Shown here: positions 1 through 64,000 of the stretch, piece after piece | How the letters are laid out: every line of letters starts with the position of its first letter | How positions within the stretch are numbered: position 1 is the stretch's first letter | Origin: Buchnera aphidicola (Hyperomyzus lactucae) | GTDB lineage: Bacteria > Pseudomonadota > Gammaproteobacteria > Enterobacterales > Enterobacteriaceae | Direction: 5' to 3' | Assembly: GCF_005081705.1 (NCBI RefSeq) | Contig: NZ_CP034876.1 | Location: forward strand, 573,863 to 637,862 | Length of the DNA: 64,000 nucleotides | Notes under the pieces: generated by a model | Database searches by the model: none | What the model saw: the letters and a program-made list of their open reading frames with translations, nothing else | What the model was told of the DNA's origin: nothing | Position numbers and translations under genes: made by a program

Positions 1-696
<696 letters not shown>

Positions 697-732
697 TTAC
701 ACTCCATAAATTTTTTTATTCTAAGTGTTTCA

Positions 733-1254
733 CTATATTTTTTCTAATAAGCGAATGATATTAAAAGCTACAGATTTCGCACTTTTGTCATCAGTTTGCA
801 CTGTAATATCTGCTATTTCTTCATATAAAGGATTTCTTTCATGAGCTAAAGTTTCTAATATAATACGATTTGAAGTAGAAACCTGTAATAACGGTCTTTT
901 TTTGTCTCTTTTAGTACGCAATAATTGTTTTTCAATCGTTGTTTCTAAATAGATGACGATGCCTCGAGCTGATAAAAAATTACGAGTTTCTTTAAACTTT
1001 ACTGATCCTCCTCCGGTAGCAAGAACAATACCTTGTTTGGTAGTTAATTCATCAATAATTTTTTTTTCTCTTGCACGAAAGCCAATTTCACCCTCTACGT
1101 CAAAAACCCAATTTATATCAGCACCAGTACGTTTCTCAATCTCTTGATCGGAATCAAAAAATTCCATATTAAGTTGTTGAGACAATTGACGACCAATAGT
1201 ACTTTTTCCAGCACCCATCGGTCCAACTAGAAAGATATTTCGTTTTTCTGCCAT
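733..1254 (-). CDS. aroK: Shikimate kinase I
   Basis: Phosphorylates shikimate with ATP in the chorismate pathway; cytosolic. At 173 residues it has the same length as E. coli AroK. The Walker A motif GPMGAGKS sits at residues 11-18, followed by the shikimate-contacting FDSD segment, FRAREK, and the GGGSV loop near residues 80-84. The lid region carries the conserved RPLL after a basic stretch. It lies 42 bases upstream of aroB and is probably co-transcribed with it. The gene is intact, with base composition like its neighbours. Confidence 0.97.
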
Positions 1255-1731
1255 TTTTTTATTACTAAGATAATTCGTTAATAAAACCGATGCTCAGCAT
1301 ATTTTGCTGGCAGGACATAAATACATATTATTAAAATAGAATAAAATCAATTATTTTTTAAAATATATGAAAATATCTTATGGTATTTCTTTAGCAAAAA
1401 ATAAAATACTTACAAAAATTTTAATGAAATTATTCTAAATTAAAGATTAATAAATCTTTAGAAAAATAATTATTTTTTCATTAATAAATTTGATCCTTTA
1501 AATTAATCTTATAAAAATCATTGTACTAAAATACCAAAGATAAATTAAAATTTATTTAAAATATTGAGCACATACATTCAAAATTTATTCTATCAGAATC
1601 AGAATAATGTTTTCTATTTTTCTTTTAAAAAGATATATTTTATTGTTAAATACAAAAAAAATAAACTTATAAAGTTTATTTTTTTTATATATTGCTAACT
1701 GATACTGAAAAAGATTTAATCAAGTAAAAAC
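1255..1731. other. Intergenic, AT-rich, no gene seen
   Basis: No open frame or recognisable gene remnant was found on either strand. The only compositional exception is at about 1288-1315, which reads as a small hairpin (CAGCA, five-base loop, TGCTG) in a relatively GC-rich patch. It lies in the leader of aroK. Enteric bacteria carry hofQ and related genes upstream of aroK; no trace of them is visible here. Confidence 0.5.
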
Positions 1732-1761
1732 TTGACTTAGTCTATTTTTTTAGATTAGTAT
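1732..1761 (+). promoter_or_regulatory. Candidate sigma-70 promoter for tRNA-Ser
   Basis: TTGACT at 1732-1737 matches the -35 consensus in five of six positions. It is followed after 18 bases by TAGTAT (1756-1761), a four of six match to the -10 box. A TATATT three bases further on is an alternative. The site lies about 50 bases upstream of the tRNA. Because the surroundings are so AT-rich, the -10 assignment is weak. Confidence 0.4.
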
Positions 1762-1810
1762 ATTATATAAAATATAAAAATATTTTTAGTATAGCATATA
1801 AAATAAACAT

Positions 1811-1895
1811 GGTGAGATGTCCGAGAGGCTTAAGGAGCACGCCTGGAAAGCGTGTATATGGAAACGTATCAAGGGTTCGAATCCCTTTCTCACCA
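1811..1895 (+). tRNA. tRNA-Ser (anticodon GGA)
   Basis: Folds as a class II tRNA. The acceptor GGTGAGA pairs with TCTCACC, the anticodon stem is CACGC/GCGTG with loop CTGGAAA, there is a long variable arm, and the T arm is AAGGG-TTCGAAT-CCCTT. It closely resembles the E. coli GGA tRNA-Ser and reads UCC/UCU codons. The discriminator base is A where E. coli has G. The 3' CCA is not encoded, so tRNA nucleotidyltransferase must add it. Confidence 0.96.
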
Positions 1896-1938
1896 AAAAA
1901 TATATATATCGTTCTAATTAGATATGCAATAATACCTA

Positions 1939-2643
1939 TTATATAGTAGATTCCAAAGCTAATTTAATCATATCATCAAAACTGGATTCTCTATCTTTTG
2001 ATGAAAGACTTTCTTTTTTTAAAATATGATCAGATACAGTGCATATTGATAATGCTTGAGTTTTAAATTCAGAAGCTACTGCATATATTCCTGAAGTTTC
2101 CATATCTACTCCAATAATATTGTATTTTTTTAAAATATGCAGAATTTCTGTATCATCATTATAAAAAGAATCTGTCGTAAAAAAATTACCTATACAAACT
2201 TTAATATTCATTTTTTTTGCTACTTGAACTGTATTATGCAGCATATCAAAATCTGCAATCGCCGCAAAATCGTGATTATTAAATCTTATTCTATTCACTT
2301 TGGAATCAGTAGAAGCACCCATGCTAATTACTATATCACGTAAATGTATATCATCTCGTACAGCACCACAAGTTCCTATACGAATAATTTTTTTTACATG
2401 ATATTCGAGAATTAATTCTCTTACATAAAGAGAAGCAGATGGTATTCCAATACCATGACTCATTACTGATATTTTTTTATTTTTAAAATATCCAGTATAA
2501 GCTAACATCAAACGAGTATTATTTATTTGAACATAATTATTTAAATATTTTTCAGCAATATATTTAGCTCGTACTGGATCTCCTGGCATAAGAACTGTAT
2601 CTGAAAAATCATTAATTTTACTATTGATATGAACTGTAGACAC
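1939..2643 (-). CDS. deoD: Purine nucleoside phosphorylase DeoD-type
   Basis: Phosphorolyses purine (deoxy)nucleosides to base and (deoxy)ribose-1-phosphate; a cytosolic hexamer in E. coli. At 234 residues it is a few shorter than the E. coli enzyme (239). The phosphate-binding MPGDPVRAKYIAEKYL lies near residues 19-34, and the active-site Glu is conserved in DMETSGIY. The last residues of the E. coli protein are missing. It follows deoB by 25 bases on the same strand, as in the deo operon. The rest of that operon (deoC, deoA) is not here, so the pair probably serves nucleoside salvage. Confidence 0.95.
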   Translation of the reverse strand: MSTVHINSKINDFSDTVLMPGDPVRAKYIAEKYLNNYVQINNTRLMLAYTGYFKNKKISVMSHGIGIPSASLYVRELILEYHVKKIIRIGTCGAVRDDIHLRDIVISMGASTDSKVNRIRFNNHDFAAIADFDMLHNTVQVAKKMNIKVCIGNFFTTDSFYNDDTEILHILKKYNIIGVDMETSGIYAVASEFKTQALSICTVSDHILKKESLSSKDRESSFDDMIKLALESTI

Positions 2644-2668
2644 TTTTTTTTCCTTTTTAAAAAATGAA

Positions 2669-3913
2669 TTAATAGTTTATAGAACTTTCAAGCATATTTT
2701 CACCGTATAACATATCAGATAATAAAAAATATTTTGCAATGGTTTGACCTATATCAGAATAAGTTTTTCGATGACCTAAAAAATTAGTTTTAATACCTGG
2801 AGAATAAATTAACACAGGAACGTTTTCTCGTGTATGATCTGTTCCTTTCCATGTTGGATCACATCCATGATCTGCAGTTAAAATTAATAAATCATTTTTT
2901 TTGACTAAATCTATTATTTCAGATAATCTTTGATCAAAAAATTCTAAACCTCTAGCATATCCCGAAACATCACGACGATGTCCCCAACTTGAATCAAAAT
3001 CTACTAAATTAGTAAAAATCATCGTGTTATCTTCTGTGGCTAATTTCATTTCATGAATAGTGGTATTACACAACTCGTTTAAACCAGTAGATTTAATATT
3101 TTTACTTATTCCTACACCAGCATAAATATCAGAAACTTTACCAATAGCAATTACTTTTCCTTGTTTTTCTTCTATAAGTTTTTTCATGACTGTTGTAGAA
3201 AAAGGCCTAATTGAAAAATCACGTCTATTACCTGTACGTTCGAAATTATATTTATTTTTTCCGATAAAGGGCCTTGCAATTACTCTTGCAACTTTATATT
3301 TATATTGATCTAAAATACAACGAATAGTGTTACATAATTTATATAGATCTAGCAAACCAAAAAAATCTTCATGACATGCAATTTGAATAACGGAATCTGA
3401 TGAAGTATATAAAATTGGCTTTCTCGTCTTGATGTGTTCTTCACCTAAATCTTGTATAATATCAGTTCCTGAAGCATGACAATTGCCAATAAAACCTGTT
3501 AATTTAGTAATTTGTAAAATTTTTTCTAATAAATTATCAGGAACACTATTGTATTTTTTATGAAAATAAAACCAATCATCTAAAACTGGTACTCCAGCAA
3601 TTTCCCAATGCCCTGAAGTAGTGTCTTTTCCTGAAGATATCTCGCTAGCAAAACCATAACTAGCAATAACGTTCAAATTACCATCATATCCTAAAGGATA
3701 TTCTCCTGTAGATTCTTTGGTCGCATTTATTATTCCTAATTTTACTAAATTAGGAATATATAAAGAACCTTTTCTTTTAATATTAGCTTCGCCTAAAAAA
3801 CACTTTTCTACTATGTGTCCAAATGTATTTGAACCAACATCATTAAATTTGTAAGCATCAGGACTAGAACCTATGCCAAAAGAATCTAAAACAATTAAAA
3901 AAACTCGTTTCAT
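2669..3913 (-). CDS. deoB: Phosphopentomutase
   Basis: Interconverts (deoxy)ribose-1-phosphate and the 5-phosphate, linking nucleoside phosphorolysis to the pentose phosphate pathway; cytosolic, needs a divalent metal. The protein has 414 residues (407 in E. coli) and starts [15 protein letters not shown] with the metal-binding Asp. It contains the catalytic-Thr region [10 protein letters not shown] and the metal-binding [10 protein letters not shown] and TDHTRE segments of the alkaline-phosphatase superfamily. It lies directly upstream of deoD with 25 bases between them. Confidence 0.95.
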
Positions 3914-3966
3914 TTTTAAATTTCCACAAAATTAATTAAAAAATATCTTTTAAATTTTTTAAAATA

Positions 3967-5555
3967 TTATTGTTCTCGTACTTTATCGAAAAAAATATCA
4001 GTATACTGGATCATGGCTATATTTAGATTGGCAAGACTAGGTGCTAAATATATTAAAGTATTACAGGCATCATATGCTAAATAAGAATTGTTATTTTTTT
4101 TAAAATTATCAAAAACATGATTATTTTTAGATCTAATCCAGCGAGCAGAAGCAATATTAACTTTTTCATATATTGCATCTATATTATATTCTATCCTTAA
4201 TCTTGCTATAACAACATCAAATTGTAATGTTCCAATCGTACCTAAAATTATATTATTATTAAGAACAGGACGAAATACTTGAACAGCACCTTCTTCTGAT
4301 AACTGAATCAAACCTTTCATTAATTGTTTTTGCTTGAGAGGGTTTTTTAAATAAATACGACGAAATATTTCTGGAGCAAAAGTTGGTATACCAATAAATT
4401 TAATTTCTTCTCCTTCTGTAAAAGAATCTCCAATTTTAATTGTTCCATGATTATGTAGTCCTATAACATCACCTGGATAAGCTTTATTTATTAAGATTCT
4501 ATCTCCAGCTAAAAACGAAAAAGCATCAGAAATGATGATATCTTTTTTTATTCGTACGTGTCTTAATTTCATTCCTTTTGTATATTGTCCTGAAACAATT
4601 CTCATAAAAGCTATTCGATCGCGATGTTTTAAATCCATATTAGCCTGAATTTTAAATATAAAACCTGTAAAATTTTTTTCTTCGGGATTCACTCTTCTTA
4701 TGTTACTTTGACGATATAATGGAGATGGAGCCCATTTTATAAAACCAGTTAGTAGATGATCAATTCCAAAATTTTTAAGTGCACTACCAAAAAAAACAGG
4801 TGTTGAAATACCTCGTAAAAATTTTTTATTATCAAATTGTGGATATACATTTACAATCAAATCTAATTCTTGACGAATCTGTACCGCTAGTTCTTTCCCA
4901 ATATATTGTTCCAATAAAATACTAGACGAGCTAAAAAAATTTTTATCAGTCAATATTTTTCTATTTTTTTTTTTTTATATAAGCAAAAAAATTTATCATA
5001 TATATGATATACGCCTTTAAAGTTTTTTCCACAACTTATAGGCCAGGTAATTGGAATACAATGCAATTTTAATTTTTTCTCGATTTCATCTAAAATATCT
5101 ATTGGTTCTCGACTATCGCGATCTAGCTTATTAATAAAAGTAATGATAGGAGTATTATGAATACGCGTAACATCTATTAATTTTTTTGTTTGTTCTTCTA
5201 TACCTTTAGCAGCATCAATAATCACTAGACAACAATCTACAGCAGTAAGAATACGATATGTATCTTCTGAAAAATCTTTATGACCTGGAGTATCTAATAA
5301 ATTCATTAAAATATCTTTATAAAAAAACTGCATAACAGAAGTGGTTACAGAAATACCTCGTTCTTTTTCAATACTCATCCAATCTGATTTTGCATATTTT
5401 CCATTTTCTCTTCCCTTTATTGTTCCAGGAGCACGAATTGCTTTCGCACAAAATAATATTCTTTCAGTAATAGTAGTTTTTCCAGCATCAGGATGAGAAA
5501 TAATAGCAAAAGTTCTTCTTTTACTTAATTCCTGTTCATGATTTAAATTAAACAT
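3967..5555 (-). pseudogene. prfC: Peptide chain release factor 3, frameshifted at an A13 run
   Basis: RF3 is the GTPase that recycles RF1/RF2 from ribosomes. The N-terminal frame (4950-5555, 201 codons) carries the G domain: SHPDAGKTT, the DTPGHKDF motif and NKLDRD. The C-terminal frame (to 3967, 328 codons from an artefactual TTG) carries the beta-barrel and domain III, ending FFDKVREQ like E. coli. They are joined at a 13-base A run in the mRNA (T run at 4964-4976), between the G domain and the next domain. One extra A gives a continuous product of about 530 residues, matching the 529 of E. coli RF3. Both halves are well conserved, so transcriptional slippage or a sequencing undercall is more likely than a dead gene. 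Confidence 0.9.
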
Positions 5556-5860
5556 ATATACACTCGTTTGAAAATACTTAATTTTAAAAACTCATAAAAA
5601 TATAATATATTAAAATAATTATTTGTTTTAATTAAAAATATTATTATAAGTTTATTTTAAAGAGCTTTTATAAGTCACCTTGATTTATTTTTAAAAAATA
5701 GTAAGATTATAAAAAATTATATATATGATATATACATAATTTTATTAATCTTAAATATTTTAAAATTCTTTACATACATTTAAATCTAATAATATTTTAA
5801 ATGTTATTATAATATAGATAATAATAGCATATTACATAAATGATAAAACAGAGTTTCTCA
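5556..5860. other. Intergenic between divergent prfC and ansA
   Basis: About 305 bases of almost pure A/T between two divergent genes. It must hold the promoters for both. TATAAT occurs at about 5808-5813 ahead of ansA, without a convincing -35 box. No gene remnant or RNA fold was recognised. Confidence 0.35.
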
Positions 5861-6877
5861 ATGAAGAAAAAGTTTATATATATTGCATATACAGGTGGAA
5901 CTATCGGTATGCAAAAATCAAAATATGGATATGTTCCTGTTTCTGGATATCTTCAAAAACAACTTCTAAGAATGCCTGAATTTCATAGTCAAGAAATGCC
6001 AAACGTTACGATTAAAGAATATGAACCATTAATTGATTCTGCTAACATGACACCAATAGAATGGCAAATGATTGCTTATGATATCGAAAAAAATTATCAT
6101 CAATATGATGGATTTGTCATTCTTCATGGAACCGATACTATGGCATACACAGCTTCTGCTCTATCATTTATATTAGAAAATCTAGAAAAGCCTGTAATTG
6201 TAACTGGTTCTCAAATTCCTTTATCAGAAATTCGATCTGATGGTCGTCAAAATCTATTAAATTCTCTTTTAATGGCAGCTCATCATCCTATTAATGAAGT
6301 TACTTTATTTTTTAACTATAGACTTTATAGAGGAAACAGAACAACTAAATCACATGCTGACGGTTTTGATGCCTTTTCTTCACCTAATTTAGAACCATTA
6401 TTAGAAGTTGGTGTCAATATTCGCTATCTTTGTAAAGAAAAATTAGAAAAAAATCAAAAAAAACTAAAGGTTTATCAAATAACACCTCAACCTATTAGTA
6501 TTATTACTATTTATCCAGGAATTTCTAATAAAGTTATTCAAAATTTTTTATTACATCCAGTTAGAGCATTAATTTTATGCACATACGGAATTGGAAATGC
6601 TCCTCAAAATAGAGATTTTTTACAAGAGTTGCATATTGCATGTCATCAAAAAAACATTATTATTATTAATTTAACACAGTGTGCATCAGGAAGAGTAGAT
6701 ATGAACGGATATGCAACTGGAAGCTCTCTCATAAAAGTTGGAGTTATTAGTGGTTATGATTTAACAATAGAAGCTGCGTTAACAAAATTGCACTTTTTAC
6801 TTAGTCAAGATATTTCTAAAGAAAGCATTTGTCTTCAAATGCAAAACAATTTGCGTGGAGAATTAACCCCTCTATAA
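5861..6877 (+). CDS. ansA: L-asparaginase I (cytosolic type)
   Basis: Hydrolyses asparagine to aspartate and ammonia. AnsA is the low-affinity cytosolic enzyme, and no signal peptide is present. The nucleophile Thr lies in AYTGGTIG near residue 14, and the second catalytic cluster HGTDTMAYTAS near residue 90. GSQIPLSEIRSDGRQN and NLTQCASGRV are also conserved. I place the start at 5861 because it gives 338 residues, exactly the E. coli length, with an AGAG a few bases upstream. An in-frame ATG at 5840 would add seven residues and has no ribosome site. It converges on nfuA with a gap of only five bases. Confidence 0.94.
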   Translation: MKKKFIYIAYTGGTIGMQKSKYGYVPVSGYLQKQLLRMPEFHSQEMPNVTIKEYEPLIDSANMTPIEWQMIAYDIEKNYHQYDGFVILHGTDTMAYTASALSFILENLEKPVIVTGSQIPLSEIRSDGRQNLLNSLLMAAHHPINEVTLFFNYRLYRGNRTTKSHADGFDAFSSPNLEPLLEVGVNIRYLCKEKLEKNQKKLKVYQITPQPISIITIYPGISNKVIQNFLLHPVRALILCTYGIGNAPQNRDFLQELHIACHQKNIIIINLTQCASGRVDMNGYATGSSLIKVGVISGYDLTIEAALTKLHFLLSQDISKESICLQMQNNLRGELTPL

Positions 6878-6882
6878 TAAAA

Positions 6883-7458
6883 TTAATAAAAAGAATGCTG
6901 TCCATGTAAATGTTCTGTTTTGTCATATACTTTTTTTATTTCGGGAAAAGAAGCTAATAACTTTTTTTCAACTGTCTCTTTTAAAGTCAATCCAATCATA
7001 GAACATCCATTACAACCTCCACTAAATTGTATTGTAGCAGTCCCATTTTTATCAAATTTAATTAAATTTACTTGTCCTCCATGACTTGATAACTGGGGAT
7101 TAATTTCAATATTCAAAAAATATTTTATTTTTTCTTCTAATGAAGACGTTTTTTGAGAAATATTAACTTTGGCATATGGTGCTTTTAATGTTAATTGAGA
7201 ACCGAGTTTGTCTACTATAAGATCGATTTCTGCATTTTTAAAATAAGAAAGAATATTTTTATTAACATAAACAAAAAATCCATCATATTTTAATTGAATA
7301 TCTAATTCTTCTATTTCATTTTTAGGACAAAATGCAACTCCACATTCTGCACTAGGAGTGCCGGGGTTAACTATAAAAACACGTATTTGGGTGCCCATTG
7401 ATTCATTAGATAAGAGTGTTTTGAAATGTTTTTGTGCATTTTTAGAAATAGTTATCAT
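6883..7458 (-). CDS. nfuA: Fe/S biogenesis protein NfuA
   Basis: Carries [4Fe-4S] clusters to client apoproteins. An N-terminal degenerate A-type (IscA-like) domain is fused to a C-terminal Nfu domain with the cluster-binding CxxC in GGCNGCSM. Starting at the ATG at 7458 gives 191 residues, the E. coli length. The longer frame from 7494 adds 12 unmatched residues. The degenerate A-type domain retains AECGVAFCP. With iscA absent from the isc locus in this window, NfuA may be a main carrier here; that is inference. Confidence 0.94.
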
Positions 7459-7583
7459 AAAATTTATTTTAATAAATGTTTGTTTAATTAACAATTTTAC
7501 TAATTTATTTTAAAAAAACAAGAATATTTCACTATAATCTAAATATTTTTTATATAAAATCATATAAAGAGAAATCGAAACAA

Positions 7584-8353
7584 ATGAAAAAATTTTATTG
7601 GACTACTATAGGAACAGGAAAAATAAATATAATTCTATTAAGTGGCTGGGGAATTAATTCGAAAATATGGTTGTGTATTATTCAAAAACTCCATTTTTTT
7701 TTAAATTTTATTTGATTGATTTGCCTGGATGTGGAATAAATCAACATATGTCTTCTATAAAAATAGAAGAAATAATTGAAATCTTATATAATAAGATGCC
7801 TAAAAATTCTATTTGGTTAGGATGGTCTATAGGTGGATTAATTGCAAGTCGTTTTGTATTATCTTATCCAGAACACACTTTAGCTTTAATTACTGTAGCC
7901 TCTTCTCCATGTTTTGTAGAAAAAAAAAACTGGCCGGGAATAAAGAAATATACTGCATATAAATTTTATTCTGATTTACAAACAAATTACTTTAAAACAA
8001 TAAATAATTTTTTCTATTTACAACAAAAATATACAAAAAAATATTTTTATAATTCAAATAAGTTAAAAGAAATAATACTTTCTCAATCCCAACCTAATAG
8101 GGAATTTTTAAAAAATGGTTTGGAAATAATTTGTTCTATAGATTTGCGTTTAGAAATGACTTTGATAAAAGTTCCTTTTTTGCGAATATATGGGTCAATA
8201 GATGGATTGGTTCCTAAAGAAATTAAAAATATACTTGACAAGATATGGCTTAATACTGATTCAGTTATTATAAAACAAGCTGCTCATATTCCACATGTCT
8301 CACATCCAAAAGAATTTTGTTCTATTTTGCTGAATTTTAAAAATTTACTTTAA
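7584..8353 (+). pseudogene. bioH: Pimeloyl-ACP methyl ester carboxylesterase, frameshifted at a T9 run
   Basis: BioH removes the methyl group from pimeloyl-ACP methyl ester in biotin synthesis. The first frame (ATG at 7584) encodes MKKFYWTTIGTGKIN and the oxyanion region LLSGWGIN, then hits a stop at 7713-7715. The second frame carries the rest: IDLPGCG, nucleophile Ser in GWSIGG, Asp in YGSIDGLVP and His in QAAHIPHVSHP. The frames meet at a run of nine T (7694-7702). One extra T makes HFFFKFYLIDLPG, which aligns to E. coli without gaps. All catalytic residues survive, so rescue by slippage, or a sequence error, is plausible. An in-frame start at 7667 would lack the oxyanion strand. Confidence 0.9.
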
Positions 8354-8366
8354 AATATAAGCGTAT

Positions 8367-8400
8367 GGCCCCAAAACGTTGGGGCCTTAATTAAGTTTTT
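8367..8400. terminator. Bidirectional rho-independent terminator between bioH and ssb
   Basis: A perfect 8-bp stem GGCCCCAA / TTGGGGCC (8367-8374 and 8379-8386) with loop AACG is followed by an AT stretch ending in five T (8396-8400). On the opposite strand the flank is AT-rich as well. The genes on both sides converge here. It is among the most GC-rich short segments of the window, which argues that selection maintains it. Confidence 0.85.
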
Positions 8401-8411
8401 ATAAGATTATA

Positions 8412-8924
8412 TTAAAAAGGAATTTCATCGTCAAAGTCTATTTCTGCAGAAGAATTAATTAAATCCTTATTTGATTTATAGGATTCTGTATTTTTTTCAA
8501 AATCTACTTGAGCTGTTTTTTTTGTTTTAACTAAATTGCTATTATGATTTGTTTGTACTGTTTGTAAATGAGAATTACGACTACCCAACATTTGCATAGT
8601 TCCACCAATATTCACAACAATTTCTGTAGTATAACGTTCTAAACCATTTTGATCTTGCCATTTTCTAGTTTGTAGTGACCCTTCAATATATACTTGAGAA
8701 CCTTTTCGAAGATATTCACCAGCAATTTCTGCTAATTTTCCAAATAATACTATTCTATGCCACTCCGTTTTTTCTTTATTTTCTCCAGTATTTTTATCTT
8801 TCCAATTTTCAGAAGTTGCTAAAGTCATATTTACTACTGCATTACCATTGGGCATATACCGAACTTCGGGATCTTGCCCTAAATGTCCAATAAGAATAAC
8901 TTTATTAACACCTCTACTTGCCAT
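8412..8924 (-). CDS. ssb: Single-stranded DNA-binding protein
   Basis: Coats single-stranded DNA in replication and repair. An N-terminal OB fold (about residues 1-110: [38 protein letters not shown]) is followed by a shortened, low-complexity linker and the conserved acidic tip DFDDEIPF that recruits partner proteins. It has 170 residues against 178 in E. coli, and the usual Gly/Pro/Gln linker has become Asn/Lys-rich. It is divergent from dnaB with nearly 490 bases between them. Confidence 0.97.
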
Positions 8925-9410
8925 AATACAAACTCCATTTTTTGAATTTGATACACAAAAATAATATATTTATATATAAGTAACAAATTATACATGGTAA
9001 ATATTTTATTTAGTACAATCAAATCTATAAAAATGCTATATTATTTTTTCTTTTCTAAGAAAATATTTATTTTTTTAAAATAATATTAATTATAATGTTT
9101 TAAAAATATCAAGATCTATTTATTAAACAGAAATCTTTGACATTTGAAATAGTATTTAATGTATAAAAATATTTTATTAATATAAACATTTAATATACTT
9201 TAAAAATAATTATTACTCATCAAAGATAAATAAAAAATTTTTTTATACATATTTAAATATGATTGTAAAACTAAAAAAATACATTGTATTTTATAAAAAT
9301 ATTTACATATAAAAAATGACTTAAATAGATTAGTCCTTAGATAGTGTATTATTGCAATATTAAGATATAATTTCAGAGAAATTCACTAAATAACGGTATA
9401 TGCAATAAAT
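8925..9410. other. Intergenic between divergent ssb and dnaB
   Basis: About 486 bases with no open frame or recognisable gene remnant. It should contain promoters for both genes. A TTGACA at 9137-9142 and a TATAAT at 9366-9371 stand out, but they are too far apart to form one promoter. Confidence 0.4.
9137..9167 (+). promoter_or_regulatory. Candidate promoter upstream of dnaB
   Basis: A perfect -35 hexamer TTGACA (9137-9142) is followed after 19 bases by TATAAA (9162-9167). The spacer is longer than the usual 17, and the site is about 240 bases from dnaB. A TATAAT at 9366-9371, without a good -35 box, is closer to the gene. Confidence 0.3.
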
Positions 9411-10790
9411 ATGACTAAGAATAAATTGTATTTAAATCAAATTAACAGATTAAAGATTCCACCTCATTCTTTAGAAGCAGAGCAGTCAGTATTAGGTGGT
9501 TTAATGTTAGATAATGAACAATGGGATACAGTTTCAGAACATGTGGTTGCTGATGATTTTTTTAGTAAACCTCATCGTTTAATATTTCAAGAAATGCAAC
9601 AACTTCTTGATCTAGGGTATCCAATTGATTTAATCACTCTATCTGAATCTTTAGAACAAAAGGGAAAATTAGAAAGTGTAGGTAGATTTTCTTATTTAGC
9701 AGAACTATCAAAAAATACTCCTAGTACAGCAAATATTACTGCATATGCTGATATAGTTCGAGAACGTGCAATAGTAAGAGAAATGATATTAGTAGCTAAC
9801 AAAATAGCCAATGCTGGATATGATACACAAGGTCGAAAAAGTGAAGAGCTATTAGATTATGCGGAATCTAGTGTATTTAAAATTGCAGAAAAACGTTTTA
9901 AAAAAGATTCAGGACCCAAAAATATCGAACAAATTCTTGATGAAACTGTTGCTAGTATTGAAAAATTATTTTTATCACCTCATGATGGAGTAACAGGAAT
10001 TAATACAGGATATCAAGACTTAAATAAAAAAACATCAGGTTTACAACGTTCTGAACTCATTATTATCGCCGCTCGACCTTCAATGGGAAAAACAACATTT
10101 GCAATGAATTTATGTGAAAATGCTGCTATGTTATATGATAAACCAGTTCTGATATTTAGTTTAGAAATGCCTGGAGAACAAATTATGATGCGCATGTTAG
10201 CTTCATTATCTAGAGTTAATCAAGCACGAATTCGAACTGGACAATTGAACGATGAGGATTGGGCACGTATGTCTGGTACAATCAATATTCTTCTGAAAAA
10301 AAAGAATATTTATATTGATGATTCTTCAGCATTAACTCCTAGTGAAGTACGTTCAAGAGCACGTCGTATTTACCGTGAAAATAACGGATTAACATTAATT
10401 ATGGTTGATTATCTTCAGTTAATGAGAGTACCTTCTTTATCTGAAAATAGAACCCTTGAAATTGCAGAAATATCTAGAACTTTAAAAGCATTGGCAAAAG
10501 AACTTCAAGTTCCAGTAATAGCATTATCACAACTTAATCGCTCTTTAGAACAAAGATCTGATAAAAGACCAGTAAATTCAGATTTACGTGAATCAGGTTC
10601 GTTAGAACAAGATGCTGATTTAATCATGTTTATATACCGTGATGAAATTTATCATGAAAATAGTGATTTTAAAGGAATTGCAGAAATAATAATAGGAAAA
10701 CAAAGAAATGGTCCAATTGGAACAGTATGTCTAACTTTTAACGGACACTGGTCCAGATTTGATAACTATGCTGGTCCTAAATATGACTAA
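9411..10790 (+). CDS. dnaB: Replicative DNA helicase
   Basis: Hexameric 5'-3' helicase of the replication fork. The N-terminal domain (about residues 15-115) includes PPHSLEAEQSVLGGLM. The linker is followed by a RecA-like domain with Walker A ARPSMGKTTFA, Walker B MVDYLQLM, the DLRESGSLEQDAD segment and IGKQRNGP. At 459 residues it is close to E. coli (471). The gene is intact. Some enteric replisome loaders are reduced in Buchnera, but none is in view here. Confidence 0.97.
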   Translation: MTKNKLYLNQINRLKIPPHSLEAEQSVLGGLMLDNEQWDTVSEHVVADDFFSKPHRLIFQEMQQLLDLGYPIDLITLSESLEQKGKLESVGRFSYLAELSKNTPSTANITAYADIVRERAIVREMILVANKIANAGYDTQGRKSEELLDYAESSVFKIAEKRFKKDSGPKNIEQILDETVASIEKLFLSPHDGVTGINTGYQDLNKKTSGLQRSELIIIAARPSMGKTTFAMNLCENAAMLYDKPVLIFSLEMPGEQIMMRMLASLSRVNQARIRTGQLNDEDWARMSGTINILLKKKNIYIDDSSALTPSEVRSRARRIYRENNGLTLIMVDYLQLMRVPSLSENRTLEIAEISRTLKALAKELQVPVIALSQLNRSLEQRSDKRPVNSDLRESGSLEQDADLIMFIYRDEIYHENSDFKGIAEIIIGKQRNGPIGTVCLTFNGHWSRFDNYAGPKYD

Positions 10791-11088
10791 ATATTAAAAG
10801 TTTTGTCAATTTACAAATAAAATAAATTATAACTATTAAAAAATATTTTTTTAATTATTTAATAATAACAGAATTGATCTTTTTTTAAATTAATTATTAA
10901 ATGCTTCAAACTATTTTTATTTATAAAATGAAAATTTTTATGAAAATAAATTTATTAAAATATTTAAAAAAATAAAATAATTAAAATAATATTATTTTAT
11001 TCATAAATATATTACTGTATAACTAATTTTAGTCAATCAAAAAATATTATCTATTCATAAAAAATATTTAATTAATAAGAAAAAATAT
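10791..11088. other. Intergenic between dnaB and gshB
   Basis: About 298 bases of low-complexity A/T. No open frame, hairpin with a T tail, or gene remnant was recognised. The promoter for the gshB-ruvX-yggS-hemW series presumably lies in it. Confidence 0.35.
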
Positions 11089-12048
11089 ATGCATAAAAAA
11101 AATAATTTAAAAATAGGTATAATAATGGATTCTATTGAATCAATTAATATTAAAAAAGATTCAAGCTTTGCCATTTTACTAGAAGCTCAAAAAAGAAATC
11201 ATATAATTCATTATATGGAAATGAATGATCTTTATTTAACTAACGGACATCCACATGCAAGAACACGTTTGATAAAATTAAAAAAAAATACAGAACAATG
11301 GTATAAAATTACTGAAGAAAAAGATATTTCTTTAGGTGAGCTAGACGTTATTTTAATGCGGAAAGATCCTCCATTTAATACTGAATTTATTTATTCAACA
11401 TACATTCTAGAACGTGCAGAAGAAAAAGGTGTATTAGTTATTAATAAGCCTCAAAGCTTGAGAGATTGTAATGAAAAAATGTTTATATCATGGTTTCCTG
11501 AAGTAACGACTAATACTTTAGTGACAAGAAATTTTTTTAAGATAAAAGAATTTTGGAAAAAACATCAAGATATTATAATCAAACCATTAGATGGAATGGG
11601 AGGTGCTAATATTTTTAGGATTAAAAAAGATGATCCTAATTTTTCAGTAATCGTTGAAACAATGACAGATTATGAAAAAAAATATTGTATGATTCAAAGT
11701 TATTTACCAGAAGTAAAATTTGGTGATAAAAGAATTTTAATTGTAGATGGAAAAACTATACCTTGGTGTTTAGCAAGAATTCCACTAATTGGGGAAACGA
11801 GAGCTAATTTAGCTGTGGGAGGAAAAGGTAAAATACAAAAACTAAGTAAAAAAGATTGGGAAATAGCTAATTATTTAGCTCCTTTTTTAAAAAAAAGAGG
11901 TTTAATTCTCGTCGGATTAGATATTATCGGAAATAAATTAACAGAAATCAATGTTACAAGTCCAACATGCATTTGTGAAATTGAATCAAAAAAAAATATT
12001 TCTATTACTGGTATGTTATTAGATTACATCGAAAAAAAAATATTATAA
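11089..12048 (+). CDS. gshB: Glutathione synthetase
   Basis: ATP-grasp ligase that joins gamma-glutamylcysteine and glycine to make glutathione; cytosolic. The 319 residues compare with 316 in E. coli. Conserved stretches include VILMRKDPPFNTEFIY, NKPQSLRDCNEK, the ATP-binding IKPLDGMGGANIF, CLARIPLIGETRANL and ITEINVTSPTC-type metal ligands near the C-terminus (read here as LTEINVTSPTC). It heads a run of same-strand genes, with ruvX 13 bases downstream, as in E. coli gshB-yqgE-yqgF; yqgE is missing here. Confidence 0.96.
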   Translation: MHKKNNLKIGIIMDSIESINIKKDSSFAILLEAQKRNHIIHYMEMNDLYLTNGHPHARTRLIKLKKNTEQWYKITEEKDISLGELDVILMRKDPPFNTEFIYSTYILERAEEKGVLVINKPQSLRDCNEKMFISWFPEVTTNTLVTRNFFKIKEFWKKHQDIIIKPLDGMGGANIFRIKKDDPNFSVIVETMTDYEKKYCMIQSYLPEVKFGDKRILIVDGKTIPWCLARIPLIGETRANLAVGGKGKIQKLSKKDWEIANYLAPFLKKRGLILVGLDIIGNKLTEINVTSPTCICEIESKKNISITGMLLDYIEKKIL

Positions 12049-12061
12049 CAGAGTATATAAA

Positions 12062-12475
12062 ATGATATTACTTTCATTTGATTTTGGTATAAAAAAAATT
12101 GGAGTAGCAGTAGGAGAAAATATTATTAAAAAAGGAAGACCTTTAAAGGTCTTAAATGCTCATAATGGAAATCCAAACTGGGATATTATAAAAAATTTAA
12201 TTCAATACTGGCAACCTCAATATATTATTGTTGGTTTTCCATTAAATATAAATGGTACAAAACAAGAAATAACTGATAAATCAGAAAAATTTGCTAATTT
12301 ACTACAATATAAATTTAATATTATTGTAAAAATGCATGATGAACGTTTAACTACTGTAGAAGCTAAATCCATGATTTTTAAACAAGGCGGCTTTAAAGCA
12401 TTAAAAAAAGAAAAAATTCATTCTTTTGCCGCTGTAATTATATTAGAAAGTTGGCTTAATGAGAATATAGTTTAA
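12062..12475 (+). CDS. ruvX: YqgF/RuvX-family nuclease, 16S rRNA 5'-end processing
   Basis: RNase H-fold protein implicated in pre-16S rRNA maturation, and also described as a putative Holliday junction resolvase. At 137 residues it matches E. coli YqgF (138). Catalytic acidic residues lie in LSFDFGIKKIGVAVG near the N-terminus, in VGFPLNINGT, and in DERLTTVEA. It follows gshB by 13 bases and precedes yggS by 44, so co-transcription is likely. Confidence 0.93.
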   Translation: MILLSFDFGIKKIGVAVGENIIKKGRPLKVLNAHNGNPNWDIIKNLIQYWQPQYIIVGFPLNINGTKQEITDKSEKFANLLQYKFNIIVKMHDERLTTVEAKSMIFKQGGFKALKKEKIHSFAAVIILESWLNENIV

Positions 12476-12519
12476 AATTTAGTCATATTTTAGATATAAA
12501 TTTTCAAAAAGAGAAAAAA

Positions 12520-13203
12520 ATGAATTATATTGATGTAAATTTTAAACTTTTAAAAAAAAATATAAAAAATATTATTAGTGAAAACAATCTGGTTATAAAA
12601 AAAATTAAAATAATAGCCGTTAGCAAAAACCAAAATGTTGATATTATTAAAAAAGCAATATTATCAGGAATAAATAATTTTGGAGAAAATTACGTACAGG
12701 AGAGCATTGTAAAAATAAAAGAACTAAAAAAATATACAAATATAACTTGGCATTTCATTGGTAAAATACAATCTAATAAAACAAAAATAATTGCTCAATA
12801 TTTTGATTGGTGTCAAACTATTGATCAAGAAAAAACTGCCATTTTATTAAATCAACATCGACCTAAAAACTTTATTCCAATAAACGTATTAATACAAATT
12901 AATATTTCTAAAGAATTAAATAAAAATGGTGTAAATAATGTAGAAGACTGTTATGAACTAGCAGAAAAAATCTCTTTAATGCCTCATCTTAATTTAAGAG
13001 GAATTATGGCAATGCCTGAAATACAAAAAGATTTTACTAAAAATGAAAATCAATACAAAAAAATAAAAATTATCTTTAATAAATTGAAAAAAAAATACAC
13101 ATCAATAGACACCCTATCATTAGGGACAAGTGATGATATAAAAGAATCATTACTAGCTACAAGTAATATGATAAGAATTGGAAGAAATATTTTTCATAAA
13201 TAA
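12520..13203 (+). CDS. yggS: Pyridoxal phosphate homeostasis protein YggS
   Basis: PLP-binding protein of the PLPBP/YggS family that buffers pyridoxal phosphate; not known to catalyse a reaction. The PLP lysine lies in IIAVSKNQNVD near residue 32. NFGENYVQE, WHFIGKIQSNK and the C-terminal TLSLGTSDDIKE phosphate-binding segment are conserved. The usual SMGMSDD is read here as SLGTSDD. It has 227 residues against 234 in E. coli. It sits inside the gshB-hemW gene series. Confidence 0.93.
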   Translation: MNYIDVNFKLLKKNIKNIISENNLVIKKIKIIAVSKNQNVDIIKKAILSGINNFGENYVQESIVKIKELKKYTNITWHFIGKIQSNKTKIIAQYFDWCQTIDQEKTAILLNQHRPKNFIPINVLIQINISKELNKNGVNNVEDCYELAEKISLMPHLNLRGIMAMPEIQKDFTKNENQYKKIKIIFNKLKKKYTSIDTLSLGTSDDIKESLLATSNMIRIGRNIFHK

Positions 13204-13242
13204 AATTTTAAAAAACAAGACTTTAAAAAAGATAAAAATATC

Positions 13243-14373
13243 ATGTTTATATCTCCCCAAATAAGTTTATATATTCACATTCCGTGGTGCTTGAAAAAAT
13301 GCGGATATTGTGATTTTCATTCCTATGTAAGTCAAAGCATTATTCCTGAACAACAATATATTGAACATTTATTAAAAGATTTAGAAAAAGATCTATCTCT
13401 AGTTGATTATAGAGAAATAAATACTATTTTTATTGGAGGTGGAACACCTAGTTTGCTCCAAAGTCAATCTATAGAAAAATTACTGAATGGTATAAAAAAA
13501 AGAAGTATAGTTTCTAAAATTGCAGAAATTAGTATAGAAGCTAATCCAAAAAAATTAGAATACAAACGTTTTATTAATTATAAAAAATCTGGAATTAATC
13601 GTTTTTCTATAGGTGTTCAAACATTTAATTCAAATTTATTAAGAAAAATAGAACGTACATATAATTACAAGGAAATAATAGATGCTATTAAAGCATCACA
13701 AAAAAACAATTATAATCTAAATCTAGATTTAATGTATGGTTTACCTGATCAGTTGTTGGAAGATGCATTATCAGATTTACGATATGCCATTCAATATTCT
13801 CCATCTCATATATCATGGTATCAACTCACTATAGAACCCAACACTCCTTTTTATGCAAGAAAAATTAAACTACCTAATGAAGATATAATTTTTAAAATGC
13901 TAAATAAAGGAGATAGTTTATTAAAAAAAGCAGGATATAAAAAATATGAAATATCTTCTTATTCAAAAGAAAATTACCAGTGTCAACATAATTTAAATTA
14001 TTGGAATTTTGGAGACTATATAGGAATAGGATGCGGTGCTCATGGAAAAATTACTCAAAAAAATGGAAAAATTATTAGAACGCTTAAAAATAAAAACATG
14101 AATGATTTTTTAAATGGTAACTATCTAAATTCTATAAACATTATTTCTGATAAAGAGAAAATATTTGAATATTTTATGAATGTTTTTAGATTATACCAGC
14201 CTGTTTTTAAAAAACATTTCAGAGAAAAAACCAATATAAACGAAATGGTTATAGAAAAAAATATTGAAATAGCAATAAAAGAAGGATTTTTAATAAATAC
14301 AATAGATTATTGGGATACGACAAAAAAGGGAAAATTATTTTTAAATTCATTATTAGAAATTTTTTTAAATTAA
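13243..14373 (+). CDS. hemW: Radical SAM heme chaperone HemW
   Basis: HemN-like radical SAM protein that binds heme and is thought to deliver it to respiratory proteins; it is not a coproporphyrinogen dehydrogenase. The cluster motif CLKKCGYCDF (C-x3-C-x2-C) lies near the N-terminus, followed by FIGGGTPSLL, IEANPKKLE and SIGVQTFN. At 376 residues it matches E. coli YggW (378). It is the last gene of the gshB series and converges on trmB with a 10-base gap. Confidence 0.92.
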   Translation: MFISPQISLYIHIPWCLKKCGYCDFHSYVSQSIIPEQQYIEHLLKDLEKDLSLVDYREINTIFIGGGTPSLLQSQSIEKLLNGIKKRSIVSKIAEISIEANPKKLEYKRFINYKKSGINRFSIGVQTFNSNLLRKIERTYNYKEIIDAIKASQKNNYNLNLDLMYGLPDQLLEDALSDLRYAIQYSPSHISWYQLTIEPNTPFYARKIKLPNEDIIFKMLNKGDSLLKKAGYKKYEISSYSKENYQCQHNLNYWNFGDYIGIGCGAHGKITQKNGKIIRTLKNKNMNDFLNGNYLNSINIISDKEKIFEYFMNVFRLYQPVFKKHFREKTNINEMVIEKNIEIAIKEGFLINTIDYWDTTKKGKLFLNSLLEIFLN

Positions 14374-14383
14374 ATGTAAAATA

Positions 14384-15106
14384 TTATTCTTTTAATTGAA
14401 ACATTAAATCAAAAATTTTATTACCTTGAAGACATCCTTTCTTTTCAAATTTAGTAATCTCACGAAAGATGGGGCGTTTAATAAACGTATTGTTTTTAGA
14501 TAAATTTTTATATTTTTCAATGTTTTTAATTTCATCTAATATATAATAAGCATATTCTTCTGAATCAGTAGCAATGTGTAATATACCACTAATAATTAAT
14601 TTCTTTGCAATTTTTTCTAAAAAACTACTTTTCAAAAGTCTTCTTTTATGATGACGTTTTTTATTCCACGGATCTGGAAAAAAAATTTGTACCTTTGATA
14701 AAGTACGATCTGAAATCATAGTATTGATGACTTCAATTGCATCATGATAAATAATCCTTAAATTATTAATTTTAGAAGAATAAGCAAAATGTAAACAAGA
14801 ACCTATTCCTGATTTATATACTTCTATTCCTAAAAAATTTTTATTAGGAAATTTTACTGCATTTTTAACTAAAGATTTACCTGAACCAAAACCAATTTCT
14901 AACACAATTGGAGCCTTATAATTATCAAATATAGATATTAAGCTTAATGGTTTTAACTGAAAATCAATCCCTATTAATGACCAATATTTTTGAATGGCTT
15001 GTAATTGAGCTCTAGTAATACGACCTTTTCGACATACAAAACTACGAATCTGACGTAAAAAAGTACCATTATGATTATATTTCGGTATTAAAATGTTGTT
15101 TCTCAT
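14384..15106 (-). CDS. trmB: tRNA (guanine-N7)-methyltransferase
   Basis: Makes m7G46 in the variable loop of tRNAs using S-adenosylmethionine. The SAM-binding LEIGFGSGKSL lies near residue 71. The catalytic and tRNA-binding segment FPDPWNKKRHHKRRL lies around residues 145-160. The length (240) equals E. coli TrmB (239) within one residue. It is divergent from mutY, as yggH and mutY are in E. coli. Confidence 0.96.
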   Translation of the reverse strand: MRNNILIPKYNHNGTFLRQIRSFVCRKGRITRAQLQAIQKYWSLIGIDFQLKPLSLISIFDNYKAPIVLEIGFGSGKSLVKNAVKFPNKNFLGIEVYKSGIGSCLHFAYSSKINNLRIIYHDAIEVINTMISDRTLSKVQIFFPDPWNKKRHHKRRLLKSSFLEKIAKKLIISGILHIATDSEEYAYYILDEIKNIEKYKNLSKNNTFIKRPIFREITKFEKKGCLQGNKIFDLMFQLKE

Positions 15107-15228
15107 ATTTTTTTATTTTTTATTTAAAATGAATGGAATATTTATAGAATATTACCTAAACAAGATTAGTTTTTTTAAGAAAATATCTATAAAACTTATT
15201 TTATTTTTTGTAAAATGGTTAAACTATA

Positions 15229-16305
15229 ATGACAATATATTTTTTTTCACAGCTTGTTCTCAACTGGTACCATGAAAATGGTAGAAAAAACTTACCATGG
15301 CAGATAAACAAAACATTGTACACTGTATGGATATCTGAAATTATGTTACAACAAACTAAAGTCAAATCTGTTATTCCATATTTTAAAAAATTTATATTAA
15401 ATTTTCCAAACATAAAATCTATAAATGATAGCAATGTAGATAAAATTTTACATTTATGGAGCGGTCTTGGATATTATAGTAGAGCCAGAAATATTTATAA
15501 ATCAGCACAAATAATTAAAAAAAAACATCAAGGAATATTTCCTAGTCATTTTTCAGATGTAATCAAATTACCAGGAATAGGGAGATCTACAGCAGGAGCT
15601 ATTTTATCTTTATCATTAAATTTTTTTTATCCTATTTTAGACGGAAATGTAAAAAGAATTTTAATCCGCTACAATGGTATCATTGGATATTTGCAAGATA
15701 GAACAATAGAAAAAACATTATGGAATATAATTAAAATAATTACTCCAGTACATAATACTGGAAAATTTAATCAAGCCATGATGGATATAGGATCAAAGAT
15801 TTGTCTCCCTAAACAACCTAAATGTAATGTTTGTCCATTAAATCAAAAGTGTATTGCTAGATTAGAAGAAAACTGGGAAAAGTATCCTATAAAAAAGATA
15901 AAAAAAACATGCCCTAAAAGAATATCTTGGTTTATTATCATCGAATTTAAAAATACTTTTTGGGTGGAAAAAAACATCACAAATAAGCTTTGGAATAATT
16001 TATTTTGTTTTCCCAGATTTGATAATGAAATTTTAGCTTTAAATTGGATAAAAGAAAAAAAAATTAATACAAAAAAAAATGAAAAAATAACACCTTTTTC
16101 TCATACATTTAGTCATTTTATCTTAGATATTCATCCAATTTTAATTAAATTATCTTGTATGTCAAATTTTTATGAAAAAAATAATATAGGTCTTTGGTAT
16201 AATTTACAAAATCCTCAAAATATAGGATTACCTCGACCAGTACAAAAAATAATTGAAATGTTCAAAAAAAATGCTTTAAAAAGAAAGGAGTATGAGAAAC
16301 AATGA
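15229..16305 (+). CDS. mutY: Adenine DNA glycosylase
   Basis: Removes adenine mispaired with 8-oxoguanine. Helix-hairpin-helix and catalytic region: [16 protein letters not shown], with the catalytic Asp in [11 protein letters not shown]. The [4Fe-4S] ligands are C-x6-C-x2-C-x5-C in the segment [21 protein letters not shown]-terminal MutT-like domain recognises 8-oxoG. It has 358 residues against 350 in E. coli. Its stop overlaps the yggX start (ATGA), which suggests translational coupling. Confidence 0.96.
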
Positions 16306-16535
16306 AACGTATGATTTTTTGCACCTTTTTAAATAAAAAATCTGAAGGTCAAGATTTTCAATGTTATCCAGGTGAATTAGGGAAAAAAATATACAATGAA
16401 ATTTCTAAGAAAGCATGGAAAAAATGGCTGATAAAACAAACTATTTTGATCAACGAAAACAAGCTTAATATGTTTAAATGTGAAGATCGTAAAAAAATAG
16501 AAAAATACATGATATTATTTTTATTTCAAAAATAG
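16302..16535 (+). CDS. yggX: YggX family Fe(2+)-trafficking protein
   Basis: Small protein linked to protection of iron-sulfur clusters from oxidation. It has 77 residues (91 in E. coli), beginning [19 protein letters not shown] with the conserved Cys, then [10 protein letters not shown] and [18 protein letters not shown]. It overlaps the 3' end of mutY by four bases. The C-terminus is shorter than in enterics, but the conserved core is complete. Confidence 0.92.
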
Positions 16536-16626
16536 TGCTATTTTATATCAAAAAATTCTATTATTATATTTAACAACTTTATGCTAACAAAATATATTAA
16601 TTATTAAATAAAAAAAATTTTGCACA

Positions 16627-17412
16627 GTGCTTATATTTGATTCTGGAGCAGGTGGACTATCTGTACTCAAAATAATAAAAAAATTTTTTCCTAATATTCA
16701 TTATATTTATATATTAGATAATGAAGCATTTCCTTATGGAAATAAAAAAGAAGTCTTTCTTATCGAAAGAAGTATAAAGATCATTAATAAAATTAAAAAA
16801 AAATACCCTATTAACATAGTAGTGATAGCTTGTAATACATTGAGTACTTTAGCTTTGTCAGATTTGAGAAAAACATTTAATTTTCCTATTATGGGAATTT
16901 TCCCCGCAATAAAAGATGCGGAAAAAATAACAAAAAATAAAATTATTGGTTTAATAGCAACTAAAGCAACAATTAACTCTTCTTATATTAGAAATATAAT
17001 ATACAAAAAATCTGGGGGTAATATTATAAAAACAATAGGTACAAATAAATTAGCTTTAATGGCTGAAAAGAAAATTAGAGGTATTAAAGTTTCAAAAATA
17101 GAATTAAAAAATATTTTTAAACCATGGGTTAATTTACAAGTACAACCTGATACAATTATATTAGGCTGTACTCATTTTTTATTATTAAAAAAAGAAATTA
17201 AAAAAACTTTAAATAAACAATCTGTTTTTTTTGTTGATTCAACAAAACACACAATATTTCAGATCAAAAATTATTTTCAAAAAATCAATTTTGATCAAAA
17301 AATAAAAAGTAATATTTTTTTTTATTCACAAAAAGATAAAGAATTAAAGGAATTAATATTATTTTTACAAAAATATCAATTTAAAAAAATTAAACACATT
17401 GATTTAAATTAA
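16627..17412 (+). CDS. murI: Glutamate racemase
   Basis: Supplies D-glutamate for peptidoglycan. Catalytic residues: Asp in IFDSGAGGLS, Cys in VIACNTLST near residue 70, and the second Cys in ILGCTHFLLL near residue 180. No in-frame ATG precedes FDSGAGG and an in-frame stop lies 18 bases upstream, so a GTG at 16627 is the likely start. This gives 261 residues, without the N-terminal extension of E. coli MurI (285). The 3' end overlaps convergent sbcB by 23 bases. Confidence 0.93.
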   Translation: MLIFDSGAGGLSVLKIIKKFFPNIHYIYILDNEAFPYGNKKEVFLIERSIKIINKIKKKYPINIVVIACNTLSTLALSDLRKTFNFPIMGIFPAIKDAEKITKNKIIGLIATKATINSSYIRNIIYKKSGGNIIKTIGTNKLALMAEKKIRGIKVSKIELKNIFKPWVNLQVQPDTIILGCTHFLLLKKEIKKTLNKQSVFFVDSTKHTIFQIKNYFQKINFDQKIKSNIFFYSQKDKELKELILFLQKYQFKKIKHIDLN

Positions 17413-18841
17413 TACTTTCATAATATAATTTTTGATATTTTTTTAATACATAATCTAATAATTTTCTAAGTAATGTTGTTTTTTTAATATTAGAAGAATT
17501 TTCTTTTAATAAACATTCAATCTTTTTTTGATATTCTTTTAAAGAAAATGGATTTAAAATTTTAAAACAATGTTTTAACCATATTTTTTTTTCATTTTTT
17601 TCTAGTGTTTCGTAAAAATTACGAGCACGATAACGAAACAACAAAGTCTTTAAACGAGGATCATTAAAATCAAAAGAAAAATTTTTTAAAAAACATGGTT
17701 TACTATCTCTAATAGTTTTAATAATTTTTTTATCATGAACGTTAAAAAAAGAATCATATATTTGTAAATCAACATTGGAAGATTTATTAGAATTATTTTC
17801 TTTAGAAAAAATAACTTGAATATTTTTTATAAAAAAAAGATTTTTTTTAAAGAAATTAACTTTTTCATTACATGAATAGATATTAAAATTTAATCGATCA
17901 TAGTCTTCTTTACGAATTGTTTTCATCGGTGCTAATATAGGGCAGCGATTAAAATACACTAATACTATTCCTAAATCGAATAAATTTTTTATAAAATCAC
18001 TTTCAAAATTAATTTTTCGACATAAAAAGATTAATTTTTCAATATCTTTAAATAAATCAATAGAAATTAAGATATTTTTATTTTTTTGATGCCATGTTAT
18101 TGGAAGTATACAACTAATATTTCGACGAGCTGCACCAAAAAAACTAGAAACATAAAAAATAGGTTCATTTTTTTTTAGATTAATTAATTTGTATAATTCA
18201 TTTTTATTTCTCATTTTAAAAAAAAAATCAAATAATTTGGGCTGTTTTTTTTTAATAAGTTTTGCCATCTCAATAGTAGCATATACATCTGACATGGCAT
18301 CATGTGCATTAAAATGCATAATGTTATTTATCTTTGTTAAATCTGATAATTTAAAACTAGGAAGTCCCAGTTCGTTTCTAGGCCATTTTATACCATCTGG
18401 TCTTAACGCATAACATACTCTTAATAAATTTAATAAATCCCAACGGGAATTCTCATTCCGCCAGCTCCATTCATAAGAATCAAGAAAATTTCTATAAAAT
18501 ATATTTCTTGTAATTTCATCATCAAAATTTATATTATTATAACCAATAATACAAGTATGAGGTTGTGTTAAAATAGAATGTATTTTTCTTGAAAAATTAT
18601 ATTCATTCATTCCATGTTTTTGGGTATATTGAGGAGTAATATTAGTAATTAAAATAGAATAAGGATCAGGTAAATAATCATCTGATGGAAAACAATAAAA
18701 ACACTCTGGATTATCTAAAATATTTAAATTTATGTCTGTTCTAATACAAGCGAATTGAGCCGGTTTATCTAAAGATGTATGTATTCCAAAAGTTTCATAG
18801 TCATAAAATAAAAAAGTAGGTTTTTTTTTTAAAAGTATCAT
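17390..18841 (-). CDS. sbcB: Exodeoxyribonuclease I
   Basis: 3'-5' exonuclease on single-stranded DNA, acting in recombination and mismatch repair. The 483 residues compare with 475 in E. coli. The DEDD exonuclease motif DYETFG is at the N-terminus, with GYNNINFDDEITRN and HDAMSDVYATIEMAK further on; an SH3-like and a helical domain follow. It overlaps the 3' end of murI by 23 bases. The gene has long Lys/Asn-rich stretches but no interruption. Confidence 0.94.
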   Translation of the reverse strand: MILLKKKPTFLFYDYETFGIHTSLDKPAQFACIRTDINLNILDNPECFYCFPSDDYLPDPYSILITNITPQYTQKHGMNEYNFSRKIHSILTQPHTCIIGYNNINFDDEITRNIFYRNFLDSYEWSWRNENSRWDLLNLLRVCYALRPDGIKWPRNELGLPSFKLSDLTKINNIMHFNAHDAMSDVYATIEMAKLIKKKQPKLFDFFFKMRNKNELYKLINLKKNEPIFYVSSFFGAARRNISCILPITWHQKNKNILISIDLFKDIEKLIFLCRKINFESDFIKNLFDLGIVLVYFNRCPILAPMKTIRKEDYDRLNFNIYSCNEKVNFFKKNLFFIKNIQVIFSKENNSNKSSNVDLQIYDSFFNVHDKKIIKTIRDSKPCFLKNFSFDFNDPRLKTLLFRYRARNFYETLEKNEKKIWLKHCFKILNPFSLKEYQKKIECLLKENSSNIKKTTLLRKLLDYVLKKYQKLYYESINLNQCV

Positions 18842-18892
18842 ATTGTTATAAATATAATTTAAAATTCAAGGTTGATAAAAAGGGAGTTTAAC

Positions 18893-19201
18893 ATGTCAGA
18901 AACAAAAAAGTCATTTAAAAATGTATTAGAATTTGTACATAAGTTTAGAAGAAAAAACAAAATTAAAAGAGAAATATGCGATATTGAAAAAAAAATTAGA
19001 GATAATCAAAAGAGAATATTGCTTTTAGACAATCTTAGTCAATATATTACATTGGATATGAATTATGAAGAAATAAAAAAAATAATTTTTACGATGAAAA
19101 ACGATTATGAAGATAGAATAGATGATTACATTGTTAAAAATGCAGAATTATCAAAAGAAAAAAGGAATTTATCAAAAGAATTAAAATTGATTATTGATTA
19201 A
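18893..19201 (+). CDS. tmaR: PTS system regulator TmaR (YeeX family)
   Basis: In E. coli TmaR forms polar clusters that sequester PTS enzyme I and tune sugar uptake. The 102 residues match E. coli YeeX almost end to end: [45 protein letters not shown]. The protein is predicted to be mostly coiled coil. I start at ATG 18893 because AGGGAG sits six bases upstream; a longer frame from 18872 has no ribosome site. The usual long C-terminal tail is shortened. It is divergent from sbcB, near which it also lies in E. coli. Confidence 0.9.
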
Positions 19202-19230
19202 AAAATATTATCAGATAAAAAATATTTTTT

Positions 19231-19303
19231 CTCCCCTGACTGGATTCGAACCAGTGACATACGGATTAACAGTCCGCCGTTCTACCAACTGAACTACAGA
19301 GGA
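19231..19303 (-). tRNA. tRNA-Asn (anticodon GTT)
   Basis: Read on the minus strand it begins TCCTCTGTAGTTCAG, has anticodon loop CTGTTAA, and the T loop sequence TTCGAAT. It is nearly identical to E. coli tRNA-Asn. The acceptor stem contains one G-U pair. The CCA end is not encoded. Confidence 0.97.
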
Positions 19304-19427
19304 ATATAAATATATATATCAAAATTTTACATATCTGTCAAATATATATAAATATTTTTTAAAAAAATAAAAAGAATTCTAGATTATTAGAAAAAATTCA
19401 TTTATAGTAAAGAGAGTATAAAAACGT

Positions 19428-19500
19428 GGCCCTTTAGCTCAGTGGTAAGAGCAAGCGACTCATAATCGCTTGGTCGCTGGTTCAAATCCAGCAAGGGCCA
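19428..19500 (+). tRNA. tRNA-Ile2 (anticodon CAT, lysidine type)
   Basis: Begins GGCCCTTTAGCTCAGTGG and has anticodon loop CTCATAA. By anticodon it would read as methionine. Its body matches the E. coli ileX tRNA, not elongator Met: the T arm is GCTGG/CCAGC and the acceptor GGCCCTT/AAGGGCC. It should therefore be modified to lysidine at C34 by TilS and read AUA, a common codon in this AT-rich genome. CCA is not encoded. Confidence 0.93.
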
Positions 19501-19628
19501 TCAATAAAACTTAATACTTCTATATTATGCTATCTAATAAAAATTATGTTAATTTTTGATATCAATTAAATTATTAGTATTTAGAATGATATTCTAAAAA
19601 TTTTATAATTAATTAGGATTTAATTTTT

Positions 19629-20273
19629 ATGAACTGGAAGAAAGAATTTATTGATTTTTCTTTTAAAAAAAAAGCATTAAAATTCGGAAGGTTTAAATTA
19701 AAATCAGGACGGACAAGTCCTTATTTTTTTAATTCAGGTCTACTATCTACAGGAAAAGATATTACTAAAATTGGTCTATTTTATGCCCGTTCCATAATAG
19801 ACTCAAAAATGAAATTTGACGTCTTATTTGGTGCTGCATACAAAGGAATTCCTATTGTTGTAGCTACTGCTATAGCGTTAAAAAATTATTACAATTTAAA
19901 TATCCCCTATGCTTTCAATCGAAAAGAACAAAAAAAACATGGAGAAAAAGGAGATTTAATTGGAAGAGAAATTAGTGATAAAAACATTATTATTCTAGAT
20001 GATGTCATTACATCGGGTACAGCAATACATCAATCAATTGAAATGATAGAAGAAAAAAAAGCAAAAATATCTTCTATATTTGTGCTTTTAGATAGAAAAG
20101 AAAAAGGAAAAAGAAATTTACATACTATTCACCACCTTAATAACAAGAAAAGTTATAAAATAATTTCAATAATTACTATTGAAGATTTGATTTCCTATTT
20201 ACTAAGAGATACAAACTTAAAAAAACATATACCCGAATTAACAAAATATCGCGAAAAATATGGAATTGACTAG
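19629..20273 (+). CDS. pyrE: Orotate phosphoribosyltransferase
   Basis: Joins orotate and PRPP to make orotidine monophosphate in pyrimidine synthesis. The length (214) is that of E. coli PyrE (213). The PRPP-binding signature NIIILDDVITSGTA lies near residues 119-132, and FKLKSGRTSPYFFN is near the N-terminus. AFNRKEQKKHGEKG forms the catalytic flexible loop. It converges on dut. A weak 6-bp hairpin (AGTAAA, 4-base loop, TTTACT) lies in the 19 bases between them. Confidence 0.97.
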   Translation: MNWKKEFIDFSFKKKALKFGRFKLKSGRTSPYFFNSGLLSTGKDITKIGLFYARSIIDSKMKFDVLFGAAYKGIPIVVATAIALKNYYNLNIPYAFNRKEQKKHGEKGDLIGREISDKNIIILDDVITSGTAIHQSIEMIEEKKAKISSIFVLLDRKEKGKRNLHTIHHLNNKKSYKIISIITIEDLISYLLRDTNLKKHIPELTKYREKYGID

Positions 20274-20292
20274 AAATCAGTAAAATTCTTTA

Positions 20293-20748
20293 CTAAATTA
20301 CACCAGAATGACCAAATCCTTTTTTAGCCCGTACAGTTTTTTTGAACTCTTTAACTAGAGAAAAATGGGGTTTTATAACTGGAATAAATATTATTTGCGC
20401 AATTCTATCGTACGGATTAATATAAAAATCTTTTTCACTACGATTCCAAAGAGATATCATTAATTGACCTTGATAATCTGAATCAATTAAACCAACTAAG
20501 TTGCCTAATACAATTCCTTTCTTATGACCCAATCCAGATCGAGGCAAAATTAAAGCTGTAACATTTGGATCTGCAATGTATATTGCTATTCCTGTTGGAA
20601 CTAAAATAGTTTTTTGAGATTTTAATTTAGTTTTTTTTTCCAAACAAGCTCTAAGATCTAAACCAGACGATCCCATCGTTGCATATTTTGGTAACAAAAA
20701 ACTTTTACTTATCTCTGAATTTAAAATTTTTATTTCAATATTTTTCAT
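20293..20748 (-). CDS. dut: Deoxyuridine 5'-triphosphate nucleotidohydrolase
   Basis: Hydrolyses dUTP to dUMP, keeping uracil out of DNA and feeding dTMP synthesis; a homotrimer. All five dUTPase motifs are visible: [42 protein letters not shown] and the C-terminal KGFGHSG. The ATG at 20748 gives 151 residues (152 in E. coli). The longer frame from 20805 adds an unmatched hydrophobic stretch and would overlap cysQ, so I reject it. Confidence 0.96.
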
Positions 20749-20786
20749 AAGAATATTACATTTTAAAGTAATTTGACTAATAAAAA

Positions 20787-21554
20787 TTAAGATGTAGATG
20801 CACAAAAACCAGTATTAACAAAAGAACGACGAGAAGATAATGAATAATTTAAATTTTCATCCGTCCATGTTTTAACCTTTCCACCAGCTGCGACTACAAT
20901 GGAATGACCGGCTGCAGTATCCCAAATATGAGTATTTCCAAATCTTGGATAAATATGCGCTATTCCTTCTGCTATCAAACAAAATTTTAATGAAGAACCC
21001 ATTTTTTTTATTCTGTAATTTTTTCTTGCTCGTAAATAATCTTTTAATTCTTTATCAGGATGCGAACGACTAGTAATTAACAAAGGAACTTTTGATTTAG
21101 AAACATAAATTCTTTCTTTGTAACCAGGTTTTTTTTCTTTCCAAGCGTGTTTATTTAAAGAACAATACAAAATATCAAAAAAAGGAGCGTATATTACCCC
21201 TAATACAGGAATTCCGTTTTTAATTAAGCTGATATTTACTGTAAATTCACCATTTTTTTTTAAAAATTCTTTAGTTCCATCTAATGGATCTACTAACCAG
21301 TAATGATTCCAATGTTGACAAATTTTAAAATTATATAATTCCTCTTCGGAAAGAATTGGAATATTGGGGGTAATTAATGAAAGTCCTTTTTTAATTATAC
21401 TATTAGCTTCGTGATCAACATTAGTTATAGGAGTTTTATCTGATTTGTAAGAAATATTTATAAATTTTTCAGAATTATAAAATTTCATAATTGTATTACC
21501 GGCGCTACGTGCCAACCCACAAATTTTATCTAACATTTTATGCCATATATTCAT
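20787..21554 (-). CDS. cysQ: 3'(2'),5'-bisphosphate nucleotidase CysQ
   Basis: Removes the 3' phosphate from PAP(S), by-products of sulfate assimilation; inositol-monophosphatase fold, magnesium dependent. It has metal ligands in SEEELYNF, the [10 protein letters not shown] signature near residue 90, and [11 protein letters not shown] near residue 210. From the first ATG it has 255 residues. Starting at the third codon block (ATG 21536, MLDKICG) it has 249 and matches the E. coli start better. Neither has a clear ribosome site. Confidence 0.94.
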
Positions 21555-21581
21555 AGTACCAAAGAAAACATTTTTATAAAA

Positions 21582-22034
21582 TTATTTTTTTGGAATTATA
21601 TTAACCGTAAAATAAAGAAATACTTCGTTATGTGGTTGAAAAATAACTTTGTGTTCACCCACTTGACGTAATAAACCATTAGGTAATCGAATTTCTTTTT
21701 TATTTATTTTAATACCCAGTAGCATCATTTCTTTAATAATATTTCTAACTCCCACAGAACCAAATATCTTACCTTCTTTCCCAACTTTCGATGCAATTGT
21801 TAAAGAATTGACTTTTTTAATTTTATCGGCTCGTGACTGTGCTATTAGCAATTTGCTAATGTTTTCTTTTTCTAATGCAACACGTTGAGCTTCAAAAGAT
21901 TCAATATTTTTTTTATTAGCTAAAATAGCTTTTCCTTTTGGGATTAAAAAATTTCTCGCATAACCAGATTTAACATTTATAATTGCTCCGGAATCACCTA
22001 ATTTATAGATTTTAGATAAAAGAATGACTTCCAT
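21582..22034 (-). CDS. rplI: 50S ribosomal protein L9
   Basis: Large-subunit protein with an N-terminal rRNA-binding domain, a long connecting helix and a C-terminal domain. At 150 residues it is one longer than E. coli L9 (149). The signature region GDSGAIINVKSGYARNFLIP lies near residues 13-32. It follows rpsR in the conserved rpsF-rpsR-rplI operon. Confidence 0.97.
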   Translation of the reverse strand: MEVILLSKIYKLGDSGAIINVKSGYARNFLIPKGKAILANKKNIESFEAQRVALEKENISKLLIAQSRADKIKKVNSLTIASKVGKEGKIFGSVGVRNIIKEMMLLGIKINKKEIRLPNGLLRQVGEHKVIFQPHNEVFLYFTVNIIPKK

Positions 22035-22080
22035 AGTTGACCTGTTCTCTTTTTATTTAATGTTTGATTGTATCGTAATT

Positions 22081-22308
22081 TCAACGGTGTTGATCAGTAT
22101 ATGGCAATAAAGCAAGATAACGTGCTCTCTTAATAGCTTTAGATAATTGTCTTTGATATTTTGCTCTAGTTCCAGTAATACGACTAGGAACAATTTTACC
22201 GCTTTCTGTAATATAATTTTTCAGAACAGTGATATCTTTATAATCTATTTCTTTAACGTGTTCTGCAGTAAACCGACAAAATTTTCGACGACGAAAGTAG
22301 CGAACCAT
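22081..22308 (-). CDS. rpsR: 30S ribosomal protein S18
   Basis: Small-subunit protein that pairs with S6 on 16S rRNA. It is 75 residues long as in E. coli, with conserved [31 protein letters not shown] and [20 protein letters not shown]. It lies between rpsF and rplI. The 82-base gap to rpsF is where enteric bacteria carry priB; no priB frame remains. Confidence 0.98.
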
Positions 22309-22390
22309 TTTATTTTCTCCAAAAAAAATATTATAAATAATTATTTTAAAATATTTGATGTTTTCTAATACTTAATATTTTCAATGAATT

Positions 22391-22732
22391 TTATTTTTTT
22401 TCTTTTTTATCATCTTTAAGTTTTAAAATAGGTGATGATTCAGTTACTGCTTCTTTCATACACATAATGATATTGCGAAGAATAAAATTATTGAAACGAA
22501 ATTCTGTTTCTAAAAGATTAATAGTTTGGGGAAAAACTTCTATATTCATTAAAATATAATGTGCTTTATGCAGTTTTTTAATAGAATAAGATAACTGGCG
22601 TCTACCCCAATCTTCTAAACGATGTATGTTGCCAGAATTATCATGAATTATTTTCTTATATTTTTCTATCATTAAAGGTATTTTGTCACTTTGATCAGGA
22701 TGAACCATGAATATTATTTCATAATGACGCAT
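22391..22732 (-). CDS. rpsF: 30S ribosomal protein S6
   Basis: Small-subunit protein binding 16S rRNA with S18. The ATG at 22732 gives [16 protein letters not shown], identical in start to E. coli, with AAAGGAG seven bases upstream; a TTG one codon earlier is not needed. It has 113 residues. The variable acidic C-terminal tail of E. coli S6 (131-135 residues) is lost and ends in lysines. It is the first gene of the rpsF-rpsR-rplI operon, with a structured leader just upstream. Confidence 0.97.
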
Positions 22733-22738
22733 CAAAAT

Positions 22739-22801
22739 GCTCCTTTCGGTTTTTTTTAGCTTCCTTTATAAGATATTTTCTATATATATTTTAAAGGGAG
22801 C
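22739..22801 (-). promoter_or_regulatory. Candidate S6:S18 autoregulatory leader
   Basis: In the rpsF leader GCTCC (22801-22797) can pair with GGAGC (22743-22739), which holds the ribosome-binding site, and CCGA lies directly before that strand. Enteric rpsF mRNAs carry an S6:S18-binding leader with an unpaired CCG near a stem that hides the ribosome site, so this looks like a retained version. The same 5' strand can instead pair with TAAAGGAAGC further along (one G-U), which would give two exclusive folds. Called by eye, not by a covariance model. Confidence 0.45.
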
Positions 22802-22894
22802 AAGGAACTTTTTTAAAATTTTTAAATAATTACTGTATATGGTATTTTAATTACAGAAAAAAATCAATATAATTTGATATTTTAAAAATATACA

Positions 22895-25090
22895 TTAATA
22901 AGATTTATATAAAGATAATTCTATTTTTCTCTCATGTAAATTTACAGAAAGCACTTGAACTTGTAAAGTATCACCAAGACGATAAATATTCTTTTTAGAC
23001 TTTCCAATTAGTTTGAGTCCTAGAGAATCAAAATAATAATAATCATCATGCAAAGAAGCTATGTGGACTAATCCATCAATAAAAAACTGATTCAAACGAA
23101 CAAAAAATCCAAAAGAAGTTACATTAGAAATAACACCAGTTAATATTTCGCCAATTTTTTTATTCATAAAATCACATTTTAACCAATCAATTACGTTTCT
23201 GCTTGCTTCATCTGCACGTCTTTCAGTTATAGAGCAATGAATTCCTATTTGTTTCATTTCACTAATATTATATAAATAAGTATCAGAAGAATTACAATCA
23301 TTCGATGATATATTATTTTTATTTGATAATAAATATTTAATTACTCTATGTAATACAAGATCAGGATAGCGTCTAATAGGTGAAGTAAAATGAACATAAC
23401 TAGATAAAGATAAACCAAAGTGTCCACAATTATCAGGAGAGTATACCGCTTGTTTCATAGAACGTAATAATATTGTTTGAATCATTTCATATTCAGGACG
23501 ATTAGAAATATTTTTTAATAAATTAGAATAATGAATTGATTCAGGAGTTTCTCCCCCTGACAATGTTAGCCCTAATTCTTTTAAAAATAAACGAAAACTG
23601 ATAATACTATCTTTTTTAGGACGATCATGGTTGCGAAATAAAACGGGATGTTTATATTTTTCAACAAAAGAAGCTGAAGCGATATTTGCTAAAATCATAC
23701 ATGATTCGATGAATTTATGTGCATCATTTCGAATATTTTGATAGATATCTTTAATTCTAAAATTAGAATCTAAAATAAACTTAGGTTCTATATTTTCAAA
23801 GTCAATACCTTTTTTAGAATGATTATTATCATGTAAAATTTTTTGTAAACATGAAAGATTTTCTATATATTTTAATAATTTTTTATATTTAGAACGAAGA
23901 AAAATATCACCATTCCAAATTTTAAAAATTTCATTATATGTAAATCTTCCATGAGAATATATGATGGCCTCATAATGTTTATAACTGATTAATTCTCCTG
24001 TCTTCGATAAACTCATCTCACATATTAAACATAAACGTTCCGTATAAGGAATTAAAGAACATAAATTTGTAGAAATTTTTTCTGGTAACATTGGTATAAC
24101 TAATGAAGGAAAATATATAGAAGTGCCTCTTGCTAAAGCTTCTTTATCTAATGCTGTATTAGGTTTGATATAGTAACTCACATCCGCAATAGCCACCCAT
24201 AAATCCCAACCTTCTTCTAGATTTATTTTTTTTTTACAAAAAATAGCATCATCAAAATCACGAGCATCTTCGTCATCAATCGTAAAAAAAGGAAGATGTC
24301 TTAAATCTATACGATTTTTAAAATCAGATTGATTTATTGTATCATTGATTGTATTAATTTGTTTTTTGATTTCATCTGACCACAAAGAAGGGATAGCATG
24401 CGTACGTAAAGCTATTTCTATAGCTAAATTAATACCCATTTCTTTTCCAAGAACTTCTACTATCAATCCTTTTATTTTATTATTTCTTATGAGATTTTTT
24501 TTTAATTTTACAACAACAACAGAACCTATTTCAATGTGTTCTTCAACAGATAAACATATAAAAATTTTGAAGTTAAAACGAGTATCATCTGGAATAACAA
24601 ATTTTTTTTCATTTTTAATATAATACCTACCAACGATTAATACATTATTAGGTTGTAGTATTTTTAAAAACTTTGCCGCACTTCTTCCTTTTCTATCAGA
24701 ATTGACAATATGAGCCAAAATAACATCACCATGAATACAGCATCTCATTTGTTCTGATGAAAGCCAAAGATCATCTTTTAACGTTTCTGTTCTAAGAAAA
24801 CCATAACCGTCTCTATGACCTATAACTTTTCCCTGGACTACTTTAAGATTTTCAGGAGCAATATAACAACGATTTTTAGTATAGATTATTTGACCTTCAC
24901 GTTCCATTGCTCTTAATCTACGACGTAGTGCTTTTTTCTCTTCTTGATTGTTGATACCGAATTTTTTCTCTAAATTTCTTTGACTTATTAAGTCTTGACA
25001 TTTTCTAAGCCATGATAAAATATATTCTCGACTTGGAATTGGATTTTTATATTTATTAGCTTCTCTTTTTTGGTAGGGATCTACTACCAT
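22895..25090 (-). CDS. rnr: Ribonuclease R
   Basis: Processive 3'-5' exoribonuclease that degrades structured RNA. An N-terminal winged-helix and cold-shock region (GHRDGYGFLR near residue 90) is followed by the RNB catalytic domain with FTIDDEDARDFDDAIF near residue 268 and VAIADVSYYI. The C-terminal S1 domain contains GVISNVTSFGFFVRL. The protein ends (731 residues) just after S1. The E. coli enzyme (813) continues with about 80 Lys-rich residues, which are missing here. The start at 25090 has GGAG eight bases upstream. Confidence 0.96.
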   Translation of the reverse strand: MVVDPYQKREANKYKNPIPSREYILSWLRKCQDLISQRNLEKKFGINNQEEKKALRRRLRAMEREGQIIYTKNRCYIAPENLKVVQGKVIGHRDGYGFLRTETLKDDLWLSSEQMRCCIHGDVILAHIVNSDRKGRSAAKFLKILQPNNVLIVGRYYIKNEKKFVIPDDTRFNFKIFICLSVEEHIEIGSVVVVKLKKNLIRNNKIKGLIVEVLGKEMGINLAIEIALRTHAIPSLWSDEIKKQINTINDTINQSDFKNRIDLRHLPFFTIDDEDARDFDDAIFCKKKINLEEGWDLWVAIADVSYYIKPNTALDKEALARGTSIYFPSLVIPMLPEKISTNLCSLIPYTERLCLICEMSLSKTGELISYKHYEAIIYSHGRFTYNEIFKIWNGDIFLRSKYKKLLKYIENLSCLQKILHDNNHSKKGIDFENIEPKFILDSNFRIKDIYQNIRNDAHKFIESCMILANIASASFVEKYKHPVLFRNHDRPKKDSIISFRLFLKELGLTLSGGETPESIHYSNLLKNISNRPEYEMIQTILLRSMKQAVYSPDNCGHFGLSLSSYVHFTSPIRRYPDLVLHRVIKYLLSNKNNISSNDCNSSDTYLYNISEMKQIGIHCSITERRADEASRNVIDWLKCDFMNKKIGEILTGVISNVTSFGFFVRLNQFFIDGLVHIASLHDDYYYFDSLGLKLIGKSKKNIYRLGDTLQVQVLSVNLHERKIELSLYKSY

Positions 25091-25181
25091 ATTTACTTCT
25101 CCATGTATATTGTTTTAGAATAAAATTTCACATTCATAAATAGCAATCTATTTTTCTAATAAATTAACAGTTTTATTTAAT

Positions 25182-26495
<1,314 letters not shown>

Positions 26496-26509
26496 TTATT
26501 TTTAAAATA

Positions 26510-27445
26510 TTATTCTTCAATTTTAATCATTTGATTCATATATTGAAAAAAATCACTATCTGAATTAATTAACATAATATTCTGCTTGTTTTTAAAACTA
26601 TTTTCATAAGCACGCAAACTACGAATAAAAAAATAAAAATAAGGCTCAGAACTAAAATTCTTTGCAAATAATTTTGTTACTTCTGCTTCCCCTTCACCTT
26701 TAATAATTAATGCTTCTTTTTGTGCTTTTGCTAATATTAAAGATACTTTGTAATCCGCTGCAGCACGTAATTTCTCTGCTTGTTCTTGTCCTTGAGAACG
26801 CTGACTTCTGGCTACAGCTTCTCTTTCTGCTCTCATTCGATTATATATAGCATCAGAGACTTCGATGGGTAAATTGATTTGTTTAATACGAATATCTACT
26901 ACTTGAATACCTAGTGCATTCATACTATTAACATTAATTAAAGATGTTTTTTTTAAATTAATAGTGCCTTTATTCAATGAAGTTAGAACATCTGTTGTTA
27001 ATCTTCCTCGAGAATCAGTAACAATTTCTTTGACGTTAAGACGACCTATTTCAGAACGTAATCGATCACTAAATTTTCTTTTTAATAATACTTCGGCCTG
27101 AAAAGTATCCCCTCCTCCAGTCGCAAGATAATAGCGACTAAAATCATTAATCCGCCACTTAATATAAGAATCAACAATAAGATCTTTTTTTTCTTTCGTA
27201 ACAAAACGATCTGCTTGATTATCCATAGTATGAATCCTTCCATCTAACATTTTAACTGTTTCTAAAAAAGGAAGCTTAAAATGTAATCCAGGATTATATA
27301 CTACAGTTTTCTGTTCATTATTACGTAAAACTTTACCAAATTGTAAAATAATCCCACGTTCTCCTTCTTTAACAATAAAAAAAGAGGAAGATAATAAAAG
27401 AAGCAAAAAACTTGATATAAAAATAAAAACTTTGTTCATATTCAT
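26510..27445 (-). CDS. hflC: FtsH protease regulator HflC
   Basis: SPFH/prohibitin-domain protein that forms, with HflK, a large membrane assembly around the FtsH protease. One N-terminal membrane segment (about residues 5-25) is followed by KEGERGIILQFGKV and the band-7 domain, then a helical region with AEREAVARSQRSQGQEQAEK. It has 311 residues against 334 in E. coli. Its start overlaps the hflK stop (ATGA), which suggests coupled translation. Confidence 0.96.
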   Translation of the reverse strand: MNMNKVFIFISSFLLLLLSSSFFIVKEGERGIILQFGKVLRNNEQKTVVYNPGLHFKLPFLETVKMLDGRIHTMDNQADRFVTKEKKDLIVDSYIKWRINDFSRYYLATGGGDTFQAEVLLKRKFSDRLRSEIGRLNVKEIVTDSRGRLTTDVLTSLNKGTINLKKTSLINVNSMNALGIQVVDIRIKQINLPIEVSDAIYNRMRAEREAVARSQRSQGQEQAEKLRAAADYKVSLILAKAQKEALIIKGEGEAEVTKLFAKNFSSEPYFYFFIRSLRAYENSFKNKQNIMLINSDSDFFQYMNQMIKIEE

Positions 27446-28656
27446 TCTGTCTCTTTATTTGCAACATCACTTCGCATCGAGTCAATACGACGTTGTTCTA
27501 AAATATTCTTAGGAGATAATGAAGAAAAATAGTTAAAATGTTTATCCTTCTTAGAAGGATAAGAATAATTCTTACTAAAATTTTTATTAATAGATTTGAT
27601 GTTAGAAAAAAGTTCATTCAAGGATAAAAAGAATGTGGAATGATTTTTCTGATCAATAAATATCTTTTTATTTTTACTTAACATTCTTTCCATTGATTCT
27701 ATATAAAGACGTTTTAAAGTTATTTTTTTAGCTTTTTTATATTCAGGTAGAATTTTCGAAAAACGAGCCACTTCTCCTTGAGCTTCAAGAATTATACGCG
27801 ATGAGTATGCTCGAGCTTCTTCTAAGATTCTTTGTGCCTTACCATTAGCTTTAGGATTGACTTCGTTGGCATAAGCTTCAGCTTCACGTACGTACTGTTC
27901 ACGGTTTTCACGCGCTGCAATAGCATCATCAAAAGAAGATTTAACCTCTTCTGGAGGTCTAGCTGTTTGAAAATTAACATCTAATATTGTAATTCCCATT
28001 TGATATGGTTTGATGGTGTCTTCAATTTCTTTTTGAGTATCACTTCTTACCAAAGTACGTCCTTCTGTTAATACTCGATCCATAGTTGAATGTCCGATAA
28101 CTCCCCTCAATGCACTATCTGTTGCTTGACGCAAACTGTCATCTGGATAAGAAACAGAAAATAAATAATGAGCGGGATTAGTGATTTTATATTGTACATT
28201 CATTTCTACACGAACTACATTTTCATCTGAAGTTAACATTACACCCGAAGTTGCTAATTCACGTACAGTTTCAACATTCACCGTTTTAACTTCGTCAATA
28301 AAAACTGGTCTCCAATTTAATCCTGGCTCGACTAAATGACTAAATTTGCCAAAACTAGTAACCACACCACGTTCGGCTTCTTTGATAGTATAAAAACCAC
28401 TAATACACCAAATAAAAAAACTTATAAATATTATTATTAAAAAAGGATGACTTGTCTTATTTGATAAACTAAAAGAATTATTGTTTCTAGTAATAATATT
28501 CTTCATGTTATAAAAAAAACTTTTTATATCTTCTATAGTATCTTTGTTCTTTATTTTTTTTTCATTTTTATTATCCGAACAGTTTTTATCTTCACTATTC
28601 TTGCCCCCCCATGGATCAAGTTCAGGTTTATTATCACTTGGTTTATTCCAGGCCAT
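27442..28656 (-). CDS. hflK: FtsH protease regulator HflK
   Basis: Partner of HflC. A short hydrophilic N-terminus (MAWNKPSDNKPELDPWGG), which lacks the long Gly-rich stretch of E. coli, is followed by one membrane segment near residues 70-90 and by KEAERGVVTSFGKFSHLVEPGLNW in the SPFH domain. IAARENREQYVREAEAYANE lies further on. The start at 28656 matches E. coli, and a TGAGG lies six bases upstream. In E. coli hfq and hflX lie between miaA and hflK; here the 156-base gap contains neither. Confidence 0.96.
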   Translation of the reverse strand: MAWNKPSDNKPELDPWGGKNSEDKNCSDNKNEKKIKNKDTIEDIKSFFYNMKNIITRNNNSFSLSNKTSHPFLIIIFISFFIWCISGFYTIKEAERGVVTSFGKFSHLVEPGLNWRPVFIDEVKTVNVETVRELATSGVMLTSDENVVRVEMNVQYKITNPAHYLFSVSYPDDSLRQATDSALRGVIGHSTMDRVLTEGRTLVRSDTQKEIEDTIKPYQMGITILDVNFQTARPPEEVKSSFDDAIAARENREQYVREAEAYANEVNPKANGKAQRILEEARAYSSRIILEAQGEVARFSKILPEYKKAKKITLKRLYIESMERMLSKNKKIFIDQKNHSTFFLSLNELFSNIKSINKNFSKNYSYPSKKDKHFNYFSSLSPKNILEQRRIDSMRSDVANKETE

Positions 28657-28812
28657 TCTATGCCTCATTTATTAGTTTTATTACTAAAATAGTTTTAAAA
28701 AATTATTGAAAGAATTAAATGTTTATTTGTTTTAAGATCTAAAGAATCTATAAAAAATTTTTTATATTCTATTAAGAATAAAACACTATTTTTTCTATTA
28801 ATATCATTAATC

Positions 28813-29765
28813 TTATAAAAACTTTTTACATCCTTTTTCAAGGGTATCTAATACTTGTTCAACTAGAATATTTGTATTAGAATTATATAATATCTTATTG
28901 AGATTCTCCCATTTTTTTAACCATGTTAGTTGACGTTTAGCTAATTTTCTTGTAGAAAAAACAATTTTATTGAACATTTCCTTATGACTTGTTTTGTATT
29001 CAAGATATTCCCACATTTGACGATATCCTATACATCGCATAGATGGTAAATTTATATGCAAATCTCCTCTTAAAAAAAGAAATTCTACTTCTTGTTGAAA
29101 ATCTAACATGAACATTTTTCTTACACGAAATTCAATTTTATTATTCAACCATTCTTTATTCGGAGGTATAATTGCAAATTGAAAAACAGTATATGGTAAT
29201 TGATAGTTATTATATTTTTTTAGTTCTGTTAAATTTTTTCCAGAAAGATGAAAAATTTCTAAAGCTCTTAATAATCTTTGAAAATCATTTTTGTGAATTC
29301 GACTAGCAGAGATAGGATCTATTAATTCTAATTTTTCATGTAAAGAATATTTATCGTTAGCTTTCTGTAATAAAAATTCACGTGTTTTAATATTAGATGG
29401 TGGCAAAACAGATAATCCATATAGTAATACATGATAATAAAACATTGTACCACCAACAAGACAAGGTATTTTCCCTAATTGAATAATATTATTGATTTCT
29501 TTTAAAACATCATTCTGAAATTCTGAAGCAGAATAGTATTCAACTGGATCTTTAATATTTAATAAACGATGAGGATGACTAGATAAATCAGAAAAACTTG
29601 GCTTATCTGTTCCAATATCCATTCCACGATAAATTAATGCAGAATCTACACTAATCAATTCTATTGGTAAATATTTTCTAAGACACATAGCAAGTTTACT
29701 TTTTCCACATGCTGTTGGTCCCATTAAAAAAAGAATTATAGGTTTTTTTTTTTATAAAAATTCAT
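28813..29765 (-). CDS. miaA: tRNA dimethylallyltransferase, frameshift at an A11 run near the start
   Basis: Adds the dimethylallyl group to A37 of tRNAs reading U-starting codons. The main frame starts at ATG 29724 (303 residues) with the P-loop GPTACGKS and continues ISVDSALIYRGMDIGT, LVGGTMFYYH, and the C-terminal RQLTWLKKW. That start would omit the first beta strand. An ATG at 29765, overlapping the mutL stop as ATGA, reads MNFYKKK and then leaves frame at an 11-base A run (29743-29753). One extra A restores MNFYKKKKPIILFLMGPTA, which matches E. coli KAIFLMGPTA. The annotated range includes this upstream start. Confidence 0.92.
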
Positions 29766-31417
29766 AGTTTTAAAATACATAAAGCTGCATCAATATCTAT
29801 TTTTTGCAATAATTTTGGTGGAGGATTTTTTAGTAATAAAGGATAATAATATTCTATTTCTAAAATCACTGCAATGCCATTAATATAATTCCAATCTTTT
29901 AGTTCTATAAAAACGTTAATATAAAACCAATTTATCATTTCTAAAATTGATATTTTTTTTCTAAGAAATAGAAATTTGAAAAAAGATAATATTAGATCAA
30001 TGTTATTTTTTAAAAAACAAGGAGTTGTGCTTAAAATAACATATTTTTTTTTAAAAATTAAATGAAATCCAATTTTTGATAAAATTTTTCTATTATTAAA
30101 TAATATGATATATTCTTGCAATGTAGAATTAAGTTTAATGTTAGTTAAAAAGTATTCAGGTATTATTTTTTTTTCAATATCATTTATCAATTTTTTTTTT
30201 TCAACAATTCCCTGGGCTAAAGGTAATGAGATTAAGAAAAAATCATTACGATAACAAATCAAACCATAATATTTACGTATAACTATTAACAATTTTCCAA
30301 TAGAAGTATTATCTTTTTTTAAACAACTCTTAAGATTAGAATTAAAAAAACCTGATTTATTAAGTTCTTTTTTTTCATATATATTTTTAAATAAAATATT
30401 TTTTGATGAATATTTATATGTAATTTTTTTTAAATTACATAAAATAGCTTCGTAAATAAAAATATAAATTATATTAGGTTGATGAAACTTGATTTCATTT
30501 TTAGTGGGGTGAATATTAACATCAATATTATTAGGTGGAATTTTTAAATACAAAATAAATGATATATTCTTATTTCCTACTATTTTATAGTAAGCATTAC
30601 AAATTGCGTTAACAAAGAGTTTATTATAAATACATCGATTATTAACATAACAATATTGTATTTTTTTAAGATTGTTACAATCTTGAAGATATGATATCCA
30701 TCCAAATAAAAAAATATCATCTTTTTTTGACTGTATCTCTCTTGATTTATTTATATTGAATGTATTTAGTATATTTCTCAATCTATAAATTTTTTTTTGC
30801 TCATTATTTACAGAATTATATTGAGCAATCAATTTTTCATTATGTTTTAAAGAAAAATTTATATCAAAGTGAGATAAAGCTATTTTTTTTATTACTTCAA
30901 AGATTTTAAAAAATTCTGATCTTTTATTCTTTATAAATTTAAGACGGACTGGTATATTATAAAATAAATTTTCTACTATAACAGTTGTACCTTTCGGATG
31001 AGCAATAGGTTGCACAGTAATATGATTATCAATAAATCTTTCTGAATATATTTTCCAAGCAAGACTATTTAAATGAGTACAAGAAATTAAAGTTAATCTT
31101 GATACAGCTCTAATACTAGCTAGAGCCTCGCCTCGAAATCCAAAAGTACTGATGGCATCTAAATCTGATAACGAATTAATCTTACTAGTAGCATGATGAG
31201 TAATTGCAAGTAATAATTCTTTTTTTTTAATACCGCAACCATCATCTCTTATAAGAATGGATTGAAAACCACTTTTTTCAATTATAATGTTAATATTTTT
31301 CGCACCAGCATCTATACTATTTTCTATGATTTCTTTAACAACAGAAGCTGGACGATCAATGATTTCTCCAGAAGAAATTTGACTAGATAAATCAGATGGT
31401 AATATAAGAATGGGCAT
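29762..31417 (-). CDS. mutL: DNA mismatch repair protein MutL
   Basis: Links MutS recognition to downstream repair. A GHKL ATPase domain has IENSIDAGAKNINI (Asn and Asp of motif I), DDGCGI and STFGFRGEALASI. The N-terminal domain is well conserved. The middle linker is Lys/Asn-rich and short, and the C-terminal dimerisation domain ends with AALCILKL. It has 551 residues against 615 in E. coli. Like the E. coli protein it shows no endonuclease motif. Its stop overlaps the upstream miaA start. Confidence 0.95.
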   Translation of the reverse strand: MPILILPSDLSSQISSGEIIDRPASVVKEIIENSIDAGAKNINIIIEKSGFQSILIRDDGCGIKKKELLLAITHHATSKINSLSDLDAISTFGFRGEALASIRAVSRLTLISCTHLNSLAWKIYSERFIDNHITVQPIAHPKGTTVIVENLFYNIPVRLKFIKNKRSEFFKIFEVIKKIALSHFDINFSLKHNEKLIAQYNSVNNEQKKIYRLRNILNTFNINKSREIQSKKDDIFLFGWISYLQDCNNLKKIQYCYVNNRCIYNKLFVNAICNAYYKIVGNKNISFILYLKIPPNNIDVNIHPTKNEIKFHQPNIIYIFIYEAILCNLKKITYKYSSKNILFKNIYEKKELNKSGFFNSNLKSCLKKDNTSIGKLLIVIRKYYGLICYRNDFFLISLPLAQGIVEKKKLINDIEKKIIPEYFLTNIKLNSTLQEYIILFNNRKILSKIGFHLIFKKKYVILSTTPCFLKNNIDLILSFFKFLFLRKKISILEMINWFYINVFIELKDWNYINGIAVILEIEYYYPLLLKNPPPKLLQKIDIDAALCILKL

Positions 31418-31523
31418 TGCCTTTTTCTCTAATTTTATTTAATATACTATTTTACAAAAATAGAATAGAACTATTATGAACTATTCTATTAAATAAAAAG
31501 TAATTTTTTACTAAAAAATAATT

Positions 31524-32687
31524 TCATTTCAATTCTTTACAAATGGAATAATATTCTTTAAGAATAGAACATAATACTGTACTATTTATAGATACATTAC
31601 AGACTGTCATTAAGGTTTTTTTAATGCCCTGTTTCTTTATTAAAGAAAAAATCTTCATGGATTCCAAATCTTGAGGATTTTGGTAATAAAATGCTGCCGC
31701 AGCACCTTTTGCTAAATTAGAATGAGGTAGTCCATATTCAATACTCTCTATCAAAGGTTTTATCAAACGTTCTTTTTTTTCTAGTTTTTGCAATGGATTC
31801 CTTGCTATACGTTTAAGATGATCTGATAAAAAAGGATTTTCAAAACGAAAAAAAATTTTATTAATATAAGAAAAATGATTATCTTTATTAAAATTATGAC
31901 GTTTAATTAAGACAGCTCCACTTTCTTCCATAGCAGATCTAACAATAAAACGTATTTTTTTATCTAATATAGCTTCTTGTATCGTTTGATATTTTTTTAT
32001 TAAACCCAAATAAGCAGCTACAGCATGTCCAGTATTTAATGTAAATAACTTTCGCTCTATAAAAGAATTTAAATTATTACTTAATTTCATATTAACTATT
32101 GTTGGTGGTGTTCCTTTAAATTGATTAATATTAACAATCCATTCTTGAAAATCTTCGGCAATCAAAAATAAAGAATCTTTATTTTCCTTTTTAACTAAAG
32201 GTATAATAGTATCTATACTACAATCTACGAAACCAATATATTTATTTAAATAATCATGATATTTTGTAGATAATTTTTTTAGAACTGCTTTTTTTAAAAA
32301 AGAACTGGCTTTGATTTTATTTTCGCAGGCAATAATATTCAATGATATTATAGATTTTACTTTAATTTTATATAATATTCCTTTAGCAATAATCAAAGCA
32401 ATTTTATCTAGTGAACTAGGTCCGACTGCAGTGGTAATTATATTAACTGAAGAAATAATTTTCATTACTTTTGGATCATGAGAATTGATAGCGCTTACGT
32501 TTTTAACAGTAACAACCTTCTCTTGATTATTTCCTACTATTTTAACAACATACTCTTTATTACAATTAATAGCATCTATTATATTTTGATCAATATCAGA
32601 AAAAAATACGTGGAAGCCTGATTCTGATAGTATTTTCCCAATAAAACCACGTCCGATATTTCCAGCTCCAAAATGCAGCGCTTTCAT
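31524..32687 (-). CDS. mtlD: Mannitol-1-phosphate 5-dehydrogenase
   Basis: Oxidises mannitol-1-phosphate to fructose-6-phosphate with NAD. The 387 residues compare with 382 in E. coli. The Rossmann motif MKALHFGAGNIGRGFIG is at the N-terminus, and the polyol dehydrogenase segment ERKLFTLNTGHAVAAYLG is near residue 212. It lies 46 bases after mtlA, as in the E. coli mtlAD operon. The repressor gene mtlR is not present. Confidence 0.96.
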   Translation of the reverse strand: MKALHFGAGNIGRGFIGKILSESGFHVFFSDIDQNIIDAINCNKEYVVKIVGNNQEKVVTVKNVSAINSHDPKVMKIISSVNIITTAVGPSSLDKIALIIAKGILYKIKVKSIISLNIIACENKIKASSFLKKAVLKKLSTKYHDYLNKYIGFVDCSIDTIIPLVKKENKDSLFLIAEDFQEWIVNINQFKGTPPTIVNMKLSNNLNSFIERKLFTLNTGHAVAAYLGLIKKYQTIQEAILDKKIRFIVRSAMEESGAVLIKRHNFNKDNHFSYINKIFFRFENPFLSDHLKRIARNPLQKLEKKERLIKPLIESIEYGLPHSNLAKGAAAAFYYQNPQDLESMKIFSLIKKQGIKKTLMTVCNVSINSTVLCSILKEYYSICKELK

Positions 32688-32733
32688 AAGTCAGTCCAAT
32701 AAAAATTTAAGATTGAAATGAATTAATAGCACA

Positions 32734-34641
32734 CTAATTTTTTTCAATAGTTAAAAGCGATAATACTTCTTGTACACTAGTAGTACTAGATAATCTTTTT
32801 ATAGTATCTTTGTCATCTAATGCATTAGTAATATTACTGACAACCATAATATGTTCGTTATTTTTAGCGGCTATACCAATTACAAGATAGGCAATATCGT
32901 CAATCTCTTCTCCAAAATGAACACCTTTTGGAAATTGACAAAAAATTACTCCAGTTTTTAAAACAGCATCTTTCGCTTCAATAGTTCCATGTGGTAATGC
33001 TATTGATTCTCCCAGCCAAGTAGAGGCTATTTTCTCTCTTTCTAACATTGAATTAATATAATCGAATTTAACATATCCTTGTTTTACTAAGTTTTTACCG
33101 ACAATATAAATTGCTTCTTCTTTGTTAGATGCATGCTGATTTAATAAAATATTTTTTTCACTTAACTGAAATAGATTATTTGATTTTATTTGATAATCTA
33201 TATTTTTATTAAAGGAATGAGTATTATTCTTATCTACAACAATTATATTTTCGATTATTTTTTTTACTAAATCGTCATAAAATTTATTATTCAAAAAATT
33301 TTTTAAAGATACATGATTGGCATAAGGTGCATATTCTTTAGCACGATGCGTTAAATTTTTATGTGTAATTATTAAATCTGCATTTTTAGGAAGAACATTA
33401 ATAGCCATATTTAATACAGAAATGTGTGTTAAATGAGCATTTTTTATTTTTTTTCTTAGTATACTTGCCCCCATTGCACTAGATCCCATTCCGGCATCAC
33501 AAGCAACTATAATAGTTTTAACATTAGAAAAAAAACTCGATTGAAGATCATTCTGATTGTCTTTAAGTACTTTCAAAGTACTTGTATTTTTGTTAAAAAT
33601 TTTTTTAGTATTTTTTTGAATGATAAAAAAATTACATTTTAACAATATCGCAGCACTAATAAAAGAAACTATAAAAGAACAAAAAATAGCAGAAATATTA
33701 GCAAAATACAGTCCTTTAGGAGTCATAGCTAAAATAGCTAAAATAGAACCGGGTGATGCTGCAGAAATTAATCCTCCGTGTAATAAAACAAGAATAAAAA
33801 TACTAGTCATACTACCCAAAATAAGAGAAATAATCAATTTTGGTTTGATTAATACATAAGGAAAATAAATCTCATGAATTCCCCCTAAAAATTCAATAAT
33901 TGCGGCTCCTCCTGAAGATTTAGATAATTCTCCTTTGCCGAAAAAAAACCACGCGATTAATACACCCAATCCTGGAGCTGGATTAGACTCAATCAAAAAA
34001 AATATAGAACTATGATTTTCTGATGCATCTTGAATTCCTAAAGGAGAAAAAATTCCGTGATTAATAGCATTGTTTAAAAAAAATATTTTAGCGGGTTCTA
34101 TAATAATAGAAGTAAAAGGTAATAGATTATGGCATACAATAACTTTAATTAATTTCGCTAATATATGAGATATCCATTCAATAAATGGTCCAATAGTAAA
34201 AAATGAAATTATTGCTAATAATATTCCGAATATTGCAATAGAGAAATTATTTGTCAACATTTCGAAACCGTTTTTTACTTTATTTTCTATTTTTTTGTCA
34301 AAAAATTTAATAGCGTAACCACCTAATGGTCCCGTAATCATTGCACCTAATAACATTGGTATGCTGGTACTAGTAATCACTCCTATAGTAGTTATGCTTC
34401 CTACCAACCCACCTCTCGTGCTAGAAATTAGACTGCCTCCAGTGTATCCAATTAAAATCGGTAAAAGATAAAAAATCATAGGTGATATTAACTGTTCTAA
34501 AGTTTTATTGGGTTGCCATCCTAACGGTATAAACAAAGCGGTCATTATTCCCCATGCAATAAAAATACTTATATTGGGCATTATCATATTACTTAAAAAA
34601 CGACCAAATTTTTGTATTTTTAATTTCATTAATATAAACAT
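32734..34641 (-). CDS. mtlA: Mannitol-specific PTS enzyme IICBA
   Basis: Imports and phosphorylates mannitol. A membrane IIC domain occupies about residues 1-340 ([31 protein letters not shown]). The IIB domain has the phospho-Cys in [15 protein letters not shown] near residue 380, and the IIA domain the phospho-His in [12 protein letters not shown] near residue 550. ATG 34641 gives 635 residues (637 in E. coli). A GTG at 34650 and an ATG at 34629 are alternatives. All three domains keep their active residues, so mannitol uptake appears functional. Confidence 0.95.
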
Positions 34642-34780
34642 AATAGCCACTCATATTTCTAAAAAGCTAGAATTGTAAAATAATTTCAAAATAAAACGTA
34701 AAAGATAATATTAGTAATTTAATTCTTTAAAAGAACATCCTTTTCAAAGAAAAAGTATGATTTTAAAAATAGTAACATAA

Positions 34781-36430
34781 TTATGTTATAAAAGATTTGT
34801 AAAAATTAATGAGCCCTTCAGTAGACGAATCTTGATCATGTTCTTTTATGTTATTATTCAAACAATTATAAATATTCTGAGAAAATTCTTTTCCTATTTC
34901 AACACCCCATTGATCAAAACTAAAAATGTTTAAAATATAACCTTGAACAAAAATTTTATGTTCATACAAAGAAATTAATGCACCTAAAGTATACGGAGTA
35001 ATTTTTCGAATTAAAATTGAATTTGTAGGTTGATTTCCTTCACATATTTTAAAAGACAAGATCTTATTTAAATTATTATAATTTTTTTGAGAAAACATAT
35101 ATTTTTGTAAAAGACTCTCTTTAGTTTTACCAAAAGCCAAAGCTTTAGTTTGAGCTAAAAAATTAGATAATAATTTTGTATGATGATTGCTTAAATTGTT
35201 ATGAGAAATCACTGGAGCAATGAAATCACAAGGAATTAATTTAGTTCCTTGATGTAATAATTGATAAAATGCATGTTGACCATTAGTGCCTGGTTCACCC
35301 CAAATAATAGGACCAGTTTGATAAAGTATTTTTTTACCATTTCTATCAATAGATTTACCATTAGATTCCATATTAGATTGTTGCAAATATGCAGAAAAAC
35401 GATGCATATATTGATCATATGGTAATATTGCTTCTGTTTCAGCACCAAAAAAATTAGTATACCAAATACTAATTAAAGCGAGGACTATTGGAATATTTTC
35501 ATTATAATTACTATTATAAAAATGGTTATCCATAGCATGTGCACCATCTAAAAATTTTTCAAAATTATTAAATCCAATTGATAATATTATAGATAATCCT
35601 ACTGAAGACCATAATGAAAAACGTCCTCCTACCCAGCTCCAAAATTTAAAAATATTATTAATATTAATTCCAAAATTTAAAGCATTTTGCACATTAGCTG
35701 ACAAAGCAAAAAAATGTTTATTTAAAGTGTCTATATTCTTAGAATAGTGCAAAAACCATTTTTTTGCACTGTGAGCATTAGTGATAGTTTCATCTGTTGT
35801 AAAAGTTTTTGATGCTATTAAAAAAATAGTTGTTTCAGGGTTTATTTTACTCAAAACTTCAGCAAGATGAGTACCATCTATATTAGAGATATAATGAATA
35901 TTTAAATGATTTTTATATGGACGTAATGCTTCGGTAACCATATATGGTCCCAAATCAGATCCTCCGATACCAATGTTTACAATATCAGAAATAGCTCTTC
36001 CAGTATAACCTTTCCATTGTCCATTGATAATACAATTCGAAAAATTTTTCATTTTTTCAAGAATAGTATTAATTTCTAACATGATATTACAATTATCTAC
36101 TATAATAGGACGATTGGTCCTGTTACGCAATGCTATATGTAATACAGCACGATCTTCTGTTTGATTTATTTTAGCACCAGAAAACATTGATTTTATTGCG
36201 GATTTTACGTCTGTTTCTTTAGCCAAGTTTAATAAATACATTAAGGTTTCATCATTAATCCTATTTTTTGAAAAATCAACTAATATTTGATTTTTAAATA
36301 AAAGTGAGTATTTTTTGAATCGATTTATATCAGATGCAAAAATATCTCTTAAATGAATTTTTTTTATTTTTTTAAAATGATTTTTTAAATCTTCATAAGC
36401 TTTAGTTTTATTAAAATTAATGTTTTTCAT
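34781..36430 (-). CDS. pgi: Glucose-6-phosphate isomerase
   Basis: Interconverts glucose-6-phosphate and fructose-6-phosphate. It has 549 residues, the same as E. coli Pgi, with no gaps. Conserved sequences include [12 protein letters not shown] near residue 153, the active-site [16 protein letters not shown] near residue 350, and [18 protein letters not shown] with the catalytic His. Mannitol breakdown by MtlD yields its product fructose-6-phosphate, so it may connect that route to the pentose pathway. Confidence 0.97.
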
Positions 36431-36683
36431 TAAAAAATTTATCTCCTTTAATTTTATACAATAGTTTAAAATGTATATTTTTTATAATTTCGAAAAAATT
36501 TAAAATTATTTAAATATTATTGTTTTTCCTTAAAATAATAGATTTTCAATTAAAAATTAATATATAATTAACATATATAATATAAGATATTCAATAAAAA
36601 TAAAAATTGTAAAAAACGATCGATCAATCATGAATTAATTATATTCATTTAAAGTAAAATGAACTTAAAAAACTTCTTATAAA

Positions 36684-37226
36684 ATGCATAAAAAAAATTT
36701 GATTTGGATTGATTTAGAAATGACTGGACTCAATCCTAAGATACATCGTATTATTGAAATTGCTACATTAATTACAGATAGCAATCTAAATATAATTGCG
36801 GAAGGTCCAGTAATTCCTATATATCAAAAAAAAGAATATATTTCACTTATGAACTCATGGAATATTATAACGCATACAAAAAATGGATTGATTAAACGTA
36901 GCAATGAAAGTTTATATGATGAAAAAAAAGCAGAAATTGAAACTATACTTTTTTTAAAAAAATGGACAACTATTCAATCATCTCCAATTTGCGGAAATAG
37001 TATTGCTCAAGATAGAAGATTTTTATTGGAATACATGCCAAACCTAGAAAGTTATTTTCACTATCGATGCATAGATGTTAGTACTCTAAAAGAATTAGCA
37101 CAACGTTGGTATCCAGTCATTTACAATAAATTAAAAAAAAAGAACAATCATAGAGCATTAGAAGATATTCGGGAATCTATAATGGAATTAGATTTTTATA
37201 GAAAAAATCTTTTTAAATTAAAATAA
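36684..37226 (+). CDS. orn: Oligoribonuclease
   Basis: Degrades 2-5 nucleotide RNA fragments to mononucleotides; essential in E. coli. It has 180 residues (181 in E. coli). The DEDDh residues are visible: Asp and Glu in WIDLEMTGL, Asp in the [11 protein letters not shown] region, and His/Asp in [12 protein letters not shown]. It is located upstream of tRNA-Gly and amiB, as in the enteric orn-glyVXY-amiB order. Confidence 0.97.
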
Positions 37227-37312
37227 AAATCATTTTTTAGAAAAGAAAGCTTGAAAAATATATTTTATATATATAAAATATATAAAATATATCTATTAAA
37301 TTTAAAAATTTT

Positions 37313-37388
37313 GCGGGAATAGCTCAGTCGGTAGAGCACAACCTTGCCAAGGTTGGGGTCACGAGTTCAAGTCTCGTTTCCCGCTCCA
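37313..37388 (+). tRNA. tRNA-Gly (anticodon GCC)
   Basis: Begins GCGGGAATAGCTCAG and has the anticodon stem-loop ACCTTGCCAAGGT. The acceptor GCGGGAA/TTCCCGC is followed by discriminator T and an encoded CCA. Single copy here, in the place of the three-copy glyVXY cluster of E. coli. Confidence 0.97.
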
Positions 37389-37465
37389 GTCTTACTTGAT
37401 TAAAGTATTTATTCTCACGTACAAACTACTTAAAATTTAAAAATAAAAAATTAAGGAACAAATTT

Positions 37466-38439
37466 ATGATTTTTTATTATTCTTGTAAATGGATAGTATT
37501 TTTTATTTTTTTATTTTCAACTCAAACTCGAGCTATTAACAATACAAATAATATTCTTTTCAAAAAAAACAACTCAAAAAATATACATTGTTTTTTTTTA
37601 ATCAATTACATTTAGAACAATATAAAAAAACAAGAGAAAAAAAAAATAGTTTTTTTAAAAAAATCAATGTGTCTAATAAAAAAGAACTCTCAATCCAAAA
37701 TCAACGACATCATTATATGTCAAAAAAAATTACGATAGTAATAGATGCTGGACATGGTGGTAGAGATCCAGGTGCAATTAGTCATACAGGACTTCAAGAA
37801 AAAAAAGTAAATATTCAAATAGCACTAAAACTTAATCAGTTATTAAATAATGATGGTATGTTTAATACAATTCTAACACGTAGTGATGATTCTTATTTTT
37901 CAGTAAAAATGAGAAAAAAATTTCTTAAAAAAAATCACGTAAATTTATTAGTCTCTATTCACGCCGATTCTTTTAACAAACAATATGTATCAGGAGCATC
38001 TATATGGATGATTTCAAAAAGTAGAATGAATCGTGAAATTGATAATTATATAAAAAAAAAAATAACTGTGCGTTTCCCTGAAAGTATTGAAAAAATATTT
38101 AAAGAAAATGAAAACGATGTTTTTTTAAAAAAAACTATTCTAGATCTAGAATTTTACAATTTGCAAAAAACAGTATTGGATATATCTAAATATCTTTTTC
38201 AAGAAATGAAGAAAAATATAAAATTACATAAAATGTCTCCAAATAATGCTAGTTTAGGAATATTAAGTTCAATAAATATACCTTCTATATTAATAGAAAC
38301 TGGTTTTCTCACGAATTTTTCAGAAGAAAAAAAATTAGGAACAGATAGTTATCAAAATAAACTTGCTCATTCTATTTATTTAGCTCTAAAAAATTATTTT
38401 TATAATGTTTCTATCTTAAATAAAAAAAAATATTTTTAA
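37466..38439 (+). pseudogene. amiB: N-acetylmuramoyl-L-alanine amidase, frameshifted at a T9 run, AMIN domain lost
   Basis: Periplasmic amidase that cuts septal peptidoglycan. An ATG at 37466 encodes a signal peptide (MIFYYSCKWIVFFIFLFSTQ, then TRA). The frame leaves at a run of nine T (37591-37599); one extra T joins it to the long frame that reaches 38439, giving 324 residues. The catalytic domain is intact: zinc ligands in IDAGHGGRDPGA, Glu in QEKKVN, His in VSIHADSF, and catalytic Glu in ILIETGFLTN. Between signal and catalytic domain only about 65 low-complexity residues remain, too few for the AMIN domain of E. coli AmiB (445 residues). Without frame correction the enzyme would lack an export signal. 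Confidence 0.85.
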
Positions 38440-38455
38440 AAAGTATTTTATAAAT

Positions 38456-38491
38456 TTTAAGCACCTAAAAACATAATTTAAGATGCTTAAA
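38456..38491. terminator. Possible bidirectional terminator between amiB and rpmE
   Basis: TTTAAGCA (38456-38463) pairs with TGCTTAAA (38484-38491) around a 20-base AT loop. It lies between convergent genes but has no long T tail on either side. Confidence 0.4.
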
Positions 38492-38514
38492 CAACATAAA
38501 AGATGAAAATAATT

Positions 38515-38733
38515 TTAACTTAATTCTTTTTTAGAAAATTTAAAACGTTTTTTAAATCTTTCAACACGTCCTCCAGTATCAATAATTCTTTGTTTTCCGG
38601 TATAGAATGGATGACATTTTGCACATATATCTAAATTTAGATCATGATTAATGGTAGAAAAAATTGTAATTGTATTTCCACAAGAACAAGTGGCTGTTAT
38701 TTTAGAATAACGAGGATGAATGTTTTTTTTCAT
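38515..38733 (-). CDS. rpmE: 50S ribosomal protein L31 (zinc-binding form)
   Basis: Large-subunit protein at the subunit bridge. The 72 residues begin [20 protein letters not shown]. Cysteines at positions 16, 18, 37 and 40 form the zinc site of the C+ type of L31. The C-terminus RFKKRF is conserved. It is divergent from the ftsN remnant, near which it lies in E. coli. Confidence 0.96.
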
Positions 38734-38821
38734 AAATATTTTTCCTAGAGCAATTTAAAATATCTATTTATTATACAATTATTAATATATTAATACTAAA
38801 AAATTAACAATTTTTTATAAA

Positions 38822-39054
38822 ATGACGTTCAAAAAAATATATGTATTTAAAAAAAAAAAAAAAATAATTTATATATCTTTTTAATATTAACTGTAATGTC
38901 AATTTTTGTTTTTTTTGCCGCTTCCAATATAAATATTAAAAATTTTTCTAAAACAAAAAATAAAATTTTTATTAAAAATAGTAAAAATAATAGTTTATTA
39001 CCTCCCAAACCAAAAGAAAAATGGAAATATATTCAAACGTTAAAAAATTTATAA
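38822..39054 (+). pseudogene. ftsN: Minimal FtsN: anchor plus essential periplasmic helix, frameshifted at an A16 run
   Basis: Not found by plain ORF calling. ATG 38822 reads MTFKKIYVFKKKKK, then leaves frame at 16 A (38849-38864). One extra A gives a 77-residue protein with a Lys-rich cytoplasmic end, a membrane segment (LYIFLILTVMSIFVFFAAS), an Asn/Lys spacer, and LPPKPKEKWKYIQTL just before the stop. This matches residues 75-89 of E. coli FtsN (LPPKPEERWRYIKEL), the essential division-activating helix, with its Trp, Tyr and Leu kept. The long linker and the SPOR domain are absent. Position upstream of hslVU is that of ftsN in E. coli. It may be functional if slippage corrects the frame. 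Confidence 0.82.
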
Positions 39055-39258
39055 AAAATATATTATTTTAAAAAACAGATACCGTTATTAATATTTTATA
39101 CAAATAAACATGTTATTTAAAAAATATCTTTTAGAAATTTTCAAAAATAATACAAAAAAATCATATGCTATTTTTTAAATAAAGATAGTAAATTAAATTT
39201 TATATAATATATTTTTTATTATAAAAAATAAAAATGTTATTTTAAAGGGGCTTTTCTT

Positions 39259-39789
39259 GTGACTACAATATTAAGCGTAAGATTGAAAAATAAAGTAGTA
39301 ATTGGAGGTGATGGACAAGCAACTTTAGGCAATACAATTATGAAAAGTAACGTCAAAAAAATTAGATCTCTTTATCATGAAAAAGTCATTGCTGGTTTTG
39401 CGGGAGGTACTGCGGATGCATTTACTTTATTTGAAATGTTTGAAAAAAAATTGGCTATGTATCAAGGTCAATTACAACGTGCAGCTATTGAATTAGCAAA
39501 AGATTGGCGTTCTGATAGAATGTTACGGAAACTTGAAGCTTTATTAGCAGTAGCCGATAAAGAAAATTCATTAATCATTACAGGAAATGGAGATGTAATC
39601 CAACCTGAAGATGATTTAATAGCTATAGGATCAGGTGGTACGTATGCTCAATCTTCTGCTAGAGCATTAATGGATAATACTACTTTAGATGCTAATCAAA
39701 TTGTAGAAAAATCATTAAATATTGCTGCAAATATTTGTATATATACAAATCATACTTTTACTATAAAAGAACTATTTTCAGAAAAATAA
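39259..39789 (+). CDS. hslV: ATP-dependent protease subunit HslV
   Basis: Proteolytic subunit of the two-component HslUV protease. It has 176 residues as in E. coli. After Met removal the N-terminal Thr (TTILSVR) is the catalytic nucleophile. [28 protein letters not shown] and [10 protein letters not shown] are conserved. The start is GTG at 39259, preceded by AAGGGGC. hslU follows after 11 bases. The heat-shock promoter known for E. coli hslVU is not obvious in the 200 AT-rich bases upstream. Confidence 0.97.
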
Positions 39790-39800
39790 GGATTATCTAT

Positions 39801-41132
39801 ATGTCTGAAATGACTCCTCCTCAAATTGTTTCTGAACTTGATAAATTTATCATTGGTCAAGAAAAAGCAAAAAGAGCTGTATCTATTGCATTAAGAAATC
39901 GTTGGCGTCGTATGCAGTTAAACAGTGAGTTGCGTCATGAAATTACTCCTAAAAATATTTTAATGATTGGTCCTACTGGAGTAGGAAAAACAGAAATTGC
40001 AAGACGCTTAGCAAAATTAGCTAATTCTCCTTTTATAAAAGTAGAAGCTACTAAATTTACTGAAGTGGGATATGTTGGAAAAGAAGTAGATTCAATTATT
40101 CGTGATTTAACTGATGCCGCAATAAAAATGATTCGAATAAAAAACATTAAAAAAAATAAAATTCGTGTTGAAGAAATTGTTGAAGAAAAAATATTAGATG
40201 TTCTTGTTCCTACACCTAAAAAAAATTGGACAGAAAATGAAAAAAATGAAAGTCTATTAAATACGATTCAAACATTTCGAAAAAAATTAAGAGAAGGTGT
40301 TTTAGATGAAAAAGAAATAGAAATCAACGTATTATCAACGACTATGGGTGTTGAAATAATGGCACCTCCAGGAATGGAGGAATTAACTAGTCAATTACAA
40401 TCTTTATTCCAAAATTTAGGAGGACATAAAAAAAATACTAGACGTCTCAAAATAAAAGATGCCATTACACTTTTAACAGAAGAAGAAGCCGCTAAATTAA
40501 TCAATCAAGAAGAAGTAAAAAAAGAAGCTATTAATGCAGTTGAACAAAATGGTATAGTATTTATTGATGAAATTGACAAAATATGTAAAAGAGGTGATTC
40601 CTCTGGTCCCGATATCTCTCGCGAAGGTGTGCAACGGGACTTGCTTCCATTAGTAGAAGGTTGTACCGTATCTACTAAATATGGAATGGTTAAAACAGAT
40701 CATATTTTATTTATTGCATCTGGTGCATTTCAAACATCTACACCTTCTGATCTAATTCCTGAATTACAAGGACGTCTTCCAATTAAAGTTGAACTTCAAG
40801 CTCTGACTATTGATGATTTTGAAAAAATATTAACTGAACCTAAAGCATCTATTACTACGCAATATAAAGCACTTATGGAAACAGAAGGTGTACATATTAA
40901 TTTTACAAAAGAAGGAATTCGCAATATTGCAGAAGCGGCTTGGAAAGTCAATGAATCAATGGAAAATATTGGAGCACGTCGATTACATACTGTATTAGAA
41001 AAATTAATGGAAGATATATCTTTTAATGCCAGTGATAATAATGGTAATACAATTGAAATAAATTCTAATTATGTAGGACAACATTTAGATCAATTAATAT
41101 CTAATGAAGATCTTAGTCGTTTTATTTTATAA
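39801..41132 (+). CDS. hslU: HslU ATPase subunit of HslUV protease
   Basis: AAA+ unfoldase that feeds HslV. ATG 39801 with AAGGA eight bases upstream gives 443 residues, the E. coli length. A longer frame from 39735 only reads back into hslV. Walker A is GPTGVGKTE near residue 58, Walker B is [10 protein letters not shown], and the sensor and C-terminal region [18 protein letters not shown] and DLSRFIL (which docks into HslV) are intact. Confidence 0.97.
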
Positions 41133-41218
41133 TTTTTTAAAAAGTTATTTTTTAATACACTACCTCCACTACAGATAAATGTTTTACACTATGATTTTTT
41201 TAAATTATTTTTTAAATA

Positions 41219-41250
41219 CCATTGAAAAAAAAAAATAAGACCTTACTATG
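41219..41250 (+). promoter_or_regulatory. Candidate heat-shock promoter of ibpA with an 11-A spacer run
   Basis: CCATTGAAA resembles the sigma-32 -35 element and CCTTACTAT resembles its CCCCAT-type -10. About 13 bases lie between TTGAAA and CCTTAC. The spacer begins with the end of an 11-base A run (41225-41235). In pea-aphid Buchnera the ibpA heat-shock promoter has a homopolymer A run in this position, and loss of a single A abolishes induction, so the run length matters. Called by eye. Confidence 0.5.
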
Positions 41251-41332
41251 AAAAAAGACTTTTTTTAATTTTTTTATACGTAACAATATTAAAAATATTT
41301 TACAATGTAAAACATAATAAGAGGAACTTTTT

Positions 41333-41818
41333 ATGTCTTATCGCTCTCTTTCATTTGTTCCAAATTTTAATGATAATAATATTTTTTCAAACAGATTTAA
41401 TCAAATTGATAAAATGTTTAGTACGCTAACTGGAGAAAAACCAATATCTGATACACCAGCATATAATCTTATTCAAATCAATGACATTCAATATCAATTG
41501 ACACTAAGTATTCCTGGATATGAAGAAAAAGAACTAGATATATCTGTACATAATAATCAATTATCTATTCAAGGAAAAAAAGAAGATCATCAAAAAGAAC
41601 ATACTCATAAAGAAACTAGTAAATGGTTACATAAAGGCATAATGTTTAATAATTTTTCTTTAAATTTTAATTTAGATCATAAAATTCAAGTAAAAAAAGC
41701 AGAATTATCTTTAGGTTTATTAACATTAAATTTTGAATGTAATATTCCAGAAGAAGAAAAACCAAAAAAAATTTCAATTAACATGGCTAATGATAACAAA
41801 AAAATTGATCAAAAATAA
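41333..41818 (+). CDS. ibpA: Small heat-shock protein (Hsp20 family)
   Basis: ATP-independent chaperone that holds unfolded protein for DnaK/ClpB. The central alpha-crystallin domain runs from about residue 45 to 145 (YQLTLSIPGYEEKELDISV, NNQLSIQGKKE, LSLGLLTLNFECNIPEE). A C-terminal extension with KKISINMA carries the I-x-I motif. It has 161 residues against 137 in E. coli IbpA, with both ends longer and Asn/Lys-rich. AGAGGAAC precedes the ATG. Confidence 0.93.
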   Translation: MSYRSLSFVPNFNDNNIFSNRFNQIDKMFSTLTGEKPISDTPAYNLIQINDIQYQLTLSIPGYEEKELDISVHNNQLSIQGKKEDHQKEHTHKETSKWLHKGIMFNNFSLNFNLDHKIQVKKAELSLGLLTLNFECNIPEEEKPKKISINMANDNKKIDQK

Positions 41819-41926
41819 AACAAAAAAAAATGGAAATACGTTTATCTTTTTTTTAAAAAATAATCATTGTACTTATAAAAAATAAGTACAATGATGTAAT
41901 TAATAAATAATTATTGAGAATAAACA

Positions 41927-42685
41927 ATGAATCCATGGATTAATGCAGATGTTTTAGAAGTAAAAAGATGGACTAATAACTTATTCAGTCTTATTTTAAA
42001 TGCTTCAATAGCACCATTTTATGCCGGACAATATACTAAATTATCTTTGTATGATACTAACACTTTAAACAAAAATAAAATTCAAAGAGCGTATTCATAT
42101 GTGAGTGCACCTAGTGACAAAAAAATAGAAATTTATATTGTTCGTATAATAAATGGAAAATTAAGTAATTTATTATATAATCTTCAAAATGGAGACACAG
42201 TATTTATTAAAGAAAAATCATTTGGTTTTTTTATTATAGACGAAATACCAGATTGCGAAACTTTATGGATGTTTGCTACAGGTACAGCTATAGGTCCTTA
42301 CTGTTCTATTTTAAAAGAAGGAAAAAACCTTAATAGATTCAAAAACATTGTTTTAATACATGCAGTTAGATATCAAAATGAATTAACTTATCTTCCTCTT
42401 ATGAAAGAACTCGATAAAAAATATCATGGGAAATTAAAAATTCAAACAGTCATCAGTAGAGAAAAAAATAAATATTCTTTAACTGGTAGAATTCCTTATT
42501 TATTAAAAAGTAAAATATTAGAAACACATATTGGTTTATCAATTAATTCTAAAACTTCGCATGTGATGTTATGTGGAAATCCTTTAATGGTAAAGGATAC
42601 GTGTTGTTTTCTAATAGAAAATAGAAATATGCAAAAACACTTGCGTCGCAAACAGGGAAATATTACCATGGAAAATTACTGGTAA
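41927..42685 (+). CDS. fpr: Ferredoxin/flavodoxin-NADP+ reductase
   Basis: FAD enzyme that passes electrons from NADPH to ferredoxin or flavodoxin. The FAD-binding [12 protein letters not shown] lies near residue 60, the NADP-binding [10 protein letters not shown] near residue 115, [12 protein letters not shown] near residue 208, and the C-terminal aromatic end TMENYW. It has 252 residues against 248 in E. coli. Reduced ferredoxin or flavodoxin supports iron-sulfur assembly and radical SAM enzymes. Confidence 0.95.
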
Positions 42686-42700
42686 AATGTATTATAAATT

Positions 42701-43675
42701 TTAACAGCGATCTAATGGAAACGACATAACTTCATCAATACTTTTTTTATTTAGAATCAACATAATTAATCTATCCAAACCTATTGCAACCCCTGAACAA
42801 GGAGGAAGACCATAAGATAAAGCATTTAAAAAAAAATCATCTATTTTTCGAATTGGAAGGTTCATATCAACACGTTCTTTATTATCTCTAATAAACCGAT
42901 TTTTTTGTTCATTAACATCAGTGAGTTCATAAAAACCATTCCCTAATTCTATCCCTTTAAAAAAAATTTCAAATCTTTCTGATATACGAGAATCTTTTGC
43001 ATTAATAGCAGCAAGAGATGCTTGTTTTATAGGGAAATGATAAACAAATAAAGGTACTTCTTGTCCAAGATAAGGTTCTATTGTTAATGTAAATAATAAT
43101 TGTATTAATTTATTTAAATCATTTTCACAATCAGTTAAATGATCTAATTTCAATTTTTTAGATATTTTATATAATTCTGATGCATTAGTACATAAAGGAT
43201 CTATTTTTAAAAATTTTATAAATACATCTCGATAAGAGATTTTTTCTGACCTTTTACATTTCAATATAATTTGAAAAAAACTATCTATTTCTCCGATTAA
43301 TTTTTCCATTGAATAAAAAGGTTGATACCATTCTAACATAGTAAATTCTGGATTATGGTATTGACCTGATTCTTCATTTCGAAAACTATGACATATTTGA
43401 TATATAGGCCCACTTTCTGCTGCTAATAAACGTTTCATGTGATATTCTGGACTAGTGATCAACCATAATTGTAACTTATCACATGTATTCCAAGAAAAAA
43501 AATTAGTTTGGAAAGGTGTTAAATTTACGTCAGTAACTGTCGAACGAGATAACATTGGTGTTTCTACTTCTAGAATATTTCTTTCTAAAAAAAATAGACG
43601 AATATTAGAAATAATATTTGATCTTTTAATTAAATTTTTAATAGAAGCACTAGGTTTCCAATTTTCTTTTGTCAT
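42701..43675 (-). CDS. epmA: Elongation factor P beta-lysylation protein EpmA
   Basis: Paralogue of class II lysyl-tRNA synthetase that attaches beta-lysine to elongation factor P. Motif 2 is FRNEESGQYHNPEFTMLEW and motif 3 is GVAIGLDRLIML; the anticodon-binding domain is absent, as expected. ATG 43675 gives 324 residues (325 in E. coli). The frame extends upstream to 43798, but that stretch is unmatched, hydrophobic and overlaps coaD. The partner EpmB and EF-P are outside the window. Confidence 0.95.
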   Translation of the reverse strand: MTKENWKPSASIKNLIKRSNIISNIRLFFLERNILEVETPMLSRSTVTDVNLTPFQTNFFSWNTCDKLQLWLITSPEYHMKRLLAAESGPIYQICHSFRNEESGQYHNPEFTMLEWYQPFYSMEKLIGEIDSFFQIILKCKRSEKISYRDVFIKFLKIDPLCTNASELYKISKKLKLDHLTDCENDLNKLIQLLFTLTIEPYLGQEVPLFVYHFPIKQASLAAINAKDSRISERFEIFFKGIELGNGFYELTDVNEQKNRFIRDNKERVDMNLPIRKIDDFFLNALSYGLPPCSGVAIGLDRLIMLILNKKSIDEVMSFPLDRC

Positions 43676-43744
43676 ATTAATTTTCTTTAAAAATTTATAT
43701 ATAAAAATTAGTTTCAATAAAATACTTACATAAAAGTAAAAAAT

Positions 43745-44239
43745 ATGAACACAACTGCAATATATCCAGGTACATTTGATCCAATTACATTTGGACATTT
43801 AGATATTATAACACGTGCAACAAAAATATTTGACAGTATAACTATTGCAATCTCCAACAATTTTAAAAAAAAACCTATTTTTAACTTAAAAGAACGAATA
43901 GAGTTAACTCGAATTGCTACTCTACATCTTAAAAATGTGAAAAAAATTCTCGGATTTAACGATTTACTTGCTAATTTAGCAAAAAAAGAGAAATCTCACG
44001 TGTTAATTAGAGGAGTACGAACAATATTTGATTTTGATTATGAAATAAAATTAGCTGCTATAAATAAACAAATTTATCCAGAATTAGAGAGTGTTTTTTT
44101 GCTTTCTTCAAAAGAAGTTTCTTTTATCTCTTCATCTTTTGTCAAAGAAATAGCAAGATATAAAGGTAATATAAAACCTTATCTTCCGAAAGAGGTTCAT
44201 TTTGCTTTATTAAAAAAACTTAATTTTTATAAAAAATAG
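43745..44239 (+). CDS. coaD: Phosphopantetheine adenylyltransferase
   Basis: Fourth step of coenzyme A synthesis from pantothenate. The nucleotidyltransferase motif YPGTFDPITFGHLDII is at the N-terminus (T/HxGH), with KSHVLIRGVRTIFDFDYE near residue 85 and the C-terminal ISSSFVKEIARY motif. It has 164 residues against 159 in E. coli. Its stop codon is inside a terminator hairpin. Confidence 0.97.
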   Translation: MNTTAIYPGTFDPITFGHLDIITRATKIFDSITIAISNNFKKKPIFNLKERIELTRIATLHLKNVKKILGFNDLLANLAKKEKSHVLIRGVRTIFDFDYEIKLAAINKQIYPELESVFLLSSKEVSFISSSFVKEIARYKGNIKPYLPKEVHFALLKKLNFYKK

Positions 44240-44259
44240 GGTATATTGCATACCCTATT
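44235..44259. terminator. Hairpin overlapping the coaD stop codon
   Basis: AATAGGGTAT (44235-44244) pairs perfectly over ten bases with ATACCCTATT (44250-44259), loop ATTGC. The coaD stop TAG (44237-44239) lies in the left arm. It separates coaD from the convergent orphan gene. No long T run follows, so termination may be weak or the hairpin may protect the transcript ends. Confidence 0.6.
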
Positions 44260-44301
44260 ATTAAATTGATAATTATGTTTTTATGTAAAAAAAAATTTTT
44301 A

Positions 44302-45719
44302 TTATTTTATAAAATGTGAATATTTCATAATAGGCAAACTATTTGGCGGAATAATTATAGTAGCACGTATTCCAAAATTTTTATATTTTTGAATATAATT
44401 TTTATTTTTTACATTTAAATCAGATAAATTAGTAGCAACTAATTTAATTGAACCATCATTAAGATGATTTATCTTGTAAATATTACGTGAATTTTTTACT
44501 TGATATTGATGAATTTCTGGATTTTCAGAAATCAATTGAAGATAAGATTGATGTAAAAATTTTTGATTAGCATATGTAGAAATTAATTTTTGAGATTCAA
44601 TATCTGGTATTATTTTTTTAAAATCTTCTATCATTTGATTTTTATTATTAGAAAAAATCAATTTTTCATCTATAATAAAAAGAGATCGATAAAAATCAGT
44701 CATAAACGATTTATCTAATTCATTAGAAAATTTTGAATTTTCATAGTTATTTTGAAAATATTTAATTGTAGCTCCAATATTATCTAATGAATTTAATTGA
44801 TCTGAAACTTGCCATGAACTGTCATTAACAAAATCGTTATAATAAGATTCTTCAATACTTTTATGCATTCTTTTTTTAAAGTTTTTGTCTGATTGATAGA
44901 TATTTTTTCTTCCTTCTAAATCAAAATTTTCATCTATTCTTAGAAAAGGATAAAAACTATTTTGGTAATCAGGTTTTGGTGTAAAAGTAAAAAGGTCGGG
45001 AAATGAACTTTGATATTCAGGGTGTTTTGGATTGTTATTTAACTCGTTAATAATTTTTATTTTTCCTTGGTATCTAATTTTATCCATAATAGCTCGCATA
45101 AAAACTTTTGAAGATTCAATTGTTTTTTGGAGTTGTTCTACATGTTCAGATAAAGAAACGATGGAATCGGTATTAGCATCTAATCCTGTATCGTTATCTG
45201 AAAAAAATATTTTTTTAAAGGTAGTTCCATTAAAAAGATTGATGGTTTCTGTTTTTACAGTTTCATAAGTCGTTACAACTGTATCTTTGATGGCATTAAA
45301 AATATTCTCGGTTATTTTTAAAATATTGAAAGTTGGGAATGTTGTATAAGATAATTGTCTTGGATCATCAAGAGAAATTAAAGAGGAATTGTCAAGAATT
45401 TTTTTTTCATTAATATATTGTGAATATCTTTACTATTATTACTATTTGTAATTTCTTTAATATTATTTTCTATTTTATATTTTTTAAATATATTTTTTTC
45501 TGTTTGTTTTTCGATCATTTCCAATAAAATTAGAGTGTTTTTATATGAATTCTCTAAATTTATCGAATTTATTTTATCTTGAGTGGAAATGAATTTTTTA
45601 TCAAAATTATTAGCAATAGAATTTTTGTTTTTTTTTAAAACATCTTTTTTAGAATCAACATAAATATTTGTTTTGTTTAAGTATTTTTGATTTAATATAT
45701 TTATATTATTAGAAGACAT
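44302..45719 (-). pseudogene. Large orphan gene, two frames joined at an A9 run
   Basis: I recognise no family. The N-terminal frame (45719-45378, 113 codons) starts at an ATG with AAAGGA nine bases upstream. It ends shortly after an A9 run (about 45399-45407). The C-terminal frame stays open from there to 44302, yet its first 93 or so codons contain no ATG, GTG or TTG before 45099. One extra A joins both into a 472-residue protein. It is Asn/Lys/Ser-rich, has no signal peptide or membrane segment, and looks helical at the N-terminus. Buchnera annotations have, from memory, listed orphan genes (yba names) near this position. The type reflects the DNA-level interruption; I think the gene is probably expressed. 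Confidence 0.75.
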
Positions 45720-45964
45720 AATATTTTGTCCTTTTTTAATTTACTATTTTTAGTAGTATAAATTATTATAAATAGATGTGAATTAAATTTTTATAATAAA
45801 AATTAATAGTTTGATTTTCTTGTAATATCAATTACATTTTTAAGATTACTTTTATTAATTAATTTATAATATTTTCTCTAAATTAAAACATATAAAAATA
45901 ATCAATTTATATTCTAAGTATTTTTTTTTAAAAGTCAATTAATTAATTTAAAAAAATAAAAAAG

Positions 45965-46714
45965 ATGAAAAATATGAAAATATATTTAGTATTTAAATAC
46001 TATAATGAAAGAATATGTCATTTAATTAAATTATTCAATTTAAAACATAACAATAATTGTTCTATGGCTTTATTAATAAATAATAATTCATTAGAATTAT
46101 ATAACCGTGATAATCTTAAACAAAAATCTATAAAAGTTGATTTTACTTCAAAAAAAAATAATTATAGATGTTGTAATTTTAGAAAAAAAAATGAAATTTT
46201 ATCTAGAGTTGTAGGAATAAAAAAATATTATTTTCCTTTTGTATTAGATGCAACTGCAGGATTAGGCAATGATGCTTTTGTGCTTGCTTTTTTAGGATGT
46301 AAAGTTATTATGATAGAACGTCATCCAATCGTTGCTGCTTTGTTAAAAGACGGTTTAGAAAGAGGATATGAGGATAAAAAAATAGGATTTTGGTTAAAAA
46401 AAAGATTACATTTATTAGTAAATGATAGTTTAAATATGTTGGAATTATCTATTCCAAAACCGGATGTTATTTATTTAGATCCTATGTATCCGACTAATAA
46501 AAAAAAATCTTTACCAAAGAAAAACATGCAAATTTTAAGAAAATTGATAGGAAAAAGCTATGATTGTGAAAAATTATTAAACATTTCCAGGAAATTTGCA
46601 AAAAAAAGAATTATTGTAAAACGTCCTTGTTATGCAAAACCATTATCTAAAGATAAAGTAAATTTTGTTATTAAAAACAAAAACCATCGTTTTGATATAT
46701 ATAATCCTTTTTAA
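45965..46714 (+). CDS. rsmJ: 16S rRNA (guanine(1516)-N(2))-methyltransferase
   Basis: Methylates G1516 of 16S rRNA using SAM. The SAM-binding region LDATAGLGNDAFVLAFLGC lies near residue 97, the IERHPIVAALLKDGLERG segment after it, and the catalytic YLDPMYP near residue 178; it ends with KNHRFDIY. It has 249 residues (250 in E. coli). An ATG at 45974 would match the E. coli N-terminus (MKI) slightly better. It is divergent from the orphan gene. Confidence 0.94.
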   Translation: MKNMKIYLVFKYYNERICHLIKLFNLKHNNNCSMALLINNNSLELYNRDNLKQKSIKVDFTSKKNNYRCCNFRKKNEILSRVVGIKKYYFPFVLDATAGLGNDAFVLAFLGCKVIMIERHPIVAALLKDGLERGYEDKKIGFWLKKRLHLLVNDSLNMLELSIPKPDVIYLDPMYPTNKKKSLPKKNMQILRKLIGKSYDCEKLLNISRKFAKKRIIVKRPCYAKPLSKDKVNFVIKNKNHRFDIYNPF

Positions 46715-46718
46715 GTAC

Positions 46719-46753
46719 AATAGGAGTACATATATTTGACATGTACCCCTATT
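46719..46753. terminator. Hairpin between convergent rsmJ and pitA
   Basis: AATAGG-A-GTACAT pairs with ATGTAC-C-CCTATT, a 12-bp stem with one A/C mismatch and a 9-base loop, five bases after the rsmJ stop. It is relatively GC-rich for the window and sits between two converging genes, so it probably acts in both directions. Confidence 0.65.
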
Positions 46754-46786
46754 AATTAAGATTAATAATATATTTAAACTAATACT

Positions 46787-48259
46787 TTATATGAAAAGTA
46801 ATGCTATCCAATACAATAAACTAGATAATAAGATTGAAACAGGTAAAGTTAATATCCATGCTAAAGCAATATTTTTGATAGTTTTTGCTTGAATTCCATC
46901 TCCATCAACTAACATGGTACCTGCCACAGAAGATGAAAGAATATGCGTAGTAGATACTGGTATACCTGTGTAACTTGCTACTCCGATAGAAAAAGAAGCT
47001 GTTATTTGTGCTGACATAGCTTGTGCATATGTCATGCTTTTTTTTCCTATTTTTTCACCAATGGTTACAACTATACGTTTCCAGCCTATCATTGTTCCTA
47101 TAGATAAAGATAAAGCAACAATTAATATGATCCACATGGGTGCATATTCAATTGTTTTTAGTAATATTTTTTTGCTTTTTATTAACAAAATCTTATCGTG
47201 AGAACTAATATTATTAGTATTTACGGTTGTATCTATTATATCAGAAATACATAATAAAAAATGACGTAATTCCAATCGTTGTTTTACACTTAAACTATTA
47301 TAATTAGATATACTTTCTAATAATAATTTAGTATTTTTGATGCTTTTTAAAACATCTTGGAATTGATAATTTATATTTGAATTAATAATTATATTTTTTT
47401 TATATATTGAATTAGATGAGTTTGTAGTATTTTTTAAAAAATATTCTTCTAAATTGTCAAGTGCATTTTTTGTGTAAATTATTTCGTTTTTATTAGCATT
47501 TAAATTTACTGAAAAAGAAGAAGGTACAATACCTATAAGCACAAGCATTATTAATCCAATACCTTTTTGTCCATCATTTGCACCATGTGCATAACTTACC
47601 CCAATAGATGATAGAATTAATGCGACTCGAATTAAAAATGGTGGTTTTTTTTTACCATCTTTTATTTCTCTTTCTAATGGTGTCATGTGAATACGATGAA
47701 GCATTTTGTTATTGTTGAAATAATATCGTAATAAAAAAATTAAGCTGCCAGCTACTATTAATCCAATAATAGGAGACAAAATAAGTGATAAAAAAACATT
47801 TGTCATTTTAGGAATATTAAGTGCATTTACTAAAGATGAACCTGTAATAATTGCATTTGTTAAACCTATTCCAATAATTGATCCAATAAGAGAATGTGAA
47901 CTAGATGCAGGTAAACAAAAATACCAGGTAGATAAATTCCAAATGATAGCTGCTAGTAACATTGAAAAAACCATAGCAAGAGCATTATTATCAGTTGCAT
48001 TTAGTAATAAATCATTCGGTAATAAATGAACAATTGCATAAGCAACAGTTAACCCCCCTAACAAAACACCTAAAAAATTAAACAAACCAGACATTATAAC
48101 TGCGACATGTGCAGACATCGCTCTAGTATATATTAAAGTTGATACTGCATTAGCTGTATCATGAAAACCATTGATCGCTTCATATAATAAAACAAACAAT
48201 AAAGCTAAAAAAACAAATAAACTATGATTCACATCAGAATAAGAAAATAAATATAGCAT
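46787..48259 (-). CDS. pitA: Low-affinity inorganic phosphate transporter
   Basis: Proton-coupled (metal-)phosphate symporter of the inner membrane, PiT family. The two PiT signatures are visible: [15 protein letters not shown] near residue 28 and [14 protein letters not shown] near residue 222. About ten membrane segments and a central hydrophilic loop are present, the loop rich in Asn/Ser. It has 490 residues against 499 in E. coli. It lies next to rsmJ, as E. coli pitA lies near yhiQ. Confidence 0.94.
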
Positions 48260-48399
48260 AATCTTTAAGCCATTTTTATGAATTCAAGTATGTTTATTAT
48301 CTGTGAGAAACTATGTTTGAGGAAAGTAAAATATACATTTTATTGATAAAAAATTTTATATGAACTTAAATTGAAATAAATTAATAAGAAAATTTCTTT

Positions 48400-49617
48400 T
48401 TAAGAATTTATTTTTTTTAATCTAAAAGATAAAAAAATCCCAATAGATAACATGATTATAATGAAGCAAGAAATACCAGACCATTTTAAATGAAACCAAA
48501 AAAAACCACCAAATGTACCAAAAACACTTGAACCTAAGTAATAAAAAAATAAATATAAAGATGTAGCTTGTACTTTAGCGGTATTTGTATATGAACCAAT
48601 CCAACTACTTGCAGTAGAATGAGATGCAAAAAAACCACCAGAAAAAATTATTAAACCTAAAATTATTATTAATAATTGATTGTATTGTGTTATAAACACA
48701 CCTAATATCATTAAAATAAGTGATGTAATCAGAATGTTATTTCGATGATATTTATTAATTAAAATACCGGCTTTAGGAGAACTATAAACTCCAGTTAAAT
48801 AAATAATAGAAAGTAGTCCTATACTAGATGGACATAATAAAAATGGCTCTAATATTAATCGATAACCAATATAATTAAAAATAGTAACAAAACTACCCAT
48901 TAATATAAAACCGATTATAAAGAGAACTAATAATGCCGGATTTTTTAAATGTGCATAAAAAAGATTTAAAAAATTACGTAAATCAATAGAAATAGAATGG
49001 AAATTCTTAGAATTAGGTAAAAAATACAAAAAAACACAAGATGATATTAAAGAAAAGAAACCGATTATCATTAATGCAATATTCCATGAAAAATTTTCAG
49101 TTACAATACTAGTTAAAAGTCTGCCTGAACATCCACCGATAGTATTTCCGCTAATATATAGTCCCATACATAATGAAAGTGAATTAGGATGTATTTCTTC
49201 ACTAATATATGTCATTGCAACAGCAACAACACCACTTAGTGCTAAACCAGTTAAAGAACGTAGTAAAACAATAGTATTCCAACTAGTCATCATTGAACAT
49301 ATAATAGTTAATAATGCGGCTATGAATAAAGAAGTACACATAATTATTTTTCTGCCAACCACATCAGATAACGGTCCGGTAAATAACATTCCTAAAGCCA
49401 TTGTTATAGTGGCAGCAGAAAGAGATAAACTGCTTTCTGCAGGAGTTAAATAAAATTGTTTAGAAAATATTGGTAAAATAGATTGTACACAATACAGAAT
49501 AGAAAAAGTAGAAAAACCACCTGAAAAAAGAGCTAAAATCACTCTATTAAATTGTTTTGTATTTTTTTTTATATACTGTTTTTTTAATACTTCTTTTTTG
49601 TTGTTTAATAAAATCAA
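48400..49617 (-). CDS. MFS transporter, YnfM-like
   Basis: Inner-membrane major facilitator protein with about 12 membrane segments and 405 residues. It aligns over nearly its whole length with E. coli YnfM: LFTGPLSDVVGRKIIM (MFS motif between segments 2 and 3), YISEEIHPNSLSLCMGLYIS, MGSFVTIFNYIGYRL and TASSWIGSYTNTAKVQATSL. The substrate is unknown; drug or metabolite export has been proposed for such proteins. No in-frame ATG precedes the conserved part, so the start is probably TTG at 49617. It may matter for exchange with the host, which is inference. Confidence 0.88.
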   Translation of the reverse strand: MILLNNKKEVLKKQYIKKNTKQFNRVILALFSGGFSTFSILYCVQSILPIFSKQFYLTPAESSLSLSAATITMALGMLFTGPLSDVVGRKIIMCTSLFIAALLTIICSMMTSWNTIVLLRSLTGLALSGVVAVAMTYISEEIHPNSLSLCMGLYISGNTIGGCSGRLLTSIVTENFSWNIALMIIGFFSLISSCVFLYFLPNSKNFHSISIDLRNFLNLFYAHLKNPALLVLFIIGFILMGSFVTIFNYIGYRLILEPFLLCPSSIGLLSIIYLTGVYSSPKAGILINKYHRNNILITSLILMILGVFITQYNQLLIIILGLIIFSGGFFASHSTASSWIGSYTNTAKVQATSLYLFFYYLGSSVFGTFGGFFWFHLKWSGISCFIIIMLSIGIFLSFRLKKINS

Positions 49618-49650
49618 AATATAGTCTCTACGTTAGAAAAAAATAATTTT

Positions 49651-50505
49651 TTATATATATATATAACCGTCATAAATGTGTTTTGCAGGACCTATCATAT
49701 AAAGGGGATGTCCGAAACCTTTCCATTGTATGATTAATTTTCCACCTAACAATTTTACTTGAACACTATTAGAAAGAATTTTTTGTGCTATACCTACTGC
49801 AACTGCAGCACAAGCACCACTACCACAAGATTGCGTTTCACCTACATCACGTTCATACACTCTTAATTTAATATAATTTTTCTTTATAATTTCCATAAAA
49901 CCCACATTTATTTTTTCAGGAAAAATTGGATTTTTTTCTATATTTTCACCTATAATATTTACAGGAGCATTTTTAATACACTGTACTTTAATTACACAGT
50001 GAGGATTACCAATAGAGATTACACTGCAAATTAAATTATCTTTTAAAAGTTTAATTGAAAATGGATCATCTAACTTGTTTTGAAATGACAATAATTTATA
50101 ATATTTAAAATCGGGTTCATCCATATTTACTTTAATCATATTATCTGGCATGAATTCAATAATGAGTTTCCTTGTTTTTGTGCTAACAAAAATTTTTTTT
50201 TTATTGGTTAAACCTTTTAATAATAAAAAAAGACCAAAACATCTAGCACCATTTCCACATTGTTCTACTTCATTACCATTTGCATTAAAAATTTTATAAT
50301 TAAAATCAAATAGAGGGTTATTTGATTTTTCAACTAATAACAATTGATCAAAACCAATTCCAGTATGACGATTAGATAATTTTTTTATCGTATGAGACAA
50401 TGGAAAAAAATTATTTTCTATGCAATTAATAACCATAAAATCATTTCCTAAACCATGCATTTTAGAAAAATGAATTTTTTTCTTTTTCTTATAATTTAAA
50501 TCCAT
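49651..50505 (-). CDS. dapF: Diaminopimelate epimerase
   Basis: Converts LL- to meso-diaminopimelate, used for peptidoglycan and lysine. The two catalytic Cys lie in [10 protein letters not shown] and in [20 protein letters not shown] lies near the N-terminus. The 284 residues include a short Lys-rich extension before KMHGLGND, compared with 274 in E. coli. It lies 33 bases downstream of the MFS gene's position on the same strand, and divergent to cyaY. Confidence 0.96.
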
Positions 50506-50625
50506 TTTTTTTCCTAATTAATTATTTAAGAATTTAGTCTATAAATAAGATCGTATATTATACAAAGTTAATTATTTTTATTTTTATAATTTGTTATAAT
50601 AAAAACTAACAATTAAGGATATTCT

Positions 50626-50976
50626 ATGAATAAAAACATCACTCCAAAAAAGAATAATGAGAATTTTTATACATTAGTAAATCATTTATTTTTAAAAATA
50701 GAAGATAATTTAAATTTATATGATAATGAAATTGATATTGATTACGAAATTCAGGACTATGTTATGACTATTACTTTTTCAAAAAAGAGTGTAATTATAA
50801 TTAATAAACAAGAATCATTAAAACAAATTTGGTTAGCTACAACATTAAATGGATATCACTTTAATTACAAGGAAAATAAATGGATTTGTAATCGCACTAA
50901 TAAAAATTTTTGGGAGATATTTCAAAATGCATGTTCTTTTCAATCACAAAAAAAATTAATTTTTTATACAAAATAA
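50626..50976 (+). CDS. cyaY: Frataxin-like iron-sulfur assembly regulator CyaY
   Basis: Bacterial frataxin; binds iron and the IscS-IscU complex and tunes cluster assembly. It has 116 residues (106 in E. coli), with an acidic N-terminal helix ([17 protein letters not shown]), the beta-sheet core and the Trp-containing [16 protein letters not shown]. The N-terminus is about 10 residues longer than in E. coli. It is divergent from dapF, as in enterics, and hemC follows it. Confidence 0.93.
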
Positions 50977-51044
50977 TATTTATTAAAATAAAAAAATTTA
51001 TGTATCAATATAAAAAATACATCCATGTTAATATGAATCGCAAT

Positions 51045-51989
51045 ATGCAAAATAAAACATTAAGAATTGCTACTAGAAAAAGCCCATTAGCTTTACAGCA
51101 AACTAAATATGTCCAAAAAAAAATATTATCTTTATATCCAGATTTAAACATAAAATTAGTGCCTATTGTTACTCATGGAGATAATATTTTAAATAAATCT
51201 CTCTCTAAAATTGGAGGAAAAGGATTATTTATTAAAGAATTAGAACTTGCTCTTCTTGAAAATAAAGCAGATATTGCAATTCATTCTATGAAAGATCTTC
51301 CGGTAAATATTACAAAAGAATTATGTTTAGTTAGTATATGTAAAAGAGGAAACGCTTTAGATACATTAGTATCTAATAATTATCAATCAATTAATCAATT
51401 GCCTCGAGGTGCTATCATTGGCACTTCTAGTTTAAGAAGGCAGTGTCAATTAATTACTTATAGACCAGATTTAATTATTTCCCCTTTAAGAGGAAATGTA
51501 GAAACAAGAATCGCTAAATTAGATGCAGGAAAGTATGATGCTATTATTTTAGCTGCTGAAGGATTAAATAGATTAAGTTTAAAGCATCGAATTACTCAAA
51601 TTATACCTGCAGAATTATCTCTACCTTCATGTGGTCAAGGCGCTATTGGTATTCAATCTAGATTACATGATAAAAAAGTCTTATTTTTTTTATCTCGTCT
51701 AAATCATGTCAATACTTTCATTGAAATTAATGCAGAAAGAGCGTTTTGCAGAAAATTAGAATCTGGATGTCAAATTCCTATTGGAAGTTATGCTATTTTA
51801 AAAAAAAATAAAATTTGGTTAAGAGGATTAGTAGGTTCCCCTAATGGCAAAATAATATTAAGAGGAGAAAGAACGGGTTTGTATAATACAGGAGAAAAAA
51901 TGGGATATTCATTAGCTGACGAATTACTGAGTCATGGAGCTAAAAATATTCTTAATAATCTTCATATGACACAATCTTATTATATATGA
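51045..51989 (+). CDS. hemC: Porphobilinogen deaminase (hydroxymethylbilane synthase)
   Basis: Polymerises four porphobilinogen molecules for heme synthesis. [18 protein letters not shown] is at the N-terminus, the catalytic Asp is in [12 protein letters not shown], and the dipyrromethane-cofactor Cys is in [14 protein letters not shown] 51045 gives 314 residues (313 in E. coli). ATGs at 51033 and 51000 are possible but unmatched. The frame extends upstream into the end of cyaY, which is probably not translated in it. Its stop overlaps the hemD start (ATGA). Confidence 0.95.
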
Positions 51990-52743
51990 AAATACTAGTG
52001 ATGCGTCCTTCACCTGCAGGAGAAGAGTTAGTCAATAATTTAAATAATATAGGTATACCTTCTTGGCATTTTTCTTTATTTGATTTTTATCCTAGTCTTA
52101 GTTCAATAAGCTTATCAAAAAAAGCAAATGAATTATATAAATCAAATATCATTTTAGTTTTTTCTAAAAAATCTATTTATTATACAAATTTATATTTAAC
52201 ACGTCATAATTTAAGATGGCCATCTCATGCAAGATATTATGCTATTGGTAAAAGTACAGCTTTTTTTCTTTATAAATATATTAAAAAAAAATTTTTTTTC
52301 CTAAAAAAAAAGAGAATAGTGAAGGTTTATTAAAGATATTAAATAAATGTGAACTAAAATATAGTAAAATTATTTTATTACAAGGGGAAAATGGACGAAA
52401 ATTAATAGAAAAAAATTTAAAAAAAGAGGGTTTTAAAATTTGTGTAATAGAATGCTATAGAAGAGTTTTGAAAATTTTAGATGGAAGAAAAGAAGGAAAA
52501 AAATGGCGTTTGTATAAGATAGATACTTTAGTAGTAACAAGTAGTGAAATATTACATCAATTAAAAAATATTACTTCTGATTCTGATCAAATTGAATGGT
52601 TATTAAAATGTAAAATATTTGTCGTAGGTAAAAGACTATCAAAAATAGCAAAAAATTTAGGTTGGAACGATATTATCGTCTCAAACTATGCTAATAATGA
52701 ATCTTTTTTAAAGATAATTAAAAAAATTAATTCTGAAATTTAA
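51986..52743 (+). pseudogene. hemD: Uroporphyrinogen-III synthase, frameshifted at an A9 run
   Basis: Closes hydroxymethylbilane to uroporphyrinogen III. The first frame (51986-52333) carries [19 protein letters not shown] and YAIGKSTAFFL. The second (open from about 52285 to 52743) carries ILLQGENGRKLIEKNL, IECYRRV and TLVVTSSEILHQL. Each matches the E. coli half in order. They meet between 52283 and 52311, most likely at the second nine-A run (52303-52311); one extra A gives LKKKENSEGLLKIL and a protein of about 252 residues (246 in E. coli). Both halves are conserved. It is translationally coupled to hemC. Confidence 0.88.
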
Positions 52744-52748
52744 TTTTT

Positions 52749-52825
52749 TGGTCGGCGAAAGAGGATTTGAACCTCTGACCTACTGGTCCCAAACCAGTTG
52801 CGCTACCAAGCTGCGCTATTCGCCG
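52749..52825 (-). tRNA. tRNA-Pro (anticodon TGG)
   Basis: Minus strand, beginning CGGCGAATAGCGCAGCTTGG, anticodon loop TTTGGGA. Matches the E. coli proM tRNA. The 3' CCA is encoded. It starts only six bases beyond the convergent hemD stop. Confidence 0.97.
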
Positions 52826-52873
52826 TGTTATAAATTTTTTTTAATATTTTATTTATTTTGATTTTGTGGTGTA

Positions 52874-52950
52874 TGGGGTGGCTAATGGGGTTTGAACCCA
52901 TGACCACTGGAATCACAATCCAGAACTCTACCAACTGAGCTATAGCCACC
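52874..52950 (-). tRNA. tRNA-His (anticodon GTG)
   Basis: Minus strand, with the extra G at -1 (GGTGGCTATAGCTCAG), anticodon loop TTGTGAT, discriminator C and an encoded CCA. The extra G paired with C73 is the histidine identity element. Confidence 0.97.
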
Positions 52951-52996
52951 AATTTAATAAAAATTTTATGTTTTTTTGTTTATATTATTAAATAGT

Positions 52997-53070
52997 TGCG
53001 CTCGACAGGATTTGAACCTGACTCCTCTACCTTCGGAGGGTAGTGCTCTATCCAAATGAGCTACGAGCGC
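52997..53070 (-). tRNA. tRNA-Arg (anticodon CCG)
   Basis: Minus strand, beginning GCGCTCGTAGCTCATTTGG, anticodon loop CTCCGAA. Matches E. coli argX, with discriminator A and no encoded CCA. The transcription order Arg-His-Pro is that of the enteric argX-hisR-leuT-proM operon with leuT gone. Confidence 0.96.
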
Positions 53071-53264
53071 ATTAACACAAAAACAAATTAGATTTTAAGA
53101 TTAATAATCTTCATTGTCCAGCTTTTTTTGCAGAAATTTAAATATAATGAATTTTATTATATACGATTGATTTTAAAATAGTTCATTTTAAAAAAAAAGA
53201 TAATACAAAATATTTTTTAAGATAATTTTTTGTATTAATTTTTGATATAGATTTTTTAAAATTT

Positions 53265-54524
53265 TTATGAACGTTTCATCATATCAAAAAATTCATCATT
53301 GGTTTTAGTCATAGCAAGTTTATTTAGTAAAAATTCCATTGCATCTATTTCACTCATAGGATGAATAATCTTTCTTAGAATCCACATTTTTTGAAGTTCG
53401 TCTGGTAAGGTTAACAATTCTTCTTTTCTAGTTCCAGATCGATTGTAATCAATAGCAGGAAAAACACGTTTTTCTGCTATTTTTCTAGATAATGGAAGCT
53501 CCATATTACCTGTTCCTTTGAATTCTTCATAAATAACTTCATCCATTTTCGAGCCTGTATCTACTAAGGCAGTTGCAATAATTGTTAAACTGCCGCCTTC
53601 TTCTACATTCCGAGCGGCTCCAAAGAAGCGTTTAGGTCTATGCAAAGCATTAGCATCAACACCCCCTGTTAAAACTTTTCCAGATGCTGGTACCACTGTA
53701 TTATAAGCACGTGCTAAACGAGTAATGGAATCAAGTAAAATAATAACGTCTTTTTTATGCTCTACTAATCTTTTAGCTTTTTCAATAACCATTTCAGCAA
53801 CTTGAACATGTCTGGAAGCTGGTTCGTCGAAGGTAGATGCAACTACTTCTCCTTTAACTAATCTTTGCATTTCAGTTACTTCTTCTGGTCTTTCATCAAT
53901 TAATAAAACCATTAAAACACAGTCTGGATGATTATAAGCAATACTTTGAGCAATGTTTTGAAGTAATATTGTTTTTCCAGCTTTTGGAGGGGCGACAATT
54001 AATCCTCTTTGTCCCCGTCCGATAGGTGATGCTAAATCTAACACTCTTGCTGTTAAATCTTCAGTAGATCCATTTCCACGTTCCATTCTCAATCTAGAAT
54101 TAGCATGTAACGGTGTTAAATTTTCAAATAATATTTTACTTCTTGCATTTTCAGGCTTATCGTAATTTACTTCATTTACTTTAAGTAAGGCAAAATATCT
54201 TTCACCTTCTTTTGGTGGTCTTATTTTTCCAGAAATAGTATCACCTGTACGTAGATTAAATCTGCGAATTTGACTCGGTGAAACATAGATGTCATCAGGA
54301 CCTGCTAAATAAGAACTATCAGCAGACCGCAAAAAACCGAATCCATCTTGTAATATTTCTAAAACACCGTCTCCAAATATATCTTCTCCACTTTTTGCAT
54401 GTTGTTTAAGGATGGCAAAAATAATATCTTGTTTACGCATACGCGCTAAATTTTCCAACCCCATTTTTTCACCAAGAGTAATTAATTCAGAAACTGGCAT
54501 ATTTTTAAGTGCGGTAAGATTCAT
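53265..54524 (-). CDS. rho: Transcription termination factor Rho
   Basis: Hexameric RNA helicase that ends transcription. It has 419 residues, the E. coli length. An N-terminal RNA-binding cold-shock domain has [20 protein letters not shown]. Walker A is [12 protein letters not shown] near residue 180, Walker B is [10 protein letters not shown], and the Q and R loops include [20 protein letters not shown]. The gene is highly conserved and intact. No stem-loop control region was recognised in the 130 bases before it. Confidence 0.97.
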
Positions 54525-54654
54525 AATGGTGGGTTCTTAGTAAAATCGGGGTAAATCTCGAAATAACAATAATTATGACATAATTTTAAAATTTATGAGT
54601 AATTTTTAAATGAAATTAAAATTTTATATTTTAAATCAACTGTTTAGACTGATA

Positions 54655-54981
54655 TCAGTTAATATTTTCATCTAAAAATTCTTTAAGTTGTAATTTAGAA
54701 ACTGCTCCAACTTTAGTAGCACGAACTTCGCCATTATGAAATAATAATAATGTAGGAATGCTTCTAATAGAATATACTGGAGCAGTATTGGGGTTTTCTT
54801 CAATATTTAATTTTCCAATAATAATTTTGTTAGAATATTCTTTTGATATTTCTTCTAAAATAGGTGCTAACATTTTACAAGGATTGCACCAATCAGCCCA
54901 AAAATCTACTAAAAAAAAATGTTTTGATGTTAAAACTTTTTCTTTAAAATTTTTATCTGTTAATTCAATTATTTTATTCAT
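54655..54981 (-). CDS. trxA: Thioredoxin 1 with CNPC active site
   Basis: Disulfide reductant of the cytosol. It has 108 residues, as in E. coli (109 with Met). The fold and the cis-Pro ([10 protein letters not shown]) are conserved. The active site reads DWCNPCK rather than the almost universal WCGPCK: AAT replaces the glycine codon in the CxxC. It follows rho divergent from the usual order rhlB-trxA-rho only in orientation relative to this window; trxA is upstream of rho on the same strand, as in E. coli. Confidence 0.96.
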
Positions 54982-55091
54982 TTTGATATATTTACTCAGT
55001 AGTAAGAAATTTTAAATAAATAAAATTTGTATAATTTAAAAGTATATAACATGATAATATCATTCTTAAGACTTTTTTAAAACTAAATTTA

Positions 55092-55135
55092 AAAAAAAAT
55101 ATTAAAATTATTTTTTATTTTTTAATATTTTTTTT
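55092..55135 (-). terminator. All-AU hairpin with U tract at the end of rep
   Basis: A 16-bp stem of A/U pairs only (55120-55135 with 55092-55107), loop of 12 bases, spans the rep stop codon. In the transcript the right arm ends in nine U. The stem contains no G or C, so its strength as a terminator is uncertain. Confidence 0.4.
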
Positions 55136-57123
55136 AAATTGTATATCTTTAATATCGCGTCCTGTTTTTTTATGAAAGATTTTTCTAAAGAAATGTTCTT
55201 ATCCCATTTCAAATCTTCTTGAGGTAATTCGAATAAAAATCTGCTAGGTGACATATGTAATATTTGTCCATATTGCATGCGGTTACATGAATAGGTAAAA
55301 AATAACTGTTTTTTTGCTCTAGTCATTCCAACGTAAGTTAAACGTCTTTCTTCTTCTATCTTATCATCATTAATACTTTTTTGATTGGGTAAAATTCCTT
55401 CACACATACCTATTATAAACACTGAAGAAAATTCTAATCCTTTAGAAGCATGTAAAGTCATTAATTGTACTTGGTCTTGTTTGTCTTTTTTTATATTTTT
55501 TTCCGAAATATCACGAAGTGTCATTTGTGTGACAATTTTTGATAAATTCATTGGTTTTTCGAACTCATCTCCTTTAAGCATTTTTTTGAACCATTCGGAT
55601 AAAGTATAAATATTGTTGATGCTATTTTTAATTTTTTCAGGTTCTTCTAAAATTTTAGATAACCATTTTTTGTATTCAGTTTGATTGATAATATGATCTA
55701 AAATATCAGATGGTGTTTTATAAGATAATCTAGAAAAATTTTTTATTAAAAGAATAAATTTTTTTATTTTATTTATAGTTTTTTCTTTTAAAAAACTTTT
55801 TATTTCTTCATCATGACTTGCTTGAAATAGACTTTTGTTTTTTTTGTTTGCAAATTCTTCTAATTTGTTTAATGTAATTTTACCTATTTTCCGCGAGGGA
55901 ACATTTATAATTCTGATAAATGCATAATTATCATCTGGATTAATGATGATACGAAGATAACTTAATAAATCTTTAATCTCAGGACGAGAAAAAAATGACG
56001 AATTTTCAGAAATATTATATGGAATATTTTTTTTTATTAAAATTTTTTCGAGGATTCTAGCTTGATAATTACCTCGATATAAAATCGCATAATCTTGATA
56101 TTTTTCTTTTTGGGAAAGATGTTGAAATATAATTTTTTTTGCTATTTTTTCTGCTTCATTTTCTTCGTTTTCACCTATTATGATTTTTATAAAATTTCCA
56201 TATTTTAATTGAGAAAATAATTTTTTATTTAAATAATGTAAATTATGCGCAATAAGACTATTAGCGGCTTTTAATATTCTACCTGAAGAACGATAGTTAT
56301 GTTCCATTTTTATAATTTTTATACTAGGAAAATCTTTATTCAACAGAAAAATATTTTTAGGATTTGCTCCTCTCCATGAATAAATAGATTGGTCATCATC
56401 TCCTACTAATGTAAAATTAGAGTCATGATTTGTAAGTATTTTTATAAACTCATATTGACTATTATTTGTATCTTGATACTCATCTACTAATAAATAAGAA
56501 ATTTTTTTTTGCCAACGACTTTGTATATTTTTATTATTTTTTAACAATAGTGTTGGTATACAAATTAAATCATCGAAATCTAATATATTTAATTCATAAA
56601 GATAATTATTGTATTTTTTATAAACAGATGCAAAGTGTTCTTCTATATTAGATTGTGCCGATAATTTAACTTGTTGAGGAGTAAAAAATTTATTTTTCCA
56701 ATAGGAAATCATAAAGTTTAATTTTTTTAATAATTTTGTATCATTTTTTATTTCTTTTTTACATATTTTTTTTAATAACATCATTTGATCTTTTTCATCA
56801 AAAAGAGTAAAGTTTTCATTAAATTTTAAAGCATGAATTTCTTGTTTAATAATTTCTAATCCCAATGAATGAAAAGTAGAAATAATCATTTTGTTTATTT
56901 CTAAAATATTTAAATGTTCTGAAAGACGTATTCTCATTTCATGAGCTGCTTTATTTGTAAAAGTTACTGCTGCAATATTATGAGGTCGATATTGACATTG
57001 ATTAATTAAATAAATTATTTTATTAATAATAACTTTTGTTTTTCCAGAACCAGCCCCTGCTAAAATTAAACAGGGACCATTAATAAATTCAATAGCTTTT
57101 TTTTGAGCAAGATTTAGAGGCAT
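55108..57123 (-). CDS. rep: ATP-dependent DNA helicase Rep
   Basis: Superfamily 1A 3'-5' helicase that clears protein blocks ahead of replication forks. It has 671 residues (673 in E. coli). Motif I is AGAGSGKTKVI near residue 22, the Walker B is LLVDEYQDTN near residue 215, motif III includes DDDQSIYSWRGA, and motif VI is RLTYVGMTRAKK. The C-terminus is Lys/Asn-rich. It lies between trxA and ilvC, matching the E. coli order ilvC-ppiC-rep-gpp-rhlB-trxA-rho with several genes lost. Confidence 0.96.
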   Translation of the reverse strand: MPLNLAQKKAIEFINGPCLILAGAGSGKTKVIINKIIYLINQCQYRPHNIAAVTFTNKAAHEMRIRLSEHLNILEINKMIISTFHSLGLEIIKQEIHALKFNENFTLFDEKDQMMLLKKICKKEIKNDTKLLKKLNFMISYWKNKFFTPQQVKLSAQSNIEEHFASVYKKYNNYLYELNILDFDDLICIPTLLLKNNKNIQSRWQKKISYLLVDEYQDTNNSQYEFIKILTNHDSNFTLVGDDDQSIYSWRGANPKNIFLLNKDFPSIKIIKMEHNYRSSGRILKAANSLIAHNLHYLNKKLFSQLKYGNFIKIIIGENEENEAEKIAKKIIFQHLSQKEKYQDYAILYRGNYQARILEKILIKKNIPYNISENSSFFSRPEIKDLLSYLRIIINPDDNYAFIRIINVPSRKIGKITLNKLEEFANKKNKSLFQASHDEEIKSFLKEKTINKIKKFILLIKNFSRLSYKTPSDILDHIINQTEYKKWLSKILEEPEKIKNSINNIYTLSEWFKKMLKGDEFEKPMNLSKIVTQMTLRDISEKNIKKDKQDQVQLMTLHASKGLEFSSVFIIGMCEGILPNQKSINDDKIEEERRLTYVGMTRAKKQLFFTYSCNRMQYGQILHMSPSRFLFELPQEDLKWDKNISLEKSFIKKQDAILKIYNLKKILKNKK

Positions 57124-57191
57124 AAAAAATATTAATATTGAGTGAGTGAAGTATGTTTTTAGTTTCTAAAATGAAAACTTAAAGATGTTCT

Positions 57192-58664
57192 TTATTGTGC
57201 TACTTTAATTGTTTTCATTTTTTTCATATAAGCTCTTAATTTACGTCCAATAATTTCTATCGGATGATTGTGAATCATTTCATTAATTTTATTTAATTCA
57301 ATATTATTGATTAAGTTTTCAGATAACGAACAACCAAGATCACTTTTATTAAGAGTTAATATAAAATCTTTTAAAAGAGGATATGCAGCTTCGGAAAAAA
57401 GATAGCTTCCATATTCAGCAGTATCTGAAATAACCATATTCATTTCATATAATTTTTTTCTTGCAATTGTATTAGCAATTAATGGTAATTCATGTAATGA
57501 TTCATAGTAAGCAGATTCTGCTATAATACCTGTATTTATCATTGTTTCAAAAGATAACTCGATACCAGATTTTAATATCGCAACCATTAATGTACCATGA
57601 TCATAATATTCTTGTTCTGATATTTTATAATTAGAATAAGGAGCTTGTTCAAACGAAGTTGTTTTTGTACTGCATCTCCAACTTAGCAGTTTTTTATCAT
57701 CATTTTTCCAATCTTTGATCATTTCATTAGAAAAATTTCCAGAAATAATATCATCCATATGTTTTTGAAATAATGGAGATAATATTTTTTTAATGATGAC
57801 AGACAGTTTATGTGCTCTAATTTTTGATGAATTGGACAAACGATCCATCATTAAAGTAATACCACCATGTTTAAGAGATTCTGTGATAGTTTCCCAACCA
57901 AATTGTATTAATTTTGAAGAGTACATCGGGTCGTAATTTTCTTTTATTAATTTTTCATAACATAATAATGAAGCAGTTTGAAGCATACCGCATAAAATTG
58001 TTTGTTCACCCATTAAATCTGATTTTACTTCAGCTACAAATGATGATTCTAATACACCTGCACGATGCCCTCCTGTAGAAAAAGCCCATGCTTTTGCAAT
58101 TTCTAATCCTATTTTGTGAATATCATTTTCAGAGTGAACAGCAATAAGTGTTGGAACTCCAAATCCTCTTTTATATTCTTCTCGTACTTCTGTTCCAGGA
58201 CATTTTGGAGCAACCATAATTACAGTGATATCTTCTCTTATTTTTTCTCCCATTTCTACAATATTAAAACCATGGGAATAACCTAAACAAGAATTTTTTT
58301 TCATTAATATTTGCAGTTTTTTTGTAACATTACTATGTTGTTTATCAGGAGTTAAATTAATTACTAAATCCGCATGTGGTACTAATGATTCGTAATCATT
58401 TACTTCAAAATTATTTTCTATTGCATTGACCCAAGATTGACTTTTTTTTAAAATACTATTTTTTTTTAAAGCATAAGAAATATTTAATCCTGAATCTCTC
58501 ATATTTAAGCCTTGATTTAAACCTTGAGAGCCACAACCAATAATTACTATTTTTTTATTTTTTAAAATATCATTTTTTTTATTAAATTCTTCTTTTTTCA
58601 TAAAACGACATTTTTTTATTTGATTAATTTTTTGACTAAAATTTAATGTATTAAAGTAATTCAT
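57192..58664 (-). CDS. ilvC: Ketol-acid reductoisomerase (class II)
   Basis: Isomerises and reduces acetolactate or acetohydroxybutyrate in isoleucine and valine synthesis, NADPH dependent. It has 490 residues (491 in E. coli), the long class II form with a duplicated knotted domain. The NADPH-binding [17 protein letters not shown] lies near residue 44; metal-binding residues are in [15 protein letters not shown]. It lies 31 bases downstream of ilvD and is probably co-transcribed. In E. coli ilvC has its own activator, ilvY, not seen here. Confidence 0.97.
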
Positions 58665-58695
58665 AATAAAAGCTCCTGTTTTTTATGATTTTTAT

Positions 58696-60549
58696 TTAGA
58701 TGTTCGATATTTTTTTATGATTCCTAACAGCTCCTTTGTCAGCACTTGTTGCAAAAAAAGCGTATGTTTTTAAAGCCGAAGAAACATATCTTTTACGATT
58801 GCAAGGTTTATAAGCTGAAATTCCTTTAGATTCTTCTTGAAGAATACGATTGGATATTTCTTGTTCTGTAATATTTAAATGAATAGTTCTATTAGGAATA
58901 TTTATATTAATAAAATCACCATTTTTTACTAAAGCAATGATTCCTTTATCCGCTGCTTCAGGTGAAATATGTCCTATAGAAATTCCAGATGTACCTCCTG
59001 AAAATCTACCGTCAGTAATTAACGCACATGTTTTATCTAGATTCATAGATTTTAAATATGTAGTAGGATATAACATTTCTTGCATTCCCGGACCGCCTTT
59101 AGGTCCTTCATATCTTATAACAATAATATCACCTGAAGCTATTTGATTGTTTAATATAGCGTTGACTGCTTCTTCTTGACTATCATAAACCTTAGCAACA
59201 CCAGAAAAAATGTAGTGTTCTTGATCTATTCCAGCCGTTTTTATTATACAACCATTTTTTGCTAAATTTCCATATAAAACAGCTAATCCCCCATCTGGAC
59301 TATAAGCATTTTTACAAGAACGAATACAACCATTTTTACGATCATAATCTAATGTTTCCCATCTAAAATCTTGAGAATATGCTTTTTTTGTACGAATTCC
59401 ACCTGGTCCTGCTTGAAACATTTTAATTATATCAATATTTTTAGTACATAAAATATCATATTGATCTAATGTTTCTTCTAAATTAAGTTGTAATATGTTC
59501 GTTGTTTTTTTATTTAATAAATTAGATCGATTTAATTCTCCCAAAAGACCCATCACACCTCCTGCACGGTGCACGTCTTCTACGTGATATAATGAAGTAC
59601 TTGGAGAAACTTTGCAAATATGGGGTATTTTTTTAGATAATTCATTGATATCAGATAGTTTAAAATTCACTTCTCCTTCTTGAGCTGCTGCTAATAAATG
59701 CAATATAGTATTAGTTGATCCCCCCATTGCAATATCTAATATCATTGCATTTTCGAAAGATTCTTTATTAGCAATATTCCTAGGTAAAATTTTTTCATTA
59801 TTATTTTTATAGTATTCTTCAGTAATTTTTACTATAGTTTGAGCTGACTTTACGAATAATTTCTTACGTTCAATATGAGTGGCTAATAGAGTACCATTTC
59901 CAGGTAATGATAAACCCATAGCTTCTGTTAAACAGTTCATAGAGTTAGCTGTAAACATTCCCGAACAGGAACCACATGTAGGACAAGCAGAAAGTTCAAT
60001 TTTTTTTATAAAATTTTCTGATTGATCAGGATTACCCCCATGAAGAATTGCATCAACTAAATCAATTTTTATTGTTTTGTTTTTTTGCGTTATTTTTCCT
60101 GCTTCCATTGGTCCACCAGAAACAAAAACTGATGGAATATTTAAACGCAAAGATGCCATAAGCATACCCGGGGTAATTTTATCACAATTAGAAATGCAAA
60201 TCATTGCATCAGCACAATGTGCATTTACTACATATTCTATGGAATCTGAAATTAATTCACGTGATGGTAGGGAATATAACATTCCAGAATGTCCCATTGC
60301 TATTCCGTCATCTATAGCAATAGTATTAAATTCTTTTGCAACACCACCTGATTGTTCAATTTCTTTACATACTAGTTTCCCAACTTCTTGTAAGTGTATA
60401 TGTCCTGGAACAAATTGAGAAAATGAATTTACTACAGCAATTATTGGTTTATTGAAATCTTCATCATTCATACCAGTAGCACGCCATAATGATCTTGCTC
60501 CGGACATGTTTCTACCATGTGTAGTTGTAAAAGAACGATATTTAGGCAT
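58696..60549 (-). CDS. ilvD: Dihydroxy-acid dehydratase
   Basis: Dehydrates the dihydroxy acids to 2-keto acids, the step after IlvC in valine and isoleucine synthesis; an iron-sulfur enzyme. It has 617 residues (616 in E. coli). Cluster ligands lie in [11 protein letters not shown] and [16 protein letters not shown]; the C-terminal [21 protein letters not shown] is conserved. It is the first gene of an ilvDC pair; ilvE, ilvA and the acetolactate synthase genes are elsewhere or absent. No attenuator peptide was recognised upstream. Confidence 0.97.
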
Positions 60550-60780
60550 ATGAAATTACTCCAAAAAATATTACTTTTTAAAAAAATCATTTAACGATAT
60601 GAATTAATTTAAAAAAAATATGTCTTTATATTGAAAGAAAAATTTTTCAGTTAAAATATAATTTTTTAGAAATTTTTCAAGAAAAGTAGGGATTATATTG
60701 TTATATAATCATAGATTGATATTGATTTATTCTTTAATAAAACAATTAATTTTATTAAATGATTTTCAATTGTTGAATTT

Positions 60781-60857
60781 TGGCAGGGGTGGAAGGATTT
60801 GAACCTACAACTTTCGGTTTTGGAGACCGATGCTCTACCAAATTGAACTACACCCCT
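60781..60857 (-). tRNA. tRNA-Trp (anticodon CCA)
   Basis: Minus strand, beginning AGGGGTGTAGTTCAATTTGG, anticodon loop CTCCAAA, discriminator G and an encoded CCA. It closely matches E. coli trpT, with one extra base in the D loop. Confidence 0.96.
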
Positions 60858-61021
60858 AAATTGTAAATTATTAATGTAATTATATTATTAATAGTTATAA
60901 AAGTCTAGTATGTATTTACGTATTTTATTAAAAATAAGTTTTTTTAAATCTAAAAACCCATTAAAATGATAGAATATTTATTCTATCTAGTAAGAATATT
61001 ATTTTAAGGTAAATATTAATT

Positions 61022-62236
61022 ATGAAAATTCCAATTTATTTAGATTATGCAGCTACTACACCGGTAGAATTTCAAGTTGCGAAGAAAATGATGAATTATT
61101 TAACAATAGATGGAATATTTGGAAATTCTGCATCGCGTTCTCACAAATTTGGATGGGATGCAGAAGAAGTAGTTGATATAGCGCGTAATCAAATATCTGA
61201 ACTAATTGGAGCAGATTCTCGAGAAATTGTTTTTACTTCTGGTGCCACTGAAGCTAATAATTTAGCTATAAAAGGAGTTGCTTCTTTTCACAAGAAGAAA
61301 GGTCAACACATTATTACTAGTAAAACAGAACATAAATCTGTTTTAGACACTTGTAGATTTCTTGAAAGTGAAGGATTTTCTTTAACTTATCTTACTCCGA
61401 AAAATAATGGTATTATTGATTTAAATGATTTAAAAAGAAATATCAAAAAAGACACTATACTTGTTTCTATCATGCATGTAAATAATGAAATTGGTATTAT
61501 ACAAGACATTGATAGTATTTCGAAAATTTGTCGAAATAATGGTGTCTTTTTTCATGTAGATGCGACTCAAAGTGTTGGGAAAATTCCTATCGATTTAAAA
61601 AAAATAATGATAGATTTAATGTCTTTTTCAGCTCATAAAGTTTATGGTCCAAAAGGTATTGGTGGTTTATATGTACGTCGCAAGCCACGTGTTCGCTTAT
61701 TAGCTTCAATACATGGAGGTGGACATGAAAGAGGAATGCGTTCTGGTACTTTACCTGTTCATCAAGTTGTAGGTATGGGAGAAGCTTTTAATTTAGCTAA
61801 AAGAAAAATACATGACGATTTTATTCGTTTGACAAAATTAAGAAATTGTCTTTGGAATGGTATCAAAAGTATTGAAGAAGTTTATTTAAATAGTGATTTA
61901 AAGCAAGGTGTACCTCATATTCTAAATGTTAGTTTTAATTATATTGAAGGTGAATCTTTAATTATGGCACTTAAAGATTTAGCTATTTCTTCCGGTTCCG
62001 CTTGTACTTCAGCTAGTTTAGAGCCATCTTATGTTTTAAAGGCTTTAGGTATAAAAGATGAATTAGCTCATAGTTCTATTCGTTTTTCAATTGGAAGATT
62101 TACTACAGAAAAAGAAATTAATCACGCAATAGAATTAATTCATAAATCTATTCATAAATTACGTGAACTTTCTCCTTTATGGGAAATGTTTAAATCGGGA
62201 ATTGATTTAAATAGTATAGAATGGGATCATAATTAA
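61022..62236 (+). CDS. iscS: Cysteine desulfurase IscS
   Basis: PLP enzyme that takes sulfur from cysteine for iron-sulfur clusters and tRNA thiolation. It has 404 residues, the E. coli length. The PLP lysine lies in [10 protein letters not shown] near residue 206 and the persulfide Cys in [17 protein letters not shown] near residue 328. It heads the isc operon, with iscU 29 bases downstream. The repressor gene iscR, normally upstream, is missing. Confidence 0.97.
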
Positions 62237-62265
62237 TTATTTTAATAAATTTAAGGTGATTTTAA

Positions 62266-62646
62266 ATGGCTTACAGTAAAAAAGTAATGGATCATTATGA
62301 TAACCCTAGAAATGTTGGATCTTTTTCCAGTTCTGATATTAATGTAGGAAGTGGATTAGTAGGTGCTCCTGCTTGTGGTGATGTAATGAAATTACAAATA
62401 AAGGTTAATGAGAAAGGTATTATTGAAGATGCATGTTTTAAAACATATGGTTGTGGTTCTGCTATAGCATCAAGTTCGTTAGTAACTGAATGGGTCAAAG
62501 GAAAATCTATAAAAGAAGCAGAAGAAATTAGAAATACAACTATAGTAGAAGAATTAGAATTACCTCCTGTCAAAATTCACTGTTCTATTTTAGCAGAAGA
62601 TGCTATTAAAGCCGCCATTGCTGATTATAAAAGCAAAAAAAATTAA
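62266..62646 (+). CDS. iscU: Iron-sulfur scaffold protein IscU
   Basis: Scaffold on which IscS builds [2Fe-2S] clusters. It has 126 residues (128 in E. coli). The three Cys lie in GAPACGDVM, TYGCGSAI and VKIHCSILAEDA, and the Asp after the first Cys is kept. The LPPVK motif bound by HscA is intact, which fits retention of hscBA. AAGGTGA precedes the ATG. Confidence 0.97.
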   Translation: MAYSKKVMDHYDNPRNVGSFSSSDINVGSGLVGAPACGDVMKLQIKVNEKGIIEDACFKTYGCGSAIASSSLVTEWVKGKSIKEAEEIRNTTIVEELELPPVKIHCSILAEDAIKAAIADYKSKKN

Positions 62647-62658
62647 ATTTTTCATAAA

Positions 62659-62698
62659 AATTTGATGTTGAAAGAAAATATTCTTTCAACATCAAATT
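62659..62698 (+). other. Perfect 18-bp hairpin between iscU and hscB
   Basis: The arms 62659-62676 and 62681-62698 are exact inverse complements around a 4-base loop AATA. It begins 12 bases after the iscU stop and occupies the position where other bacteria carry iscA. A short T run (62709-62714) follows with an AT gap, so partial termination, mRNA processing or 3' protection of iscSU are all possible. Confidence 0.8.
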
Positions 62699-62741
62699 AT
62701 AATATTATATTTTTTGTAATTAAAATTAATTGGGATAGTTT

Positions 62742-63272
62742 ATGAATTACTTTACATTATTTAATTTACCAGAGAAATTTAAAATTAATAAAAATTTACT
62801 TTGTAAAAATTATTATCAATTGCAATTACAATTTCATCCTGATTTATTTATCAAAGATTCTGAATCTCAAAAAAAAATAGTTTTAGAAAAATCAATACAA
62901 ATTAACAAAGGTTATAGAACTTTAAAGAATTTCTTGAATAGAGCAGTGTATTTACTTTCTTTGCATGGTTTTCAAATAGAAAAAGAAACGTTTTTGTTAA
63001 AAAATAATAATTTTTTGATAGAATACTTTTCTTTATATGAAGAAATAGATAATTTGAAGGAAAGTTGTTTTGACGAACTATTATTAACTAGTTTATTAAA
63101 AAAAATAAAACAAAAGATAAACAATTACGAACATGAAATTGATTTAGAATTTGATAAGAAAAATTTTAAAAAAGTAGTTAAAATAACAGCAAAATTACTT
63201 TTTTTAAATAAAATGAAATTAAATTTAAAAAAAGAGCATAATATATATTTAAAAAAAGATAAATTAGGATAA
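62742..63272 (+). CDS. hscB: Fe-S co-chaperone HscB
   Basis: J-domain protein that brings IscU to HscA. It has 176 residues (171 in E. coli). The J domain is at residues 1-75 with the HPD motif in QFHPDLFIK, and the C-terminal three-helix domain contacts IscU. Sequence conservation is low outside the J domain, as usual for this protein. It lies six bases upstream of hscA, suggesting coupled translation. Confidence 0.94.
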   Translation: MNYFTLFNLPEKFKINKNLLCKNYYQLQLQFHPDLFIKDSESQKKIVLEKSIQINKGYRTLKNFLNRAVYLLSLHGFQIEKETFLLKNNNFLIEYFSLYEEIDNLKESCFDELLLTSLLKKIKQKINNYEHEIDLEFDKKNFKKVVKITAKLLFLNKMKLNLKKEHNIYLKKDKLG

Positions 63273-63278
63273 TTTTAT

Positions 63279-64000
63279 ATGATTTTTGTAAAAAAAAAAC
63301 AAAATAAAAAGTTATTATTAGGCATTGATCTTGGTACTACTTATTCTTTAGCTGCTACAGTAAGAGAAAAAGATGTTATTTTATTAAAAGATAATAAAAA
63401 TCGCTATTTGATGCCATCTGTTGTGTGTTATAAAAAAAATAGTATATCAGTAGGTTGGGAAGCTTTAGAAAATATTATTACAGATCCAGTGAATACAATT
63501 AGTTCAGTAAAACGTTTATTAGGTCGATCTATTGAATTTATCAAATCAAGATATCCTATCATACCATATATAATAGAAGAAGAAAAAAATGGAGGAATTT
63601 TTTTTCATACAAATGCTGGTCCTGTTACCCCCGTAGATGTTTCAAGTGATATATTAAAATGTTTAAAAAAAAGAGCTATTTTTTTGTTTGATCAAGAAAT
63701 ACATGCAAGTATTATTACGGTCCCTGCATATTTTGATAATTTTCAAAAAACAGCAATTAAAAAAGCTGCTCTTTTAGCAAAAATCAATTTAATAAGACTA
63801 TTAAATGAACCTACAGCCGCTGCTATTGCATATGGTTTAGAAATACAAAGGAAAGGTATTATTATTGTTTATGATTTAGGAGGTGGTACCTTTGACGTTT
63901 CTGTATTAAAATTAAATAAAGGAATATTTGAAGTATTAGCTACTAGTGGAGATTCAAATTTAGGAGGTGATGATTTTGATTCTGTTTTAGCAAATTATAT
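63279..64000 (+). CDS. hscA: Fe-S chaperone HscA (partial, 3' end outside window)
   Basis: Hsp70-class ATPase dedicated to cluster transfer from IscU. The first 240 codons are in the window. The phosphate-1 segment is [14 protein letters not shown], with [31 protein letters not shown], and the phosphate-2 region [14 protein letters not shown] near residues 190-205. The start ATG at 63279 is preceded by AGGAT overlapping the end of hscB. The N-terminus is about 10 residues shorter than in E. coli. Confidence 0.96.

Follow-up and report, generated by a model that had tools for sequence, protein, structure and literature searches.

On its sequence, the interval directly upstream of hslV in the 64-kb stretch of DNA analysed here (the window) is an FtsN orthologue without a SPOR domain. 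A short gene with the same helix and stop lies directly upstream of hslV in 31 of the 35 hslV-bearing Buchnera genomes (the genus set holds 36 genomes including that of the window, and this count leaves out the 36th, G009). The orthology is assigned because of the place upstream of hslV, the basic tail, the membrane segment and the helix with its Trp, Tyr and Leu residues; the gene is best set apart from canonical FtsN, as a SPOR-less orthologue that probably works like it. In the window, a basic stretch and one membrane segment are followed by the E helix region and the stop, and the frame is broken at a run of 16 adenines (A16). In this genome, production of the protein, here called mini-FtsN, would require a frame correction at the level of expression. 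The parts of the locus are as follows.

38841..39054, plus strand: mini-ftsN, beginning at the ATG that aligns with the start of intact relatives and ending at the conserved stop; the A16 run breaks its frame
38822..38824, plus strand: upstream ATG, the start chosen in the earlier note; absent at the matching place in the intact relatives examined
38849..38864, plus strand: A16 run in the lysine patch
38869..38922, plus strand: membrane segment LYIFLILTVMSIFVFFAA, assigned by sequence, without a topology program
38896..38898, plus strand: ATG inside the membrane segment, the sole usual start codon of the C-terminal frame (52-codon ORF)
38998..39051, plus strand: E helix region LPPKPKEKWKYIQTLKNL, with W at 39022, Y at 39028 and L at 39040
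39052..39054, plus strand: stop, at the place of E. coli Q93; same stop position in 31 of 31 Buchnera genes
39259..39789, plus strand: hslV, the downstream neighbour, used as the anchor

The upstream neighbour on the minus strand (38515..38733) is presumably an rpmE-like gene. The sequence and the A run described in the earlier note are confirmed, and the A16 run is the longest homopolymer in the window, with a T13 run next. The C-terminal frame, open for 67 codons after the lysine run, is out of frame with both upstream ATGs across the A16 run. The frame from ATG 38822 reads MTFKKIYVF plus lysines and then meets an early stop; a net change of +1 (or −2) in the transcript would lead from this ATG into the C-terminal frame and give 77 residues. 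This start, on which the +1 slip proposed in the earlier note depends, is probably not the ancestral one, since the intact relatives begin at the ATG aligned with 38841. The required slip therefore differs, because a net −1 (or +2) is needed to enter the C-terminal frame from the probable ancestral start at 38841. ATG 38822 may be usable in this strain all the same. The internal ATG at 38896 was rejected as a start, as half of the membrane segment would go.

Comparison of the Buchnera genomes showed intact mini-ftsN in 13 genomes (79–84 codons each), which make up the alignment A1, and broken mini-ftsN in 18 of the 31. Each break lies between the start and the membrane segment, that of G022 being a loss of the start region, and the part from the membrane segment to the stop is open in all 31. 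No mini-ftsN gene is present upstream of hslV in G005 or G008; G033 retains a remnant only, and G023 has N letters in the middle of the gene with both ends visible. A profile search with A1 matched 33 of the 36 genus genomes, 31 of them strongly (E 1e-37 to 9e-16), including the window's own match to the profile of the 13 intact relatives (E 2e-22); the weak matches are those of G023, by its visible start, and G008, at another place. The residues equivalent to E. coli W83, Y85 and L89, described as kept in the earlier note, are invariant in 31 of 31. Over the 31 genes, the final 18 residues have a mean pairwise identity of 78%, vs. 27% for the preceding 20 residues (ungapped); at the nucleotide level, the identity is 84% in the final 54 nt and 44% in the 54 nt past the stop. 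The strong profile matches in 31 of 36 genomes, each just upstream of hslV, and these identity contrasts indicate that mini-ftsN is more than a chance frame. The motif and membrane segment, on whose conservation in related genomes the reading of the earlier note had been staked, are conserved there in sequence. The claim that standard ORF calling misses the gene is correct where the frame is broken; however, the 13 intact members are ordinary ORFs, and one of them has four unnamed database homologues.

Of the 13 intact members, 12 and 13 are recovered by the NCBIfam models for FtsN, with a best E of about 2e-6 that lies below the curated cut-offs; the 67-codon frame of the window matches NCBIfam ftsN with an E of 4e-4, far below the cut-off. 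For TIGR02223, with a cut-off of 107.65 bits, the first member reaches 27.6 bits and the window frame 20.1 bits. Searches of mini-FtsN against Pfam gave no convincing family and searches against solved structures gave chance matches only. The SPOR family (PF05036), already thought lost in the earlier note, has no match in any of the seven Buchnera genomes searched, the window's own (G000) included, and the E. coli control was positive. The E. coli FtsN gene resembles the Buchnera gene in its place upstream of hslV, its basic tail, its membrane segment and its essential region, which was delimited to L75–Q93 with W83, Y85 and L89 crucial (PMC6325244). Its long linker and SPOR domain have no counterpart in the Buchnera gene, which ends at the residue matching Q93. 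Four named records from enteric or Sodalis-like bacteria also show the ftsN-hslV order. The basic cytoplasmic tail and single membrane segment were assigned from the sequence. The intact Buchnera tails start with MYxx and show no clear alignment with the RDYV start of the longer FtsNs, in which D5 has a role in the contact with FtsA (PMC7613929).

The earlier note had treated the reduction as a special case; it is genus-wide, recurs in other symbionts and has been reported for Serratia symbiotica (PMC5013485). The A1 profile matches 155 of 198 family genomes. Matches are listed for 20 non-Buchnera genomes no larger than 1.4 Mb: in 13 the open frame spans 89–180 residues and in six it spans 235–284 residues, and the 20th, G206, has a weak match (E 0.005). 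The P...WxY helix is present in 12 of the 13 short frames, and G173 has WKY without that proline pattern. The match of G061 to A1 contains two stops. Short FtsNs are also present in four larger genomes (G160, G051, G082 and G121), and in G121 a SPOR piece adjoins the short FtsN. SPOR is found elsewhere in the genome in five of the 13 small genomes with a short FtsN and nowhere in the other eight. Buchnera, like Wigglesworthia, G081 and G192, has 10 residues from the Trp to the stop; G131 has nine, the other genes measured have 18–95 and four long genes from named records have 183–286. These differing stops suggest several truncations of FtsN, and a shared stop position may be explained by the single change of a Gln codon to a stop. 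The gene upstream of hslV in Wigglesworthia glossinidia brevipalpis (BA000021.3, L056) has the same end residue as that of Buchnera (WHYAKELENL-stop); however, it has a longer tail with KDYV, an open frame and a different stop codon, TGA.

The short FtsNs of Serratia symbiotica SCc and STs are likewise cut to a small N-terminal part (PMC5013485), and E. coli FtsN 1–119 is cited in the same paper as sufficient for division, with filamentous cells. The text of that paper on S. symbiotica does not name a Buchnera FtsN, its Table having Buchnera BCc only, and its section on the short FtsN describes no homopolymer break, unlike the situation in Buchnera. A degraded ftsN has been described in a Pantoea symbiont (PMC5091035). 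No description of a Buchnera FtsN was found in passages of the literature on FtsN of Buchnera, Blochmannia and Wigglesworthia or on endosymbiont SPOR (PMC10591338, PMC5814848, PMC7154730, PMC5091035, PMC5013485). The short FtsN of S. symbiotica was reported in 2016 (PMC5013485). In a 2023 review, ftsN is scored as present in 0% of 53 Buchnera genomes, 38 of them from Aphidinae and 15 from Lachninae, and alternative mechanisms that switch on septal wall synthesis are inferred (PMC10591338). An overlooked mini-FtsN would remove the need for such mechanisms in most of the genomes examined. FtsN has been trimmed close to the residue defined by E. coli genetics, apparently more than once, and this trimming provides natural tests of the roles of SPOR and the tail.

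A fairly probable account of the locus is that Buchnera as a genus has an FtsN orthologue cut to tail, anchor and E helix, which is still expressed in the window's genome through slippage at the A16 run. The Buchnera protein would retain a short basic tail in the cytoplasm, a single membrane anchor and the E helix in the periplasm, with the SPOR domain and the glutamine-rich region lost. The E helix would bind the interface of FtsL, FtsB and FtsI and thereby switch on FtsWI, and septal placement would come from FtsA and the divisome itself rather than from SPOR binding to bare glycan. In the window's genome the lysine codons have become the A16 run, where the frame is broken, and RNA polymerase slippage would alter the A run in a share of the transcripts, so that the gene is probably still expressed.

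A possible but rather unlikely alternative is that the orthologue is real in the genus and has recently become a pseudogene in the window's genome, the A16 run having silenced it and FtsL K88 and other changes having made it dispensable. The high share of broken genes, the absence in G008, the degraded copy in G033 and the missing start region in G022 are in keeping with such decay. The window genome is also a single broken tip beside the intact G027, and a recent loss in its lineage is therefore possible. However, the window retains the E helix and a frame on both sides of its break (G022, with its start region lost, is an exception to this pattern), and the older broken clades remain open downstream. 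On a tree built from hslV and a section of hslU, at least eight changes between intact and broken mini-ftsN are required. A clade of five (G041, G037, G026, G025 and G021) is entirely broken, with one offset in four of the five, and a clade of three (G042, G031 and G040) is entirely broken, with one offset in all three. The neutral probability of finding no downstream stops is 4.3e-6 for the clade of five and 0.003 for the clade of three, in a substitution-only simulation on terminal branches, scaled by 2.4 from one hslV pair, that assumes one old break per clade and would be weakened by separate recent breaks. The pairwise dN/dS values come from the 45 closest of 465 pairs and are noisy, with 32–36 synonymous sites. 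The clade of three gives 0.13, 0.16 and 0.43, and the five listed pairs of the clade of five give 0.25–0.81, but two broken pairs that include G029 reach 1.7 and 2.2; hslV gives 0.01–0.10 in the listed pairs. Selection therefore continues after the break in the two broken clades and appears relaxed in the G029 pairs. Since the two clades that have the break in common keep the downstream frame, continued expression of the broken gene is argued for.

An error of sequencing or assembly as the source of the break, with the true gene in frame, is improbable. Homopolymers of 13–19 nt are error-prone, and many of the breaks lie at such long runs; however, several broken genes have runs of only 7–11 nt (e.g. 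L022, L027, L029 and L033), and the offsets agree within clades. A noncoding regulatory leader of hslVU would fit the position just upstream of hslV and a promoter scan that gave eight sites (9.1 in shuffles), none promoter-like before mini-ftsN on its strand, but is extremely improbable, as the high conservation stops at the stop codon, the peptide has its match in FtsN, and most of the close pairs (among the 45 closest of 465) have substitutions that follow codons.

For an expressed mini-FtsN, transcriptional slippage would most simply provide the route in the broken clades. Slippage can correct the transcripts of an inactivated locus in the Buchnera of R. padi (PMC3164680), and insertion errors in Buchnera climb with run length up to 11 nt (PMC5574713). 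No frame-restoring transcription error was seen in Buchnera in the latter study, which counts against slippage. The genes of Buchnera and Blochmannia that are reported to be corrected by slippage (PMC3164680, PMC3017870) resemble mini-ftsN in having a break at an A run with the rest of the gene kept, at times across species. Unlike these cases, mini-ftsN was previously unannotated, and its A16 run exceeds the range of up to 11 nt over which slippage has been measured in Buchnera (PMC5574713).

The partners that mini-FtsN would act on are widely kept. Of the 36 genomes, 35 have FtsW, FtsI and FtsL matches, the sole exception being G005, which also has no mini-FtsN. However, G008 keeps all three without mini-FtsN, and G033 keeps them (its FtsL C-terminus unreadable) with a mini-FtsN remnant only, which argues against a strict link. 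Of the 35 Buchnera ftsL loci (L162–L196), 33 have a readable WRNLI-x-E stretch, which lies past the break where there is one. Residue 88 is Lys and E87 is retained in all 33 readable Buchnera genes, whereas in other genera residue 88 is Glu in 26, Lys in one (G223) and Ser in one (28 readable genes from 30 loci). In E. coli, E88K lowers the dependence of FtsL on FtsN, and FtsL with E87K is dominant negative (PMC7733951). Buchnera K88 matches the E. coli activation allele, and a weak supply of FtsN may be tolerated because FtsL has this Lys; A+T pressure would favour K88 as well. The link would give a testable account of a divisome living with little FtsN. In the model of the E. coli complex, FtsN W83–L89 contacts FtsL L86/A90, FtsI V86/Y168 and FtsB L53 (PMC10390529). 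An alignment of five Buchnera FtsIs with two free-living FtsIs shows that RY at 167–168 is kept and the C-terminal tail is missing, and Buchnera FtsL ends soon after the activation region. FtsQ is listed as absent in Buchnera (PMC10591338). The activation hub in Buchnera is read here, from these sequences, as pared to its core.

Breaks of this kind also occur in ftsL: among 35 Buchnera genomes, 18 have the gene out of frame at an A run and 16 have it in frame (G033 is unreadable, and the state of G008 was assigned by a looser pattern), and the tree requires at least 11 state changes. The ftsL of the window's genome is broken at an A17 run outside the window (G000:C1:246400-246900, L162). Among 31 genomes, both genes are broken in eight, FtsN only in 10, FtsL only in eight and neither in five, and no link between the two breaks is claimed. 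A doubtful extension of the slippage account would have the septal activation module pared to an early-ending FtsL with K88, a short FtsB, a tail-less FtsI and a SPOR-less FtsN, in which slippage at long A runs would meter both FtsN and FtsL; the frequency of septal switching would then be set by the polymerase slipping and not by a regulator.

Buchnera FtsB is short, ending about 10–25 residues from the place matching E. coli position 56 in 28 of the 30 loci listed (L235–L264). The FtsW match of G012 (G012:C1:229068-230134) is in two pieces with internal stops, and the mini-FtsN of G012 is also out of frame. In the window, an AmiB-like amidase gene (37466–38439; AmiB match, E 7e-64) lies beside mini-ftsN, and its leader-like start MIFYYSCKWIVFFIFLFSTQTRA and catalytic part lie in different frames near a T9 run (37591–37599). 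With the amidase, three septal-wall genes of this genome have a homopolymer break.
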